In this document: positions 1 through 64,000 of the stretch, piece by piece
How the letters are laid out: each line of letters opens with the position of its first letter
How positions within the stretch are numbered: the stretch's first letter is position 1
DNA from: Tepidimicrobium xylanilyticum
GTDB lineage: Bacteria > Bacillota > Clostridia > Tissierellales > Tepidimicrobiaceae
Assembly (NCBI RefSeq): GCF_900106765.1
Contig: NZ_FNNG01000001.1
Coordinates: forward strand, 1 to 64,000
DNA length: 64,000 bases
Reading direction: 5' to 3'
The notes under the pieces: generated by a model
The model's database searches: none
What the model saw: only the letters and a program-made list of their open reading frames with translations
What the model was told of the DNA's origin: nothing
Made by a program: the position numbers and the translations under genes

Positions 1-254
1 CTTGGTATATCTAACTCAATTTCTCCAAAACGAGTGCTTACAGTCTTTTTCGTAGTACCATTTCTACGATTATCTGTATTTTTGTTCTTTTTATCTCCTT
101 TTACATATCCTAATTCTACCTCTAATTCTGCCTCTAACATCTCTTGTAGTGCATCTTTAAACATTTCTTTAAGATATGTGTGGAGATCATTTACTGTTTT
201 TAAATCTCCATCTACTATCATATTTCTTAAAACTTCCTTTGGTAAAGTTGCCAT
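1..254 (-). CDS. IS256-family (Mutator-type) transposase, N-terminal part
   Basis: Reading from ATG at 254 gives a protein starting MATLPKEVLRNMIVDG, followed by an acidic segment (EMFKDALQEMLEAELEVEL) and GYVKGDKKNKNTDNRRNG, the characteristic N-terminus of IS256 transposases (the LGY..RRNG block). An AAAGGAGA ribosome binding site precedes the start. The DDE catalytic domain lies outside the window, so activity cannot be judged. The gene reads leftward off the edge. Confidence 0.85.
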   Translation of the reverse strand, partial: MATLPKEVLRNMIVDGDLKTVNDLHTYLKEMFKDALQEMLEAELEVELGYVKGDKKNKNTDNRRNGTTKKTVSTRFGEIELDIP

Positions 255-347
255 AAAAAATTCTCCTTTCTAGTTTTGGTCTTATTTAGATTCTTGCCAG
301 AAAAGAGAATTTTATTTCCTAAAAGCACAAATTATTTTACACTACCC
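1..347 (-). mobile_element. IS256-family insertion sequence, one end only
   Basis: The transposase N-terminus, its upstream region and a putative terminal sequence are visible; the rest lies beyond the left edge. Read on the minus strand the element appears to begin near GGGTAGTGTAAAATAA (about 332-347), a form typical of IS256-family ends. It sits inside an ABC permease gene: the permease frame is open up to this point and then stops on the TAG within the terminal sequence. The exact end and the target duplication cannot be defined from one side. Confidence 0.75.
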
Positions 348-467
348 TTTAAAATGTCCAAGACTTTGAACAAATCCCATGCTAAGACCTACTATAAATA
401 TTCCTATTATGATGAGCATTACAGGCAAAATCATTACATAAGGTTTTAATTTGTTTTCCAATTTCAT
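342..467 (-). pseudogene. YnjC-like ABC permease, N-terminal stump cut by the IS
   Basis: ATG at 467 overlaps the TGA of the upstream binding-protein gene (ATGA coupling), as expected for the next gene of an operon. About 39 residues follow, beginning MKLENKLKPYVMILPVMLII with one hydrophobic segment, like the first membrane helix of a YnjC-type permease. The frame then enters the insertion-sequence end and stops at once. The remaining permease and ATPase genes may lie on the far side of the element; the importer is probably inactivated. Confidence 0.75.
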
Positions 468-1702
468 TCACTCTCTCCAGGTACAGATTCCATCCATATT
501 TTTTCTATTATAGGTACTAAATCTGCAGGAACTTCAGGTAACCTCTTTTCTAGAAGCTCATCCTGTGGAAGAGTTGCTATTCCAAGTTTCACATTATCAA
601 ACATTGCCTTTTCTTCTTCGCTTAATTTATTATTGTCAAGTACAGGTAAGTCTCCCCATGTTTCCGGCACATATTTTGAAACTTGAGCTTCAACACTTAA
701 TATAAAATCTATGGCTACTAGGGCTCCAGATTTATTTGGTGCATTATATGGTATTGCTAAAAAATGAGTATTTCCTATGGTTCCCTTATCAAATAAAAAT
801 GTTCTTGTACTTTCTGGAAACTCACCTGTTCCAATTTTCCCAGAAGCTTTATTTGGATTATATGACATAGTCATATAAACTTCATTATCTGCATACATAT
901 TATCAAGCAATCCAGCTTCTGCAGGGTAGGTCTTCCCTTCCTTCCATAAATAAGGCTTTAATTCAACAAAATAATCTATAGCTGGTTGAATGGCCTCTTT
1001 TATTACTTCCTCATCTGCTTCCATATCCATAAACTGCTCATATCCTACAATATCATATATTATATTTCTTACAAAAGCACTACCAGTAAAGTCTGGAGGT
1101 GCTGGATACGTAAATTTCCCTGGATTATTCTTGCAAAATTCCATTAATTCCTTATGATTTCTAGGTACCTTATCCACTTTTGCACTATTATATATCATTA
1201 CAAATTGAGCTTTGCCAAAAGGAGCTTCATATCCTTCTACAGGATATCCAAAATCATAATTAACTTCAACAGATTCTGTATCGACATATTTATGAAAGTT
1301 TGGAAGCTTGTCAGTAAAAGGCCCAAACAATAAGTCGTTTTGTTTAGCAGTAAAGAAATTTTCACCATTTATCCAAACAACATCCATATTTCCGCTTTCC
1401 ACATTAGCCTGCTTCTCATTTAATAAATTGTTCAAAATATCATCTATATTCATTCCTACCCTATTTAAAGTTATGTCATATCTTTCCTTAAGCTCACTAG
1501 CCACATATGTATCAATCCAATTGTTAGTCTTCTGATCTCCACCATAGCCATATATGGTTACAGTAGTTCCTCTTGCTTCTTCCAATATAGTATCCCAATC
1601 CTTTTCAGAAAGATTGTATTCTACAGTACTTTCCTCTTTACAACCAGTTAATCCAAATACGAGTATCATAATCATAAAAATTGCAATGGATTTTTTTTTC
1701 AT
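464..1702 (-). CDS. YnjB-like ABC transporter substrate-binding lipoprotein
   Basis: A 412-residue extracytoplasmic solute-binding protein. The start is ATG at 1702, preceded by GGAGGAGTGAAT, giving a basic N-terminus, a hydrophobic stretch and the lipobox LTGC. Segments such as WDTILEEARGTTVTIYGYGG, DVVWINGENFF and YEAPFGKAQFVMIY match the YnjB (COG4134) family, whose ligand is unknown. The permease gene overlaps its stop codon but is broken by an insertion sequence, so the protein may now be orphaned. The divergent nucleoside hydrolase could hint at a nucleoside-like substrate; that is inference only. Confidence 0.85.
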   Translation of the reverse strand: MKKKSIAIFMIMILVFGLTGCKEESTVEYNLSEKDWDTILEEARGTTVTIYGYGGDQKTNNWIDTYVASELKERYDITLNRVGMNIDDILNNLLNEKQANVESGNMDVVWINGENFFTAKQNDLLFGPFTDKLPNFHKYVDTESVEVNYDFGYPVEGYEAPFGKAQFVMIYNSAKVDKVPRNHKELMEFCKNNPGKFTYPAPPDFTGSAFVRNIIYDIVGYEQFMDMEADEEVIKEAIQPAIDYFVELKPYLWKEGKTYPAEAGLLDNMYADNEVYMTMSYNPNKASGKIGTGEFPESTRTFLFDKGTIGNTHFLAIPYNAPNKSGALVAIDFILSVEAQVSKYVPETWGDLPVLDNNKLSEEEKAMFDNVKLGIATLPQDELLEKRLPEVPADLVPIIEKIWMESVPGESE

Positions 1703-1883
1703 ATTCACTCCTCCATCATCTTTTAATTTCTGTATAAATTTAATGGGGTATTCCAATATAATAAGCTAAAATCTCCTTCTGCATCCATTAATATACCTAA
1801 ACTTCATAGATTTATCAATAAAATTATTGTGATTTATAGCCATTGGCAGCTTTAAGAAACTACCAAATAGCTAATTTATTGGG

Positions 1884-1920
1884 TTTGCTTTAATATTCAA
1901 TTTATCTATATTAAAGCAAA
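1884..1920. promoter_or_regulatory. 13-bp perfect inverted repeat, possible operator
   Basis: TTTGCTTTAATAT (1884-1896) and its exact complement (1908-1920) are separated by 11 bases. It lies between divergent genes and about 35 bp upstream of the putative promoter of the hydrolase. There is no T-tract, so an operator for a dimeric regulator is more likely than a terminator. The regulator is unknown. Confidence 0.5.
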
Positions 1921-1955
1921 TAAAATAAATTAATTTAATATTATGCTTAGGTGAT

Positions 1956-1985
1956 TTGTCCATTTATCCTTATTTATGATAATAT
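1956..1985 (+). promoter_or_regulatory. Putative sigma-A promoter of the nucleoside hydrolase
   Basis: TTGTCC and TAATAT with 18-bp spacing, ending 24 bp before the start codon. Confidence 0.4.
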
Positions 1986-2009
1986 ATTAAAAAAACAAAG
2001 GAGAGGGAA

Positions 2010-2891
2010 ATGAAAAAGATTATATTTGACTGCGACAATACAATGGGGTTATATGGTAAGGATGTAGATGATGGACTTGCTCTACTTTATCTTCTTGGAA
2101 GAAAAGATGTGAACCTTATTGGAGTTACCACTACATTTGGTAACAGCACAATAGAAGATGTACATAACAATACAGTAGAAATGTTTAATGAATTAGATAT
2201 AAAGCATATTCCACTTAAAAAAGGTGCTCCCAATACAAACAACCGACAAAGTGAAGCAGCAGAATTCCTTGTAGAAATGGTAAATAGATTTCCTCAGAAT
2301 GTAACAATTCTAGCTACAGGCTCACTAACCAATCTATATGGTGCATATGAAATTGATATGAATTTCTTCAAAAAAGTCAAGGAAATTGTATTAATGGGAG
2401 GAATAACTAAACCATTAGTAATACAAGGAAAAATTATGAATGAGCTTAATTTTTCCTCAGACCCTCTAGCTACATATACAATTTTAAGCTCTAGTAGTAA
2501 GGTAACCATATTGACTGGACACATATGCTTACAAGCTACTTTTGGAGAAGAAGAATTTACTCGTTTAATCAAAGAAAACTATATTAAAAGTTATAAATAT
2601 ATTAGGAATAAATCCTATGAATGGTACAAATATTTTACCGATTCCTATAATACAAAGGAATTTTACAACTGGGATATTGTAGCAGCAGTATATACAACTA
2701 ACCCTGAATTATTTATAGATAGTATTGAGAATGTAATATCCACTGAAGATGATTTAAAAACAGGTTTTCTTAAAATAGATAACAATGCAAAAAAAGGTTA
2801 TAAAGTAAATATACCAACTACTATAAAAGACAAAGTTAAATTTAATGAACTTGTCTTTGAAGCATGGAAAATGGACAAGGGGAACATATAA
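2010..2891 (+). CDS. Inosine/uridine-preferring nucleoside hydrolase family protein
   Basis: A 293-residue member of the IU-nucleoside hydrolase family, cytoplasmic enzymes that cleave ribonucleosides to base and ribose. The N-terminal calcium-binding aspartate cluster is unusual: DCDNTMGLYGKDVDDGLAL replaces the compact DTDPGxDDxxA, so the acidic residues are separated by an extra segment. ATGSLTNLY and the VLMGG turn are conserved, and NWDIVAA keeps the late aspartate, but the usual neighbouring histidine is Trp. The ribosome binding site AAAGGAGAGGG fits this start. Substrate specificity cannot be told from sequence; it may process what the divergent importer took up. Confidence 0.8.
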   Translation: MKKIIFDCDNTMGLYGKDVDDGLALLYLLGRKDVNLIGVTTTFGNSTIEDVHNNTVEMFNELDIKHIPLKKGAPNTNNRQSEAAEFLVEMVNRFPQNVTILATGSLTNLYGAYEIDMNFFKKVKEIVLMGGITKPLVIQGKIMNELNFSSDPLATYTILSSSSKVTILTGHICLQATFGEEEFTRLIKENYIKSYKYIRNKSYEWYKYFTDSYNTKEFYNWDIVAAVYTTNPELFIDSIENVISTEDDLKTGFLKIDNNAKKGYKVNIPTTIKDKVKFNELVFEAWKMDKGNI

Positions 2892-2947
2892 CAGAGTGGT
2901 AATTTATCCACCTTGAATCCTTAAAGCTAAATTCTTTAATAACAAAA

Positions 2948-2991
2948 ATGCTTAGGAGCTTACTTCTGCAAAGAAATTAGTTCCTAAGCAT
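2948..2991 (-). terminator. Intrinsic terminator between convergent genes
   Basis: A 10-bp perfect stem (ATGCTTAGGA at 2948-2957 with TCCTAAGCAT at 2982-2991). Read on the minus strand it is followed by TTTTTGTT, so it mainly ends the YitT-like gene; it may also act on the hydrolase transcript. Confidence 0.7.
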
Positions 2992-2999
2992 CTTAATTA

Positions 3000-3875
3000 T
3001 CATATGCCTACATTTTTAAACCCTTTCCCCTTTACTTCCACTACATCATTTACAGTAAAGAAAGCCATGGGGTCTATTTCTTCTACAATTTCCTTTAATT
3101 TAGCAGTTTCTCTAGAAGTTACTATACAATATATTACCTTTTTATTTTCATGGGTATATCCTCCCATTCCTTCAAGAAAAGTAACACCTCTATGAAGCCT
3201 ATTAAGAATTGCCTCAGCTACTAAGTCTGCCTTTTCAGAAACTATAATTACATTTTTCTTAACATTAAATCCTATTTGTACCTTATCAACTACAGCATAA
3301 CCAATATACATGGCTATTAATGTATACATTGCAGATTTGTATCCAAATAAAAAGGAGGACAGTGATACTATTACCGTATTTGCTGCCATTAGGCCAGAAC
3401 CTATATTCACATTGTATTTCTTCTTCAAAATAGCTGCTATTATATCGAAACCTCCTTGGGAAGCCCTGTTTCTAAACATTAAACCCATTCCAATTCCATT
3501 AAATACTCCTCCAAATACTGAAGCAAGAATTATATCATCAACTATAAAATGGGATCCTAATCCCCTTGTTATTGTCAGTATGGAAGAATATATTAACATC
3601 GATATAAAAGCAAAAAATGCAAACTCTCTGTCTATTAATCTAGAACCTATCAAGAAAATAGGAATATTCAAAAAGAACACAGATATACCTGTTGGTATTC
3701 CCGTTAAATACTGGATTATAATTGCTAATCCCCCAACACCACCGCTTAAAAGCCTATTAGGTATAAAGAATACATTAAAGGCGATGGAGCAGAATAAATT
3801 GCCTATTATGATAATAATTATTTTTTTAATAATTTCTTTAGTATTTAATCTTTTAGATAATTCAGATGCCATCAT
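3000..3875 (-). CDS. YitT family membrane protein (DUF161/DUF2179)
   Basis: A 291-residue integral membrane protein of usual family length. Five or six hydrophobic segments occupy roughly residues 15-190 (GNLFCSIAFNVFFIPNRLLS, GGVFNGIGMGLMFRNRASQG, NVNIGSGLMAANTVIVSLSS), followed by a soluble DUF2179 domain (RLHRGVTFLEGMGGYTHENK). The function of the family is unknown; the C-terminal domain resembles a small regulatory or ligand-binding fold. The gene appears monocistronic, starting after GGGGATT and ending at a terminator. Confidence 0.9.
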   Translation of the reverse strand: MMASELSKRLNTKEIIKKIIIIIIGNLFCSIAFNVFFIPNRLLSGGVGGLAIIIQYLTGIPTGISVFFLNIPIFLIGSRLIDREFAFFAFISMLIYSSILTITRGLGSHFIVDDIILASVFGGVFNGIGMGLMFRNRASQGGFDIIAAILKKKYNVNIGSGLMAANTVIVSLSSFLFGYKSAMYTLIAMYIGYAVVDKVQIGFNVKKNVIIVSEKADLVAEAILNRLHRGVTFLEGMGGYTHENKKVIYCIVTSRETAKLKEIVEEIDPMAFFTVNDVVEVKGKGFKNVGI

Positions 3876-4036
3876 AATCCCCTTTATGTAAATATTTTTA
3901 TATTCCTATAATAACACTTTTTATTACCCATTTAAATCCCAATTTAGGCGAACTAATTATTTATCTCTGTCCACCAAGCAGATAAGGTAAATATAAAATG
4001 GTGCTTCTGAACTATCTATGCTTAATTCATTAACCA

Positions 4037-6001
4037 CTACATTGTGCATGTTAACTCATTTATTTTGTTTATATATATTCTTCTTATAATTAAAAAGTAT
4101 ATACCTTGGAATATAAAGTACCCTACCATTACAATTAATCCATTACTAATTAATAGTTCATCTAATAAATTTGCCAAGGACTTAAGGGCAAATAAGGAAT
4201 GTAGAGTACTTACTACAAAAGGCAAGAAGAATATAACTGCTATTTGCTTTGTTATCATACTATTCATTTCCTTTTTAGTAATTCCTATTTTCTTAAGTAT
4301 TCCATATTCAAGACCATCCTGTTTAATTTCATTAAATAATTTAAAGTAGATTATACTCCCAGTAGCAAGGAAAAACAAAAATGCAATGAAAAATCCTAGA
4401 AACAGAGTAAATCCATATAAGCTTCTCATTTCTCTATAGGGCATAACTTTAGAATAATAGTCCCCTTGATATGCCTCACCTAGCATATCCTGAACTTCTA
4501 ATGAGGCTTTATATGACCTTTTCCATCTATCAACATTTATCCCATTAAAAATTATTAAATCCTCATCTGTAGCCATATTAGATAATCTGTTGAAATCTTC
4601 ATCATTTAATATTAAAGGATCATAACTGTCCATAATCAATGTGGTTGCAGAACCATAAACTTCTCCCTTTACTCTTAATTCCATTCTTTCATCATTAAAG
4701 ATCACTATAGCAGCTTCATATGGAAATACCCTTTCTTCTATGCCTTCATAGGTATAAGGCCAAGGATGTGGATAATTGTAGATCATTTCTCCTTTATTTA
4801 CTTTTACCTCTTCCCTTCCTTCAAAGCTGGCCAACCTATTATAGTCGGAATTGGATATGACTACGGTAGCTCCCCCATTTACTTCCCCATCCTTAATAGT
4901 TTCATTGATAACCTTTATTAGCTTTACTTTATGAAATCCTTCTACTTTTAATCCATTGTTTTTTAATATGTCAATAGCTTTATTTATGCTTTCTTCATCA
5001 TATAGATTCTCTCCTTTTTGAACTATAGCAATATCCTGAGGTACATTATCTAAACCCATTTTATTTGGTACTACCGTGAAAAAAGAATATATGGTTTCAG
5101 TTGCAGTAAAGGTTATAGCTCCCAATATAGCTGCCAAAAACAATACCTTGGCAGTATCTTTCAATTTAAATATCATTTGAGAAAAAGCTACCATATTAGC
5201 CTTCTTATAAAACAGCTCTGGGTTCTTTGTCAATTTATTTGCTAGGGCTATACTGAATTGAGTGAATATGAAGTATGTTCCCAAGACAACTATTGATACT
5301 ACTGGTATCATAGCAAGTATCACAAAGGCCCCATCTACAAACCAAGCTGTTACATATCCTATAAGTAAAAGGATAACTCCAAAAGCTGATTTTTTGTTTG
5401 AAAACTTTGGTATTTCCTTTGGTATCTTAGATGATTTGAGCTGCTCTACTATCTCCTTGTTCCTTATTCTAACTAAGGCTAACAGGTTAACTACTTCAAA
5501 CAGTATAAAGAAGACCACAACTGTAATAAGTAGGGCCATTAAAGAGATGTTAAAGGGCAGCCTTATCCCCATAAAAGCTTCCATTGCCATGAAAAAAAGC
5601 TTTGAAAATAAAATCCCTATTAATACTCCACTTATTATGGATAGTATTGTAATTATGGTGCTTTCTGCCATTATATATTTTCTTATTTGCTTATTTGTCA
5701 TTCCGAACAAGGATAAAAGTCCAAATTCCTTTCCTCTGGATTTAATAAACATACTAGTTGCATAGCCAATAAACAGAACTGTAAATATGATTATTATAAT
5801 TAGGCATATAAAGATACCATTCATTGCTCCAACATGGACCACTCCACTAGGAGCTAATGGGCCACTTTCAAGCCTTGGATGAAATAAGAAGTTTATAAAT
5901 ATGAAGGATACAGCAATAGTAAATACATTACTTAAATAGTACATTATATATCTATATGCATTGCCCTTTAAGTTCCTAATGGCCAAATCATATAGTCTCA
6001 T
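4037..6001 (-). CDS. BceB-type ABC transporter permease (FtsX-like)
   Basis: A 654-residue permease starting at MRLYDLAIRNLKGN. ATG at 6001 is chosen because GGGGGTGG lies just upstream; it overlaps the end of the ATPase gene. It has an N-terminal helix, a four-helix FtsX block (about residues 60-330, with FIKSRGKEFGLLSLFGMTNK), a large extracytoplasmic domain (about 330-510) and C-terminal helices with a second FtsX motif (LEYGILKKIGITKKEM). This is the layout of BceB/VraG transporters, which sense and remove bacitracin-like or lantibiotic peptides together with a partner histidine kinase. The partner two-component system is immediately upstream. Confidence 0.88.
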   Translation of the reverse strand: MRLYDLAIRNLKGNAYRYIMYYLSNVFTIAVSFIFINFLFHPRLESGPLAPSGVVHVGAMNGIFICLIIIIIFTVLFIGYATSMFIKSRGKEFGLLSLFGMTNKQIRKYIMAESTIITILSIISGVLIGILFSKLFFMAMEAFMGIRLPFNISLMALLITVVVFFILFEVVNLLALVRIRNKEIVEQLKSSKIPKEIPKFSNKKSAFGVILLLIGYVTAWFVDGAFVILAMIPVVSIVVLGTYFIFTQFSIALANKLTKNPELFYKKANMVAFSQMIFKLKDTAKVLFLAAILGAITFTATETIYSFFTVVPNKMGLDNVPQDIAIVQKGENLYDEESINKAIDILKNNGLKVEGFHKVKLIKVINETIKDGEVNGGATVVISNSDYNRLASFEGREEVKVNKGEMIYNYPHPWPYTYEGIEERVFPYEAAIVIFNDERMELRVKGEVYGSATTLIMDSYDPLILNDEDFNRLSNMATDEDLIIFNGINVDRWKRSYKASLEVQDMLGEAYQGDYYSKVMPYREMRSLYGFTLFLGFFIAFLFFLATGSIIYFKLFNEIKQDGLEYGILKKIGITKKEMNSMITKQIAVIFFLPFVVSTLHSLFALKSLANLLDELLISNGLIVMVGYFIFQGIYFLIIRRIYINKINELTCTM

Positions 6002-6755
6002 TATATCCACCCCCAATTAAAGAAAGGGAATCCAGTATTTCCTTGAAAAATACTTGTCTTGATGAATTCTTTACTATCTCCAAGAAAAATCTCCCATCCT
6101 TAATCATTATGATTCTATTACAAAAACTTGCTGCAAAAGCATCATGAGTAACCATTACAATTGTAGCTCCCCTTTTATTATTTATGGTTTCCAAAGCCTC
6201 CATTAAATCCATAGATGCTTTTGAATCTAAGTTGCCTGTAGGCTCATCTGCAAGTATTATGGATGGATCATTTATTAAAGCTCTGGCACAAGCTACTCTC
6301 TGTTGTTGCCCTCCAGAAATTTCATAGGTTCTTTTTTCTAATATATCCTCTATATTAAGTATTTTAGCCACGTCTTTTACCCTTTTATCAATTTCCTTCT
6401 GCACCTTTCCTTCCAAAACCAAAGGGAGTATTATATTTTCCTTTGCTGAAAGGGTATCCAGAAGGTTAAAATCCTGAAATATAAATCCCAGATTTCTCCT
6501 TCTAAATAAGGCTAATTTATCCTTATCCAGCTTATGGGGATTCTTACCATTTATAAATACTTGACCAGATGAAGGTGAATCTATTGTGGCAAGGATATTT
6601 AAAAGTGTAGTTTTGCCACTACCTGAAGGTCCCATGACTCCTACAAATTCTCCTTCATGGACAGCAATGGAAAAATCGTCTAATGCCTTTACAACTATTC
6701 CTTTTCCTTTAGAACCATATATTTTAGATAATCCTATAGTTTCTAATACGTTCAT
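5988..6755 (-). CDS. BceA-type ABC transporter ATP-binding protein
   Basis: A 255-residue ATPase of the MacB/BceA class. Walker A GPSGSGKTT is near residue 42, the Q-loop QDFNLL near 95, the signature ISGGQQQR near 146 and Walker B IILADEPTGNLDSKA near 165. It overlaps the permease gene by 14 bp, so the two should be cotranslated. The start follows TAGGAGGGTGG. It probably powers export of or resistance to cell-envelope peptides, and is likely controlled by the adjacent response regulator. Confidence 0.9.
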   Translation of the reverse strand: MNVLETIGLSKIYGSKGKGIVVKALDDFSIAVHEGEFVGVMGPSGSGKTTLLNILATIDSPSSGQVFINGKNPHKLDKDKLALFRRRNLGFIFQDFNLLDTLSAKENIILPLVLEGKVQKEIDKRVKDVAKILNIEDILEKRTYEISGGQQQRVACARALINDPSIILADEPTGNLDSKASMDLMEALETINNKRGATIVMVTHDAFAASFCNRIIMIKDGRFFLEIVKNSSRQVFFKEILDSLSLIGGGYNETI

Positions 6756-6768
6756 TTTCCACCCTCCT

Positions 6769-6791
6769 AATGTTTACTCTTAAACATTATA
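6769..6791 (-). promoter_or_regulatory. Putative promoter and inverted repeat of the bceAB-like operon
   Basis: Leftward TATAAT (6786-6791) has no recognisable -35 at the usual distance, as expected for an activator-dependent promoter. AATGTTTA-AGAG-TAAACATT (6769-6788) forms an 8-bp inverted repeat at or just after the expected transcription start. The -10 overlaps the T-tract of the upstream terminator. Confidence 0.4.
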
Positions 6792-6826
6792 AAAAAACAA
6801 GAGAAATCCTACCATCGATTTCTCTT
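6790..6826 (-). terminator. Intrinsic terminator of the two-component operon
   Basis: A 10-bp perfect stem (AAGAGAAATC/GATTTCTCTT, 6799-6826) with an 8-base loop, followed on the minus strand by GTTTTTTT. It separates the regulator pair from the transporter pair. Confidence 0.8.
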
Positions 6827-6840
6827 TCAAAACAGAAACA

Positions 6841-7911
6841 CTAGCTTACAATTTTGTCATATATACTTCTTGTGTCATAAAATATAATTTTCACTATGGT
6901 TCCCACATCTTCCTCTGATCTTAATTCCACTCCATGACCCAGTTTGTTGCATATTTCTTTTACTAAATAAAGTCCCATTCCCGTTGATTCATAATATTTC
7001 CTTCCATTATCTCCTGTGAAAAAGGCATTGAACACCCTGGCCAAGTCCTTTTTGGGTATACCTACTCCGTTGTCCTCTATGGAAAGAACAGTCCTTTCCT
7101 CTTCTTTAGAAAGACTAACATGTATATATTTTTTTTCTACATCCCTCACTTTGGTATACTTTATGGAATTGGATATTATTTGACTAATTATGAACTTTAG
7201 CCATTTTTTATCGCTTTTAACATATATATCCCCTTCTGATTTCAAATTTGGATAAATTGAATTAACTATAAAAGCATTTTTATTTTCATTGACAACCTCT
7301 CTCACAATATCAACTAGATCAATCTTTTCCACCTTAAAGTCCATTTCAAAATCGTTTATTCTTAAAGAATATAACTCCATTTCAAGACCATGGGACAGCT
7401 TTTCAAGCTCTTCTTCTATGCTTTCATAGCTCCTCCTTGTGTTTTCATCTATAATCTTTTCCTTTTCTTTTTCTAAAAGAAGCTTAATTACGGATATTGG
7501 GGTCTTTAGCTGATGGATCCACCTGCTCTTTAGATTAAGGCTCTCCTTATATCTTTTCCTATATTTATCCAAGGTATTTTCATAATACATGTGATTTTTA
7601 GTAAGCAGCTCTTTAAATACTTTATGTTCCCTATTAGCTCTATCAGGTAGATTGAATATATAGTTAAATTCGCCCCCCTCAAGCCCTCTGTTTATTACTA
7701 TATACACTTCTTTTTTCCTTAAATAATCTATTGAGAAAAAAATTAAGAGCATAGCAATGGAGATTATTATAGAATATAATATAGTTCCTATATTAAGAAC
7801 CTTGTTATTATTTATAGAATCTAGGCTCATAATAATTATTACTAAAATAATACTTATAAAATAGAACAATATATATAAGAGCCTATCAATTATATAATCA
7901 GTAAATCTCAT
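6841..7911 (-). CDS. BceS-type intramembrane-sensing histidine kinase
   Basis: A 356-residue kinase starting MRFTDYIIDRLLYIL (ATG 7911, four bases after the regulator stop, with GGTGA upstream). Two N-terminal helices are joined by almost no extracellular loop, the hallmark of BceS-like kinases that sense through their ABC transporter. The phospho-acceptor motif is WIHQLKTPISVIKLL; the ATPase domain shows N-box IISNSIKY, DNGVGIPKKD and STGMGLYL. It presumably phosphorylates the upstream response regulator. Confidence 0.88.
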   Translation of the reverse strand: MRFTDYIIDRLLYILFYFISIILVIIIMSLDSINNNKVLNIGTILYSIIISIAMLLIFFSIDYLRKKEVYIVINRGLEGGEFNYIFNLPDRANREHKVFKELLTKNHMYYENTLDKYRKRYKESLNLKSRWIHQLKTPISVIKLLLEKEKEKIIDENTRRSYESIEEELEKLSHGLEMELYSLRINDFEMDFKVEKIDLVDIVREVVNENKNAFIVNSIYPNLKSEGDIYVKSDKKWLKFIISQIISNSIKYTKVRDVEKKYIHVSLSKEEERTVLSIEDNGVGIPKKDLARVFNAFFTGDNGRKYYESTGMGLYLVKEICNKLGHGVELRSEEDVGTIVKIIFYDTRSIYDKIVS

Positions 7912-7915
7912 AACA

Positions 7916-8611
7916 TCACCTATTCCAAGTTTTAACCATACAATATCCCTGACCTCTTTTAGTCTGTATTGACTCATATATTCCTATATCTTCTAATCTC
8001 TTTCTAAGCCTTGCAATATTTACAGATAAAGTATTATCATCTACAAAATCCTTATCATCCCAAAGCTCTTCCAACAGTTCTTCTCTGGAAACGATATTAT
8101 CTAAGTTTTTAAGGAGTATATATATTAGTGCAAATTCTTTTTTGCTAAGCTCTACCTTCTGATGATTCCACTGAATTATATTTTGTCTAGGAAAAAGGTA
8201 CAGACCATCCACCTCCAAGACATCACGCGAGAAGGTTTCGGCATATTCTCCATAGACTCTTCTCATGACTCCTTTTATTTTGGCCATTAATAAATCGAAT
8301 GAAAAGGGTTTGACTATATAATCATCTCCACCATTTTCTATGGCCATGACCTGGTCCATATCTGAAAATCTTCCTGATATGAACATTATTGGAACTTTAG
8401 AGATACTCCTTATCTCCCTGCACCAAAAAAATCCATCATAGTTCGGAAGATTTATGTCCATCAATACTAGGTGTGGTTCTGCCTTAATAAATTCTCCCTT
8501 TATATTGGAATAATCATTTACTATTGATACGTCATAATTATACCTTACAAGTCCATCCTTTATTAAATTTCTAAGCTTCTCATCATCTTCAATAATTAAC
8601 ACCTTATACAT
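7916..8611 (-). CDS. BceR-type OmpR-family response regulator
   Basis: A 231-residue regulator starting MYKVLIIEDDEKLRN. ATG 8611 is preceded by GGAGTGA, so the longer upstream reading frame is not used. The receiver domain has IEDD, the phospho-acceptor LMDINLPNYDG and KPFSFD; the C-terminal winged helix ends RLRKRLEDIG...QTKRGQGYCM. A TATAAT sequence lies about 45 bp upstream. The likely target is the promoter of the downstream transporter genes. Confidence 0.9.
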   Translation of the reverse strand: MYKVLIIEDDEKLRNLIKDGLVRYNYDVSIVNDYSNIKGEFIKAEPHLVLMDINLPNYDGFFWCREIRSISKVPIMFISGRFSDMDQVMAIENGGDDYIVKPFSFDLLMAKIKGVMRRVYGEYAETFSRDVLEVDGLYLFPRQNIIQWNHQKVELSKKEFALIYILLKNLDNIVSREELLEELWDDKDFVDDNTLSVNIARLRKRLEDIGIYESIQTKRGQGYCMVKTWNR

Positions 8612-8709
8612 ACTATCACTCCAAAAGGCTCTATTCATTTTTGTTAGTTTTATTATAACAGATTTATAAAGTAAATAAGCTAGTAAGTTTCGGAGACATA
8701 CATAAGTAC

Positions 8710-8755
8710 AATAAAGGGTATCTTCTCCAGAAGCCATGACAGGATACCCTTTATT
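8710..8755 (-). terminator. Intrinsic terminator downstream of pcp
   Basis: A perfect 13-bp stem (AATAAAGGGTATC at 8710-8722 with its complement at 8743-8755) and a 20-base loop. It is followed on the minus strand by GTACTTATG, a weak U-tract. It separates pcp from the response regulator gene. Confidence 0.65.
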
Positions 8756-8783
8756 GAGTAAATGGCATAATTTACCTTGTCAG

Positions 8784-9425
8784 TTAATGAATTTCACCGC
8801 CAATTTCCTTTATATCTTCATCGTATTTAATGGCAGTTTCTATAGCAATGGTTAATCCTTTCACTATAAGGTCTAAAGACATGCTGGGACTACCCTTTTT
8901 GTCTATTACTTGCTCTGGTATAAATGGTATATGTATAAATCCTCCCTTCATATTTGGATATTTCTTATGGATATTATATAAAAGGCCATACATTAGGTGG
9001 TTACACACATATGTCCCTGCTGTATTTGATATTTCCGCTGGAATATTTCTTTTATTCATTTCCTTAACCATAGCTTTAATAGGGAGTTTAGCAAAATAAG
9101 CTGTATCCCCCTCCTCAAATATTACCTCATCAATAGGTTGATTCCCTTCATTGTCTGGAATCCTACCATCGCTAATATTTATTGCTACCCTTTCTATACT
9201 TATCCTACTCCTTCCACCTGCTTGACCCACACATATAGCAATATCTGGTTTTTCCTCATCCAGAGCTTTCTCAAGCCTTCTAATGGACTTATAGAAGACA
9301 GTTGGTATTTCTACTTTCACTATATCTGCTCCTGCTATCTTGTCATTTAGCCTTTTGACAGCCTCAATAGAAGGATTTATTTTTTCTCCCCCAAAGGGAT
9401 CAAAACCTGTAACTAAAACCTTCAC
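8784..9425 (-). CDS. pcp: Pyrrolidone-carboxylate peptidase (pyroglutamyl peptidase I)
   Basis: A 213-residue cytosolic C15 cysteine peptidase that removes N-terminal pyroglutamate from peptides. Family landmarks are [16 protein letters not shown] at the start, the catalytic Glu in [11 protein letters not shown], the catalytic Cys in [13 protein letters not shown] and the catalytic His in [11 protein letters not shown] start behind GGGGAGG. It follows a peptide-uptake and hydrolase operon but is separated from it by a terminator-like hairpin, so it may be partly independently expressed. Confidence 0.95.
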
Positions 9426-9501
9426 AATAAAACCTCCCCTGTTTTGGACTTAGAAAACCAAAACCAATTTCATAATTATATATTATATTATATTTTTTGC
9501 A

Positions 9502-9533
9502 TTTAAAAAACCAGAGGCAAAGCTCTCTGGTTT
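9502..9533 (-). terminator. Intrinsic terminator of the opp-peptidase-amidohydrolase operon
   Basis: AAACCAGAG/CTCTGGTTT stem (9508-9533), followed on the minus strand by TTTAAATG. The stem begins within the stop codon of the amidohydrolase gene. Confidence 0.65.
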
Positions 9534-10674
9534 AATTATCTACACTATATACTATATTACCATTTATAATTGTGTATCTTACCCTTGCATCAGTATCTAA
9601 AGCAGGCATGCCTTCAAAAATAACTAAATCTGCATCTTTGCCCTTTTCAATAGAGCCAACTCGGTCATCAACTCCAATTATTTTAGCTGGATTTATTGTG
9701 AGCATGTTTATTACCCTTTCAATATCACCACCAAACCTTACTACTTCTCCAGCTTGAACTATAATAAGGTCAGGATTACATATAGGTCCATCTGTCATTA
9801 TTGCACATGGAACTCCCCTTTTATCCAGTTCTATTAAACTATATATATCAATTTTTCCGCATTCACCTGGAAGCAATAATACCCCTACGGGACCATATAT
9901 TACTCCCTTTAAATTCTTGGCTTCTGCAATATCATCATAGAAATCACTAGCTCCCCAGGCATGATCTAAAGTAAATTCTATGTCAAATTCTTCCGCTATC
10001 CGAATTGTTGTAAGCATATCGAACTGTTCACAGTGGACCTTTAAAGGGATTTCCTTTTTAAGGACTTTACATACATGTTCCAGTCCTACATCAAAAGCAG
10101 CCTCTCCCTTTTCCTTTTTTTTCATATATTCCCGTCCTTTGATTAAGGTATCCCTCAGAACACTTGCAATTCCCATACGTGTCATAGGCAGTTGATTTCT
10201 CTTGCCATAAACCCCTTTAGGATTTCCGCCCAATGCTGCTTTTAAAGCTATAGGATTTTTAATACACATTTCTTTTATATTTTTACCATGAGATTTTACA
10301 GCACACACAAGTCCACCTATAACATTACCACTTCCTGGGGCAATAGCAGAAGTAGTAATCCCTGCCTTTATAACCCGTTGAAACATTGGCGATTTAGTAT
10401 CTATTGAATAGATAGCCTCAACTTCAGGAGTGATATTTTTAGTCATCTCATTTAAGTCCTGGTCCGTCATATCCATACCAAAGCCTCCAATATGGCTATG
10501 AGCATCTACTATACCAGGTATGACAACAAGTCCACTACAATCTATTACTTCAGCTTGCTCACAACTTAAAGACTCTCCAACATCTGTAATTTTCCCATTT
10601 TCTATAAGTATGTCTCCCTTTTCATAAACTATACCAGCCGAAGTATATATTCTTGCATTCTTTATGACCAACAT
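9532..10674 (-). CDS. Metal-dependent amidohydrolase (COG1228 type), active-looking member of a pair
   Basis: A 380-residue TIM-barrel amidohydrolase. Metal and catalytic positions are present: HSH in VDAHSHIGG (about residue 60), His in PLKVHCEQ, His in FTLDHAWGA and Asp in AIMTDGPICN. The C-terminal block AKIIGVDDRVGSIEKGKDAD is typical of imidazolonepropionase- and dipeptidase-like enzymes. ATG 10674 follows AGGAGG and overlaps the upstream paralogue by 12 bp. The substrate is unknown; the operon suggests an imported modified peptide or amide-bonded product. Confidence 0.85.
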   Translation of the reverse strand: MLVIKNARIYTSAGIVYEKGDILIENGKITDVGESLSCEQAEVIDCSGLVVIPGIVDAHSHIGGFGMDMTDQDLNEMTKNITPEVEAIYSIDTKSPMFQRVIKAGITTSAIAPGSGNVIGGLVCAVKSHGKNIKEMCIKNPIALKAALGGNPKGVYGKRNQLPMTRMGIASVLRDTLIKGREYMKKKEKGEAAFDVGLEHVCKVLKKEIPLKVHCEQFDMLTTIRIAEEFDIEFTLDHAWGASDFYDDIAEAKNLKGVIYGPVGVLLLPGECGKIDIYSLIELDKRGVPCAIMTDGPICNPDLIIVQAGEVVRFGGDIERVINMLTINPAKIIGVDDRVGSIEKGKDADLVIFEGMPALDTDARVRYTIINGNIVYSVDN

Positions 10675-11813
10675 GTATTATACCTCCTAGAATGAAGGAT
10701 ATTTTGTCCATTTATAAATGAAGCTTCAACTTTAGCAGAATAAGTCTTAATAGGATTATCTGACCAGATGACAATGTCAGCATCTTTCCCTATCTCAATA
10801 GAGCCTATTCTATCATCTACACCAAGTATTTTAGCTGGAATGGAAGTGATCATCCTTAAAACATCTTCTGCATCTAAGCCATTTTTATAACACAATATTG
10901 CATTCCATAGCAAGGATTCCTTACCTGATGCCACATTGTCTCCACAGGAACTAATGGCTATATCAACCCCTCTTTCCATTAGCCTTTTTATACCTTCAAA
11001 ATCCACTTGAGTGTTTACATAGGACATATGCCCTGTTAGGTCTCCCAAAATGACACTAAATTTATCATCTAATATATAGCCAGTATGTTCATCTACTCCA
11101 AAGGCACCAGTAAATACTATATCTACTGATAGATCCTTTAAGGCCAATTCTATAGCATCCATTTCAGATTTAGTATTGCAGTTTATCATTAAAGGTACCT
11201 TTCTATTTATAATCAACTGTAAGGCATGGTTTTTTGAATCGTATTCCTTGTGATTTTCTTTGTAGTTCATAGCTTTAATTATGGCCTCCCTAAGCAAGGA
11301 AACAGCTCCCATTTTAGTCATTGGACAAGTATTTCTTTTACCATAGATGGCCTTTGTTTTTGATGATATAGAGGCTACCTGCCCTACCTTGTCCTTTACA
11401 AGCATCCTATATGGATGCTCTCCATAGGTTTTAAACACTGCCATATATCCTCCAAGTACATTTGAAGTGGAAGGTGCTAGACCTGCACTAGTTATCCCAT
11501 ATTCAAATACCCTTTGAAAACACATGTTATCCTGATCAAAGGAATAAACTACATCCATCTGTGGAGTAACAGGGTCTGATAGCTCACTTAAATCATCATC
11601 TCCCCAGCCAGGCCCCTTAGCTCCCCATACATTTAAGGAATCTATAAAGCCTGGAAAAATCACCTTGCCTTTGGCATTGTAAACTTCCACATTTTCAGAA
11701 ACCTCTATAGAGTTTCCTATATCTTCAATAAGGTTATTATTAATCAATATATCAGTATTTTCAAGTATCCTTCCTTTTCCATCATGAACTGTTCCACCTT
11801 TTATTAAAAGCAT
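10662..11813 (-). CDS. Amidohydrolase paralogue lacking all metal ligands (putative pseudoenzyme)
   Basis: A 383-residue homologue of the next gene downstream, alignable throughout (YGKRNTCPMTKMGAVSLLRE; AKILGVDDRIGSIEIGKDAD). Every metal position differs: HSH becomes SLN (PGFIDSLNVWG), the strand-5 His is Asn (LMINCNTK), the strand-6 His is Gly (VFTGAFGVD) and the catalytic Asp lies in ISSCGDN without alignment to TDGP. The frame is intact, so the protein is probably made; a structural or regulatory partner of the active paralogue is a reasonable inference. The start at 11813 follows GGGGGAAGG. Confidence 0.8.
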   Translation of the reverse strand: MLLIKGGTVHDGKGRILENTDILINNNLIEDIGNSIEVSENVEVYNAKGKVIFPGFIDSLNVWGAKGPGWGDDDLSELSDPVTPQMDVVYSFDQDNMCFQRVFEYGITSAGLAPSTSNVLGGYMAVFKTYGEHPYRMLVKDKVGQVASISSKTKAIYGKRNTCPMTKMGAVSLLREAIIKAMNYKENHKEYDSKNHALQLIINRKVPLMINCNTKSEMDAIELALKDLSVDIVFTGAFGVDEHTGYILDDKFSVILGDLTGHMSYVNTQVDFEGIKRLMERGVDIAISSCGDNVASGKESLLWNAILCYKNGLDAEDVLRMITSIPAKILGVDDRIGSIEIGKDADIVIWSDNPIKTYSAKVEASFINGQNILHSRRYNTCWS

Positions 11814-11824
11814 TAGCCTTCCCC

Positions 11825-13216
11825 CTAGATTCTCTTTAAATATTCTGCCATCAATAATCCGCATTCAAGTTGAATACTTATTAATTTTTTAATAGGCACT
11901 ACCTCATAATCAATGTTTTCTTCAAGATACTCACTTAACTCCTTTAACTTGGTTAAAGCCTGATCATACGCTTTCTGCAAGACCCTTTTCTTTTCTGGAT
12001 TATCTTCCTTGTTCTTTTCCATTTTTTCCAATTCTATTTCATTTGCCCTTACCAATAAGCCTAAAGAAAGCATTTTATAGAACTTTGTAACGAGTAGGTT
12101 GTCAAATTTTTCAGCAACAGTAGCAGGCCTATTATAATCAGGATTTTCATTGATCATCTTTCTGGTAGCTTCATTGTCCTCTTCATTTCTAGTAAAAGCT
12201 TCTAGGGCTAATTTAAATGGATTCTTTTCTTCCATATATTTCGTAACATCTTTTAAAGTAGACTTAATGAATCCATCCATTTCCTCAGAAAATTTTAAGC
12301 TTTCCAACACTGCTTCTTTTCTCGTTATATCTGAAATAGATAGATCATTTATTCTTTTATCATAAAAATATGGTAGTTCTGTGAGTAGTGTAAAAGCATT
12401 ACAAACTTCTTCTGCATAATCTGCACTACAAGTTCCACACTTTATATGTTCTTCAGGCTTTTCAACTCCATATTTCTCTAGATAATCATAATGTTGTTTT
12501 ATTCCCAAACTCTTATATATAGCAGGGGCAAAAGCCTCACAGTATGGAGCTTCTGGCTCTCCAAGGTTAAGAGGTATCCCTTGTTTTTTTGCTGCGTTTC
12601 TCATATCCTCATATATTTCAGATGTATCCCTAGTCAAATACCAGTAAACCCCTCCAAAACCTGCATTATGAAGGGAATAGATAAATTTAGGTCTTATTTC
12701 ATCTATTAACTTCATCATAGCCTTGGTTTCTGGTATAGTATCGTGGAAGTGTAGATTCTTATAATCTATTGGGAAAGTCCAGTCAACCTGCTGATGGCCT
12801 GCTGGCCTAAAGAAATTTCTTGCATAATTATATAAGGTAAAAGGACCTTTAAACCATTTCTCATTTAATCTTGTTCCATCAGCATCCCAGCATTTTACAA
12901 TATACCAAGTATAGTCTAATTCTTCCCGAAGCTCTTTATTTTCAGCTAGCTCTCTTGAAAAGTATTCCAAAAGCATTGCCCCTATAGGTTCATTTGGATG
13001 GGGACACCCAAACATTAGAGCATTATCTGAACCATTCCCAATCTTTAAACAATACAATGGATGATTATCTCTTGTCCTTCCTATCTCTAATAACTCCACT
13101 ACATCAGGATATTCTTTAGCTAATTTTTTGCTGCTTTCATCCATTTCATCTACAGTTAAAAATACTTTATAATCTGGAATTCTGTTTACTACATCTTCAA
13201 ATAATTTGTTCATCAT
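11825..13216 (-). CDS. M14 family zinc carboxypeptidase
   Basis: A 463-residue metallopeptidase. Zinc ligands appear as HxxE in GCPHPNEPIGA (about residue 73) and His in YSLHNAGFGGVYW; the catalytic Glu is in LLTELPYFYD. The C-terminal third (from about 320) is a charged, helical extension (EEKNPFKLALEAFTRNEEDN) of unknown role. No signal peptide, so it acts in the cytoplasm, presumably on peptides delivered by the Opp transporter of the same operon. ATG at 13216 (or the next codon) follows GGGGGG. Confidence 0.88.
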   Translation of the reverse strand: MMNKLFEDVVNRIPDYKVFLTVDEMDESSKKLAKEYPDVVELLEIGRTRDNHPLYCLKIGNGSDNALMFGCPHPNEPIGAMLLEYFSRELAENKELREELDYTWYIVKCWDADGTRLNEKWFKGPFTLYNYARNFFRPAGHQQVDWTFPIDYKNLHFHDTIPETKAMMKLIDEIRPKFIYSLHNAGFGGVYWYLTRDTSEIYEDMRNAAKKQGIPLNLGEPEAPYCEAFAPAIYKSLGIKQHYDYLEKYGVEKPEEHIKCGTCSADYAEEVCNAFTLLTELPYFYDKRINDLSISDITRKEAVLESLKFSEEMDGFIKSTLKDVTKYMEEKNPFKLALEAFTRNEEDNEATRKMINENPDYNRPATVAEKFDNLLVTKFYKMLSLGLLVRANEIELEKMEKNKEDNPEKKRVLQKAYDQALTKLKELSEYLEENIDYEVVPIKKLISIQLECGLLMAEYLKRI

Positions 13217-13231
13217 ATACCCCCCAAATAG

Positions 13232-13273
13232 AAGCTAATTGCATATTATTGCATAATAATATGCAATTAGCTT
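13232..13273 (-). other. Long intra-operon hairpin between oppA-like and M14 genes
   Basis: A perfect 18-bp stem (13232-13249 with 13256-13273) and 6-base loop in the 62-bp gap. On the transcribed minus strand there is no good U-tract (CUAUUUGGGG), so partial termination or protection of the upstream binding-protein mRNA from 3' exonucleases is more likely than complete termination. Confidence 0.6.
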
Positions 13274-13278
13274 TTTTG

Positions 13279-14868
13279 TTATTCTACAAAGTCTGTAAAT
13301 GTATATTCTGACCAGCCCCATTTTCCAGTACCGTCTATTGGTAAGTTTATAACTTTTACATTATTCGCATCATATGCACAATAAGCTACTATTGGAATAT
13401 AAGGTAGTTCTTCTGCAAGAATTGCTTGGGCTTCCTTATATAGTTTAGCCCTTTCTTCTTGGTCGCCTGTTGCCACAGCCTTTAAGCATAGTTCGTCAAA
13501 TTTAGCATTGCTATAGTTTCCATAATTACTACCCTGTCCTGTACCTAAGCGCTTATACAAGGCTGCTGGATCTGGTCCCATAAATCCACCTTGCAGTTCT
13601 AGCATGAAATCTCTCTGGTTTGCTACCTTTTCACTCCAAGCATTGAACTCATGAACTTGAACTATCAATTCAATACCTGCTTCAGCTAATGTTGCTGCCA
13701 TAAGCTTTGCTGCATCAGGATAGTTTCCGTCCTCAAATACATCAATTGTAATTCCTCTTACATAGTAGCCTTCGCTATCCTGTGTATATCCAGCTTCTTC
13801 TAGTATTCTTCTTGCCTCTTCAATATTGAATTTAGGAGCTGTATCTTCACTATTTGTTACCCATTCAATTAGTGAAGGATACATGTTGTATTCAGGTTTT
13901 TGTATTCCCTTGAATACTTTTTCAGATATTTCTTCCCTATTTATAGCTGTAGCTATAGCTCTTCTTAAGTTTACATCTTTTATTACTTCATCATCCATAT
14001 TAAATATGATTCTCATTGGGGATGGATATTCGTTTAATACCATCCTTATATTATCGTTAGCCAACAATTCATCCACATTTGCTGCAGGTACACTGTCTAA
14101 CACGTCTATTTCACCGTTAATAAGTGCTTGTACAGCAGTAGCATCATCAGGAATAATTGAGAATATTATCTTATCAAGTTTTGGTGCTCCCTCGTGGTAG
14201 TCTGGATTAGCTTCCAATGTTATATACTCTCCCTGTTTATGTTCTACAAACTTAAATGGTCCTGAGCCAATTGGTTCCTTTGAAGCTGGATTATCTTCCC
14301 AAGCTTGTCCATTGTTAAATATATGTTCTGGTAATATGAAACAAGCATACCATCCTATATCTGCAATAAAAGAAACGTCTGGCTGTTTTAATTTGAATAC
14401 TACAGTGTAATCATCTGGTGCCTCAATGGAATCAACAATTTGTAATCTGCTTGATAAGAAATATGATGGAGTGTCCTTTATTGTATCAAAAGTATATTTT
14501 ACGTCTTCACTAGTTACCTTTTCTCCATCATGCCAACAGGCATCATCCCTTAAGTGGAAAGTAATGGTCAAACCATCGTCACTTACTTCCCAATCAGTAG
14601 CTAAGTCTGGTATTACTTGCTTACTCGCATCTAGCTTTACAAGCCTATTGAATATGTTTTGCACGATAGTATAAGCGTAATCGTCTGCTGTGACGTCTGG
14701 ATTAAAGGACATTGGATCTCCAAAGGTCCTTACAATTAATGTTTTTTCTACCTTACCATTTCCTCCACCATCCCCACCTGATGTCTCATTGGTTTTGCCA
14801 CCACATCCTACACTAATAAATGCTATCAAGGTCAAAATTGCAATTGCTAAAATCAATTTTCTTTTCAT
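13279..14868 (-). CDS. Oligopeptide-type ABC transporter substrate-binding lipoprotein (family 5)
   Basis: A 529-residue SBP_bac_5 protein with an N-terminal signal ending in lipobox ISVGC (about residue 22). It has the usual blocks: TDWEVSDDGLTITFHLRDDA, WHDGEKVTSEDVKYTFD, NVDELLANDNIR and FKGIQKPEY. It should be anchored outside the membrane and hand ligand to the permeases encoded upstream. It is the last transporter gene of the operon, followed by a stable hairpin. Likely ligand: peptides, though the family also binds nickel and opines. Confidence 0.9.
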   Translation of the reverse strand: MKRKLILAIAILTLIAFISVGCGGKTNETSGGDGGGNGKVEKTLIVRTFGDPMSFNPDVTADDYAYTIVQNIFNRLVKLDASKQVIPDLATDWEVSDDGLTITFHLRDDACWHDGEKVTSEDVKYTFDTIKDTPSYFLSSRLQIVDSIEAPDDYTVVFKLKQPDVSFIADIGWYACFILPEHIFNNGQAWEDNPASKEPIGSGPFKFVEHKQGEYITLEANPDYHEGAPKLDKIIFSIIPDDATAVQALINGEIDVLDSVPAANVDELLANDNIRMVLNEYPSPMRIIFNMDDEVIKDVNLRRAIATAINREEISEKVFKGIQKPEYNMYPSLIEWVTNSEDTAPKFNIEEARRILEEAGYTQDSEGYYVRGITIDVFEDGNYPDAAKLMAATLAEAGIELIVQVHEFNAWSEKVANQRDFMLELQGGFMGPDPAALYKRLGTGQGSNYGNYSNAKFDELCLKAVATGDQEERAKLYKEAQAILAEELPYIPIVAYCAYDANNVKVINLPIDGTGKWGWSEYTFTDFVE

Positions 14869-14887
14869 ATTTTACCCCCTTATCAAT

Positions 14888-15874
14888 TTAAAATAATTTA
14901 TCACAAGCTACCTTGTGACCATCCCCAAGGTCATAAGTAGCTGGATAGGCCTTAAAACACTCATCACTTGCCTTAAAACATCTAGGTGCAAAATAGCAGC
15001 CTGGTCCTGGATTTATGGGTGTAGGAGGCTCTCCTTCTACCCTTATCTTATCCACAACCTCATCAGGATCTATGGATCCACAGTTGGAGATCAAGGCCTG
15101 AGTATAAGGATGTTTTGGATTGTTTATGACCTCATCTGCTTCTCCATATTCTACTACCCTACCTAAATACATAACTGCCACCTTATCGGAAATATATCTA
15201 GTAAGGGAAATATCATGGCTTATGAATATAACTGCAGCATCCCTTTCCTTGCTTAATCTCAATAGCATATTGATTATCTCAGCTCTTACAGATACATCCA
15301 ACATGGACACAGGCTCATCTGCAATTACAAACTTAGGCTCCATCAACATGGCCCTAAGTATGGATATTCTCTGCAACTGCCCTCCTGAAAGTTCATGTGG
15401 ATACCTTCTGGCAATTTCCTCTGCTGGATGAAGACCTCCTGCTTCCAAAGCATCTAATATTATTTTTCTTCTTTCTTCCATGTTCTTCCCAATAGAGTGG
15501 ATATTCAAAGGCCTTGTTAGTATTTTTTCAATTGTATCCCTTGGAGTAAAGGAATCGTACGGATTTTGAAATACTATCTGAACTAACCTTCTAAAAGCCT
15601 TAGGGTCTTTTTTTATAAGACTGCTGGTAGATTCCCCTTCTATGTATATATCACCACCAGTTGGTTCCTCTAGTCTTGCAAGTATCCGTCCCAGAGTAGA
15701 CTTGCCACATCCTGATTCCCCTATTACTCCCAATATCTCGCCTTTCTCCATCATAAAGGAAACCCCATCCACTGCTTTAACATGCTGCTTTTCTTTAGAA
15801 GTCAATGTAATTCCTTTCTTTGCTGGGTACCACATAGAAACATTATCTATAGTTATAAAGGCATCATTCTTCAT
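14888..15874 (-). CDS. Oligopeptide ABC transporter ATP-binding protein (OppF-like)
   Basis: A 328-residue ATPase. Start ATG 15874 follows GGAGGTGA and overlaps the preceding ATPase gene by 11 bp. Walker A is GESGCGKST, signature LSGGQLQRI, Walker B VIADEPVSMLDVS, with the C-terminal Opp/Dpp cysteine-rich tail (GPGCYFAPRCFKASDECF). It pairs with the OppD-like ATPase upstream. Confidence 0.92.
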   Translation of the reverse strand: MKNDAFITIDNVSMWYPAKKGITLTSKEKQHVKAVDGVSFMMEKGEILGVIGESGCGKSTLGRILARLEEPTGGDIYIEGESTSSLIKKDPKAFRRLVQIVFQNPYDSFTPRDTIEKILTRPLNIHSIGKNMEERRKIILDALEAGGLHPAEEIARRYPHELSGGQLQRISILRAMLMEPKFVIADEPVSMLDVSVRAEIINMLLRLSKERDAAVIFISHDISLTRYISDKVAVMYLGRVVEYGEADEVINNPKHPYTQALISNCGSIDPDEVVDKIRVEGEPPTPINPGPGCYFAPRCFKASDECFKAYPATYDLGDGHKVACDKLF

Positions 15875-16832
15875 CTGTCTCACCTCCATATAGGTGACAT
15901 CTTACCACAGTCCCATTATCCATCTTAACTTCGGCTGGTTTTTTCTTACATATATCCATTACCTTGCTACATCTTGGAGCGAATATACACCCTTCATATC
16001 TCTTTGATAAGTCTGGTAAAAAGCCTTCTATGCTCTTTAGTTTTTCTTTCTTCCCCTTTAGGGATGGAAAAGATGCTATGAGCCCTTCCGTATAAGGGTG
16101 TAGGGGGTTCTTTAACACTTCCTTAACATAACCCATTTCCATCATCTCTCCCGCATACATAACTGCAACCTTATTACAGGAGGTAGCAACTACTGACATG
16201 TCATGGGTTATCATTATTCTAGTCATGTCCATCTCTTTTTCCATTTTTACAACCTCATCAAGTATCTGCCCTTGGGTTACTACATCTAAGGCTGTAGTAG
16301 CCTCATCCATAATTAAAAGTTTTGGATTGTTCAAAAGACTTATGGCTATGGAAACCCTCTGAAGCATGCCTCCAGACAGTTCATGAGGATATAAGTTGTA
16401 GACCCTATCTGATAGGTTGACAAGCTTTAATAAATATGTAAACCTATCCCTTATTTCCTCTTTAGCTGCCTTTGGATTATGTACCCTATATATATCTTCA
16501 ACCTGAGTCCTAATTCTATGTACGGGGGAGAGGGAGTTCATTGATTTTTGGAATACAACGCTAATCTCTTTCCATCTAATTTCCTTTAATTCTTCTTCAG
16601 ATAAATTAACCAAATCCCTCCCTAGAAAGTTAGCAGTTCCTGATATCTCAGTACTTTTTTTAGACAAAAGCCTCAATAGGGCCATTGCTAAAGTTGATTT
16701 ACCTGAACCAGATTCCCCTACTAAACCTAAGGAATCTCCCTTATCTATATTAAAATTTACATTCTTTACTGCGTATACTCTTTTATGCTTGTTCACATAG
16801 GTAACATTGAAGTCCTTTACTTCTAAGATCAT
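15864..16832 (-). CDS. Oligopeptide ABC transporter ATP-binding protein (OppD-like)
   Basis: A 322-residue ATPase with Walker A GESGSGKST, signature LSGGMLQRV, Walker B LLIMDEATTALDV and the family C-terminal motif YEGCIFAPRCSKVMDIC. Start after AGAGGTG; five bases after the permease gene. It forms the ATPase heterodimer of the importer with the next gene. Confidence 0.92.
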   Translation of the reverse strand: MILEVKDFNVTYVNKHKRVYAVKNVNFNIDKGDSLGLVGESGSGKSTLAMALLRLLSKKSTEISGTANFLGRDLVNLSEEELKEIRWKEISVVFQKSMNSLSPVHRIRTQVEDIYRVHNPKAAKEEIRDRFTYLLKLVNLSDRVYNLYPHELSGGMLQRVSIAISLLNNPKLLIMDEATTALDVVTQGQILDEVVKMEKEMDMTRIMITHDMSVVATSCNKVAVMYAGEMMEMGYVKEVLKNPLHPYTEGLIASFPSLKGKKEKLKSIEGFLPDLSKRYEGCIFAPRCSKVMDICKKKPAEVKMDNGTVVRCHLYGGETDEE

Positions 16833-16836
16833 TATA

Positions 16837-17667
16837 TTACACCTCTTTACCTTTAGAATGTTTAGGGTTCATCACATGGTTCAATCCATCTCCTAGTAGA
16901 TAGAATATGGTTACTGTAATTACAATGGCAATCCCTGCAAAAGTTGCTATCCACCAAGCGGAAGTAAGAAATGATTTTCCATCATATATCATCTGACCCC
17001 AGCTCACTATATTGGGATCTCCAAGGCCTAAAAAGCTTAACCCAGCTTCAGTGAGTATTGCATTTGACATTCCCACCGTAGTATTTGCAATAACTGGAAA
17101 CACTCCATTTGGAATTATGTATTTAAATAAAATCTGCAACTTTGATTCACCCATAGCAGAAGCTGCTTTTACAAAGGTTCTTTCTCTTAAGGATAAGGCC
17201 TGAGCTCTCATCAATTTAGCATTGCCAGGCCAAGTAGTAATTCCAATTACAATCATCACGTTATATATGCTGTTCCCAAATAGGGCAATTATCAACAATA
17301 TTAAAAAGAATGTAGGAAGCATCATAAATACATTTATTAGTTCAGAAATAACCCTGTCCACATTTCCACCAAAGAAACCTGCAACCCCGCCAATTAATAT
17401 TCCCAATAAGCCGGATATAAAAGCTGATATTATGGCAACCTGCAGAGATGTTCTAGTTCCATAAATTATCATGCTGAATATATCTTGCCCCAATTTATTA
17501 GTGCCAAGTATATGTCCATTCATACCTGGTTTATTTAAAACATCGGGTCCAAAATAATAGGGGTTTTCAGGAGCAATAACTGGTGCAAAGGCCGCAACTG
17601 CAAGTAAAAAAACAAGACCAATAATTCCAAATAAAAGCTGTTTATCATTTACTATTGTCTTTATCAT
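16837..17667 (-). CDS. Oligopeptide ABC transporter permease (OppC-like)
   Basis: A 276-residue inner-membrane permease with an N-terminal helix (LLFGIIGLVFLLAVAAFAPV), the LGTNKLGQDIFSMIIYGTRT block and the permease EAA region RERTFVKAASAMGESKLQIL. LTEAGLSFLGLGDPNIVSWG is diagnostic of OppC/DppC. Ribosome binding site GGGAGGATG; 12-bp gap after the OppB-like gene. Confidence 0.92.
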   Translation of the reverse strand: MIKTIVNDKQLLFGIIGLVFLLAVAAFAPVIAPENPYYFGPDVLNKPGMNGHILGTNKLGQDIFSMIIYGTRTSLQVAIISAFISGLLGILIGGVAGFFGGNVDRVISELINVFMMLPTFFLILLIIALFGNSIYNVMIVIGITTWPGNAKLMRAQALSLRERTFVKAASAMGESKLQILFKYIIPNGVFPVIANTTVGMSNAILTEAGLSFLGLGDPNIVSWGQMIYDGKSFLTSAWWIATFAGIAIVITVTIFYLLGDGLNHVMNPKHSKGKEV

Positions 17668-17679
17668 ATTTCATCCTCC

Positions 17680-18642
17680 CTAGTATCTAATCCTTGGGTC
17701 TAGTATTGCATATACTATATCTACCACAATCATCATCAAGGCAATTGAAATAGACATTATGAGGTACATCCCCATTAGGGTTGGGTAATCCCTCTGAGTA
17801 ATTGCAGTCAATACTAACCTTCCAGTTCCTGGCCATGCAAATACCGTTTCTATAAGGGATACACCTGTTATCAAATAAGCTAAGGATATACCAAAGATAG
17901 TTACAGTAGGTAAGATCGCATTTCTAAATATGTACTTCCTAAAGATCTTCTTCTCATCCATTCCAGTTGCCCTAAGTGTAAGTATAAAATCCTCATTTGT
18001 AACTTGCAGTATTGATGATTTTGCAATTCTATAATAAATTGGAATTTCAATTAAAACCAAAGTGGTAACAGGGAGTATCATATGCTTTATAACATCCAAT
18101 ACATAAGCTATGCCTGTATATGAAGCCCTTGGGTCAGTCATTCCATAGGTTGGAAGTATATTTAGCATGGATGAAAATATGATAATGAGCATTAATCCCA
18201 GCCAAAAACTTGGCATGGCATTTAATATGTATGAAAAGCCGGAGAACAAAACATCTATAAATGTCCCCTCCATTCTCCCAGCCATAATTCCCATAGCAGT
18301 ACCGATAACTAAGGACAGTATGGCAGAAGTCAGCACTAGTAAGATTGTAGCAGGAAGTTTTTCAACTATCATATCTGTTACAGGCCTATTATATATAATT
18401 GATGTTCCTAAATCTCCTGTCATAGCAGTTTTGAGATAGCTAAAAAATTGCATATGAAGTGGTTTGTTAAGTCCATACTTTTCCTCTAAAGCGGCTCTTA
18501 AAACGGGATCATCGCTTTCCTTACCCATTAAAGTTTTTATTGGATCGCCCGGTGCCAAATTGATTATTATAAAGTTAATCACAAATGCAACAATAATAGT
18601 TAATAGTCCAGTTAACAATCTCTTCCCTAAATACTTTTTCAT
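17680..18642 (-). CDS. Oligopeptide ABC transporter permease (OppB-like), first gene of the operon
   Basis: A 320-residue permease with the OppB/DppB signature NLAPGDPIKTLMG near residue 30, ALEEKYGLNKPLHMQFFSYL, the EAA loop TLRATGMDEKKIFRKYIFRN and the C-terminal AILDPRIRY. Ribosome binding site GGGAGGAG. It is the promoter-proximal gene of an operon running left to the amidohydrolases, transcribed from the promoter at 18719-18747. Confidence 0.92.
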   Translation of the reverse strand: MKKYLGKRLLTGLLTIIVAFVINFIIINLAPGDPIKTLMGKESDDPVLRAALEEKYGLNKPLHMQFFSYLKTAMTGDLGTSIIYNRPVTDMIVEKLPATILLVLTSAILSLVIGTAMGIMAGRMEGTFIDVLFSGFSYILNAMPSFWLGLMLIIIFSSMLNILPTYGMTDPRASYTGIAYVLDVIKHMILPVTTLVLIEIPIYYRIAKSSILQVTNEDFILTLRATGMDEKKIFRKYIFRNAILPTVTIFGISLAYLITGVSLIETVFAWPGTGRLVLTAITQRDYPTLMGMYLIMSISIALMMIVVDIVYAILDPRIRY

Positions 18643-18686
18643 TTAGACTCCTCCCAATTTTATATAAGTGGAAAATGATACGTTAT

Positions 18687-18700
18687 ATGAACGCGTTCAT
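18687..18700. promoter_or_regulatory. 14-bp perfect palindrome, probable TetR operator
   Basis: ATGAACGCGTTCAT lies about 12-25 bases downstream of the predicted opp transcription start and between the opp operon and the divergent TetR gene. Size and symmetry suit a TetR dimer; binding here would block leftward transcription. Confidence 0.65.
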
Positions 18701-18718
18701 GTTGGTAAATTATCTTAT

Positions 18719-18747
18719 ATAATAATACATTACTTGACACATGTCAA
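18719..18747 (-). promoter_or_regulatory. Strong sigma-A promoter of the opp-peptidase operon
   Basis: Leftward TTGACA (18742-18747), 17-bp spacer and TATTAT (18719-18724). The -35 lies in an inverted repeat TTGACA-CA-TGTCAA (18734-18747), which may itself be a protein site. Confidence 0.75.
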
Positions 18748-18805
18748 CATATTTTTTGAAAGTTTTATTTAATCTATATATTCTGTATAAAGAAATTCTT
18801 TACCC

Positions 18806-18834
18806 TTTTACTTTTACATTTCTTTTGTTATAAT
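18806..18834 (+). promoter_or_regulatory. Promoter of the TetR gene
   Basis: TTTTAC, 17-bp spacer and consensus TATAAT, ending 33 bp before the start codon. It probably also serves the molybdoenzyme gene. Confidence 0.6.
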
Positions 18835-18867
18835 TAATTTGGTAAAAACTACATTGAGGAGGAAAAC

Positions 18868-19464
18868 ATGCCTAAAAAAACCTTTTTCAACCTATCTGTA
18901 GAAAAACGAAATAAAATAATAGATGCGGCTTATGACCTCTTTATTGAAAACGATTACAAAGATGTCAGTATTCGAAATATTACAAACAAAGCAGGAATTT
19001 CAATAGGTAGTTTCTATCAATATTTTTATGATAAAGATGATTTATATTTGTACATCATGACCGAAATAGAAAAGAAAATATATGCTAGACATAAAGAAAG
19101 AACAGAACAATACTTAACAGATCCAGAGATTATTCCCATTGAAGAAGTATGTAGCCCTAAGGAAATTGCACTCAACCGAACATGGTATGATGCTCCTGTA
19201 GAGGTTAAAATGAAATTTTATTTTGGAGAATATAGCAAGGAAATGAATAGCATTGTATGGGATGAACTTGTAGAATTAGAAAAGCAAGGCAAATTAGTTG
19301 AAGATTTGGATTTAGAGCTAATATTCCATCTATATGTAACCACTATGTTCAATATTTTAATGTATTTCGATGAAAAAAACATAACCGATGAAGAAGAAAG
19401 AATTAGAATCAAGAGGAAGTACTATACAGATTGGTTCATTAACGGTATTTTGAAAAAAAGATGA
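18868..19464 (+). CDS. TetR/AcrR family transcriptional regulator
   Basis: A 198-residue one-domain repressor. The N-terminal helix-turn-helix reads KRNKIIDAAYDLFIENDYKD followed by VSIRNITNKAGISIGSFYQY, with YFYDKDDLYLYI after it; the C-terminal ligand domain is not recognisable. Start follows GAGGAGG. It is divergent from the opp operon and 41 bp upstream of the molybdoenzyme, so it likely controls both. The ligand may be an imported peptide product; not shown by the sequence. Confidence 0.9.
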   Translation: MPKKTFFNLSVEKRNKIIDAAYDLFIENDYKDVSIRNITNKAGISIGSFYQYFYDKDDLYLYIMTEIEKKIYARHKERTEQYLTDPEIIPIEEVCSPKEIALNRTWYDAPVEVKMKFYFGEYSKEMNSIVWDELVELEKQGKLVEDLDLELIFHLYVTTMFNILMYFDEKNITDEEERIRIKRKYYTDWFINGILKKR

Positions 19465-19505
19465 AAATCCCAAACTAAACAATAATGCATAAAGGAGAAA
19501 TGTTT

Positions 19506-21506
19506 ATGGCTAAATATATAAGCACATCCTGTACTTTGGACTGCTGGGATTCCTGTTCCATAATAGCTAAAGTCAAAAACAACAAAATAATATCCATAAG
19601 TGGTGATGAAAGAAATCATGCTACTAGAAACTTCCTTTGTAAAAAGGGAATGATGCATATTAAGATGTTAGAACATCCTGATAGGATAAGAAAACCTATG
19701 ATAAAAGAAGGCAATAGTTGGAAAGAAATTAGTTGGGATAAAGCTTTAGACATTATATCATACAAACTAGATGAGCTTAGAAGCAAATATCCTACTACAG
19801 CTTTGCTTCACTGGTATCACGCTGGAAATATTGGACTTTTAAAGAATATAGATAGCAGATTTTTTAATGCTTATGGAGGAGTAACTGTGCCTGTTGGTAG
19901 CTTATGTGCAGGTGCAGGAAATGAAGCCCAGAGATATGACTTTGGGAAAGCATTAAGTCATGATATTTCTGATGTTACTAATTCTAATACCATAATCATC
20001 TGGGGTAGAAATCCTATAAATACAGGAATACATCTAGTTCTCTTTTTAAAAGAAGCCAGAAAGAAAGGAGCATATATAATATTAATTGACCCTATAGAAA
20101 CAGAAACAAAAAAACTTGCTGATTTCTATATATCACCTAATCCTGGAACAGATGGAACTTTGGCTTTAACAATTGCCAATCTATTAATTGAGGAAGGGTT
20201 AGTGGATAATAGCTTCATAAACAAACACACTTTAGGATTTGATGAATTTAAAAAATATGTTGCTGATTTTACCCTTGAAAGAGGATCAGAAATTACTGGT
20301 ATAAAAAGAGAGGACATACTGTTTGTAGCGAGAAAATATGGAACTAATAAACCTTCTTCAATAATATTGGGTTTTGGAGTTCAAAGATATACAAATGGTG
20401 GTTATACCATAAGGGCTATCGATGCCTTAGGTGCTATAACTGGAAATATTGGAATTAAAGGCGGAGGAGTAAATTACAACAATAATAGAATGGATGAATA
20501 CATTGATTTCGATTATCTTCAAGGACAATACTTAAGGAAATATAGTAGAAAAGTTCCAAGACCAGAAATAGCAGATTTCATACTAACTGAAAAAAATCCT
20601 GAAATAAAAATGCTTTTCATAAGCAGAGCAAATCCCATAACCCAATGTATGGATACTCAGAAAATGATAAAGGCTTTTGAAAAAGTAGATTTTAAAGTTA
20701 CTATAGATATGTTTAAAACAGATACAGCCAATCTTTCAGATATCATACTGCCATGCAGACATTTTTTAGAAGATGTGGATTTAGTCTGTCCTCCTGCAAG
20801 CCATAGTTACCTAAATCTATGCAATCAAGTAGTTGAACCCGAACCATGGATACCATCAGAGCTTTGGATTTACAATGAACTGGTCAAAAGGCTAGGTCTT
20901 AAAGACTTCCCTATAAGAGATCATTTTTGGTGGCTTGAAAGGGTACTAATGCCCTTAACTAAGAAAACTGGCATTTCAATAGAGGATTTAAAAAATGGTC
21001 CCATATTAGTTCCAGGTGGCGAAAAAATTCCTTGGGAAGATCGTGTATTCAAAACCCCTAGTGGAAAATATGAGTTCTATTCAAGCATTGCAAAAGAGGA
21101 AGGTTTTGAACCTTTACCAGTATATAAACCTATTAGCATCAAACCCGATAACAAATACCCCTTCTATCTTTTAACACCTCACTCTAAAGATTCTCTCCAT
21201 TCACAGCATTTTGTAATGGTTGATGACGAGATACCTACAGCTTATATAAATAAAGAAATAGGCTTAAACTTAAATCTATCAGATGGAGATTTAGCAGAAG
21301 TTTACACAGAAGTTGGAAGCCTTCAGTGTAAAATAGGGCTAAAAGAAAACCTTAGAGAAGATGTAGTTATCATATATGAAGGTTGGTGGGTTCAAAAAAG
21401 AGGAGGAGTAAATAATCTAATTCCTGAAAAATATTCTGAAATAGGAAAACATGCAGCTTATTATGAATGCCTATGTAATATAAGGCCTATAAAGGTTTCC
21501 CATTAA
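19506..21506 (+). CDS. Molybdopterin-dependent oxidoreductase (COG0243, cytoplasmic)
   Basis: A 666-residue protein. The start ATG 19506 is chosen over two upstream ATGs because AAAGGAG sits eight bases before it. The N-terminal 4Fe-4S motif CTLDCWDSC with a distant Cys in FLCKKG fits the family. There is no twin-arginine signal, so it is cytoplasmic. GSLCAGAGNEA near residue 140 supplies a plausible Cys molybdenum ligand; NPGTDGTLAL and the C-terminal cofactor-binding domain (LLTPHSKDSLHSQH) are typical. Length and motifs fit the broad family of anaerobic dehydrogenases or hydroxylases; the substrate is unknown. Partner electron carriers are not adjacent. Confidence 0.85.
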   Translation: MAKYISTSCTLDCWDSCSIIAKVKNNKIISISGDERNHATRNFLCKKGMMHIKMLEHPDRIRKPMIKEGNSWKEISWDKALDIISYKLDELRSKYPTTALLHWYHAGNIGLLKNIDSRFFNAYGGVTVPVGSLCAGAGNEAQRYDFGKALSHDISDVTNSNTIIIWGRNPINTGIHLVLFLKEARKKGAYIILIDPIETETKKLADFYISPNPGTDGTLALTIANLLIEEGLVDNSFINKHTLGFDEFKKYVADFTLERGSEITGIKREDILFVARKYGTNKPSSIILGFGVQRYTNGGYTIRAIDALGAITGNIGIKGGGVNYNNNRMDEYIDFDYLQGQYLRKYSRKVPRPEIADFILTEKNPEIKMLFISRANPITQCMDTQKMIKAFEKVDFKVTIDMFKTDTANLSDIILPCRHFLEDVDLVCPPASHSYLNLCNQVVEPEPWIPSELWIYNELVKRLGLKDFPIRDHFWWLERVLMPLTKKTGISIEDLKNGPILVPGGEKIPWEDRVFKTPSGKYEFYSSIAKEEGFEPLPVYKPISIKPDNKYPFYLLTPHSKDSLHSQHFVMVDDEIPTAYINKEIGLNLNLSDGDLAEVYTEVGSLQCKIGLKENLREDVVIIYEGWWVQKRGGVNNLIPEKYSEIGKHAAYYECLCNIRPIKVSH

Positions 21507-21525
21507 GAGAAGTCTTTATAGGCCT
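21483..21525 (+). terminator. Hairpin overlapping the end of the molybdoenzyme gene
   Basis: Perfect 12-bp stem AGGCCTATAAAG/CTTTATAGGCCT with the stop codon in the loop, followed by CTTATCTGT, a weak U-tract. It may act on both convergent transcripts. Confidence 0.5.
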
Positions 21526-21554
21526 CTTATCTGTGCTCGTCTATAGCAAAACCA

Positions 21555-22775
21555 CTATTTAGAACTAAACTCACCATCCCAAACTATATCCTTATACCTA
21601 TCTGGATCTGTATCCCCTTCTGTGCTTATTACAAGTACAACGGATTCTTCATCTAATTTTAGCTTTTTCCTTATTTCCTTATATTCATCCCTTTCCATCA
21701 ATAGGCTTACCACACCAATGCCAACTCCACCACCTGATTCACCTGATATGATTCGCGGGTCTCCTTTCAACGGTGAAGCCAATATTCTCATACCCCTCGC
21801 TGTTACATAGTCTGGGAATGATAAAAAGCAATCTGCATAATCCATTAATATATCATAACTTATAATATTTGGGGCACCACAAGCCAATCCTGCCATAATG
21901 GTAGGCATATCTCCTTCTACTATTTCCCTTTTACCACTTAAGGAAGATAGATAATGGCAGTTTGCAGCGTCAGCCTCCATGATAATCGTTATAGGCCTAT
22001 CTTCTCCAAATCTGTTAATCAAGTATCCGAGTATTGCACCAGGAAAAGATCCTACTCCAGCCTGTAAAAATACATGAGTTGGTTTATCTATCCCGTATTC
22101 AGTTAACTGCTCCAATGCTTCGTATATTATGGTTCCATAGCCTTGCATAATCCAAGTCGGTATCTCTTCATACCCTTCCCAAGCAGTATCTTGAATTACT
22201 ACCCAGCCATTTTTCTCAGCCATCTCTTCTGAAAGCTTTACAGCATCTTCATAATTCCCATCTATAATAGATGCATCTGCTCCCTCTTTTTTTATATTAT
22301 TCAATCTAGTTAATGATGAACCCCTCGGCATATAGACAACCGATTTTTGTCCCAATCGATTGGCGGCCCATGCAACTCCCCTACCATGATTGCCATCTGT
22401 GGCAGTAACAAAGGTAATTTCACCTATCTTATCTTTTACTTCCTCAGAACTTAAATACTCAAAGGATACCTCTGAAATATCCATGCCTAATCTACTAGCC
22501 AAATATTTACCAATTGCATAAGTGCTTCCTAAGACTTTAAAGGCATTTAATCCAAATCTATAGGACTCATCTTTTACGAATATATTTTTTAGTCCAAAAT
22601 GTTTTGCTAAAGCATCTAATTTATGTAATGGTGTCACTGAATACTCACTAAACCCTTTATGAAAATCATTTACTTTTTTTACTATTTCATGTGAAATAAA
22701 ACCTATATTTGCTTTTGGTTTATCGATTTTTGAATCAACTATATGTGCTTTTACTAGCTTATCATTTATAGTCAT
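21555..22775 (-). CDS. dpaL: Diaminopropionate ammonia-lyase
   Basis: A 406-residue PLP enzyme that converts 2,3-diaminopropionate to pyruvate and two ammonia. ATG 22775 follows AGAAGGAGGG. The PLP lysine lies in RFGLNAFKVLGSTYA, the phosphate-binding loop in TDGNHGRGVAWAA, and a conserved glycine run in ISGESGGGVGIG. Length and the opening sequence (FHKGFSEYSVTPL) agree with DpaL. It is a single gene, convergent with the molybdoenzyme, and fits an amino-acid-fermenting lifestyle. Confidence 0.93.
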   Translation of the reverse strand: MTINDKLVKAHIVDSKIDKPKANIGFISHEIVKKVNDFHKGFSEYSVTPLHKLDALAKHFGLKNIFVKDESYRFGLNAFKVLGSTYAIGKYLASRLGMDISEVSFEYLSSEEVKDKIGEITFVTATDGNHGRGVAWAANRLGQKSVVYMPRGSSLTRLNNIKKEGADASIIDGNYEDAVKLSEEMAEKNGWVVIQDTAWEGYEEIPTWIMQGYGTIIYEALEQLTEYGIDKPTHVFLQAGVGSFPGAILGYLINRFGEDRPITIIMEADAANCHYLSSLSGKREIVEGDMPTIMAGLACGAPNIISYDILMDYADCFLSFPDYVTARGMRILASPLKGDPRIISGESGGGVGIGVVSLLMERDEYKEIRKKLKLDEESVVLVISTEGDTDPDRYKDIVWDGEFSSK

Positions 22776-23083
22776 ATTTTCCCTCCTTCTCAAATGAAAC
22801 GTACATACAATGGAAATGGTTATTTGCCCATAGTTTACTTATATTATATCTTGTTTTCATGTAATAATCTTCTATATTATATTATATTTAAATATTTGAT
22901 CGTTTGAAATAATTACTCTCAATATACATGGGTATATAATTATTAAAGTTCTTATAAAAAAGCAGATGAATATGAAACTTGGAACAAAAATTTAGCAGCT
23001 ATAGAATTAAAGTACCTTAAAAAACCCAGACAATACTATAGCTAGTTTTTGAACAATCCAGATGGTTAGAATGGAGGGAAACA
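22776..23083. other. AT-rich intergenic region with a possible coding relic
   Basis: Upstream of dpaL a leftward TATAAT is present. On the plus strand about 22944-23045 can be read as KKADEYETWNKNLAAIELKY ending in a stop, but there is no start and an in-frame stop lies just before; it may be a relic of an unidentified gene. Nothing else was recognised. Confidence 0.35.
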
Positions 23084-23242
23084 ATGTTAAAGGAATTTAA
23101 GAATTTCGCATTAAAGGGAAATATGATTGAAATGGCAGTAGGTATTATTATAGGTGGAGCCTTTAAAAGATGGGATTTTTCAAACAACGTTTCATTTCAA
23201 ATATTACTAATTTCACTATTTAGTCCCTCCAATATCATATAG
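23084..23242 (+). pseudogene. mscL remnant (N-terminal stump of the large mechanosensitive channel)
   Basis: ATG 23084 behind ATGGAGGG opens a 52-codon frame whose first 27 residues, beginning [20 protein letters not shown] and continuing IIIGGAF, are the N-terminus and start of the first helix of MscL. After about 23164 the similarity ends abruptly (KRWDFSNN) and the frame stops inside the 3' end of the opposing ABC ATPase gene. The rest of the channel is absent, so a deletion joint lies near 23165-23215. Confidence 0.8.
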
Positions 23243-24094
23243 TAGGTTCAAATATCCATCTTCAATAGTAGGGTCTACCCTCTTAAACTCATTTTCTGGT
23301 TTGCCTTTATAAAGTATTCTGGTTTCAACATATTCCCCAAAATCCTGCTGTGATGTAATTACATAGCGATTTTTAAAATCATGAATTCGTGTTTTTGGTA
23401 CTTTCACCTTATAGGTATATCCCTTAGCTGATTCTGTGATTTCATCAGTAGGCCCATTAAATATAATTCTCCCGCCGTTTAAAACAGCTAAATTATTGCA
23501 GGTGCTTTCTATATCTCCAACTATATGGGTTGATAGAATAACGATCTTATCTTCAGCTAAATTAGCTAACAAATTTCTAAAGCGAATCCTTTCTTCAGGG
23601 TCAAGCCCTGCTGTAGGTTCATCTACTATTAACACCTTTGGATTATGTAGTATTGCTTGAACAATACCTAATCTTCTTTTCATCCCTCCGGATAAAGCCT
23701 TTATTTTTAGTTTTCTATCCTTTTCTAAATTCACAAGCTCTAAAACTTCTTCTGTTCTACTTTTTAATGTTTTAGCATCAATTTCTGATAAAGTCCCGAG
23801 ATATTCCAAAGCTTCGTCCACCTTCATATTGAGGTAAATATTAAACTCTTGTGGAAGATATCCTATTATTGAACGTATTTGTTTTTTGTCATTATTAGAT
23901 AATCCACAAACATTTAATTTACCAGATTGAATAGGAATTAGACCCACCAAAGCCTTCATTAAAGTGGACTTACCAGCACCATTCCTCCCCAGTAGTCCAA
24001 ACATGCCTTTTTTTATTGACAAAGATACATTAAATAATACCTGCTTCCTTCCATAGCCAACATTTAAATTTTTTATTTCAATTCTTTCATCCAT
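23216..24094 (-). CDS. ABC transporter ATP-binding protein, orphan
   Basis: A 292-residue ATPase of the ABC-2 exporter class: Walker [10 protein letters not shown], signature LSGGMKRRL, Walker [18 protein letters not shown]-loop STHIVGD. A C-terminal ~70-residue extension follows. The start has AAGGAGGGTG. The permease gene usually following such an ATPase is missing; an antisense mscL stump lies there instead. Upstream sit a broken sensor kinase and regulator. The ATPase itself is intact but probably without a partner. Confidence 0.85.
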
Positions 24095-24157
24095 AAAAAT
24101 ACACCCTCCTTATCTTAAGAAGAGTGTAGCAGATAATTTTCAATACTTTTTCAATAT

Positions 24158-25281
24158 TTATAGATTAATGATCATTTTTACTAATGCTCCACCATTATAG
24201 TTTGTAATAATTAAATCTCCAGAGTGTTTTTCAAGTATATACTTTGTTATATTAAGCCCTAGTCCCATATTGCCAGACCGCAGTCTTTCTGAGTAAAATT
24301 TACTTGTTGCATTTTTTAGAGCATCCCGCGAGAATCCCTTTCCATCATCCTGTATGGAAATAACCAACCTTCCATCCTTTATCTCTACGCTTATATAGAT
24401 ATTAGAGTTTGCATAAGCTATGGCATTGTTTAATACATTTTCGAAGGCCTCTTCTATATGATGGCTGTCAATGTTAATAATTACATCCTCTTTTGGAATT
24501 ATCCAATGAATACGTTTGTCAGTATTTAGTACTTCTGAGTTATGTTTCAATGCTTTTATGAATTCTAAAATGGAGATATACTCCCTTTTTATCTTCAGTT
24601 GCTCCATTGATTGTATATATTTGATACGGTCCAGGTACTTTTCTATCCTGTTTATATTACTTTTTGTAGACTGTATAATTTCTGACCTTATTCTACTATA
24701 ATCTTCCCCTTCATTCATCATTTCTAAAATTTCAATATTCCCCTTTATAACAGCTAATGGATTTTTCATATCATGACTCATGGATGATACCATATGATTG
24801 AAAGCATCGTATTGGTTCCATACTTTTATTTTTTCTTCGTGTAAATATATCATTTCATCATTAACCTTTTTACAAGCATAAACAAGCTCATTATCTCCAT
24901 CGGGAATATTGTTTAAATTGCCTTCATCAATTTTACATATACAGCCTATGGGCTCTTCTAATTTGTCCTTATAGTATGTAAAGAATCCCAGTAAAGAAAA
25001 CAATATACTGTGAAGAAAAACTGAAAAATCCTTATATAACAGCAAAATTTCCCTAAAAAACCTACCTAAAGAATTTGATTTCTGACCAATTAGAATATAA
25101 AATTCTTCTCCATCCTTTGCTACCTGTTGAAGTTTTTCTTTCAAAACATTCATTTGATATATTTCTATCAATGTAGAATTGAATTTTGCTAAAAAATGCC
25201 AGCAGTTAAAAATATAATAAGATAAATAACAAAACTCCTTTTTAAACTCAATTTTAAAGTCAAACTTTTCAACCAATCCAT
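24158..25281 (-). pseudogene. Sensor histidine kinase with a frameshift in the first membrane helix
   Basis: The natural start is ATG 25281, overlapping the regulator gene, giving MDWLKSLTLKLSLKRSFVIY and a first helix, then a stop. One extra T in the T6 run at about 25190-25195 would restore FLTAGIFLAKFNSTLIEIYQ and the rest of the kinase. The downstream part is intact: SHDMKNPLAVIKGN (H-box), FENVLNNAIAYA (N-box), DDGKGFS and MGLGLNI. It is either a decaying gene or an artefact of a homopolymer miscall. Confidence 0.8.
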
Positions 25282-25937
25282 CTATACCCTACTCCCCAAA
25301 CCGTTTGTATAAATTCCCTATCCGTTACTTTCGATATTTTATAGCGGATTTTACGAACATGTTCTGCCACTACAGAATTATCTCCCATGGCATCATAACC
25401 CCCATAAGGATGAATATATTTTCTCACGGTCAAATATCATGTTGGGATGAGTAGATAAGAGTTCAATAATATCAAATTCTGTCTTGGTAAAAACAATTTC
25501 AACCCCATTGTAGTGAACAGTTCGTAAGCTGTAATTGATACTGAATCCTAAAGAATCTTTGGCACTATTTTTTTGCCGTTCTTCCCTTTGCAGGTGAGAA
25601 TAAACTCTAGCATGTAATTCTCCTAGCGAGAAGGGTTTTACAATATAATCATCTCCGCCTATCATCAATCCCTTGATTTTATCTGATTCAGCTCCTCTTG
25701 CAGTCAAAAATAATATGGGAGAATTAGTCCTTTGCCGTATTTTCTTGCAAACCTCAAACCCATCAACTTCAGGCATATTGATGTCTAGAAGGATAATATC
25801 TGGCTTATTTTCTAGCCTTTCTAAAGCTTCTTCTCCATTATATGCTTCAACCGTTTCAAAACCTTTTAACTTGAAGAAATTTTTAACATATTGACCATGT
25901 CCACTTCATCATCAACAATTAAAATTTTCTTATTCAT
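25269..25937 (-). pseudogene. OmpR-family response regulator with two frameshifts
   Basis: The start is ATG 25937 (MNKKILIVDDEVDMVNMLK). A missing A in the run near 25880 shifts the frame before LKGFETVEAYNGEEALERL. The middle reads DIILLDINMPEVDGFEV to YSSLWG. One extra G in the five-G run near 25400 gives an early stop; ignoring it restores YDAMGDNSVVAEHVRKIRYK and the end QTVWGVGYRWIG. Both lesions are single-base changes in homopolymers. It would have formed an operon with the kinase and ATPase downstream. Confidence 0.8.
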
Positions 25938-26055
25938 GTATATCAACATTAATATTATATCTTAAAAATTTCAAGAATTTATCAATTTTTGAAATTAAAA
26001 TGAAAAACTTCTGTCTCTCTCACATCTTTTGGTGTCATATATGATAATTAGTTAA

Positions 26056-26085
26056 TTGACAATCTCACAATTTCATCAATAGAAT
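26056..26085 (+). promoter_or_regulatory. Putative promoter of the alcohol dehydrogenase gene
   Basis: Consensus TTGACA, 18-bp spacer and TAGAAT, about 50 bp before the start codon. Confidence 0.55.
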
Positions 26086-26135
26086 TAGTTTTTTATTTGT
26101 TATACAATTAACAATAAAGAAAAGGAGGGGATTTA

Positions 26136-27098
26136 ATGAGTGGAAAAATGAAAGGTTGGCAATTCACAAAAACTCATGAACCCTTGGTACTTGTTGAGAA
26201 GGATATTCCAAAAGCAAAACCAGGTTATGTGGTAATTGAAGTTAAAGCTTGTGGACTATGCCATAGTGATGTTGGTGCTTTAGAAGATCCAGGCTGGATG
26301 GACATCATTAAAGTATTTCCCGTTATCATGGGGCACGAAATTTCTGGAGTCATAACAGAGGTTGGTGAGGGAGTTGAAGGCTTTAAAGTTGGTGACAGGG
26401 TAGCAGTGTGTCCAATGGAACCAGGTGGTACAGGCCCAGGTTACGGTCGTGATGGAGGTTATGCAACCCATACTACTGCACCAGCGGAAATGTTAATACC
26501 TATACCCGATGAAGTCGATTTTATCCAAGCAGCTGCCGCAACAGATGCAGGAATGACTTCATATCATGCAGTAGTAGGCCAAGGGGGCGTAAAAGAAGGA
26601 ACTAAAGTTGGAATAATCGGTATAGGCGGACTCGGAACCCTTGGAAATCAATTTGCAGTGCAAAAAGGAGCTCAAGTATATGTAGCATCCAGAAAGGAAT
26701 CAGCACGGGATAAGGCTTTAAAGGCAGGTGCCTATAAGGCTGCAGAAAACATATTGGAATTTAAAGACGAGGGTCTTGAAGTCATTGTGGATTTTGCTGG
26801 TGCAAACAAAACAACAGCCGAAGCATTAGAAGCCATTGCTCCAGGAGGCAAAGTAGTAGTGGTAGGTATGGCAAGTTTAGAAACTACTATAAATACGAGT
26901 AGCTTAATTTTGAAGGAAGCTAGTATTGTAGGCTCTGTAGGAGGAACACCAGAAGATATAAAAGAAATCTTAAAATTGATGAAAGAAGGAAAGGTAAGAA
27001 TCGATACAGAAGAAATATCCTTTGAACAAGTACCAAAAGGGCTTGAACGCTTAAAAGAAGGTAAGGTTACAAGTCGACTAGTTATGACATTTGATTAG
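26136..27098 (+). CDS. Medium-chain zinc-type alcohol dehydrogenase lacking the structural-zinc loop
   Basis: A 320-residue MDR-family NAD(P)-dependent oxidoreductase. Catalytic zinc ligands are seen in CGLCHSDVG (about residue 37) and GHEISGVITEVGEGV (about 65). The four-cysteine structural-zinc lobe that normally follows VGDRVAV is replaced by a Gly/Pro-rich segment (CPMEPGGTGPGYGRDGGYAT), explaining the short length. The Rossmann motif is GIIGIGGLGTLGNQFA (about 155). Single gene with its own promoter and terminator. The substrate is unknown. Confidence 0.88.
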   Translation: MSGKMKGWQFTKTHEPLVLVEKDIPKAKPGYVVIEVKACGLCHSDVGALEDPGWMDIIKVFPVIMGHEISGVITEVGEGVEGFKVGDRVAVCPMEPGGTGPGYGRDGGYATHTTAPAEMLIPIPDEVDFIQAAAATDAGMTSYHAVVGQGGVKEGTKVGIIGIGGLGTLGNQFAVQKGAQVYVASRKESARDKALKAGAYKAAENILEFKDEGLEVIVDFAGANKTTAEALEAIAPGGKVVVVGMASLETTINTSSLILKEASIVGSVGGTPEDIKEILKLMKEGKVRIDTEEISFEQVPKGLERLKEGKVTSRLVMTFD

Positions 27099-27107
27099 AA
27101 GAACCAT

Positions 27108-27155
27108 TAAGGATTGAGTTCTAGTTCTAAAGGGCTCAGTCCTTATATTTTTTAT
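27108..27155 (+). terminator. Intrinsic terminator of the alcohol dehydrogenase gene
   Basis: TAAGGATTGAG pairs with CTCAGTCCTTA (one G-T pair), followed by TATTTTTTATT. Confidence 0.8.
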
Positions 27156-27163
27156 TTGTGATT

Positions 27164-27290
27164 ATGCAAAAACATTCATCCCTTTTGCGTCAAAAAATCC
27201 AGCCCATTACTAAGTCTAAGCAATAAGCTGGATTCTTATCAATTTGATGTTAATTTATCATGATGCAAAAATCCCCATCCCTTTTACATC
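27164..27290. repeat. Two imperfect 28-bp direct repeats flanking a terminator
   Basis: Copies at 27164-27191 and 27263-27290 share ATGCAAAAA, CATCCCTTTT and a TC end, about 22 of 28 identical. On the minus strand each resembles the end of a coding frame (DAKGMNVFA-stop and DVKGMGIFAS-stop). They may be relics of a duplicated gene end or a short dispersed repeat. Confidence 0.5.
27192..27234 (-). terminator. Intrinsic terminator of the yerC-like gene
   Basis: AATCCAGC (27196-27203) pairs with GCTGGATT (27227-27234); on the minus strand a T6 tract follows. Confidence 0.65.
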
Positions 27291-27598
27291 TATTCTTCAT
27301 CTTTAAAATCTAATCTATCGAATACGATCTTATACCCACCTATACCATAATTCATTGACCTATTTATTCTACTGATGGTTGCAGTACTAGCCCCCGTCTT
27401 CTTCTCTATTTCATTATAAGTATTTTTAAGGGTTAATAGTTTCGCTACCTCTAGTCTTTGAGCAATAGACTGGATTTCCTTAACTGTACATATATCTTCA
27501 AAGAATCGGTAACATTCTTCAATTGTCTCAAGTTTCAATATGGCTTCAAATAACTTATCTACCTGAGGGCTTTTGGTTTTAAATTCATTTTGTGACAC
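27290..27598 (-). CDS. YerC/YecD family TrpR-related regulator
   Basis: A small protein of 102 residues with a GTG start at 27598, chosen because GGGAGG lies seven bases upstream. The TrpR-like DNA-binding domain is evident: FEDICTVKEIQSIAQRLEVA followed by the helix-turn-helix NTYNEIEKKTGASTATISRI and NRSMNYGIGGY. Known family members are intracellular repressors of uncertain target; tryptophan binding is not implied. It lies downstream of fhs but a terminator separates them. Confidence 0.88.
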   Translation of the reverse strand: MSQNEFKTKSPQVDKLFEAILKLETIEECYRFFEDICTVKEIQSIAQRLEVAKLLTLKNTYNEIEKKTGASTATISRINRSMNYGIGGYKIVFDRLDFKDEE

Positions 27599-27636
27599 AT
27601 TTTCACCTCCCAATACATTGATACCCTCTATCTGTT

Positions 27637-27670
27637 AAAAAAGTCTGGAGAAATATCCCCAGACTTTTTT
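27637..27670 (-). terminator. Intrinsic terminator of fhs
   Basis: Perfect 12-bp stem AAAAAAGTCTGG/CCAGACTTTTTT with a 10-base loop and T6 tract. Confidence 0.9.
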
Positions 27671-27671
27671 A

Positions 27672-29342
27672 TTAAAATAATCCTACAATTTCCCCATTTT
27701 CAAGAATATCTATATTGTTAGCAGCTGGAACCTTTGGTAATCCTGGCATAGTCATAATTTCTCCTGTTAATGCTACTAGGAATCCAGCACCAGCAGATAT
27801 TCTTATGTCCCTAACAGTTATCTTGAATCCTTTTGGTCTTGCTAATAAAGTCGGATCATCAGATAGGGAATACTGTGTTTTGGCCATACATATTGGCATT
27901 TTATCTAATCCTAAACTTTCTATTTCTTTAATCCTCTTTTCACAAGCTTTTGTATATTCTACTCCATCTGCCCCATAAATTTCAGTAGCTATCTTATGGA
28001 GCTTATCCTTTATGGATTCATTAATATCATACAGTGGTTTGAAATTAGAAGGTTTAGTTTCAATAACTTCTACTACCTTCTTTGCTAATTCAACTCCACC
28101 TTCGCCTCCTTTACCCCATACCTCAGTTAGTACTGCTACAGAACCTAATTCCCCTGTCTTCTTAATTAGATAATCTAATTCAGCTTCAGTGTCAGTTGGG
28201 AATTTATTAATAGCTACTACAGCAGGAACTCCAAATTTATTAACGTTTTCAATATGTTTCGCCAAGTTCTCAAATCCCTTAGCTAAAGCCTCAAGGTTTT
28301 CAACGCCTAGTTCATCTTTCTTAACTCCACCATGATGTTTTAATGCTCTTACAGTAGCTACTATTACGGCTGCATCTGGTTTTAAGTCGCCAAATCTTGC
28401 TTTAATATCGAAGAATTTCTCTGCTCCTAAGTCAGCACCAAAGCCCGCCTCAGTTACTGTATAATCTGCTAGTTTTAAAGCTAATTTAGTTGCTAACATG
28501 GAATTACATCCATGGGCAATGTTTGCAAAAGGTCCTCCGTGAATTAAAGCAGGAGTGTTTTCTAATGTTTGAACTAGGTTAGGATGAATCGCATCCTTCA
28601 TTAATAATGCTACAGCACCTTGAGCCTTTAGGTCTCTTACATATACTGGGCTTCCATCGTATTTATATGCTACTAATATATTTCCTACTCTTTCCTTGAA
28701 ATCTTCTAAATCCCTAGATAAGCAGAAAATAGCCATTATTTCTGATGCTACAGTAATATCGAATCCATCTTCTCTTGGAACTCCATTAGGCTTTCCACCA
28801 AGTCCAACTACTATATTTCTTAAAGCCCTATCATTCATATCAAGAACCCTTTTCCAAAGAATTCTTCTTGGATCGATATTTAATTCATTTCCTTGATGTA
28901 AATGGTTATCTAATAGGGCTGCTATTAAGTTATGAGCTGTAGTTATTGCATGGAAATCTCCAGTAAAGTGTAGGTTTATATCCTCCATAGGTACAACTTG
29001 GGAATATCCTCCACCAGCGGCTCCACCTTTAACGCCAAAGCTAGGTCCTAAGGATGGTTCTCTCAAGGCAGTTATAGCTTTCTTGCCTATTTTATTTAAA
29101 GCCATACTTAGCCCGATATTCACAGTAGTTTTTCCCTCGCCTGCTGGAGTTGGGTTTATGGCAGTTACAAGTATTAACTTACCATCCTCTTTATCCTTTA
29201 GCCTTTCCAATACCTTAAGATTGATCTTTGCTTTATATTTCCCGTAATGTACTAGATCATCTTCCTCTAAGCCTAATTTTGCTGCTACCTCTGTAATGGG
29301 AAGCATTTTTGCTTCTTGAGCAATTTGAACATCCGTTTTCAC
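27672..29342 (-). CDS. fhs: Formate-tetrahydrofolate ligase
   Basis: A 556-residue enzyme, the family's usual length, joining formate to THF with ATP to make 10-formyl-THF. ATP loop [14 protein letters not shown] is near residue 68; [38 protein letters not shown] and the C-terminal [15 protein letters not shown] are family signatures. GTG start behind AAGGAGG. The product feeds purine synthesis (purN and purH in this window) and, in anaerobes, formate or C1 metabolism. Confidence 0.97.
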
Positions 29343-29886
29343 AAGATTACCTCCTTATATTCTAATTTAACATCAGCTTACAAAAAATTATATCCAAATA
29401 TAAATAGTATGTATATTAGTTATTATAATATTCAGTATAGAGCTCGAACAAGGCTTGGTCTATTATATTATAAAACATTAAAGCGTTAATATAATATTAC
29501 AACCACATAGTATTATATCAAATTTATGCCTGTTTTTGAAATACTTTTTACAACTTCAATACTCTTCCTATTTGTTTTCTCAAACTACTATCGATAATTT
29601 GTTAGTTATTGCTAGTTCCTCCTACTATTGACCAAATTCAGCTATTGTTATTCATATTTATATACTCGCCTATTATGTCCTAATTATAAATAGTGGTGAA
29701 AATATTGCTTCTAACAAGGCATTAATGTAAAATGACTTTAGTCACTAGTTACGACCAAATTAATATCTCCATTATATAGTTTTTATAATTTTCAATCTAT
29801 TGCATCATCCTAATTTTTGTGGGATTATTTATATGCTAGCATGCTAGTAAAGCAAATTCAATCATTAAAACGAGGAGTGATTAAAT
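29343..29886. other. Long AT-rich divergent region between fhs and the PTS operon
   Basis: The 544 bases hold a 10-bp AT-only inverted repeat (TATTATATTA 29461-29470 with 29487-29496), a TATAAT for leftward fhs transcription near 29387, and the PTS control region listed next. No riboswitch or T-box core and no coding relic were recognised. Confidence 0.5.
29800..29847 (+). promoter_or_regulatory. Putative PTS-operon promoter with palindromic operator
   Basis: TTGCAT (29800-29805), 17-bp spacer and GATTAT (29823-29828), followed at the expected start point by the perfect palindrome CTAGCATGCTAG (29836-29847). The RpiR-type regulator of the operon is the obvious candidate to bind it. Confidence 0.45.
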
Positions 29887-31458
29887 TTGACAAAAAGACA
29901 GAAATTAAATGAAGCCATTCAACGCTTTGGTCGTTCTTTGTTACTGCCAATTGCGGTAATGGCACCAGTCGGTATGATTTTAGGTCTTACTGGGGCATTA
30001 GTTCAAAGCTATATGATTGAGAAACTTCCATTTTTAGGAACTCCAACTCTAAACACCATCTTAATAAGTTTAAGGGATATTGCAAACGTTATTTTCAACA
30101 ATACTCCTATTCTGTTTGCTATGGGTGTTGCTTATGGAGTATCGAAAAAGGAAAAAGGAATTGCCGTATTTTCATCAATTATTTCTTATTTGATTTTAAA
30201 TGCAACAATTAATGTTTGGTTAATAGCAACCGGTAATTTAGCTTCTGCCGAAGAAATGGCTCAAGTAGGACAAGGAATGGTTTTAGGTATACAAACCTTA
30301 AGGCTTGATGTGCTAGGTGGAATTATAAGTGGACTTATCGCTGCAATATTAACAGATAGATATCATGATAAAGAACTACCTGTAGCCTTTGCCTTCTTTA
30401 GTGGAAAGAAATTTGTACCTATAGTTTCTATCGGTGTTACAATCATCGTTGGGCTTATAGTTCCATTCATCTGGCAATATGTTACAAAGGCACTTATATC
30501 CATGTCCTCTCTAATATTAAGTGGATATATAGGGGTATTTCTAAATATTGTAATGGTAAGACTTTTAATCCCCTTTGGACTTCATCATGTATGGAGTGCG
30601 ATGCTTAGATTTACCCCTGCAGGTGGAGTATATACGATTGCAGGCGAAGAATTTGTAGGAGTATTACCCGCTTTAAATAAAATTCTATTTGATTTGGGAC
30701 CAAGCCATGAAGCTTGGGAAATGGTGCCAAGTTTAACTAGATTTATGGCACAAAATCAAATGTTAGTAACATTATTTATGATTCCTGCAATAGGTCTTGC
30801 AATGTATAAAACAGCTTATGATAAAAATAAAAAGTTCGTCAAGGGAATTATTTTAACTATGGTATTAACTCCATTTTTAGGTAATGTTACAGAACCAATG
30901 GAATTCTCCTTCTTATTCATAGCACCATTACTCTATATATGGTATGTATTCTTAGCTGCAAGTGGTGCTGTAGTTTTAGCAGCTTTAAAAACAGGCGTAG
31001 GCTATATTAGAGGAACTATTTTCGATTTTGCTATATTCGGGCTAATGTACGAAAATACAAAATGGTACAACATTCTGATAGTAGGTATTCCTTTAGCTAT
31101 AATTACATACTTCACATTTAGCTGGGCAATTAAGAAATTTAATATACCTACACCAGGCCGTGAAGAAGATGATATAGAGTATAATGCATTGTTACAAGAA
31201 AAGAGATATGATGAAATAGCAAAAATAGTAATAGAAGCCCTTGGAGGCAGACAAAATATTGTCAATGTTGAAAACTGCGTAACTAGACTTAGAATTGACC
31301 TAAAAGATATGCATATTGTAGACAAAGAGAGATTAAAAGAATCAGGTACATCAGGAATATTTTTCCCTGCAAAAAATCATATCCATATAGTATTTGGACC
31401 AAGTGTAGAATTTGTTAAAAATGCTGTGGATAGCGCATTACAAGGCAAGGTGGTTTAA
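29887..31458 (+). CDS. PTS sugar transporter, fused EIIC-EIIB (glucose/alpha-glucoside class)
   Basis: A 523-residue membrane protein. TTG start behind CGAGGAGTG. The EIIC domain spans about residues 1-420 with about ten hydrophobic segments (SLLLPIAVMAPVGMILGLTG; PFGLHHVWSAMLRFTPAGGV; NVTEPMEFSFLFIAPLLYIW). The C-terminal EIIB domain carries the phosphocysteine in VENCVTRLRIDL. No EIIA domain is present, so an EIIA encoded elsewhere must phosphorylate it. The GH4 partner suggests an alpha-glucoside-like disaccharide substrate. Confidence 0.92.
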   Translation: MTKRQKLNEAIQRFGRSLLLPIAVMAPVGMILGLTGALVQSYMIEKLPFLGTPTLNTILISLRDIANVIFNNTPILFAMGVAYGVSKKEKGIAVFSSIISYLILNATINVWLIATGNLASAEEMAQVGQGMVLGIQTLRLDVLGGIISGLIAAILTDRYHDKELPVAFAFFSGKKFVPIVSIGVTIIVGLIVPFIWQYVTKALISMSSLILSGYIGVFLNIVMVRLLIPFGLHHVWSAMLRFTPAGGVYTIAGEEFVGVLPALNKILFDLGPSHEAWEMVPSLTRFMAQNQMLVTLFMIPAIGLAMYKTAYDKNKKFVKGIILTMVLTPFLGNVTEPMEFSFLFIAPLLYIWYVFLAASGAVVLAALKTGVGYIRGTIFDFAIFGLMYENTKWYNILIVGIPLAIITYFTFSWAIKKFNIPTPGREEDDIEYNALLQEKRYDEIAKIVIEALGGRQNIVNVENCVTRLRIDLKDMHIVDKERLKESGTSGIFFPAKNHIHIVFGPSVEFVKNAVDSALQGKVV

Positions 31459-32228
31459 TGATACTAGCCCGCTTAACAGAAAATTACGATAAATTGACGG
31501 ATTTAGAAAAGAAAATAATTGAATATATAGTATCAAATCCCCAAGATGTACTGTATCTAACAGCCAATGAACTAGCTAAAAAAATATATGTATCTAAAAC
31601 TTCCATAATCAACTTATCAAAAAAACTAGGATTTGATGGCTATAGCGAACTCCGTTATTACGTAAAGCATCATATTGAAAGTCAAGAGAATTTAAAGAAA
31701 TTGCCCTCATTTAATGATATTTTGCTAAATATATACGATGAAGTTAATAAGACTTTGTCACTACAAAATGAGGAAAATATTAAATCTATAGTAGAAGTTA
31801 TTAGAAAGTCCCGAGCTGTATATATTATAGCTCGGGGAGCTTCCATGCCTTTGGCAGACCTGTTCTGTTCAAGACTTGCTCTACTAAAGATTAAATCCAT
31901 ATTCATAAGCGATTTAAACTTAATTGATGTTATATGCGAAAATCTATCTAAAGGCGAAAGCCTAATTTTAATGTCTTTATCAGGAGAGACAGAAAAGATT
32001 AAAACTGTAGCAAAAAAAGCTAGAGCCCTTGGTATTGATGTTATAGCCTTAACATCTTTTTCCAATAACTCATTGCAGAAAATCGCTAATTATAGGATGT
32101 TCTGTTTTGCAGACAATACGGAAACCAAATATAATGATTTGGTTTCAAGGGTAGGATTACACGTTTTAATTCAGATACTAATTTCATACTTAGACACAGC
32201 TGGAAAGGAGACTAAAAATGAATCGTAA
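31458..32228 (+). CDS. MurR/RpiR family transcriptional regulator
   Basis: A 256-residue regulator with an N-terminal helix-turn-helix (LTANELAKKIYVSKTSIINL) and a C-terminal SIS sugar-phosphate domain (IIARGASMPLADLFCSRL; LSGETEKIKTVAKKARA). The start codon overlaps the PTS stop by one base, so the two are coupled. It likely senses the imported sugar phosphate and controls its own operon. Confidence 0.9.
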   Translation: MILARLTENYDKLTDLEKKIIEYIVSNPQDVLYLTANELAKKIYVSKTSIINLSKKLGFDGYSELRYYVKHHIESQENLKKLPSFNDILLNIYDEVNKTLSLQNEENIKSIVEVIRKSRAVYIIARGASMPLADLFCSRLALLKIKSIFISDLNLIDVICENLSKGESLILMSLSGETEKIKTVAKKARALGIDVIALTSFSNNSLQKIANYRMFCFADNTETKYNDLVSRVGLHVLIQILISYLDTAGKETKNES

Positions 32229-33546
32229 AAAACAAAATGTAACCATTGTAGGAGCTGGTAGTACAAGGACTCCAGCCCTTATTGGAAGTTTGATCAATTT
32301 TAAGGAAAGATTTCCTTTGAGAAAATTAACCTTATTTGATATTAGTAAGGACAGAATGGAATTACAGAAAGATTATATACGATTGATGATGGAAAAGTAT
32401 TATCCAGAAGCAGAACTCATTTTTACCGATGATGAAGATCAGGCCTATATTGACGTTGACTATGTATTCGTACAAATGAGGGTAGGAAACTTTGAAATGA
32501 GAAGTCTAGATGAAAAGATTCCTTTAAAATATGGTTTAGTAGGTCAAGAAACCTGTGGTCCTGGTGGATTTGCCTATGGAATGAGGTCAATTGCCCCAAT
32601 GGTTCATATGGTGAAAAAGATAAGAGAATATTCTAAGGATGCTTGGATTTTAAACTATACCAATCCTGCAGCCATTGTAGCAGTAGCCTTAGACAAGGTA
32701 TTCCCAGATGATAAAAGAATATTAAATATCTGCGACCAACCATATTCCATGCTAAAATCCTTTTCTAAAATACTCGATGTAGAACAACACGACATTGAAC
32801 CAGGTTACTTTGGCCTAAACCATTTCGGTTGGTTTACAAAGCTTTATCACAGACCAACTAATGAGGATTTAATGCCAAAACTTAAAGAATATCTAATGAA
32901 ACACGAATTTAAACCATATAATGCAGAGCAAAGGGAAGCATCATGGCTTGAAACTTATAAAAACGTGAATAAAATGCTTTCTTTCTTCCCTGAATATTTA
33001 CCTAATACCTATTTGCAGTACTATTTCTTCCCCGATGAAATAGCTAAGGAAAGCAATCCTAGTTTTACTAGAGCAGATGAGGCAAAAGAAGGTAGGGAAA
33101 AGAAAGTTTTAGATATATGTAAAAAAGCGAAGGAGCAGAATTCACTAGAAGGATTACCATTTTTAGTTGGAGAAGTCCATGGGAATATGATGGTAGAGGT
33201 TGCAGAGTCCATTGCCTATGATTTAAGAAAAGTATTCATAGTAATAGTCAGAAATGAAGGAATTATAACCAACCTACCTGAAGATGCAATGGTGGAATGT
33301 GCAGGAGAACTTACTAAAGATGGTGCTGTAGGGTATCCAATTGGTAAAGTAGATACTTTCTACGAAGGATTATTGGTAAACCAATATGCCTATGAAAAAC
33401 TAACCGTAGAATCCTTATTTGAGTCTAATTACCAAAAAGCACTACAGGCCTTGACTTTGAATAGAACCGTTATAAATCCTGTAAAAGCAAAGATGGTATT
33501 AGATGATCTAATGGAAGCTAATAAAGAGTACTGGTATTTGAGATAG
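32218..33546 (+). CDS. Glycoside hydrolase family 4, 6-phospho-alpha-glucosidase type
   Basis: A 442-residue NAD- and metal-dependent GH4 enzyme, acting on phosphorylated disaccharides delivered by a PTS. It has the N-terminal NAD fold (VTIVGAGSTRTPALIGSLIN), the metal-region Cys in ILNICDQPY and His in FGLNHFGWFT, and NYTNPAAIVAVALD. ETCGPGGFAYGMRS matches 6-phospho-alpha-glucosidases rather than beta. It overlaps the regulator gene by 11 bp and has AAAGGAGA. Confidence 0.92.
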   Translation: MNRKKQNVTIVGAGSTRTPALIGSLINFKERFPLRKLTLFDISKDRMELQKDYIRLMMEKYYPEAELIFTDDEDQAYIDVDYVFVQMRVGNFEMRSLDEKIPLKYGLVGQETCGPGGFAYGMRSIAPMVHMVKKIREYSKDAWILNYTNPAAIVAVALDKVFPDDKRILNICDQPYSMLKSFSKILDVEQHDIEPGYFGLNHFGWFTKLYHRPTNEDLMPKLKEYLMKHEFKPYNAEQREASWLETYKNVNKMLSFFPEYLPNTYLQYYFFPDEIAKESNPSFTRADEAKEGREKKVLDICKKAKEQNSLEGLPFLVGEVHGNMMVEVAESIAYDLRKVFIVIVRNEGIITNLPEDAMVECAGELTKDGAVGYPIGKVDTFYEGLLVNQYAYEKLTVESLFESNYQKALQALTLNRTVINPVKAKMVLDDLMEANKEYWYLR

Positions 33547-33556
33547 GGGTGATCGT

Positions 33557-34753
33557 ATGTATATCTATTCCGAAAACATTTATACTCCTAAGGGATTTCA
33601 AGACGGTTATTTAAAGATAGAAGATGGCATTATAAAAGGAATATATCCTGAAGTAGAACCTAATGAAGAAGTTCTAGATTATAGCCAGAATATAATACTT
33701 CCAGGCTTTATCGATATCCACCTTCATGGTTGGGCTACAGGTTCCTTTACCTATGAAGGAAGCTCAAAATCCCTTAGAAATATGTCAAGAGATTTGGTGA
33801 AATCTGGAGTTACATCCTACTTAGCTACTACTGGCACCGATTCCTTAGACTTTATAAAATTCCAATTATCAGAAGCTAAAAAGGCTATGGACAGTTGGGA
33901 ACCTTCCTTAGGAGCAGAAGTTATAGGCATCCATCTTGAAGGCCCCTTTATAAACAAGGAATACAAGGGAATGCAAAAAGAGGAGCATGTATTAAATCCA
34001 TCTATCGAAATACTTGAAAACTTTATTGAAATAGCTGGTAAAGGTAATATAAGGCTAATAACCATGGCACCAGAACTACCTGGTTCAGAAGAATTCATTA
34101 AATATGCCAATAAAAACAATATACAGATTTCTGTTGGCCATACTGCTGCTGAATTCGAGGATATTGCAAGGCTAAAGGATTTAGGATTAGGAGGATTCAC
34201 CCATACCTACAGCGGCATGAGGGGCTTCCACCACAGAAGGCTTGGGGTTGTAGGTGCTGCTATGTACTTCAATGATATGTATGCAGAATTTGCAAAACAA
34301 ACAGGACTTACAGTAAAACCTGAAGCATTTGCTATCATGTATAGGTTAAAAGGCCCCAATAAAATAATACTAACTACCGACTGTGTAGGATTAGCTCATG
34401 TAAACTATGAATTTTACCATTATGTTCGTAAACAAACCTTCATTCCACAAGGCGATTATATAAAAGTAGTTAGCGAAGATGGCAAGGAAGAATTAATGGA
34501 TAAATACAATTATGAACAGGTTAAGGATTTAGAAATGAACTATTTAGATTCGGTAAAAAATGTAGTAAAAAATGTTAAAGCATCCATAAGCGATATAGTA
34601 AAAATGACAGCAGAAAACCCAGCTAAGTACATTAACCTATATGATAAGAAGGGTTCCATAGAAGAGGGAAAAGATGCAGATGTAATAGTGGTAGATGACT
34701 ATTGGAACTTAATAGATGTTTTCGTAAAAGGATTAAAACAAAATATTAATTAA
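33557..34753 (+). CDS. N-acetylglucosamine-6-phosphate deacetylase-like amidohydrolase
   Basis: A 398-residue NagA-family protein. Metal and catalytic residues are visible: HLHG in FIDIHLHGWATG (residue ~54), Glu in GIHLEGPFINKEYKG, His in ISVGHTAAEFED, His in GGFTHTYSGMRG and Asp in IILTTDCVGLA. Being the last gene of a PTS-GH4 operon, it suggests the imported disaccharide contains an N-acetylated amino sugar or that the enzyme has another deacylase role. Spacing to the GH4 gene is 10 bp with GGGGTGA. Confidence 0.85.
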   Translation: MYIYSENIYTPKGFQDGYLKIEDGIIKGIYPEVEPNEEVLDYSQNIILPGFIDIHLHGWATGSFTYEGSSKSLRNMSRDLVKSGVTSYLATTGTDSLDFIKFQLSEAKKAMDSWEPSLGAEVIGIHLEGPFINKEYKGMQKEEHVLNPSIEILENFIEIAGKGNIRLITMAPELPGSEEFIKYANKNNIQISVGHTAAEFEDIARLKDLGLGGFTHTYSGMRGFHHRRLGVVGAAMYFNDMYAEFAKQTGLTVKPEAFAIMYRLKGPNKIILTTDCVGLAHVNYEFYHYVRKQTFIPQGDYIKVVSEDGKEELMDKYNYEQVKDLEMNYLDSVKNVVKNVKASISDIVKMTAENPAKYINLYDKKGSIEEGKDADVIVVDDYWNLIDVFVKGLKQNIN

Positions 34754-34784
34754 TAAGGGTAGTCCAAGCACTACCCTTTATTAA
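34752..34784 (+). terminator. Terminator of the PTS-GH4 operon
   Basis: AAGGGTAGT (34755-34763) pairs with ACTACCCTT (34770-34778), extended by flanking TAAT/ATTA, followed by TTATTAAGTTT. Confidence 0.75.
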
Positions 34785-34796
34785 GTTTATAGTACC

Positions 34797-34945
34797 TATA
34801 TTACATAGGCATTCATAATAGGCTGCATGTTTTCCTATTTCAGAATATTTTTCAGAAATTAGATTATTTACCCCTACCCTTTTCTGGCTCCCCAAACCTT
34901 CATAATGATAATTACATCTTCCCTAAGGTTTTCTTCTAAATTAAA
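34797..34945 (-). pseudogene. Relic of a molybdoenzyme C-terminus, inverted duplicate of 21.35-21.49 kb
   Basis: Read leftward, these bases closely match the last ~45 codons of the molybdopterin oxidoreductase at 19.5-21.5 kb. KYSEIGKHAAYYECLCNI is preserved, and ENLREDV upstream, but between them indels and stops break the frame (WGARKG-stop). Nothing of the rest of the gene is seen. It is in opposite orientation, about 13 kb from the intact copy. Confidence 0.85.
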
Positions 34946-34970
34946 ACTATTATATGTGAAATTGCAACAT

Positions 34971-35002
34971 AAAAAAACAGTATGATTAACCAATCATACT
35001 GT
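34971..35002 (-). terminator. Terminator of the PucR-end operon
   Basis: Perfect 11-bp stem ACAGTATGATT/AATCATACTGT with a 4-base loop, followed on the minus strand by TTTTTTT. Confidence 0.9.
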
Positions 35003-35065
35003 CTGTTGAATTTTTATATAATTTATTGGGGGAGTAATTCTTTTTACACAAATCTCCTATAACTC

Positions 35066-36226
35066 TTACAGTATTATCTTAGATATTTTATAAGCCAATG
35101 ATATAGTCTCATAAAACTTTATACTTTCTTCTGTTAAACCTAAAAGTTGTTTTACTTTTAATATCCTATATCTTATCGTATTTTCATGTTGAAATAAATC
35201 AAAGGCAGTTTTCCCTATATCTCCATCATTCTGCACATAGGTAAACAGTGTTTCAACTAATTTACCGTTTTTATTTTCATCATACTCTATAAGTGGACCT
35301 ATTAACTCATTATAGAATTTTTTTAGTGTATTTTTGTTTTTTATATCCAAAAGAAGTTGATACGACCCAATTTTACTATATATCTCTACCTTATTTTTGG
35401 TTATTTTAGACACTTTGCAAGCAGTTAAAGCTTCTTCTATTGCATCCTTCAAGTTCTTTAAACTTTCATAAGAGTTACTAATGCCTATATAATAATCTTT
35501 TAAACTTCTTTCTACTACGTTTTTTATATTATTTATGTGTAAATCTATGTCTTTATCAGTTATTTTAGATTGAGATGAAATACATATTAAAACATTATCA
35601 TAATAACTCACACAATATAAATTCTTTATGTTGTTCAAATTTCCAATCAAAAATCTTATTTTACTTTCTTCACACATGACTGTTTTCAAACAAAAAACTA
35701 CTATATTATCGTAAAATTTATTGTTAAGAGTATATGCTAAAGACATAATATTTTCAGGGTCATCCTCATTAAGAATATCATTTATTATAGATATAGCCAC
35801 ATGATTGTTTTGGCTAGATAATATAGCTCTAGATACATCAGTTATTATGTCTGCATAGGCAACGCTCCACTCTACCATAATAATAGGATAATTTACTTCG
35901 TTTGCATAGTTTGCCACCTCTTGAGGTATGGTCTTAAAATATCTATTTATTATACACAATCCGCTAGAATTAAACTTATTATATAATTTAACAGTATCTA
36001 ACAACAGCTCAGGTGTGTTCTTTATAGCATACAGACTAGAAATAAAAAAATCTCCATCCTCAAATAAATGGTTTTCTTTACCTGCTATGCTTGCATCTAG
36101 AGGAAATTCAGGACATTCAACAACACTAATCCTACGTAACTGTCTATCTAATCCCCTACTTCCTGCCAATATCTGTGCACCATAAAATGAAGGAAGTTTT
36201 AACGCATCAGCAACTGAAATAGACAT
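35066..36226 (-). CDS. PucR/CdaR family transcriptional regulator
   Basis: A 386-residue regulator. The N-terminal PucR domain (VADALKLPSFYGAQILAGSR; ISVVECPEFPLDA) is followed by a GGDEF-like middle region and the C-terminal helix-turn-helix TAFDLFQHENTIRYRILKVK typical of PucR/CdaR. PucR-type proteins often activate purine, hydantoin or amino-acid catabolic genes. It is the last gene of the Opp-DUF1177/AroM-DUF917 operon, four bases after its neighbour, and probably regulates that operon. Confidence 0.9.
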   Translation of the reverse strand: MSISVADALKLPSFYGAQILAGSRGLDRQLRRISVVECPEFPLDASIAGKENHLFEDGDFFISSLYAIKNTPELLLDTVKLYNKFNSSGLCIINRYFKTIPQEVANYANEVNYPIIMVEWSVAYADIITDVSRAILSSQNNHVAISIINDILNEDDPENIMSLAYTLNNKFYDNIVVFCLKTVMCEESKIRFLIGNLNNIKNLYCVSYYDNVLICISSQSKITDKDIDLHINNIKNVVERSLKDYYIGISNSYESLKNLKDAIEEALTACKVSKITKNKVEIYSKIGSYQLLLDIKNKNTLKKFYNELIGPLIEYDENKNGKLVETLFTYVQNDGDIGKTAFDLFQHENTIRYRILKVKQLLGLTEESIKFYETISLAYKISKIIL

Positions 36227-36230
36227 TCTA

Positions 36231-37061
36231 TCAACCCCTTAACAAGCTTTTATAAATGCATCCTAAATGCTCTTTGCAATGAAGACATATAGGTTTACAT
36301 TCTAAGTAATTTTCCTCTTCATATAATACCTGGTCCTTTATGTCCAATATTAAATCCATTAATTTTTTCAGCTCTTTCTCTTCTCCTATAACATCTAACG
36401 TTACACTTCCTTTCCCATTACCAATTCCTCCTGCAGCTATAGGGATGGCTTCCAAACCTGTCAATAATTTTATTGCATTCACTTCTGTAATTATTTCACC
36501 TATAACAGGCATAAGACCTACAGACATTCCAGTAGAATACTTCTTTTTTCTCCTTCCAGTTAGCTTGATTATCTCATTTATATTATTGGGAATTAGCTTC
36601 TCAAGACCTACAGGGATTATTACAGGCACCCCTTCTCCATACCATGTCCCAAAAGCAAAAGGTGTATCTCCACCCCCTAAGCTTCCTGTCATCATTGCTG
36701 CATTTCCATAGGGGTCTATAGCATTTGCTCCGCATATAATTAAATCATTCTCTGTTAACTTTAATACATCCTGTAAAAAGGTTTCATCAATATTTATAAA
36801 TTCACCATTTTTATATAAAGCTACATGGGGGAGAGATTCCTCATCCCCCACATTTACAACACATCCCCTTTTAGTTATCATTCCACACAACCTTAAATAG
36901 TTGCCAGTAATTGTTTTGGATACTTGGGAAACAGTGGAGCCTCCTTTAAATAATATATTTCCTTTCTCTAAAACATTTTTTACCTTAGGATGTATACTAA
37001 CAGCCATAGCTATTAACTTTTTTGATTCCTCTACTGTTAATGTAATTTGAGCTATAGGCAT
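36231..37061 (-). CDS. Unrecognised 276-residue protein with C-terminal cysteine cluster
   Basis: No family was recognised with confidence. It appears soluble and alpha/beta. A glycine-rich centre (NAAMMTGSLGGGDTPFAFGT; IPIAAGGIGNGKGSVTLDV) could bind a cofactor or phosphate, and NDLIICGANAIDPYGN loosely recalls CoA-transferase-like or LUD folds. The end reads CKPICLHCKEHLGC, a C-x3-C-x2-C-x5-C pattern that could hold zinc or an iron-sulfur cluster. It lies between DUF917 and PucR genes in one operon, implying a role in the same pathway. Confidence 0.6.
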   Translation of the reverse strand: MPIAQITLTVEESKKLIAMAVSIHPKVKNVLEKGNILFKGGSTVSQVSKTITGNYLRLCGMITKRGCVVNVGDEESLPHVALYKNGEFINIDETFLQDVLKLTENDLIICGANAIDPYGNAAMMTGSLGGGDTPFAFGTWYGEGVPVIIPVGLEKLIPNNINEIIKLTGRRKKKYSTGMSVGLMPVIGEIITEVNAIKLLTGLEAIPIAAGGIGNGKGSVTLDVIGEEKELKKLMDLILDIKDQVLYEEENYLECKPICLHCKEHLGCIYKSLLRG

Positions 37062-37077
37062 ATACAGATCTCTCCTA

Positions 37078-38175
37078 TTAAACTATTGGTTTCCATTCTA
37101 CATCAAACCCAAAACTCTTAGGTCCAAATACTTCTAACCCTCTCTTAGTTGTCCATTCCTTAGGAGCTGGTAAAGCAACTATTTCAATCTCCATACCCTC
37201 TTTAAAATGAGGATTTAAAACAGGTTCCTTTTCTGTTCTATCAAAAACACAAATTAGATCTGGAACTGAAGCATAGTACTCGTCATTTTTCCATGACATT
37301 ATATTTTCATTCTTATACCATATCTTGTAGATATCTCCTTCATATAGGTCTTTGCCTTCAATTTCTACTTCCCCTATTGTAAATCCATCTATTGTATCCC
37401 AATTATTTTTTTTAACTATACCCTTAAACAATTTTTTGCCTTTACCTGCATTAGCTACAGCTTCAACAAAATCTTTTCCTTCTTCCTTAGCAAGTCTAAA
37501 TGCTTTTCCTATTTCCCATGCACATGATATTGCACCTCTAATAACAGCATTCTTCAAGTTAGCAGCAGTATCTACATGGTCAACTACTGCAATATTATTT
37601 TTACTTACTACAGCTAGTGCCCTAACCAAGGATTCAGCCCTGTAATCATCTACAACCTTTGTAATTATTGCAGATTCACCAAATTGGTTTACTAAGGAAA
37701 TAGGGGTAATACTAATATTATTTAAGTAATATGTTGAATGTTGTAATTCCGGTACTGATCTTCCTGCTGGGTCCCCATCTACAATATATTTCCCTGCCAT
37801 TGCTCCGCAATAGAAAGCTAATGCAGTATTGCCTCCACCTAATTCAGTAGAAATTACCGCCTTAACTTCCTTCCCTAAATATCTTTCCATTTCCCTTAAA
37901 GCAACTACTTGAGGTACCTCTGAAATAACTGGTAGATTCTCATATTTTTTTCTTTCCTCTTCAGTTTCTGGAGAAATAGCTCCACAAGCATAAGGAGTTG
38001 CAATTAAATCATCATCTTTAAGTTCATCAAAATCTACTAAAATGAATTCCTTACCTAATTCCAACGCCTTATCGATCATCTCTATACCTTTTGCAAGGCT
38101 TCCACCGCCTCCAGTACCCAAAATAGTACATCCATATAAAATATCAATTAAATCTTGTCTATCTAATTTTTTCAT
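37078..38175 (-). CDS. DUF917 (S-methyl-thiohydantoin desulfurase-like) protein
   Basis: A 365-residue protein of the DUF917 family, with the N-terminal glycine signature DILYGCTILGTGGGGSLAKG, YACGAISPETEEE, STELGGGNTALAFYCGAM and DGDPAGRSVPELQHSTYYL. The family name comes from a thiohydantoin-desulfurizing member; related proteins are annotated with hydantoinases. Start ATG 38175 with GGAGGAGG. It is clustered with DUF1177-AroM and PucR genes. Confidence 0.88.
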   Translation of the reverse strand: MKKLDRQDLIDILYGCTILGTGGGGSLAKGIEMIDKALELGKEFILVDFDELKDDDLIATPYACGAISPETEEERKKYENLPVISEVPQVVALREMERYLGKEVKAVISTELGGGNTALAFYCGAMAGKYIVDGDPAGRSVPELQHSTYYLNNISITPISLVNQFGESAIITKVVDDYRAESLVRALAVVSKNNIAVVDHVDTAANLKNAVIRGAISCAWEIGKAFRLAKEEGKDFVEAVANAGKGKKLFKGIVKKNNWDTIDGFTIGEVEIEGKDLYEGDIYKIWYKNENIMSWKNDEYYASVPDLICVFDRTEKEPVLNPHFKEGMEIEIVALPAPKEWTTKRGLEVFGPKSFGFDVEWKPIV

Positions 38176-38201
38176 ATATCCATCTCCTCCTCCAACATTA
38201 T

Positions 38202-39800
38202 TTAAGCTATATTATTTAATATTCCTGCTACCAATGTTCTTGGAAGCATTACTTTTAAACCTGTTTTATCTTCAACAATTTTTTTCATATTCTCTGTAAA
38301 TCCCATACAATCTAATAGAACCAAATCTACATCTTTACTAAGTTTAGAGCTAGCTCTCCCTATATCATCTATTGAACCATAAGGAGAAGCTGCTACAATT
38401 TCTGGATTAAACTCATAATATTGCTTTAATGAATCATTCACTTGTTCCTCATCTGGTACAATTATTCCAAGTTTTTTAATGTCCATCCCTTTTAAAATCG
38501 AATAAATTATCCGTTCAGGTCTTAATAATATACCTTTATTATCGAAATCAGGGAATTTCCCTGTGCACATAAGCATATTGCATATAATACCTTCATTCTC
38601 TAGAATATTTATTTTTTCACCTATCAATTTAAAAGCATTTGATTCACTAATTTTAACCACTTGTCCATCATCTATCATAGATACTATAAAACTTTCTCCA
38701 TCTTCTGGCCAGAAGTTCTCCTTTATTTCTTCAAAAGAATATCCATCTAAAATACCTATCCCAACTATATCAAATTTAGGCTGGAGTATATCTTCAATAT
38801 CTTCTTTCATGTCCTTCCGATTTGATTTTCCCATAGTAATTAATCCAACTTTTCTTCCAGTATTTAATCCTTGAGTTTGATATTTTTTTTGACTCCCATA
38901 TAATTTCTTTAATCTATTAAACTCATCTACATCATAAAATTTACATTGGCCTCTACTAAAATATTTTGCAACTTCTACAATAAATCTTGCAGCTTGCTCA
39001 ACATCTACTAGATGGGTAGCTCCGCTACTACATCCTGGTACAACTGTCTCAGTTGTTATAGCTAATCCAACCACTGGCTTATCCGTACATGTGGAAGGCT
39101 GTAATATACTATTTAAATGAGATATTCCATTTCCATATGGAGTAATATCCTGCTGAGATATAGGCAATACTACAGGAGGAATTCCTGTAGTTATTTTCAT
39201 TATATCTAGCAGGTCTTTACTCACCTTTAAAATATAACCTTCTTTTACTGTACACGTAATAGCGAAACCTTTATGATTAATAATTTCATTTCCTTTTGTG
39301 GTATCTACAGAAATAATCCCATCCATTTCCTCTAATACAGTGTACCTATTAATAATTTCATCAGAAACAGGAGCATCCATAAATGGAACTGGATCATGAG
39401 GTAGAATAGGAGAAAAAGGACAAACATGAGTAGTTACTATTACATCTCCCTCTAAACAATCTCCTCTCTTCTTCATCTCACATATTTTCAGTCCAGCAGC
39501 TAATGCCGTCAATGCACCATCTCCATCTGACGTAAAACCACATATTTCAGGTCTTGCACCAATTCCACCAAGTGTTCCAATAACTCCTAATGTGGGAGCA
39601 TCTCCTCCTCTTTTCTTTCCATTCCTACCTTCTATTGTTATTTTTATAAAGTCCACAGGTGCATTTTTTCCTGTTATTCTAACTATTTCAAAATCCACAT
39701 CTGGATAAGCATTTTCAAAATACTTCTTTAAAATTTCCCCTGTGACTTTAGGGTTGTCCAATATCTCAAAAATCTCAATTACCTGTTTTAACAATCGCAT
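38202..39800 (-). CDS. DUF1177-AroM fusion protein
   Basis: A 532-residue protein made of two families normally encoded separately. Residues 1 to about 310 are DUF1177 (GVIGTLGGIGARPEICGFTS; DGALTALAAGLKI; VTTHVCPFSP; GCSSGATHLVDVEQAARFIV). After a linker (YQTQGLNTG), residues from about 318 to the end are AroM-like (KVGLITMGKSNRKDMKEDIE; LDCMGFTENMKKIV; LPRTLVAGIL). Both families lack a firm function; AroM resembles Asp/Glu/hydantoin racemase folds. ATG 39800 overlaps the transporter stop (TGATG). Confidence 0.88.
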   Translation of the reverse strand: MRLLKQVIEIFEILDNPKVTGEILKKYFENAYPDVDFEIVRITGKNAPVDFIKITIEGRNGKKRGGDAPTLGVIGTLGGIGARPEICGFTSDGDGALTALAAGLKICEMKKRGDCLEGDVIVTTHVCPFSPILPHDPVPFMDAPVSDEIINRYTVLEEMDGIISVDTTKGNEIINHKGFAITCTVKEGYILKVSKDLLDIMKITTGIPPVVLPISQQDITPYGNGISHLNSILQPSTCTDKPVVGLAITTETVVPGCSSGATHLVDVEQAARFIVEVAKYFSRGQCKFYDVDEFNRLKKLYGSQKKYQTQGLNTGRKVGLITMGKSNRKDMKEDIEDILQPKFDIVGIGILDGYSFEEIKENFWPEDGESFIVSMIDDGQVVKISESNAFKLIGEKINILENEGIICNMLMCTGKFPDFDNKGILLRPERIIYSILKGMDIKKLGIIVPDEEQVNDSLKQYYEFNPEIVAASPYGSIDDIGRASSKLSKDVDLVLLDCMGFTENMKKIVEDKTGLKVMLPRTLVAGILNNIA

Positions 39801-41593
39801 CACCCCTCATAAAGAAAACATGATATCATATGTCCATCACTATAATTTATTGCTTCCGGAATGCTTTCCTTACATTTTTCCATGCAATTTGGACATCTTG
39901 TATGGAATCTACATCCACTTGGAGGGTTTATAGCACTAGGTACATTGCCCTCAATAGTATGAAGCTCCTCTACCCCATTAAACTCTAAAGATGGTATTGA
40001 ATTAAACAGAGCCCTAGTATATGGATGAAGAGGGTTTGCAAATATTTCATTGGCATTTCCATATTCTACTACTTTCCCTAAATACATTACAGCAATATTA
40101 TCAGACATCTTATGCACCACACCTAAGTCATGAGAAATAAGAATATTTGTCAATTTGAATTTTTCCTTTAATTCCATTAATAAACTTAAAATTTGAGCTT
40201 GAGAAAAAACATCTATCGATGAAGTTGGCTCATCTAATACAACTAGCTTTGGACTCACAGCTAGAGCCCTTGCAATAGCTATTCTTTGTCTCTGCCCACC
40301 ACTAAATTCGTGAGGGTATTTATATGCTGAATCTTTATCCAATCCTACCATGTCTAAAAGCCCAAATACTTTTTCCAGCAGCTCTTTATTGCTTAATTTT
40401 TCATGCACTTTTATTGGCTCAGCTATAATATCTTTAACAAGCCATCTAGGATTTAGGGACCAATATGGGTCTTGAAAAACAATCTGAACATTCTTTTTTA
40501 TTTTTTTTGATTCTTTTTTATCTAATCCAAAAATATCTTTACCATCAAAATAGACTTTTCCAGAAGTTGGTTCGTAAAGGTTTAAAATAGTATTCACCAA
40601 AGTAGATTTTCCGCATCCCGATTCTCCTACTATCCCTAGAACCTCCCCTTCTTTTATCTGTAAGTCAACTCCGTCTACAGCTTTTACAAATGTTTTGGCT
40701 GATGTTAAAAATCCATCGTCTATAGGGAAGTATTTCTTAAGATTTTGAACATCCAATAGAATCTTCTGTTTCGTATTTTTCTTCTTTTCATGGTCGGCTT
40801 TCATTGTAACCGATTCTATTAATAATTTTGTATATTCATCTTTAGGGCTATCTATAATTTCTCGTACAGGCCCCTGTTCAACTATTTTTCCCTTATAGAG
40901 TATTCCTACATCATCACAGAATATAGAAACTAAGCTTAAATTATTTGAAATGAATAATACGGTAACATTAAACTCTTTCTGTAACTCTTTTAGAAGCTTT
41001 AATATATTAGCCTGAATGGTTACATCCAAATTTCTAGTGGGTTCGTCTGCTATAATTAATTCAGCACCACAAACTAATGCTAGTGCAATTATTATCCTCT
41101 GCCTTTGCCCACCACTAAGCTGATGAGGATATTTATTATACACATCCTCTGGATCTGGTAATTTGACAGTTTGGATCATCTTTATTGCTTCCTTTTTTGC
41201 ATCTTTGTTATTCAGCCCCTTATTTGCTTTTATTACTTGGGTTAACTGATATCCTACGGTATATACTGGATTTAAAGTAGACATAGGGTCCTGAAAAATC
41301 ATGGAGATCTTTTTCCCTCTGATATTTTTCTGCATTTCTTCCACGCTTTTATCTAATAAATTTTCACCATTCAACAATATCTCTCCAGTACTAATTTCTC
41401 CTGGTGGACATTGTAACAATCCGAGAATTGAAAGAGCTAGTACAGTTTTCCCTGCACCACTCTCTCCAACTACACCATAAGTTTTTCCTTTTTCTATCTC
41501 AATTGAATCGATATCCAATACCTTCTTTTTCCCTTCAAAGGTATTATGATAAACTTTTAAATCCTTAATTTGAAAATATGCCAATGTAGCCAC
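39800..41593 (-). CDS. Fused OppD-OppF-type ABC ATPase
   Basis: A 597-residue protein with two complete nucleotide-binding domains. First half: Walker A GESGAGKTV, signature LSGGQRQRI, Walker B LIIADEPTRNLDV. Second half: Walker A GESGCGKST, signature FSGGQRQRIA, Walker B VVLDEPTSSIDVF, and an Opp-type C-terminal cysteine tail (CRFHTRCPNCMEKCKE). The first domain lacks that tail, as usual for such fusions. It serves the two permeases upstream. Confidence 0.92.
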   Translation of the reverse strand: MATLAYFQIKDLKVYHNTFEGKKKVLDIDSIEIEKGKTYGVVGESGAGKTVLALSILGLLQCPPGEISTGEILLNGENLLDKSVEEMQKNIRGKKISMIFQDPMSTLNPVYTVGYQLTQVIKANKGLNNKDAKKEAIKMIQTVKLPDPEDVYNKYPHQLSGGQRQRIIIALALVCGAELIIADEPTRNLDVTIQANILKLLKELQKEFNVTVLFISNNLSLVSIFCDDVGILYKGKIVEQGPVREIIDSPKDEYTKLLIESVTMKADHEKKKNTKQKILLDVQNLKKYFPIDDGFLTSAKTFVKAVDGVDLQIKEGEVLGIVGESGCGKSTLVNTILNLYEPTSGKVYFDGKDIFGLDKKESKKIKKNVQIVFQDPYWSLNPRWLVKDIIAEPIKVHEKLSNKELLEKVFGLLDMVGLDKDSAYKYPHEFSGGQRQRIAIARALAVSPKLVVLDEPTSSIDVFSQAQILSLLMELKEKFKLTNILISHDLGVVHKMSDNIAVMYLGKVVEYGNANEIFANPLHPYTRALFNSIPSLEFNGVEELHTIEGNVPSAINPPSGCRFHTRCPNCMEKCKESIPEAINYSDGHMISCFLYEG

Positions 41594-41599
41594 CTGCCT

Positions 41600-42490
41600 T
41601 TAATTCTCTCTGGTTTTTGGGTCTAATATTTCTCTTAATCCATCACCTAATAGATTAAAAACTAATACAGTAATGAAAATTGCCATACCGGGGAAAATGC
41701 TGTACCACCATGCATCAGGAAAATAGTTTCTACTTATACTTATCATAAGACCCCATTCTGGAGTAGGTGCTTGAGCACCTAGACCGAGAAAACTAAGGGA
41801 TGCTATTGTCAAAATTACTCCGCCCATATCCATTGAAGCTTGTACAATAACAGGAGAAATAGTATTAGGGAGAATATGTTTAAAGATAATCTTCCAAGTA
41901 GAGGTTCCAATTGTTTCTGCAGCTTGTACAAATTTTCTTTCCTTCATTGAAATAGCCTGACCCCTGACTAGTCTTGTATACCAAGGCCACCAAGACAAGG
42001 CTATAGCTACCATTGCATTACCCAAACCTGGTCCAACTAATGCTACCATTGCTATAGCTAATAATAGTGGTGGAAAACTTAAAAACATATCTGTAATTCT
42101 CATAATTACTTCATCTATCCACCCACCTATAGTTCCAGCAATAGCACCTAGTGGTACTCCAATTAGTAAAGCCAATCCTACCGACAATACAGCTGTAGTG
42201 AGTGAAACTCTGGTACCATACAAGACTCTGCTAAATATATCCCGTCCTAATTCATCTGTTCCAAACAAATGTTCTGAAGAAGGCTTTAAAAGCTTATTAG
42301 ATGCATTTGCTTCTTCAGTTATATGCTCAGGATAAGGACTTATAACTGGTGAGAAAATAGCTGTTAAAAACAAACAGATTACTATATAAAAAGCTATTTG
42401 AGTAAGCCTATTTCTATTTAATAAGTATATGTAGTACCTCAATTGCTTTAACTTGTATTTAGCTACTTTTAAGAATGTAAATTTGTCCAT
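41600..42490 (-). CDS. Opp/Dpp-type ABC permease (OppC-like)
   Basis: A 296-residue permease with an N-terminal cytoplasmic segment, then FYIVICLFLTAIFSPVISPY, FGTDELGRDIFSRVLYGTRV, the EAA loop RKFVQAAETIGTSTWKIIFK and ASLSFLGLGAQAPTPEWG. Ten bases follow the OppB-like gene. It is likely to import the substrate metabolised by the downstream DUF917 and DUF1177-AroM proteins. Confidence 0.92.
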   Translation of the reverse strand: MDKFTFLKVAKYKLKQLRYYIYLLNRNRLTQIAFYIVICLFLTAIFSPVISPYPEHITEEANASNKLLKPSSEHLFGTDELGRDIFSRVLYGTRVSLTTAVLSVGLALLIGVPLGAIAGTIGGWIDEVIMRITDMFLSFPPLLLAIAMVALVGPGLGNAMVAIALSWWPWYTRLVRGQAISMKERKFVQAAETIGTSTWKIIFKHILPNTISPVIVQASMDMGGVILTIASLSFLGLGAQAPTPEWGLMISISRNYFPDAWWYSIFPGMAIFITVLVFNLLGDGLREILDPKTREN

Positions 42491-42500
42491 ATTCTCCCTC

Positions 42501-43511
42501 CTACAATCTTACTCTTGGGTCTAAGGCAATTATTATATCTGCTATAAGATTTAATATTATATAACAAGCTGCTGCAAAAATAGTAACACCTAATATAGCA
42601 GGATAATCAAGAGTTACTACGGATGTGGCAACGTAATTTCCTAATCCAGGCCAGCTAAAAATTGTTTCTACTAAAAATGTATTTACTAAAGTATATCCTA
42701 ATGAAAGAGTTACTACTGTTGCAGTAGCTCCTAGGGTATTCTTCAATGCATATCTCCATAATACTAATCTTTCTTTTAATCCATAAGACCTAGCAGCAGT
42801 AATATAATCTTCATTCAATATCTCTAACAATGCAGATCGAGTCATTCTAGCTACTAAACCAATAGGATACAAAGCAATTGTTATACAAGGTAATACTATA
42901 TGCCATATTACATCCTTCAAAATAAACCAATGCCCCGTTAAGATGCAATCTAATATCAGCATACCTGTTACATTTGGTAGTTCATATAAAACTGCAGTCT
43001 CCATGCTCACTCTGCCTCCTATTGGAAACAACCCCAGCTTTTTATAAAAAATAAGCTGAAGGATCATGGCTACCCAAAATGTAGGTAGAGACACTGCACC
43101 AATAGAAAATAGCCTGCTTATATGATCTAGTAACTGGTCTTTCTTTTTAGCCGAATATATGCCTAATGGAATTCCAATTATTATAGCAATAATAAATGCT
43201 AACAATACCAGTTCTAAAGTGGGTGGAACAAATGTTTTTAAATCGTCAGTTACGGGTCTATGGGTTCTTAGTGATTTTCCCAAATCACCTTTTGCTAAAT
43301 CTTTTAAATAGTTAATATACTGAACAGGTAGAGGATCGTTTAAACCCAATTCTTCTTCAGCTGCCTTTATTTGCTCTGGAGTTGCTCTTGGTCCTACCCA
43401 TTTAGCAGCTGGATCAGAGGGAATGATTCTAGCTATTATAAATGTAATTGTAATTACTCCTAATAATACAGCTATGCTTAAAAGAACTCTTTTTAAAATA
43501 TATCGTTTCAT
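42501..43511 (-). CDS. Opp/Dpp-type ABC permease (OppB-like)
   Basis: A 336-residue permease with ARIIPSDPAAKWVGPRATPE near residue 28, LGLNDPLPVQYINYLKDL, a long periplasmic insertion around residues 150-200, the EAA loop ARSYGLKERLVLWRYALKNT and the C-terminal IIIALDPRVRL. Start after GGGGAG; 25 bp after the binding-protein gene. Confidence 0.92.
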   Translation of the reverse strand: MKRYILKRVLLSIAVLLGVITITFIIARIIPSDPAAKWVGPRATPEQIKAAEEELGLNDPLPVQYINYLKDLAKGDLGKSLRTHRPVTDDLKTFVPPTLELVLLAFIIAIIIGIPLGIYSAKKKDQLLDHISRLFSIGAVSLPTFWVAMILQLIFYKKLGLFPIGGRVSMETAVLYELPNVTGMLILDCILTGHWFILKDVIWHIVLPCITIALYPIGLVARMTRSALLEILNEDYITAARSYGLKERLVLWRYALKNTLGATATVVTLSLGYTLVNTFLVETIFSWPGLGNYVATSVVTLDYPAILGVTIFAAACYIILNLIADIIIALDPRVRL

Positions 43512-43536
43512 ATTATCTCCCCTTTAAAAGTTAGGA

Positions 43537-45129
43537 TCACTCCTCAAAATATGTGTCATAGAAAAACACCACATACTCATAAGCTGGATTTGATTCAAAC
43601 CCCTTAAAATTCTTATCGATAACCCATGAAGTCATATCATCATAAATGTGTAGAAAATATGCTTTATCTATTACTTCCCTTTGAATATCTATAATCAGTT
43701 CCTGTGCTTTATCTCTATCGGTTGCAGTATATCTTTCAACATCTGCTACCATTTTGTCCAAATTATCATCTTTAATGTATGACAAATTAAATAATATACT
43801 TTCCTCTGATTGAACAAGACTTTGTACCCAACTCAATGGGCTAGCATAGTCAGGCCACCAATTCATGACCAATATATCTTGCCTGTCTTCTGGATTTGTG
43901 TTCTTTGATTTTTCCCAAACGTTATCCCAGCTCATTTCCCTTATTTCCAGCTCAATTCCTAATTTTTGAAGGTTTATTTTATATAGTTGAGCAAAATTTC
44001 TATAAGCTTCTGTACCGGCAGTAAAGGTCATTTCCAATTTTAAACCGTTAGTATCTACACCTGATTTTTCTAGATATTCTTTTGCTTTGTCCAAATCACA
44101 TTCATATTGAGGTAAGCTTTCATCATGTCCCCATAATCCTTTAGGAATTAAACCATATGATTGTACAGCTAGTCCTTCCTTTATCTCTGTTATAGTCTCA
44201 TCATATGGAAATGCATATGCTAATGCTCTTCTAAAGTCTACATTATTTAAAGGTTCCTTCTCTGTATTAAAGAAACCAATAACATTTCTCCAAGTAGCTG
44301 CATCTACAACTTCCAAATCATTTTTTTCTCGTAGAGCTTGTAAGTCTGTTACTGAAAATGCTGCGGCTATTTGAGCTTCTCCTGTTTCAAGTAACTGCCT
44401 TCTTGCTGAACTTTCAGCTACTTTTTTAATTATTACATTAGTATATTGATTATCTTTCCACCCTTGCCAATAATCATCAAACTTTTCCAATATAACTTCT
44501 TCACCTTTTGTTATTTTTTGAATTTTGTAAGGTCCTGTTCCAGCACAATTACCATCGTTAAACCATTGACTGTCATTTTCAACAGCATTAGGCGATATAA
44601 TGAATGCTGCATATGAAGAAGATGCTATCAAATCAATAGGTGCTGGATATTTTAATACAAATTCTATAGTGTATTTATCTACTACATTGATGCTTTCTAC
44701 ACTATCCCAAATAAAAGAAGCTCCCATTTTCATTTCTATGGTTCTATCAATTGATTTTTTAACAGCCTCTGCATCTAAATCTGCACCGTCGTGGAACTTA
44801 ACCCCTTCTCTTATATGAAATGTCCACTTTGTTCCATCGTCATTAGAAGTCCAGGATTCTGCTAATAGTGGTTTTACTATTTCTTCCTTATGGTCATATC
44901 TAGTTAAAGTTTCATATACATTATGCAAAACAATTAGTCCATTTGAATACTCAACACTTGGATCTAGGTCTATATAAGGTTCAGAGTTAAAAGCATAATA
45001 AGCAATTCTTCTATCACCTGTTCTTTCACTTGAACCTGTTTGAGTATTAGTATTGTTACTTTTACATCCCGACAATAAACTTAATACCATCACCAGTACT
45101 AAAAAGAACATCAAACTTCTTTTTTTCAT
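43537..45129 (-). CDS. Family 5 ABC substrate-binding lipoprotein
   Basis: A 530-residue lipoprotein starting MKKRSLMFFLVLVMVLSLLS with lipobox LLSGC. ATG 45129 is chosen for its AAGGAGG. Blocks typical of SBP_bac_5 include AESWTSNDDGTKWTFHIREG, VKFHDGADLDAEAVKKSID and NNVDFRRALAYAFPYDETIT. It is the first gene of the operon. The ligand is unknown; it may be a peptide, opine or cyclic amide rather than a simple oligopeptide given the downstream enzymes. Confidence 0.9.
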   Translation of the reverse strand: MKKRSLMFFLVLVMVLSLLSGCKSNNTNTQTGSSERTGDRRIAYYAFNSEPYIDLDPSVEYSNGLIVLHNVYETLTRYDHKEEIVKPLLAESWTSNDDGTKWTFHIREGVKFHDGADLDAEAVKKSIDRTIEMKMGASFIWDSVESINVVDKYTIEFVLKYPAPIDLIASSSYAAFIISPNAVENDSQWFNDGNCAGTGPYKIQKITKGEEVILEKFDDYWQGWKDNQYTNVIIKKVAESSARRQLLETGEAQIAAAFSVTDLQALREKNDLEVVDAATWRNVIGFFNTEKEPLNNVDFRRALAYAFPYDETITEIKEGLAVQSYGLIPKGLWGHDESLPQYECDLDKAKEYLEKSGVDTNGLKLEMTFTAGTEAYRNFAQLYKINLQKLGIELEIREMSWDNVWEKSKNTNPEDRQDILVMNWWPDYASPLSWVQSLVQSEESILFNLSYIKDDNLDKMVADVERYTATDRDKAQELIIDIQREVIDKAYFLHIYDDMTSWVIDKNFKGFESNPAYEYVVFFYDTYFEE

Positions 45130-45220
45130 AATAATCCTCCTTTTCATATCATAGTATCAAATGTTCTATTTCAATTTGGTCGTCTTCCCTTCCTTCTGAA
45201 TTTAATTTTAAATTAAAAGA

Positions 45221-45249
45221 ATTATCAAACAAATGGAAGGAAAAAACAA
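45221..45249 (-). promoter_or_regulatory. Putative promoter of the Opp-DUF1177/AroM-DUF917 operon
   Basis: Leftward TTGTTT, 17-bp spacer and GATAAT, about 90 bp upstream of the first start codon, leaving room for PucR control. Confidence 0.5.
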
Positions 45250-45799
45250 CCAAAACGAAAAACTTTTTGCTGCTTTTACAAAATTTCAATAAATAATAAA
45301 AAGTAACTCTTGTAAATTGGCTCTTAAAAAATATCCATTTATCTTTTTCATATATTGGTATGTATCTTTTTGAATGTTTTACATATTATAACTGTCAATA
45401 TTTTGAATTATTTTAATCTTGCGTTATTTTACATAATTATAGCAATAAATTTTACAATTGTCATTGTGTTTTTTACAATATTATTGTTGATTTTTGTTGT
45501 TTTTTATAAAATTATGTCTGAAATGAAATTATATTAGAGAAATACGTCGTCACAAACCATTAATTCTGGCTCTGCTATTGGAAAGAAACAGAAAGAAGAA
45601 TAGAGAATAAATCTAATGGATTAAAATAAATTATAGTTACCTTTAATTCCGAAAAGCATACCTAAGGTAAAAAAGTGTGTTCGTGATGGGATGATAGAAG
45701 TATATTGGATTAATATAAATAGAAGAATATTTAATTAAAAATTATATATTATGAAAAATAAAAGACGTAAAAAATCTTTTCAATAATTATGAAAATTAT
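45250..45799. other. AT-rich intergenic region
   Basis: About 550 bases without a convincing gene. A 60-codon hydrophobic frame from TTG 45355 has no ribosome binding site and is probably chance in AT-rich DNA. Short plus-strand open stretches at about 45545-45600 and 45645-45735 (for example KVKKCVRDGMIEVYWININR) have no starts and may be relics. Confidence 0.4.
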
Positions 45800-45850
45800 A
45801 AAAGATTAAACAGCCTTAGCTACTTGGACATCGAACTATGGCTGTTTAAT
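45800..45850 (-). terminator. Terminator of the purine operon
   Basis: Perfect 11-bp stem ATTAAACAGCC (45805-45815) with 45840-45850, followed on the minus strand by CTTTTATAATTTT. Confidence 0.75.
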
Positions 45851-45871
45851 ACAATTTTTCTTTTCTACTGT

Positions 45872-47143
45872 CTACTTTATCGGAAGATATTCTATTTTTG
45901 CTATATCCCTTCTATAATACATACCATCAAATTTAATTATACCTAGGTTTTTATATATTATATCCCTAGCCTCTTCTAAAGTATTTCCTAAAGCAGTAAC
46001 CGAGATCACCCTACCACCATTAGTATAAATCATTCCATCCTTTTCAATAGTTCCATTATGGAATACCACTATATTTTTATCCACATCTTTAAGGCCTGTA
46101 ATCCCCTTCCCTTTTTCGTATTTTCCAGGGTAGCCTTTAGATGTAGCCACTACGGTTACACACTTTTCACTTTTCCAAATTAGATCTTCTTTTTTCAAGT
46201 CCCCATCTAATGTTTTTTCTATAATATCTACTAGATCTGATTCAAGCCTTGGCATTAATACTTCTGTTTCTGGGTCTCCAAACCTAACGTTAAATTCCAA
46301 TACTTTAGGCCCAGATTCGGTAATCATCAACCCAATAAAGAGTATCCCATCGTAATCTAATTTCTCTTCTTCTAAGCCTAATTCAATCCTATTCAATATT
46401 TTCTCTTCTACATCCCTTTCCAATTCCTCAGTAAACAATGGATTGGGAGAAAAACAGCCTACACCACCAGTATTTGGTCCCGTATCCCCTTCATATATCT
46501 GCTTATAATCTTTAGCGCTTTCCATAGGAATTAGTTTTCCTTTAGATACAAAACAAAGAAGTGAGGCTTCAACCCCTTCTAAGAATTCTTCTATTATGAT
46601 GGTTTCACCACTGGCCCCAAATACCCTATCCTCCATAAAGTCGCTTATACAAACGATAGCCTCTTCCCTTGAATTGCAAATTACAACACCCTTGCCTAGA
46701 CAGAGGCCATCCGCCTTTATTACCAAGGGATAATTGAAACTATCTAGTTCATTAATGGCCTCTTGACTATCCGTAAACCTTTTATATTTAGCAGTGGGAA
46801 TATTATATTTCTCCATAAACTCCTTTGCATAGCTTTTAGAGCCTTCCAACTGGGCTGATTTTTTATTAGCTCCAAATATTCTCAGTCCCTTTTCCTTAAA
46901 TCTATCCACAATTCCCATTACTAGAGGATTTTCTGGACCCACTATGGTTAGATCTATTCTTTCCTTTAATACAAATTCCATTAACTTTTCTATATCCTCC
47001 GGTTCTATATCTATATTTTGAGCTATTTCTTTAGTTCCTCCATTGCCGGGAGCACAGTATACCTTGCTTACCTTTTTGGATTCAGCCAATTTCCAGCATA
47101 GGGCATGTTCTCTACCACCACTTCCTAGAACTAAAACCTTCAT
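45872..47143 (-). CDS. purD: Phosphoribosylamine-glycine ligase
   Basis: A 423-residue ATP-grasp enzyme making GAR from phosphoribosylamine, glycine and ATP. It opens KVLVLGSGGREHALCWKL; YNIPTAKYKRFTDSQEAI and PLVIKADGLCLGKGVVIC form the ATP-grasp region; DYKQIYEGDTGPNTGGVGCF and FNVRFGDPETEVLMPRL are family signatures. ATG follows AGGAGGG. It is the last gene of the purine operon. Confidence 0.97.
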   Translation of the reverse strand: MKVLVLGSGGREHALCWKLAESKKVSKVYCAPGNGGTKEIAQNIDIEPEDIEKLMEFVLKERIDLTIVGPENPLVMGIVDRFKEKGLRIFGANKKSAQLEGSKSYAKEFMEKYNIPTAKYKRFTDSQEAINELDSFNYPLVIKADGLCLGKGVVICNSREEAIVCISDFMEDRVFGASGETIIIEEFLEGVEASLLCFVSKGKLIPMESAKDYKQIYEGDTGPNTGGVGCFSPNPLFTEELERDVEEKILNRIELGLEEEKLDYDGILFIGLMITESGPKVLEFNVRFGDPETEVLMPRLESDLVDIIEKTLDGDLKKEDLIWKSEKCVTVVATSKGYPGKYEKGKGITGLKDVDKNIVVFHNGTIEKDGMIYTNGGRVISVTALGNTLEEARDIIYKNLGIIKFDGMYYRRDIAKIEYLPIK

Positions 47144-47154
47144 TAGTATCCCTC

Positions 47155-48687
47155 CTAATGTTTAAAATGCCGCATTCCAGTAAATATCATGACCATGCCA
47201 TTTTTATCCGCTTCCTCTATTGATTCCTGATCCCTTAAGGATCCTCCTGGCTGAATTATAGCTGTTACCCCTGCCTTGGCTAAGGCCTCAACTGAATCCT
47301 TAAATGGGAAAAATCCATCAGAAGCTAAAACCGAACCCTTTGCCTTATCTCCTGCCCTTTCAATGGCAGCTTTTACAGCCCATACCCGATTTACCTCTCC
47401 TCCCCCAATACCTATAGTAGCCTTATCCTTGGCCAATAATACTCCATTGGATTTTACCCCTTTTACCGCCTTCCATCCGAATATTAAATCCTCCATTTCT
47501 TTTTCAGTAGGCTTCCTTTTAGTAACCACTTTTAGCTCTTGGCCCAGTAGATCTCGATTTCTTTGTTGAATTAGTACACCTCCAAGAACCTTTTTTATAT
47601 CGTAACTGGCGTAGTCATTTTTCATAATATTTGGAACCTTAAGTATCCTTATATTTTTCTTAGTAGCTAAAACCTCTAGAGCTTTTTGTGTATAATCAGG
47701 AGCCATTACTATTTCAATGAATATTTCATTTATCCTCTTTGCCACTTCTTCATCTACTATCCTGTTAACTGCAATTATTCCACCGAATATCGAAATCTTA
47801 TCGCATTCATAGGCTTTTACATAAGCTTCTAACAAGTCCTTTCCGCTGCCTATACCGCAAGGGTTAGCATGTTTTACAGCTACTACCGTTGGCTCATCAA
47901 ATTCCTTTAATATCTCCAGAGCTCCATTTCCATCGTTTATATTGTTGAATGATAATTCCTTTCCATGTAGTTGAATGGCAGCAGCAATTGTACCATCTAA
48001 ATTGTTGTATTCCTTGTAGAATGCTGCCTTCTGATGGGGATTCTCTCCATATCGCAACTCCTGTTTATCTTTAAAGGGTATAGTTATGATGTCAGGAAAT
48101 TCCACATTATTTAAGCAATTAAAATAATTAGCTATCAATGAATCATAATAGGCTGTATACTGGAATACCTTTCTTGCTAATTCCCGTCTTAAATCCAGAG
48201 AGGTTTCTCCCCTTGTTCTCAATTCCTTCAATACCCTACCATAATCTGAAGGGTCTATAACCACAGTAATATATTTATAATTTTTAGCAGCAGCCCTTAT
48301 CATAGCAGGACCGCCTATATCTATATTCTCTATGACCTCCTCATGGCTTATGCCTTCCTTCTTAATGGTATCTTCAAAGGGATATAAATTGTTTACCACC
48401 AAATCTATGGAGCCGATGTCTAATTTCTTTAAAATCCTTTTATGTTCTTCTTCATCTCTCTTATATAAAATCCCTCCGTGGATATGGGGGTGGAGGGTTT
48501 TAACCCTACCATCTAATATTTCAGGGAAATTAGTAATTTCTTTTATATCTCTAAAAGGAATATCTTCGTTCCTTAGAATCTTACCAGTTCCTCCAGTTGA
48601 TATTATTTCCCAGCCTAAGCTTACCAACTCCCTTGCTAACTGGACAACCCCTCTCTTGTCATAAACGCTTATCAATGCCCTTTTCAT
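47155..48687 (-). CDS. purH: Bifunctional AICAR formyltransferase/IMP cyclohydrolase
   Basis: A 510-residue enzyme for the last two steps to IMP. ATG 48687 is chosen with GGGAGTG upstream, four bases after purN. The N-terminal cyclohydrolase has ISVYDKRGVVQLARELVSLG and ISTGGTGKILR; the formyltransferase part has VAVKHANPCGIGSGKDL (catalytic Lys-His), LRYGENPHQKAAFY and QPGGSLRDQESIEEAD. Confidence 0.96.
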   Translation of the reverse strand: MKRALISVYDKRGVVQLARELVSLGWEIISTGGTGKILRNEDIPFRDIKEITNFPEILDGRVKTLHPHIHGGILYKRDEEEHKRILKKLDIGSIDLVVNNLYPFEDTIKKEGISHEEVIENIDIGGPAMIRAAAKNYKYITVVIDPSDYGRVLKELRTRGETSLDLRRELARKVFQYTAYYDSLIANYFNCLNNVEFPDIITIPFKDKQELRYGENPHQKAAFYKEYNNLDGTIAAAIQLHGKELSFNNINDGNGALEILKEFDEPTVVAVKHANPCGIGSGKDLLEAYVKAYECDKISIFGGIIAVNRIVDEEVAKRINEIFIEIVMAPDYTQKALEVLATKKNIRILKVPNIMKNDYASYDIKKVLGGVLIQQRNRDLLGQELKVVTKRKPTEKEMEDLIFGWKAVKGVKSNGVLLAKDKATIGIGGGEVNRVWAVKAAIERAGDKAKGSVLASDGFFPFKDSVEALAKAGVTAIIQPGGSLRDQESIEEADKNGMVMIFTGMRHFKH

Positions 48688-48691
48688 ATTA

Positions 48692-49315
48692 TCACTCCCA
48701 TTTAATTCTAACCTTTTTTCCTTCAATAATAAGCCTATTTTCGCAGAATAGCCTTATAGCTTCTGGTAATAATTCATGTTCTACTTTCAATACTCTTTCT
48801 TTCAAGCTTTCTACCGTATCGTCATCCTTCACTTCCACAGCTCTTTGAAGGACAATAGGGCCTGTATCCGTTCCCTCGTCTACAAAATGTACTGTAGCCC
48901 CAGTAATCTTCACTCCACTGTCCAACACCATTTGGTGAACTTTATCTCCATAACATCCTTTTCCACAGAAACTAGGTATTAACGATGGGTGAATATTTAT
49001 TATCCTTCCCCTATACCTTTCTATGAATTCTTCAGACAATATTTTTAAATATCCAGCAAGAACTACTAACTCCACTTCCTTTTTGGTTAGTTCATCGATA
49101 AGTTTTCTATTGTACTCTTCCTCCGAATTAAATGCTCTTTTATCAATATATAGGGCTTCAATTCCAGCTTTTCGTGCCCGCTCTAGTCCATAGGCATCTT
49201 TCCTATTGGATAGGACTAACTTTATTCTTCCCTTTATTCTACCTCTATCTATTTCATCTATGATGGCTTGGAGATTGGTTCCACTACCCGATATCAATAC
49301 GCCTATATTCACCAT
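48692..49315 (-). CDS. purN: Phosphoribosylglycinamide formyltransferase
   Basis: A 207-residue GAR transformylase using 10-formyl-THF. Catalytic residues appear in [19 protein letters not shown] (Asn, His) and [14 protein letters not shown] (Asp); [16 protein letters not shown] is the N-terminal phosphate loop. The start overlaps purM by 32 bp, with AGGAGAAGG upstream inside purM. Confidence 0.96.
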
Positions 49316-50336
49316 AGTGAAACCTTCTCCTCTCCCCTTTTATTTCTCCTAATAGAACTAATTCTTCTTCCATATCTTTTAATTGTGCAATAATCTTGTC
49401 TACTTCATCTTCACCTACTATAAGCATCATTCCAATTCCCATATTAAAGGTGGAATACATCTCTTCTATACTAATATTTCCCCACTTAGCCAACAAGTCG
49501 AATATCACCGGAGTGTCTATCTTTAAAGTGTCTATGCTGGCGGTCAACCCATCAGGAAGAACCCTTGGAATATTCTCATAGAATCCGCCACCAGTTATAT
49601 GGACTATACCTTTAATGTGGTATTTCTCTATTAAAGGGAGTACCGTCTTAGTATATATTCTAGTAGGTTTTAATAGTTCTTCTCCTAAAGTAGTATTTAA
49701 CTCGGGTATATATTCATCTACTTTAAAACCCATCTTTTCAAATACTATCTTTCTAACTAGTGAGTAGCCATTACTGTGGATTCCGCTGGAAGGAAGACCT
49801 ATTATAAGATCTCCTTTCTCTATTTTGGAACCATCTATTATTTTTTCCTTATCTACCACACCTACGCAAAAGCCTGCCAAATCATATTCGTATTCCTTAT
49901 AAAAGCCTGGCATTTCAGCTGTTTCTCCACCAATTAAAGCTAATTCTCCCTTTACACAGCCATTTGCAATTCCCTCTACTATTTTGGCCATCTTTTCTGG
50001 GATCAATTTCCCTGTAGCAATATAATCTAAGAAAAATAAAGGCTTTGCTCCTTGACATAATATATCGTTTACGCACATGGCAACACAATCTTCCCCTATG
50101 GTATCATGCTTATCCATCATAAAAGCAATTTTCAATTTGGTACCAACGCCATCGGTACCAGAAACCAAAACAGGTTCTTTATAGGATTTTATATCCAACT
50201 CAAAAAGCCCCGAAAACCCACCAATGCTAGATAAGACCCCTGGTCTATGTGTTTTCTTTATAATATTCTTAATAAGCTGAACCTGCTTATAACCGGCTTC
50301 TTTGTCTACGCCTGCATCTTTATAAGTAAATTTCAT
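49284..50336 (-). CDS. purM: Phosphoribosylformylglycinamidine cyclo-ligase
   Basis: A 350-residue AIR synthetase. Signatures are [20 protein letters not shown] at the start, [50 protein letters not shown] and [19 protein letters not shown]. Ribosome binding site GAGAGGTG. It uses FGAM made by PurL. Confidence 0.97.
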
Positions 50337-50351
50337 TATACTTTCACCTCT

Positions 50352-51701
50352 CTAAATTAAATCCCCATCCACTGGATATTGACCGCTAAAGCAACCAGTA
50401 CAATAACTATTTTCTCCACCTACAGCTTCCAACAAGCCTTCTAAAGATAAGAAAGAAAGGGAATCAGCACCTATTTTATCCCTTATTTCTTCGATGCTTT
50501 TCTGTGCAGCAATAAGGTTTTCTTTATTAGGAGTATGCATTCCTAAAAGGCAAGGATGTTTTACTGGAGGAGATGCAATCCTCACATGTACCTCCCTAGC
50601 TCCTGCATCCTTTAGCATTCTTACGATCCTCTTCATAGTTGTCCCTCGAACTATCGAATCGTCTACCAATATTATTCTTTTCCCTTCCACATTTTCTTTG
50701 AGTACATTTAATTTAATCCTTACCCCTATTTCTCTTAATTCCTGAGTAGGTTGAATAAAAGTTCTTCCCACATACCGGTTCTTAATGAGTCCTTCATCGT
50801 AAGGAATTTTAGATTCTTCCGCATACCCGATGGCTGCAACTGTTCCCGAATCTGGCGCTGAGATTACTATGTCACCTTCCACTGGATGTTCCCTTGCCAA
50901 GTTCCTGCCTGCTTCTCGCCTTAAACGGTATATACTTTTTCCATCTAATTTGCTGTCTGGCCTAGCCAAATATATTATTTCAAATAAACAAATATTTTTG
51001 TTGTCCGCTTCCTTGGTCTTTATAGATTTAATATCTCGATCGATTATTACCACCATTTCTCCTGGATTTACATCTCTAACAAATTGGGCCCCTATAGTAT
51101 CTAGGGCGCAGGTTTCTGAAGATAGTATATAATCCTTGCCTAATTTCCCAATACATAGAGGTTTCAATCCATAAGGATCCCTAACCCCTATTAATCGATC
51201 ATTGGTCATTAAAACCAAAGCATATGAGCCCTTTATATCCTTAACCGCCTTTATTATAGCTTGTTCAATATCCTCCTTATGGTATCTAGCAATTAAATTG
51301 GCTATTACCTCCGTATCGATGGAGGATTGGAATATTATCCCATCATCTTCCATTTTCTCCCTTAATTCTCTGTAATTTACCAAACTCCCGTCATATGCCA
51401 AGGCTAAGGCCCCTTGTTTGTATCCTACCACCAAAGGTTCCGCATTTGCAGTGGTGGTTTTTACAGAACTTCCAGTCCTAACATGCCCTATCCCTATATC
51501 CCCTCTTAACCTATTTAATACATCCTTATCCAGTACTTCGTAGGCCAATCCTAAGCCTTTATGGTAATCGATATATCCATTATTGTTTACTGCCATTCCA
51601 GCACTAACTTGGCCTCTATGTTGAAGGGCATATAGTCCATAATAGATTATTTTAGGTACATCCCTTTTTTCCTTACTGTATATGCCAATGATTCCACACA
51701 A
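50352..51701 (-). CDS. purF: Amidophosphoribosyltransferase
   Basis: The first committed enzyme of purine synthesis, with an N-terminal Ntn glutaminase and a C-terminal PRTase domain. A TTG start at 51701, six to seven bases after AAAGGGTG, would give Met-Cys so that the nucleophile Cys (CGIIGIYS) is exposed by removing Met; a GTG at 51710 would instead leave a three-residue propeptide. Other marks are YALQHRGQVSAGMA, the PRPP loop ILVDDSIVRGTTMKRIV and cluster-type cysteines HPCLLGM and YCTGCFSG, suggesting a 4Fe-4S centre. Confidence 0.93.
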   Translation of the reverse strand: MCGIIGIYSKEKRDVPKIIYYGLYALQHRGQVSAGMAVNNNGYIDYHKGLGLAYEVLDKDVLNRLRGDIGIGHVRTGSSVKTTTANAEPLVVGYKQGALALAYDGSLVNYRELREKMEDDGIIFQSSIDTEVIANLIARYHKEDIEQAIIKAVKDIKGSYALVLMTNDRLIGVRDPYGLKPLCIGKLGKDYILSSETCALDTIGAQFVRDVNPGEMVVIIDRDIKSIKTKEADNKNICLFEIIYLARPDSKLDGKSIYRLRREAGRNLAREHPVEGDIVISAPDSGTVAAIGYAEESKIPYDEGLIKNRYVGRTFIQPTQELREIGVRIKLNVLKENVEGKRIILVDDSIVRGTTMKRIVRMLKDAGAREVHVRIASPPVKHPCLLGMHTPNKENLIAAQKSIEEIRDKIGADSLSFLSLEGLLEAVGGENSYCTGCFSGQYPVDGDLI

Positions 51702-51719
51702 GTCTTTCACCCTTTCGGA

Positions 51720-52205
51720 CTAATAAATCTCCTTTATTTTGTTATCCATTTCCTTAACTTCTTCTGCCATTTCCAATTTATAATCTTTAAACTTCTTTCT
51801 AAGCTCTGGATATTTTACTGATAGAATCTGTACTGCCAAAAGGCCAGCATTTTCTGCCCCATTTATGGCTACCGTTGCTACCGGTACTCCCTTTGGCATT
51901 TGGACTATAGACAATAGAGAGTCTAATCCATCCATAGTAGAGGATTTTATAGGCAGCCCAATAACTGGAAGGGGAGTTATTCCAGCTATTACACCAGCTA
52001 AATGGGCTGCCTTTCCAGCAGCAGCTATTATTACCTCAATACCTCTTTCCTCAGCAGTCCTTGCATATTCGGCTGCTTCAAATGGGGTTCTATGGGCAGA
52101 AATAACCCTTACTTCCATATCTATATCAAACCTTTTTAAAACATCTATGGTCTTTTCAACTATATCTTTATCGGAAATGCTTCCCATGATAATACCAACC
52201 TTCAT
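51720..52205 (-). CDS. purE: N5-carboxyaminoimidazole ribonucleotide mutase
   Basis: A 161-residue PurE starting MKVGIIMGSISDKDIVEKTI (ATG 52205, GGGAGG). RVISAHRTPFEAAEYA holds the catalytic His; AAGKAAHLAGVIAG and SLLSIVQMPKGVPVATVAI are conserved. No purK is adjacent, so it may be a class II AIR carboxylase or depend on a distant purK; class cannot be settled here. Confidence 0.94.
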   Translation of the reverse strand: MKVGIIMGSISDKDIVEKTIDVLKRFDIDMEVRVISAHRTPFEAAEYARTAEERGIEVIIAAAGKAAHLAGVIAGITPLPVIGLPIKSSTMDGLDSLLSIVQMPKGVPVATVAINGAENAGLLAVQILSVKYPELRKKFKDYKLEMAEEVKEMDNKIKEIY

Positions 52206-52227
52206 TTTAAAACCTCCCTCTTTGTTC

Positions 52228-52259
52228 AATTGACAATTGGTAAGGCAGAATTGTCAATT
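52228..52259. repeat. Inverted repeat in the purL-purE gap
   Basis: AATTGACAATT (52228-52238) and its exact complement (52249-52259). The following bases (TTCATAGTTCACGATGCAC) resemble a low-complexity intergenic element of a kind common in clostridia; other copies were not found in the window. Confidence 0.5.
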
Positions 52260-52321
52260 TTACCCAATTCATAGTTCACGATGCACAATTTACAATGTTA
52301 TTTTGGCTAATAGGAAAACCA

Positions 52322-55300
52322 TTAACCAAAATAATCAACTCCTGCTTTAAATAATTTTCCTTCTTCCGAACTTTCTACATTCTTATACAAGCCTCTACCA
52401 ATTCTATCTGGGTTGGCAATTCTTCCTAAAATCTTACCGTCAGGGCTAGTTAGACTTTCTATACCATATATGGACCCTGTTGGGTTTTCATCTAGGTATT
52501 GAGTTGCTATTTGGCCTTTTTTAATAAGTTCTTCTATTGCCCTTTCACTTCCTACAATTCTTCCTTCTTTGGTAGATAGGGGCAGTATCTCAATTTCTCC
52601 TACATCCCTATTATTAAACCAAGGGGATAGATTGGAAACTATCCTAATCTTCGCCATTGTGGATATATGGTATCCCGACTTATTATAGGTAATGTTTATG
52701 GAATCCTCATCTAAGTCCTGTATTCTACCATAGGATAAAAGGCCAGATTTTATCAATCCCTTACAACCAGCACCTATTCCTAATACTAGGCCATCCCTGT
52801 TGCTTAATAGTTCCATAATGGCTTCTTCTATATAGGGGTTTCTTAATATATTGGCTAATAATTTGCCTCCTCCATCAGGTTCAGCCCCCAAAATAGCTCC
52901 ATCAGGTAATCCAATTATTTGGCTATTCCTTATCCTATTTGCCATCTCCTTAATGGAATCTTCTATTTCATCCAAATATAAAGTCTTAAATACAAAAGTA
53001 TCCACTTGAGCACCTGCATTCTTAAAGGCTTTCTCCATATCGTATTCTCCAAAGGTTCCAGTAAATACTGGTATGAAAACTCTAGGTTTGGCTATTTTGT
53101 TTATCGATTTTCTACGGTTTCCATGGACGTAATGGCTTTCTTTACTTTCAAGGAACCTACCTTCACTAATGGGAAATACATCTATAAGTGGCTTAATCCA
53201 TTCGTCAATAAGTTTATCCAAATCCAGTTTCACTCCAGCTATTTCTATAAACTCTTCTTCAATAGTGGCGCCCAATATTCTATAATCTATATCCCTTAAT
53301 ACTTCCTCTAGCTCTCCTTTAATCTCAACTACAATTGAACCATATAGAGGTAAGAATAGTTCTTCTTCATGAAACTCTTCACTAAATCTAAATCCTATCT
53401 TATTTCCGAAAGCCATTTCAGAAATGCTTCTAGCAACTCCTCCAGTTTTTACTGAGGAAGCAGAAATAATTTTTCCAGCATCTATCAGCTCTTTAATCTG
53501 AGTATAATTCCTTTTCAATTGCCCAAAGTCTACCATTCCCTTTTCATCTATATCCAGTGGAATTAATGCTACCATATTTCCTGATTCTTTAAATTCTGGG
53601 GAAATGATATTTTCAACCTTATCCACTGCAACAGCAAAACTGATTAAGGTTGGTGGTACATGTATATCTTCAAAGGTACCAGACATGCTGTCCTTGCCGC
53701 CAATACTTGGAACATCCAATTCCTTTTCTACCATAAATGCTCCTAATAAGGCTGCAAAGGGTTTGCCCCATTTTTTCTCATTATCCCCTAATCTTTCAAA
53801 ATACTCTTGGAAGGTAAGTCTTGCTTTTCTGAAATCCCCTCCCATGGCTGTAATCTTAGCTAAGGATTCTATAACTGCAAACATTCCTCCATGGAAAGGA
53901 CTCCATCTAGAAAGATCTGGATCGAATCCATAAGTCATTAATGAACAAGTATTGGTTTCTCCATCTAATACTGGAATTTTAGCAGCCATTCCCTCAGCAG
54001 GAGTTAGCTTAAACTTCCCCCCCAAAGGCATAAGGACCGTTCCACTGCCCACACTATGATCGAATTTTTCTATCAGTCCCTTTTGACTAGAGTGGTTTAG
54101 ATAGGATAAATTGCTCATCCAAATTTTCTCAATATCTCCGTTTAAATGGAAAGATTTAGTATGGAAATAATCCCTTCCTTCAGGACTTCCAACTAATACC
54201 TTCGTTCTCTTGCTTACTCCATTGGTATCTAAAAACTCCCTTGATATATCTACTATCTTCTTTCCCTTCCAATTCATAATCAATCTTTCATCTTCACTTA
54301 CTTCAGCTACCACTGTCGCCTCTAGGTCTTCATCTTTCGCATATTTAATGAAGGATTCTAAATCGCCCTTTTCTATTACCACCGCCATCCTTTCCTGGGA
54401 CTCGGAAAGGGCTATTTCAGTTCCATCTAATCCGGGATATTTTAGAGGAACCTTATCTAAATCAATCCTTAACCCTGGAGCCAATTCTCCTATGGCTACT
54501 GAAACCCCTCCTGCACCAAAGTCGTTGCATTTCTTAATCATCTTACTAACCTCTTCATTTCTAAAAAGCCTTACAATCTTTCTTTCAAGCGGAGGATTGC
54601 CTTTTTGAACTTCTGCTCCACCCCTTTCCAAAGATTCCTCAGTATGTCTTTTAGATGAACCTACAGCACCGCCCAATCCATCTTTTCCAGTTCTGCCGCC
54701 TACTAGTAATATCAAATCTCCAGGCTCTGGGGATCTCCTCACCACATTTCTTTTAGGTGCTGCTGCAACCAATGCTCCAACTTCCATCCTCTTAGCCACA
54801 TAGCCCTCATGGTATATCTCCTTAACATAACCTGCAGGTACCCCTATTTGGTTTCCATAGGAACTATAGCCTTCCATAGCCAATTGGGTAATCTTCCTTT
54901 GAGGAAGCTTTCCTGATAAGGTATCTTCAAATCTTTGTCTAGGATCTGCTGCCCCAGTTATTCTCATTGCCTGATATACATAGGCCCTACCTGAAAGAGG
55001 ATCTCTTATACATCCTCCCAAGCAGGTGGAAGCTCCACCAAAGGGTTCAATCTCAGTTGGATGGTTATGAGTTTCGTTTTTAAACATCAAAAGCCATTTT
55101 TCCGTCCTCCCATCCACATCTATATCAATTTCTATACTGGCTGCATTGACCTCCTCAGACTCCTCCAAATCATCTAACAATCCCTTCTTCTTTATCTCCT
55201 TCATATTTATGGTAGCTAAATCCATTAAACTAATAGGCTTCTCCCTATCCCCATAGACATAACTTCTAGACTTTAAGTATTCTTCAAAGGCCTTTTCGAC

Positions 55301-56038
55301 TAGCATTTTGTATTTGCCCTCTTCAAATTCTATGCCTTCTATTTCAGTCCTAAAGGTAGTATGTCTACAATGGTCCGACCAATAGGTATCTATTACCTTT
55401 ATTTCAGTAATAGTTGGATTGCGCTTCTCCCTATCCCTAAAATAATTCTGAGTAAATAGCAAATCCTCCATGTCCAGTGCTAATCCGTATTTTTCTCTCA
55501 TTAGGGCCAGTTCCTCTTCCGTCATAAGGATAAATCCATCTAAAACTTCTATTTCATCCCCAACTTCTTCATGCTTTTCATAGGGAATAAAGTCCATATC
55601 TATTTCTCTCATTTCAACAGGGTTTATATAATAATCTTTTATCAATTCATATTCCTTATCATTTACACCTTTTAACACAAGAACCTTTGAGTGCTTTACT
55701 TTAATATCCTTTCTACCGAGTAAAACATAGATAGATTCATTAACTGCATCTTCCCTTTGGTTATATTGACCAGGAGCAAATTCAACTCTAAAACATCTGT
55801 CATCATCCTTTAAAGGAAGGCTTGATTCGTATAGATGGTCTAAATTCTTTTCGAAAAGTATTTTTTCTATTATAGCCTTATAATCTTTTTCATCTCCATT
55901 AAAAATATAATAACAATTAATAATCCTTACTCCTTCTAAAGATTCAATCCCTAAATAGTTTTTAAAATCCCAATATAGATTAGATGCCTCTATATTAAGG
56001 TCTTCTTTTTTTTCAATAAAAACTCTTTTAAAATTCAC
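52322..56038 (-). CDS. purL: Phosphoribosylformylglycinamidine synthase, single-chain, degenerate glutaminase domain
   Basis: A 1238-residue large PurL of the clostridial single-chain type, GTG start behind AAGGAGGG. The synthetase part is well preserved: IDTYWSDHCRHTTFRTEIEG, FKNETHNHPTEIEPFGGAST, GRTGKDGLGGAVGSSKRH, SIGGKDSMSGTF. The C-terminal glutaminase domain (from about residue 1000, RVFIPVFTGTFGEYDMEKAF) is altered: the nucleophile motif GxCNGxQ reads GIGAGCKG, the HPER-type triad motif reads NPDR, and the oxyanion segment reads LPDGAILGAE. Synthetase activity with free ammonia is plausible. First gene of the operon. Confidence 0.93.
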   Translation of the reverse strand: MNFKRVFIEKKEDLNIEASNLYWDFKNYLGIESLEGVRIINCYYIFNGDEKDYKAIIEKILFEKNLDHLYESSLPLKDDDRCFRVEFAPGQYNQREDAVNESIYVLLGRKDIKVKHSKVLVLKGVNDKEYELIKDYYINPVEMREIDMDFIPYEKHEEVGDEIEVLDGFILMTEEELALMREKYGLALDMEDLLFTQNYFRDREKRNPTITEIKVIDTYWSDHCRHTTFRTEIEGIEFEEGKYKMLVEKAFEEYLKSRSYVYGDREKPISLMDLATINMKEIKKKGLLDDLEESEEVNAASIEIDIDVDGRTEKWLLMFKNETHNHPTEIEPFGGASTCLGGCIRDPLSGRAYVYQAMRITGAADPRQRFEDTLSGKLPQRKITQLAMEGYSSYGNQIGVPAGYVKEIYHEGYVAKRMEVGALVAAAPKRNVVRRSPEPGDLILLVGGRTGKDGLGGAVGSSKRHTEESLERGGAEVQKGNPPLERKIVRLFRNEEVSKMIKKCNDFGAGGVSVAIGELAPGLRIDLDKVPLKYPGLDGTEIALSESQERMAVVIEKGDLESFIKYAKDEDLEATVVAEVSEDERLIMNWKGKKIVDISREFLDTNGVSKRTKVLVGSPEGRDYFHTKSFHLNGDIEKIWMSNLSYLNHSSQKGLIEKFDHSVGSGTVLMPLGGKFKLTPAEGMAAKIPVLDGETNTCSLMTYGFDPDLSRWSPFHGGMFAVIESLAKITAMGGDFRKARLTFQEYFERLGDNEKKWGKPFAALLGAFMVEKELDVPSIGGKDSMSGTFEDIHVPPTLISFAVAVDKVENIISPEFKESGNMVALIPLDIDEKGMVDFGQLKRNYTQIKELIDAGKIISASSVKTGGVARSISEMAFGNKIGFRFSEEFHEEELFLPLYGSIVVEIKGELEEVLRDIDYRILGATIEEEFIEIAGVKLDLDKLIDEWIKPLIDVFPISEGRFLESKESHYVHGNRRKSINKIAKPRVFIPVFTGTFGEYDMEKAFKNAGAQVDTFVFKTLYLDEIEDSIKEMANRIRNSQIIGLPDGAILGAEPDGGGKLLANILRNPYIEEAIMELLSNRDGLVLGIGAGCKGLIKSGLLSYGRIQDLDEDSINITYNKSGYHISTMAKIRIVSNLSPWFNNRDVGEIEILPLSTKEGRIVGSERAIEELIKKGQIATQYLDENPTGSIYGIESLTSPDGKILGRIANPDRIGRGLYKNVESSEEGKLFKAGVDYFG

Positions 56039-56054
56039 ATTAAACCCTCCTTGA

Positions 56055-56105
56055 AAAAATAAAGCCCAGTCAGGTAGGCAAGCGAAACCTACCCGACTGG
56101 GCTTT
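56055..56105 (-). terminator. Leader terminator of the purine operon
   Basis: An 18-bp stem (56061-56078 with 56088-56105, one G-T pair) and nine-base loop, then ATTTTTTC. Its 5' arm (AAAGCCC) is also the 3' strand of the ykkC/PRPP aptamer, so folding of aptamer and terminator are mutually exclusive. Confidence 0.92.
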
Positions 56106-56194
56106 TATCCCTTCGGTGTAATATTGTCAACGACAACATCTGCGCCGCTTGGTCCAGACAAGGTAAAACCTTCGGAACCCTAGGCACACTTTCG
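56099..56194 (-). promoter_or_regulatory. ykkC-class riboswitch, probable PRPP aptamer
   Basis: The leader contains the ykkC core in order: GCGAAAGTGTGCCTAGGGTT and CCG, GTCTGGACCAAGCGG, then after a variable hairpin ACACCGAAGGGATAAAAGCC. Position before de novo purine genes and directly after a purine aptamer indicates the PRPP-sensing subtype. Because its closing strand overlaps the terminator stem, ligand binding should prevent termination (an ON switch). Confidence 0.85.
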
Positions 56195-56264
56195 CTCATA
56201 GCTCAAATGATTTACGGTCATTTGGTAGAAACTTCTCAACCATATTATGAGAATTATATGAGCT
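56194..56264 (-). promoter_or_regulatory. Purine (guanine-class) riboswitch aptamer
   Basis: P1 GCTCATA/TATGAGC, J1/2 TAAT, P2 TCTCA/TGAGA with loop AATATGG, J2/3 AGTTTCTAC, P3 CAAATGA/TCATTTG with loop CCGTAAA. All conserved core and loop-loop bases of purine riboswitches are present. J3/1 reads AGC rather than AC as in the Bacillus xpt aptamer; the C expected to pair with guanine is kept. Joined directly to the ykkC aptamer. Confidence 0.92.
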
Positions 56265-56288
56265 TCATATTCACTTTTGTATAATTTC

Positions 56289-56317
56289 ATATTATCAGTA
56301 GGTGTAGAATAAGTCAA
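56289..56317 (-). promoter_or_regulatory. Sigma-A promoter of the purine operon
   Basis: Leftward TTGACT (56312-56317), 17-bp spacer and TAATAT (56289-56294). The predicted start near 56283 lies about 20 bases before the purine aptamer. Confidence 0.8.
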
Positions 56318-56333
56318 GGATTGTTTTTACTAT

Positions 56334-56549
56334 CTACTTATTTGGAATGTAGTGAATCAACACATCCCTCTTTCCAAACTGGCCCTCAAAAAATTTTATA
56401 TCAAATCCTGTGATGAAAAAAATCGAATCGAAGGATAGGTTTTTCTTATTAAAGACATATTTCCTATAGTGGAAGAATATGGCTATTCGATTTAAGGACA
56501 CATTTCCTTGCTCACTATTGTAATAAACCTTCCTAATACCTAATAGAAT
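56334..56549 (-). pseudogene. C-terminal relic of an unidentified protein
   Basis: A 71-codon minus-strand frame open from a stop at 56550-56552 to TAG at 56334-56336, with no ATG. It reads like real protein (NRIAIFFHYRKYVFNKKNLS; GFDIKFFEGQFGKRDVLIHY) but was not recognised. It ends just before the purine promoter, so it looks like the remaining 3' end of a lost upstream gene. A GTG start would leave about 55 residues. Confidence 0.45.
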
Positions 56550-56584
56550 TTATTAGTTAGATATATTTGTAAAGGAGGAATTCT

Positions 56585-57499
56585 ATGGTAGAAAGAAAGG
56601 AATTTATTCAAAATTCATTAGAACTCAACCTATTTTTTGGCAGAATTATGAAGGAACACATGACTTTCATCCAAGCTAGTCTACCTGTAAAGAATAGCAA
56701 CTATATATTAGAAGCTGACGAATTCAAAAGGTCCTTTGAAGGACTGCTGATGGAAACAGTAAATATAGCTAATGGAACCATATCGAAAGAAGTCATCGCT
56801 TCAAAAGAGTTGGCAACCCCTTTTACACTAGATGCAGAAAGGATATTAGAAGACCTAACAGGAGTATGTATAAACAGGGATTTAACATTAGCTGAACTAA
56901 AACTTATTTCCGACCCTGATTATGAATTTACCCCTTATATAGAAAACTATGTTTTTAATTTAAATAACAGATATATCAATTTATTACAGGAATTAATTGA
57001 TTTTAAGGAAAGATTATTAGTTCAGTTTATGGACTGTAATATATTCATGTTCATATATCCTAACATGTTGGATCACCTAATAAAAGAGGGAAAATATTAT
57101 TTAAAATCCCTATCAGCCCTTCAAGAAAAAAGGATACCAATGGAGGATATTTTGGAAAAAGAAGTATTTTGGAATGACATCATGGGAGAACATGCCCAAT
57201 ATATAAGGGGATTATTAGATCCTACTGAAAAGCAATTATTTAAAACAGCCGATTCCTTTGTCCATTTGTTTGAAAAACTATTAAAGGAAACTAAAGAAGC
57301 TGATGAGGAAGACTTTTGTAAAGTAACAAATAAAAATCTTGAAGCAACTAAGGACATTAAAGAATTTAAGACCAGTGGTACAGAAGGCATAATCCAGTGT
57401 AAAATCAAATCCATCATAAACCCATTACTTGCTGACCATACTCTTAGGGAGGCTAATAGATATATAAGAATACTTAAAAAGGCTTTAAATAATTGTTAA
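56585..57499 (+). CDS. DUF2935 domain protein
   Basis: A 304-residue, mostly helical cytoplasmic protein with two DUF2935 repeats. The first has FFGRIMKEHMTFIQASLP and the second VFWNDIMGEHAQYIRGLLDP; the conserved E/H pairs in these helices resemble a metal-binding hemerythrin- or ferritin-like bundle. The function is unknown. Start after AAAGGAGG; single gene. The region just upstream holds a relic on the opposite strand. Confidence 0.9.
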   Translation: MVERKEFIQNSLELNLFFGRIMKEHMTFIQASLPVKNSNYILEADEFKRSFEGLLMETVNIANGTISKEVIASKELATPFTLDAERILEDLTGVCINRDLTLAELKLISDPDYEFTPYIENYVFNLNNRYINLLQELIDFKERLLVQFMDCNIFMFIYPNMLDHLIKEGKYYLKSLSALQEKRIPMEDILEKEVFWNDIMGEHAQYIRGLLDPTEKQLFKTADSFVHLFEKLLKETKEADEEDFCKVTNKNLEATKDIKEFKTSGTEGIIQCKIKSIINPLLADHTLREANRYIRILKKALNNC

Positions 57500-57501
57500 T
57501 G

Positions 57502-57538
57502 AATAAAAAACATAAACCTTGGCTTTACTGCCAAGGTT
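57502..57538 (-). terminator. Terminator between DUF2935 and lipoprotein genes
   Basis: AACCTTGGC/GCCAAGGTT stem (57515-57538); on the minus strand TATGTTTTTTATTC follows. It may also end the rightward transcript. Confidence 0.7.
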
Positions 57539-57542
57539 AAAT

Positions 57543-58049
57543 CTATTCATTATACTCGCCTAATACTACATCGCTAATTATCCAATTTTCATCTGTTTTT
57601 TCAACAGTTAATATTATTGGTCTAGTTATGTCTTTCTCATCCTCATTGCTTGTAATTTCAACTATTTCCCCTTCAACATCATATTTGCTTTCAGATACCC
57701 TTTCTATATCCAATATTTCTATTCGATCTGGCCATGGACTAGAAACTAACCTTCCTGGTGCGTTTTCAGGTTCTTTCAACCATTTCTCTATTAGCTCTGA
57801 GGTTACCAGTCCGCCATAGTTTTCCTTCATAGATTCTTCTAAGACATTCTCAGGGGCTAATAGGTATACTGATTGGAGTTTACCTCCAAATTCTTTCACT
57901 GTATTTCTAACCTCTTCTAAATTTTCTACATCTACATCCACTTCTTCAATATGATTTTCTGCCCCAGCTATTTTATCTTTACTAGGATTACATCCTAGAA
58001 TGGAAATGCTCATAGTTAAAGCTATTCCATATACTAGTAACCTTCTCAT
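57543..58049 (-). CDS. Hypothetical lipoprotein
   Basis: A 168-residue protein starting MRRLLVYGIALTMSISILGC with lipobox ILGC; ATG 58049 is chosen over the upstream frame because GGAGGAG precedes it. The mature part is acidic (ENHIEEVDVDVENLEEVRNT) and ends in a beta-rich region (RPIILTVEKTDENWIISDVV) reminiscent of small NTF2-like or secreted stress proteins. Not recognised further. Single gene. Confidence 0.7.
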   Translation of the reverse strand: MRRLLVYGIALTMSISILGCNPSKDKIAGAENHIEEVDVDVENLEEVRNTVKEFGGKLQSVYLLAPENVLEESMKENYGGLVTSELIEKWLKEPENAPGRLVSSPWPDRIEILDIERVSESKYDVEGEIVEITSNEDEKDITRPIILTVEKTDENWIISDVVLGEYNE

Positions 58050-58171
58050 ATCATAATCTCCTCCTTTTTTCTGGTTCTGCTCCAATAATATCATGGCTTC
58101 TAAACAAAATATTTACAATAAGGTTACGTATAGTTTTCAAATTGTTTAATAATTTTGCTAGATTTATGTCG

Positions 58172-58192
58172 ATTATTATTATTATTATTATT
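58172..58192. repeat. ATT trinucleotide tract
   Basis: Seven tandem ATT units in the divergent region between two small genes, a simple repeat that may vary in length between strains. Confidence 0.7.
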
Positions 58193-58246
58193 TTATCTGT
58201 TAGTACTGTACTTTTTTGTATAATTGTTATATAATTAACATAGATA

Positions 58247-58264
58247 GTTAGTTATTTAACTAAC
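58247..58264. promoter_or_regulatory. Inverted repeat before the 119-residue gene
   Basis: GTTAGTTA-TT-TAACTAAC, an 8-bp palindrome 31 bp before the start codon and just after a TATAAT (58219-58224). It is a possible operator in the leader. Confidence 0.45.
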
Positions 58265-58295
58265 AATTTTGTCTAATCTAAAGGAGGCAATTTAT

Positions 58296-58655
58296 ATGAT
58301 CAGCTTAGTAAAGCCAAATACAAAATATAAGGTATTCGTCATAGCATATAAAAATGCAGAACAAAGAATCAAAAATATAATCACTCAACACTCAGTATTA
58401 AATATTCATGACAAGGATATTTTCCTAAGGCAGACTAATTACCCGGGTTTTGGAAGAAGTTTTGATTTAAATGATAGGATAAGCATTTACCTAGGATGGT
58501 TTAAAGATAAAATAATGGAAAAATTGGACGAGGGATATACATTAAATATAGTTGAAATACATAAATCTTACGGAAATAGGGTTGAACAGGTCTTAAAATC
58601 CCTTGACTTCATATATGATGACGATATATTGGTGATAGATATACAAGAAGTATAA
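58296..58655 (+). CDS. Hypothetical 119-residue protein
   Basis: Starts MISLVKPNTKYKVFVIAYKN; ATG 58296 has AAAGGAGG at the right distance, so the longer TTG frame is not used. It is small, soluble and alpha/beta-like (ISIYLGWFKDKIMEKLDEGY; LKSLDFIYDDDILVIDIQEV). Its start resembles nucleotidyl- or acetyltransferase openings only vaguely. No family recognised. Single gene with own terminator. Confidence 0.6.
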   Translation: MISLVKPNTKYKVFVIAYKNAEQRIKNIITQHSVLNIHDKDIFLRQTNYPGFGRSFDLNDRISIYLGWFKDKIMEKLDEGYTLNIVEIHKSYGNRVEQVLKSLDFIYDDDILVIDIQEV

Positions 58656-58658
58656 ACA

Positions 58659-58692
58659 TAAAGGCCCTTGATTTTATGAACAAGGGCTTTTG
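58659..58692. terminator. Bidirectional terminator between convergent genes
   Basis: AAAG(G)CCCTTG and CAAGGGCTTT form a stem with one bulged G, followed by TTGT rightward and flanked by A-rich bases that give a weak U-tract leftward. Confidence 0.65.
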
Positions 58693-58694
58693 TA

Positions 58695-59738
58695 CTAATG
58701 GTCCTTCGCTTCCTCTAAATTCTTCAAATTTATCATCAAGGCAAACACAATAGTTCCATAGGCTATAAAACTTCTAAAATATTCGCCAAGAGCTGGGTTT
58801 TTAAATATATTTTGTCCAGCTAAAGGTGATACTATAAACAAGGTATGGAATAAAAATATTCCAATAAAGGCATTCCTTATATTTACCTTTTTAAAGGTAG
58901 CACCTCCTGCTAATAATGCTGCCGATGAAAATACATCTAAATTTAAATGACCCGTATATACGTTTAAAATGCCTAAGTTTTGTATGAACATGATTTGGGC
59001 TAATGAGGCCAATATGGTAGACATTATTACTGCCATTTTCCTAGTCTTATCTACATGGATTCCTACCTTTTCAGCTAAGTACATATTTTCCCCTACTGCA
59101 TTCATTCGATAACCAATCTTAGATTTAGTTATAAAATGGACTACCGTTCCTATTATAATGATTATAATTATAGGCACAAGAGAGCCTTCTATGTTCCCAA
59201 TCTTTATTGGAAGCATATTACTGAACAAATTCTTATATTCTCCAATATCCAGCATACTTTTTACCCCTATTCCCCTGGTAAGTAAAATGTCTTCATTAAA
59301 TGGCTTTATTATAGTGCCATATGCCACCATAAACACTATCTGATATAAGCTGGTTCCCAAAAAACCTATTACCATACTTGCTATCATTTCCTTCCCCTTT
59401 GCCCTATTAAGTAAAGTACCAATCATATTCCCAAAAACTATAGATAATACTACACTTAGTAATATGACTATAATAGATCCTAACCCGGGGGTAAAACCAA
59501 TATCTATAACAATTAACATAGAAATTTGAGCTGCTATTGCTCCTATGGTAATTGAGAAGTTGATTCCCATACCTGCCATAATGGGGAAAATTAGGGCTAA
59601 TAAGAAGATTCCATTCCTTATAAACCTAGCATACAATTCACCCAATATGAAATTAAAACCCACTTTGGCAGCAATAATACCTAAAATGGATAGGATAAAG
59701 AAAAAAATTGGAACATAGTATTCTTTATATCTTTTCAT
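58695..59738 (-). CDS. ABC transporter permease, sugar/nucleoside branch (second permease)
   Basis: A 347-residue membrane protein of the BPD_transp_2 branch (COG4603/COG1079 type). GMGINFSITIGAIAAQISML and the conserved loop KSKIGYRMNAVGENMYLAEK with SAALLAGGATFKKVNIRNAF are typical. It overlaps the first permease gene by 14 bp, with GGGTGAGG before the ATG. Confidence 0.88.
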   Translation of the reverse strand: MKRYKEYYVPIFFFILSILGIIAAKVGFNFILGELYARFIRNGIFLLALIFPIMAGMGINFSITIGAIAAQISMLIVIDIGFTPGLGSIIVILLSVVLSIVFGNMIGTLLNRAKGKEMIASMVIGFLGTSLYQIVFMVAYGTIIKPFNEDILLTRGIGVKSMLDIGEYKNLFSNMLPIKIGNIEGSLVPIIIIIIIGTVVHFITKSKIGYRMNAVGENMYLAEKVGIHVDKTRKMAVIMSTILASLAQIMFIQNLGILNVYTGHLNLDVFSSAALLAGGATFKKVNIRNAFIGIFLFHTLFIVSPLAGQNIFKNPALGEYFRSFIAYGTIVFALMINLKNLEEAKDH

Positions 59739-60762
59739 TTTTCATCCTCACCCCTTCGTATAGGAAAGCGTATAGTATTATTCCATTGGTCACTATCATC
59801 CTAATAATTTCAGACATTTCCGATATCAGCAATGCATTAGCCACTGGAACGGAAAGTAAAAAAGTAGTCTGATAAAGATATGTACCCAGCATTACATTAA
59901 ATACAGTAGCCTTGTTCTTAGTTGCTCCTCCTATTAATATTGCAGAAACTGCTGGGAAGGCCATCATAAATGGCCCATCATATAAATAAATGAATCCATA
60001 ACTCTGTGAATACACTATAATCCCTACTGCAGCTAATACATTAGAAAAAATTATGGCTATTCTTCTATATCTATTTATATTAATTCCTGATAGCTTAACA
60101 AAGGTCTCGTTTTCTGGGATTGCAGCCATAGTAATTCCCATTCTGGTTTTTTGAAATAGATATACTATAGAACATAAGATTAAGAAAAACAATATTAAAC
60201 CAGCAGGGACAACTAATTTCCCTATATTAATCTTTAAAAAGTTATCCAATATCCCAGCAAAATAACCATCTAAATTGATCTTCGGCCTTAAGCCTTGTCC
60301 TCCTACTGGATAGAGCATCTGTCTATTTTTGAAAGGGGCTAAGGACCAGAAAAGATTCATTATAGGTATGAATGAAAATCCTGCAAAGGTTCCCACAATT
60401 TCTTCATTTCCCTTTAATCTGTTCAATACAACCGAATATATGTATCCAAATAATACGGCTATTATACTTCCTGCTAATACTGATACTCCAAAACCTTGCC
60501 ACCCCTCAAGTCTGAATTCCAAAGCAATACACATACCCAATAATCCTGCAGATATGCCTATAGGCAGCCCAAAATTCCTTCCTGCACCTACATTTATCAT
60601 GGGAATTAAAGACAACACCAATACCCCATTCATTACCCATTTTATTAAGGATTCGTTTATCATATCTATATATGAAATTCCGATAAATTTAAGGCTTACC
60701 GCTAAAACTATTAAATAGGATATTACAATCAGTTGAGGCGTTTCTAATCTCAATCTATTCAT
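59725..60762 (-). CDS. ABC transporter permease, sugar/nucleoside branch (first permease)
   Basis: A 345-residue paralogous permease: GAGRNFGLPIGISAGLLGMC, the cytoplasmic loop QKTRMGITMAAIPENETFVK and PAVSAILIGGATKNKATVFN. Its ATG overlaps the ATPase stop (ATGA). The two permeases form a heterodimer with the ATPase. Confidence 0.88.
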   Translation of the reverse strand: MNRLRLETPQLIVISYLIVLAVSLKFIGISYIDMINESLIKWVMNGVLVLSLIPMINVGAGRNFGLPIGISAGLLGMCIALEFRLEGWQGFGVSVLAGSIIAVLFGYIYSVVLNRLKGNEEIVGTFAGFSFIPIMNLFWSLAPFKNRQMLYPVGGQGLRPKINLDGYFAGILDNFLKINIGKLVVPAGLILFFLILCSIVYLFQKTRMGITMAAIPENETFVKLSGININRYRRIAIIFSNVLAAVGIIVYSQSYGFIYLYDGPFMMAFPAVSAILIGGATKNKATVFNVMLGTYLYQTTFLLSVPVANALLISEMSEIIRMIVTNGIILYAFLYEGVRMKNEKI

Positions 60763-62330
60763 ACTCCTTCTAAACTCCTTCCAGATAGAGCTAAACTAAA
60801 TTCTTCCGATTCAAAATCGCCATCAAATATTTTGAAAACTCTATTCCTATACATTACAGCGATCCGGTCGCAAACCCTTTTTAGTTCAGATATTTCGCCT
60901 GAAAAGATAATGATCGTAGTATTCCTTTCTTCGTTTAGCTCTAATAACATATCCAGAATAATCTCTTTAGAATATAGGTCGATGCCTCTAGTAGGTTCCC
61001 CTACAAAAAGGATTTCTGGATCTATAGTAATAGCCCTTCCAATACATACCTTCTGTTGATTTCCTCCGCTTAAATCCATTACCTTTTGGTCTATATCCCT
61101 AACCTTAATATTCAATTTTTCTACCATATTATTTGAATATCCCCTTATGACCTTATAGTTTAAAGGTGACAACTTGCCAAGGACTGGATATTTAAGAAAT
61201 CTATTCTGCTCATCGTAAGATTCAAAAACTAAATTCTCCCAAACACTTCTATCTAAAAGCAATCCTAATTCTTTACGCTCATCTGGTAAAAGGTATATAC
61301 CTTTTTGAATTAAAGTTTCAATATCTCCTGGAACAATTTTCTCCCCTTTAAATACTACATCCCCCTTCATATCATATAAGCCCATCAATCCATATCCAAA
61401 TATTTCCTGCCCATGCCCTGCTAATCCTGTAATCCCTAAAATTTCACCTTTTTTAATATCCAGAGATATATTCTCATAATGTCCATATCCATAGGATACC
61501 TCTACATTATTAAACGATAGAATATTTTCTCTAGCGTTATTCTTCCTTTTCTTTGAAACCTGTACTATTTCCTTTCCTATCATATCCATGGTCATTTTAT
61601 TGATATCATAGTCATCTTTATCATACTGATTTACAATTTTCCCATCCTTAAATATAGTTACTCTATGGCAAATATTAACTACTTCCTCTAACCTATGGGA
61701 TATGAAAATGATGGATATACCAGCTTTTGCTATACCCTTTAAATTGGATAATAATACCTTGGTTTCCTCTACATTCAAGGAAGAAGTAGGTTCATCTAGT
61801 ATCAATATTTTTAATTTGTCATTGTCTATCTCTCTTGCGATTTCCACAAATTGCTTAAGATTAGTTGAAATAGCTTTTACTTTAATCCTTGGATTAATAT
61901 CTACCCCCAATTTCAATAAGGTCTTTTTTGCATCTGCTTCATTCTTTGTCCTATCTACTAAGGCAAAATCTCCAAATATCTTTGTTTTTTCGATTATGTT
62001 TTCTCTATTTATCTTTATATTACTGCTTATATCCAATTCTCCAAGGAGGACTAATTCCTGATGTACCATTCCTATGCCCAGCTTCATGGCATCGTAAGTA
62101 TTCTTTATTTCAACCCTTTTATTGTCGATAAAAATGTCCCCCTCATATCCACCAGTTTCCCTAATGTGTTTACTACCAAACAGAATGTTTACAAAGGTGG
62201 ATTTGCCTGAACCATTGGCTCCAATTATCCCATGGATTTCTCCCTTTTTTAAATCGAAATTAATCTTATTTAAAGCTTTCACATCATTAAAATTCTTAGA
62301 AAGGTTCTCAACTTTTAGCACATGCTCCAA
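60759..62330 (-). CDS. ABC transporter ATP-binding protein, tandem NBDs (sugar/nucleoside class)
   Basis: A 523-residue ATPase with two nucleotide-binding domains. The first has Walker A GANGSGKST and Walker B LILDEPTSSLNVEE; the second has the degenerate Walker A usual in this class (TGLAGHGQE), signature LSGGNQQK and Walker B LFVGEPTRGIDLYS. TTG start after AAGGGG, or GTG 62321 after GGAG. It lies downstream of the binding-protein gene across a hairpin. Confidence 0.88.
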   Translation of the reverse strand: MEHVLKVENLSKNFNDVKALNKINFDLKKGEIHGIIGANGSGKSTFVNILFGSKHIRETGGYEGDIFIDNKRVEIKNTYDAMKLGIGMVHQELVLLGELDISSNIKINRENIIEKTKIFGDFALVDRTKNEADAKKTLLKLGVDINPRIKVKAISTNLKQFVEIAREIDNDKLKILILDEPTSSLNVEETKVLLSNLKGIAKAGISIIFISHRLEEVVNICHRVTIFKDGKIVNQYDKDDYDINKMTMDMIGKEIVQVSKKRKNNARENILSFNNVEVSYGYGHYENISLDIKKGEILGITGLAGHGQEIFGYGLMGLYDMKGDVVFKGEKIVPGDIETLIQKGIYLLPDERKELGLLLDRSVWENLVFESYDEQNRFLKYPVLGKLSPLNYKVIRGYSNNMVEKLNIKVRDIDQKVMDLSGGNQQKVCIGRAITIDPEILFVGEPTRGIDLYSKEIILDMLLELNEERNTTIIIFSGEISELKRVCDRIAVMYRNRVFKIFDGDFESEEFSLALSGRSLEGV

Positions 62331-62349
62331 AATGTAATTCCCCTTTCAT

Positions 62350-62387
62350 AAACTATATGCAGGATAAAATTATCCTGCATATAGTTT
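62350..62387 (-). other. Intra-operon hairpin after the binding-protein gene
   Basis: A perfect 18-bp inverted repeat with AA at its centre (62350-62367 with 62370-62387), overlapping the stop codon. There is no U-tract on the transcribed strand. It probably stabilises the upstream mRNA and lowers expression of the membrane components. Confidence 0.65.
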
Positions 62388-63555
62388 AATAATATATTGA
62401 TTCCAATACTAATAAATAGTAATTGTCGGTATCCTCATCTAAAGCTCTAAAGTCAGCTCTAGTACCCATAACCTCTTCTGAAAAATCTCCTAGAAATTCT
62501 ACATTTAAAATGTCTTCATTTAACTCTAAGCCATTTTCGATTATATACTTAGCCAACTCAATTTCAAATTTGGGTACATAGATTTGTGAAGGCATAGCCC
62601 AACCTGATAGCCTTCCTGTCATACCAGCTTCTTTAGTCTTTTCAGCTATTAGTGCATTAATTTTATCATAGTTACCTAGATCTTCTGCATCTATCTCAAG
62701 ATTCATTACTGTAGGATAGGCTTGTGTAGGCGTTGGACAACATTGTTCAGCCACTATGAATTTCAATTTTAATGCTTCATCAATTATAACATCATACATT
62801 GGACAATTGCTTCCAAATATATTTGTATCTGAACCGTATTTAGCGATTTGTCTAGGTATATCCTCCCTTAAAAATTGTTGCATAGCAGCAGGGCCATCTC
62901 CAGTTTGTGGGTCTGGGGTAATGATCTCCACAAATTCCAAACCTAATTCCTTACAGGTCTTCTCCATCATTTCCTTCCTTTGCGCCACTGACTCTTTTGC
63001 TAAATGAGTTGGGAATGAATAATGTATAAAAGTCTTGGCACCCATCTCTTTAGCCTTTTTAGGTATGGTTTCACCACGTCGTACCCAGTCGGTTGCAAAA
63101 CTTATATCTACATACTTTGCCATAAGTTCTGGTTCATCTAACATAGTAGCTATTGTAATTATGTCCGGTCTTTTTTCTCTAATCTGCTCAAATGCTGGTA
63201 ATAAGCCTGATTGACCTGAGTTTACTATAATAGCTTTCATTTCTGAATCATCAGCCAAACTAAGTATTTGAGAAATTCCAGTCTCTAATTCTGTATTAAA
63301 ATTTTCTGGTAATGTTATATGCTTCACTACATCTGGATACTTCTCTGCCATTTCCGCTCCAGCTCTAAACTCATCTTCAGAAGTAGATAGTGTAGGTGTT
63401 ACAATACCTATTTTAAAGTTTTTAACCTTCTCCGCCTCCACACTGTCTTCAGATAAACTCTCCGCAGCTTCTTTCTCGGTATCAGTATTTTGACAGGCTA
63501 CCAATGAAAAAAGCATAATAAAAGATAGGATTAACGCTGTAATCTTTCTTATCAT
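62386..63555 (-). CDS. DUF3798 substrate-binding lipoprotein
   Basis: A 389-residue lipoprotein starting MIRKITALILSFIMLFSLVA with lipobox LVAC; ATG 63555 has AAGGAGG. The mature protein fits DUF3798, periplasmic-binding-protein-like: FKIGIVTPTLSTSEDEFRAG, HITLPENFNTELETGISQIL, SGQSGLLPAFEQIREKRPDI. It is the binding component of the downstream importer, and lies 30 bp after a 2-hydroxyacyl-CoA dehydratase gene. The ligand is unknown. Confidence 0.85.
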   Translation of the reverse strand: MIRKITALILSFIMLFSLVACQNTDTEKEAAESLSEDSVEAEKVKNFKIGIVTPTLSTSEDEFRAGAEMAEKYPDVVKHITLPENFNTELETGISQILSLADDSEMKAIIVNSGQSGLLPAFEQIREKRPDIITIATMLDEPELMAKYVDISFATDWVRRGETIPKKAKEMGAKTFIHYSFPTHLAKESVAQRKEMMEKTCKELGLEFVEIITPDPQTGDGPAAMQQFLREDIPRQIAKYGSDTNIFGSNCPMYDVIIDEALKLKFIVAEQCCPTPTQAYPTVMNLEIDAEDLGNYDKINALIAEKTKEAGMTGRLSGWAMPSQIYVPKFEIELAKYIIENGLELNEDILNVEFLGDFSEEVMGTRADFRALDEDTDNYYLLVLESIYY

Positions 63556-63585
63556 ATTTATTGCCTCCTTCGAATTATTCAATAC

Positions 63586-64000
63586 CTATAGCATCTCTAT
63601 TAGAGCATTTACTCTCGTATTTATCTGTCCTACATCCGTTTTTGAATAGTCTGTTTCCAAACACAGATAAGGTTTCTTCTTCTTTTCAGTTACAAACCTT
63701 TTTACTTTATGTGATTCTATATTGAAAGTATGACATGCTTGAAGCACTACTTCTATTACCGCATCTATTTCATATTCATCTATCATTTCATCTAAAGCTT
63801 CAAATCTTCTCGGATTAGGTGTCATTACAGAACAGCTTACATTTAAGTATTTTTCCGTTAACGCATCTATAGGATCTTTGCTTTCATCTACTAAGGTCAT
63901 TTTTTCCCTAACCCCACTACAATTTTCAAAAGCTACTATATCAGCACCAGAATCTTCGATTGTCCTCAACACTTTATCTCTTACTCCTCCTACGGGACAT
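63586..64000 (-). CDS. 2-hydroxyacyl-CoA dehydratase (HgdB/FldC-type) subunit, C-terminal part
   Basis: The frame is open to the right edge, so the gene is incomplete. GGVRDKVLRTIEDSGADIVA, FENCSGVREKMTLVDES, VLQACHTFNIESHKVKRFV and PYLCLETDYSKTDVGQINTR are the C-terminal landmarks of the BadDE/HgdB/FldBC family, which holds a 4Fe-4S cluster and dehydrates 2-hydroxyacyl-CoAs or reduces aryl-CoAs. The Cys in ENCSG and QACHTFN are likely cluster ligands. Confidence 0.88.
   Translation of the reverse strand, partial: CPVGGVRDKVLRTIEDSGADIVAFENCSGVREKMTLVDESKDPIDALTEKYLNVSCSVMTPNPRRFEALDEMIDEYEIDAVIEVVLQACHTFNIESHKVKRFVTEKKKKPYLCLETDYSKTDVGQINTRVNALIEML

Follow-up and report, generated by a model that had tools for sequence, protein, structure and literature searches.

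Described tandem riboswitches and the present locus

Sherlock et al. (2018, PMC5912903) reported 257 PRPP riboswitches from Firmicutes, of which 127 are joined in tandem to a guanine aptamer. In the codA leader of Bacillus megaterium, guanine leads to termination, PRPP leads to read-through, and PRPP overrides guanine, which is the behavior of an IMPLY gate (PMC5912903). For the tandem element of T. mathranii, mutual exclusion of helices P0 and P1 was proposed from the predicted folds of one sequence (PMC6031431). A 2022 review listing 192 tandems regards the precise structural changes as still to be established (PMC9481103).

The window analyzed here is a stretch of 64,000 nucleotides from Tepidimicrobium xylanilyticum. 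On its minus strand, positions 56317-56054 carry a promoter-like pair, a purine aptamer, a ykkC-fold aptamer and a terminator, all located 5' of purLEFMNHD. The arrangement resembles the published tandem guanine-PRPP riboswitch in the order of the aptamers, in the single shared terminator that overlaps the PRPP aptamer, and in the purine genes downstream; the junction between purine P1 and PRPP P1 has 5 nt (GAAAG, from the folds), compared with the 5-7 that are typical in PMC5912903. It differs from that class in a one-base insertion in J3-1 of the guanine aptamer and in having purL as the first of seven genes. The direct junction and the one shared terminator are those of the IMPLY-gate layout. 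G96 and the proposed mutual exclusion of P0 and P1 are shared with the T. mathranii tandem and the PRPP aptamer structure 6CK5 (PMC6031431), the exclusion being read there from one sequence and here from pairing over 55 distinct pairs.

The preliminary description of this locus had related it to the tandem guanine-PRPP logic gates of Firmicutes, which agrees with the class in PMC5912903, and its reading of the kind of device is supported by the sequence comparisons. Since both the tandem class and the exclusion model have already been published, the element is one of a known kind. The J3-1 insertion, the strand shared by P1 and P0 and the erosion in the lineage were not part of the preliminary description; the present analysis adds comparative support for the P1/P0 exchange, a pocket insertion that within the family is confined to this genus, and a series of dismantled elements.

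The tandem pattern also matched in records titled Ktedonobacterales, Ktedonobacteria or Chloroflexi (L005, L025, L026, L049, L069, L079), whereas PMC5912903 places PRPP riboswitches in Firmicutes. Among 73 distinct parsed elements (L004-L103), the first gene after the tandem matched a purine-permease reference in 35, an xpt-like one in 14, purE in 9, purL in 6 and purC in one, and none of the references used in 8; the names purine permease and xpt are our own reading of the proteins.

Leader and operon structure

The promoter-like pair (56289-56317, minus strand) consists of a -35 box TTGACT at 56317-56312, a 17-nt spacer and a -10 box TAATAT at 56294-56289. The promoter claimed in the preliminary description is present as a consensus match only: 9 of 12 positions agree, and shuffled sequences yield 1.8 such sites per region, which is not significant alone. 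The terminator is far above chance level. Its stem-loop of 19 pairs (56061-56105) is followed by ATTTTTT, with the T-run at 56059-56054, and 0.2 such sites are expected from shuffles, in agreement with the single shared terminator proposed earlier. The 123 bases of the ykkC aptamer and terminator fold 6.2 sd below their own shuffles, none of 200 being as low. Aptamer helix P3 has its 3' strand within the 5' arm of the terminator, and P0 has its own 3' strand within the terminator loop; the earlier statement that this arm is the closing strand of the second aptamer is thus borne out.

A ribosome-binding site, AAGGAGGG (56045-56052), lies 6 nt 5' of the purL start codon, a GTG at 56038. The operon, described beforehand as purL-first, was confirmed by profile matches as purLEFMNHD, all on the minus strand: purL (52322-56038; single-chain FGAM synthase, 1238 aa; TIGR01857, 1647 bits), purE (51720-52229; TIGR01162), purF (50352-51710; TIGR01134), the first enzyme, which consumes PRPP, purM (49284-50336; TIGR00878), purN (48692-49315; TIGR00639), purH (47155-48726; NF002049 and TIGR00355) and purD (45872-47143; TIGR00877). 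All seven proteins score over the curated cut-offs of their respective models.

Upstream of the purine operon and on the same strand, ORFs at 58695-63582 read as an ABC transporter set comprising two permeases, an ATPase and a lipoprotein-like ORF; the last, the sole ORF of the set that was searched, had no NCBIfam match.

Identity of the ykkC-fold aptamer

The second aptamer (56092-56194, minus strand) matches RF00442 with 62.7 bits and an E-value of 5.9e-11 in a 411-base search, and overlaps the purine match at coordinates 56194-56179; it is the directly joined ykkC-class aptamer that had been proposed. The score is 0.3 bits under the gathering score of 63, so that the aptamer is missed at the default cut-off of Rfam. 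The preliminary description had taken the lack of a covariance-model hit for the ykkC part as refuting its reading, and at this threshold there is none; but a chance match is made unlikely by the E-value, by the residues that mark the subtype and by the relatives. In the family, RF00442 matches occur in 20 of 20 genomes and exceed the cut-off in only 7, and a score near or below it is usual for this lineage. Other, lower-ranked Rfam matches at the locus (bglG-cis-reg, drum, miRNA and snoRNA models) were far below their gathering scores.

RF00442 takes its family name from guanidine-I. The window aptamer has C at position 49 and G at position 96 (our own mapping of the numbering, anchored on the conserved AGG at 103-105). 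Both residues, together with tails that pair as P0, are those of the PRPP subtype, ykkC 2b. By C49 and G96 the aptamer fits the PRPP type, and neither the guanidine nor the ppGpp type. Throughout the tandem elements these marks are widespread: of 136 distinct elements, 135 have G96 and one could not be parsed there, and 123 have a pyrimidine at 49; in the other 13 a simple expression, whose calls were not individually verified, gave G, A or no reading.

A guanidine-I riboswitch, as the name of the Rfam family would have it, has the match to RF00442 itself and the ykkC fold in its favor. Guanidine-I carries A49 and lacks a P0 helix (PMC6031431), against the C49 and P0 tails in the window. The sub-threshold score and a separate strong guanidine-I match in the same genome (C1:197187-197286, 86.9 bits, A49) also oppose this identity, whose probability we regard as negligible. 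That other riboswitch (L001, minus strand) precedes a 235-aa ORF with no NCBIfam match at E 1e-10.

A response to ppGpp (subtype 2a) in place of PRPP deserves slightly more attention: the fold is the same, and both 2a and 2b have a pyrimidine at 49 (PMC6031431). It is nevertheless very improbable, as subtype 2a is marked by having no G96, which is present here, and an adjoining guanine aptamer and purine genes are published associations of PRPP (PMC5912903). The PRPP type is retained for the second aptamer in what follows.

Elsewhere, ykkC-2 elements adjoin T-box leaders at L169, L173 and L175. The spacing after P3 suggests that they have no G96, and instead of PRPP singlets they may therefore represent tandems of ppGpp and T-box elements.

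The guanine aptamer and its pocket

The purine aptamer (guanine-type; 56179-56281, minus strand) matches the purine riboswitch model RF00167 along its full length (1-102 of 102) with 80.4 bits, versus a gathering score of 37, and an E-value of 8.6e-13 in a search of the whole window, which substantiates the purine aptamer first noted. P1 is formed by a 5' strand GCUCAUA (56257-56263) and a 3' strand UAUGAGC (56194-56200), the last four bases of which are common to P0. The marks of guanine-I are present in large part: C74 (not U), U51 and U22, again in our own mapping, which are named as ligand-contact bases in PMC9295807, the canonical J2-3 GUUUCUAC (56225-56232), and canonical L2 and L3 loops, L3 being CCGUAAA.

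The exception is J3-1 (56201-56203), in which guanine-I has two bases, A73 and C74. Here it reads A-G-C, with one inserted base, by the covariance-model alignment, beside the ligand-pairing C74; for this reason the aptamer is filed as a variant of guanine-I and not as a plain member. The same A-G-C is found in the other genome of the genus (G019; L102 is the same sequence). It is absent from the other 18 of the 20 family genomes compared, and was found in no genome outside the genus among the elements compared. Lengthening of J3-1 as such is not unique, because L026 and perhaps L353, both outside the order, have other lengthened sequences.

In xanthine-II and guanine-II, insertions in J3-1 are accompanied by insertions in J2-3, and xanthine-II has U51G; guanine-II keeps U51 and C74, binds guanine tightly and discriminates more sharply in doing so (PMC9295807). 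The window resembles these groups in its J3-1 insertion, and unlike them has neither a J2-3 insertion nor U51G. Membership in guanine-II, which needs insertions in both J2-3 and J3-1, was rejected on account of the canonical J2-3. In the window's family, three singlet purine aptamers (L123, L129, L130) show apparent extra bases in both junctions and resemble the guanine-II/xanthine-II groups of PMC9295807.

The canonical J2-3 and L3, the presence of C74 and the binding of guanine by guanine-II despite its insertion indicate that the ligand of the first aptamer is probably guanine. A base inserted in the pocket beside C74 could also mean that the PRPP half works while guanine sensing is impaired or altered, with lowered affinity or a shift in the purine sensed, so that the device of this genus would be close to a PRPP-only ON switch. 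The insertion itself suggests this, and that of guanine-II, which comes with one in J2-3 and with sharper discrimination, is a further pointer. Against it stand U22, U51 and C74 with canonical J2-3 and L3, the identical insertion kept in both genomes of the genus, and a score of 80.4 bits that falls inside the family range of 63 to 90, although higher scores are reached by several relatives whose J3-1 has two bases. Impairment is regarded as unlikely on this evidence, and an aptamer that senses guanine remains the preferred reading.

A strand shared by P1 and P0

The 3' strand of P1 and the linker together form the 5' strand of an extended P0 helix, GAGCGAAA (56190-56197, minus strand), the 3' strand of which, UUUCGCUU (56080-56087), lies within the terminator loop. 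GAGC of P1 followed by GAAA of the linker finds a full partner in UUUC followed by GCUU of the loop, with one G-U pair. Because GAGCGAAA serves purine P1 and also pairs with UUUCGCUU as P0, the two helices would exclude each other. Predicted duplex energies are -7.8 kcal/mol for P1, -8.4 for the extended P0 and +0.3 for the unextended P0 (GAAA/UUUC), which is unstable by itself; the terminator-loop strand, which pairs with the P1 3' strand at near-P1 energy, thus imitates the P1 5' strand of the guanine aptamer.

At the decision point and with no ligand, the P1 state is predicted at -59.6 kcal/mol and the P0 state at -56.9, which are 2.7 apart, and P1 with a 4-bp P0 at -53.6, which is 6.0 worse than P1. 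At full length without ligands, the state with P1 and terminator is preferred (-87.1 versus -66.2 with P0 forced), and these modeled energies do not alone give the published ON state in the presence of neither ligand; the model is one of secondary structure that leaves aside tertiary contacts, ligands and kinetics.

Pairing was compared across tandem elements from a pattern search with one genome per species, which gave 100 stretches, with relatives added; 117 of 122 elements were used, 5 being cut by locus ends or unparsed. For 55 distinct tandem pairs, including one relic (the second element of L061), the mean duplex energy was -7.01 kcal/mol, versus -5.65 (sd 0.22) with permuted partners, and none of 500 permutations was as low. 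The extension alone, for which 8 further elements with unparsable P1 were dropped, gave -4.12 versus -3.14 (sd 0.13) over 77 distinct triples (0 of 1000). When only the 59 triples carrying GAAA and UUUC are taken, 3.59 of the 4 extension positions are paired, versus 3.26 (sd 0.06) when permuted, again with 0 of 1000. Kinship was handled in these permutations only by taking distinct sequences. Covariation can be seen in GAAT/ATTC in L017 and in GAGGGAA/TTCCTTC in records of Halanaerobiales; bulged or mismatched pairings also exist (GGGG/ACTC, L020, L095). Pairing of the P0 extension thus reflects, as far as these sequences tell, much sheer conservation and in part covariation. Seven non-tandem pairs had -4.56 versus -3.07 permuted, with 10 of 500 as low.

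These comparisons support a strand exchange between P1 and P0, and the proposed answer of strand sharing is now backed by pairing over many sequences. They also bear on the idea that only the terminator and read-through matter and that the aptamers are relics with no response to ligands. This order does contain such relics of the guanine half, but both window aptamers match their models from end to end and the P1/P0 pairing covaries, and so a relic is highly improbable here.

Under the preferred reading, a tandem guanine-PRPP riboswitch very probably governs transcription of purLEFMNHD through termination. Bound guanine would lock purine P1 and make its 3' strand unavailable for PRPP helix P0; the PRPP aptamer would then be weak and the 19-bp terminator would form, giving the OFF state. 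Bound PRPP would favor P0 (8 bp, with the P1 3' strand) and P3, and since these would take strands of the terminator hairpin, transcription is proposed to continue, the ON state, even against guanine. The parts, their shared strands, the covariation and the closeness in predicted energy of the two states come from the present data; the ligands and gate logic of the window element would follow those of the published class.

Conservation in the family and order

All 20 family genomes have matches to both RF00167 and RF00442 in covariance searches, and a strict tandem pattern finds only 2 of the 20. Coordinates place 21 of the family's 24 non-guanidine RF00442 matches next to a purine match; of the other three, two are eroded and one is cut at an apparent contig end. 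In the order, RF00442 matches, guanidine-I included, occur in 127 of 249 genomes. The order sample was made up of 80 regions and 20 further loci, scanned with Rfam, among the matches listed; G366, G368 and G395 were left out, and L057, L063 and L096 were placed in the order by judgement.

Conservation of the guanine aptamer is relaxed in this order. Among the matches listed, 34 of 68 distinct tandem elements of the order have A at nucleotide 73 (22 have G and 12 have U), versus 67 of 69 outside it. The L3 loop reads CCGUAAA in 33 of the 68 versus 68 of the 69, and J2-3 has CUAC at its end in 58 versus all 69. The outside figures for L3 and J2-3 are biased, and that for nucleotide 73 may be, because the outside set was found largely by a pattern that fixes CTACC and CCGTAAA. 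These counts come from 137 parsed elements of 200 distinct ones, the rest being mostly guanidine-I, singlets, relics and false matches. A less biased control took 60 RF00442 matches, among those listed, from elsewhere in the phylum; 7 of them were not readable by script. Read by eye, 11 were tandem and 10 of these had A73, L353 being the only exception.

Erosion of the guanine aptamer

Beside kept PRPP aptamers, the order contains guanine aptamers in many states of erosion, a series that starts from complete ones. Core substitutions are found in L124 (C50U, U51A and C74U, in our own mapping) and an altered L3 in L122, L126 and L145. A three-way shell without the core is left in the second element of G006 (L133). 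P3 is lost in the second element of G007 (L151), in L197 and in the second element of G474 (L236), and only the P2 hairpin is left in the second elements of G480 and G477 (L223, L230). Only a P1 hairpin, of GCUCA or GUUCA with UGGGC, UGAGU or UGAGC, is left in L261, L281, L245, L280, L234 and others, and no P1-type hairpin can be found in L227, L249 and L283.

Of the order's 39 distinct non-tandem elements among the matches listed, 14 have a G(C/U)UCA arm that pairs with the five bases before the linker, with 0.6 expected; outside the order the local P1 motif is found in 4 of 35, with 0.33 expected. The choice of motif followed inspection of the sequences, and genomes that are related were counted separately. 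The 14 elements span six genera, 7 of them in one genus, and L236 has a long degenerate interior. A general test for a helix at the linker was not significant for non-tandem PRPP-type elements, either in the order (16 of 39 versus 11.1 expected, z 1.8) or outside it (12 of 35 versus 10.6 expected, z 0.5). Hairpin P-values of the individual P1-hairpin elements range from 0 to 0.31.

Several genomes carry two PRPP-type elements within 1-2.4 kb (G008:C13, G011:C4, G006:C152, G007:C137). In G006, G007 and G008 one element lies 5' of purC and the next 5' of purL, and in G006 and G007 erosion has affected the guanine half of the second element, the first being complete. We infer that the change runs from complete to eroded, since the form outside the order is complete and relics still have loops of the purine aptamer.

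In an unrooted tree of the PurL N-terminal region (62 rows, with one genome under two names in L061/L230, L033/L222, L042/L211 and L053/L231), the 11 rows with canonical G72-A73-C74 are set apart by one branch (100/100), and the 2 rows with the J3-1 insertion of the window by another (100/99). The absence of a readable junction in 14 rows amounts to 7 changes, 6 of them forced by supported branches; about six junction losses remain, because L137 is a core-substituted aptamer and L139 is cut at an apparent contig end. The repeated loss of a readable three-way junction, together with relaxed conservation at 72, 73 and L3, adds to what favors an impaired guanine half in the window. Set against the intact contacts and loops described above, it leaves guanine sensing as the preferred reading.

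Implications for the lineage

In the open-licence literature searched, no account was found of guanine-aptamer erosion beside PRPP aptamers. It is possible, and is offered here tentatively, that this order dismantles an RNA logic gate step by step. The window would then be an early step, in which the A-G-C of J3-1 weakens or alters the purine signal, and later steps would keep only the PRPP aptamer and a P1 hairpin, a ligand-free competitor of P0 that sets the PRPP threshold.

The order offers a natural series in front of a kept PRPP aptamer, from complete guanine aptamers through junction variants, shells and P1 hairpins alone to nothing. Because this series exists, natural sequences can take the place of designed mutants in testing what each part of the gate does. 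If the stepwise dismantling is true, leaders with only the P1 hairpin would be PRPP switches with a built-in brake that senses nothing.
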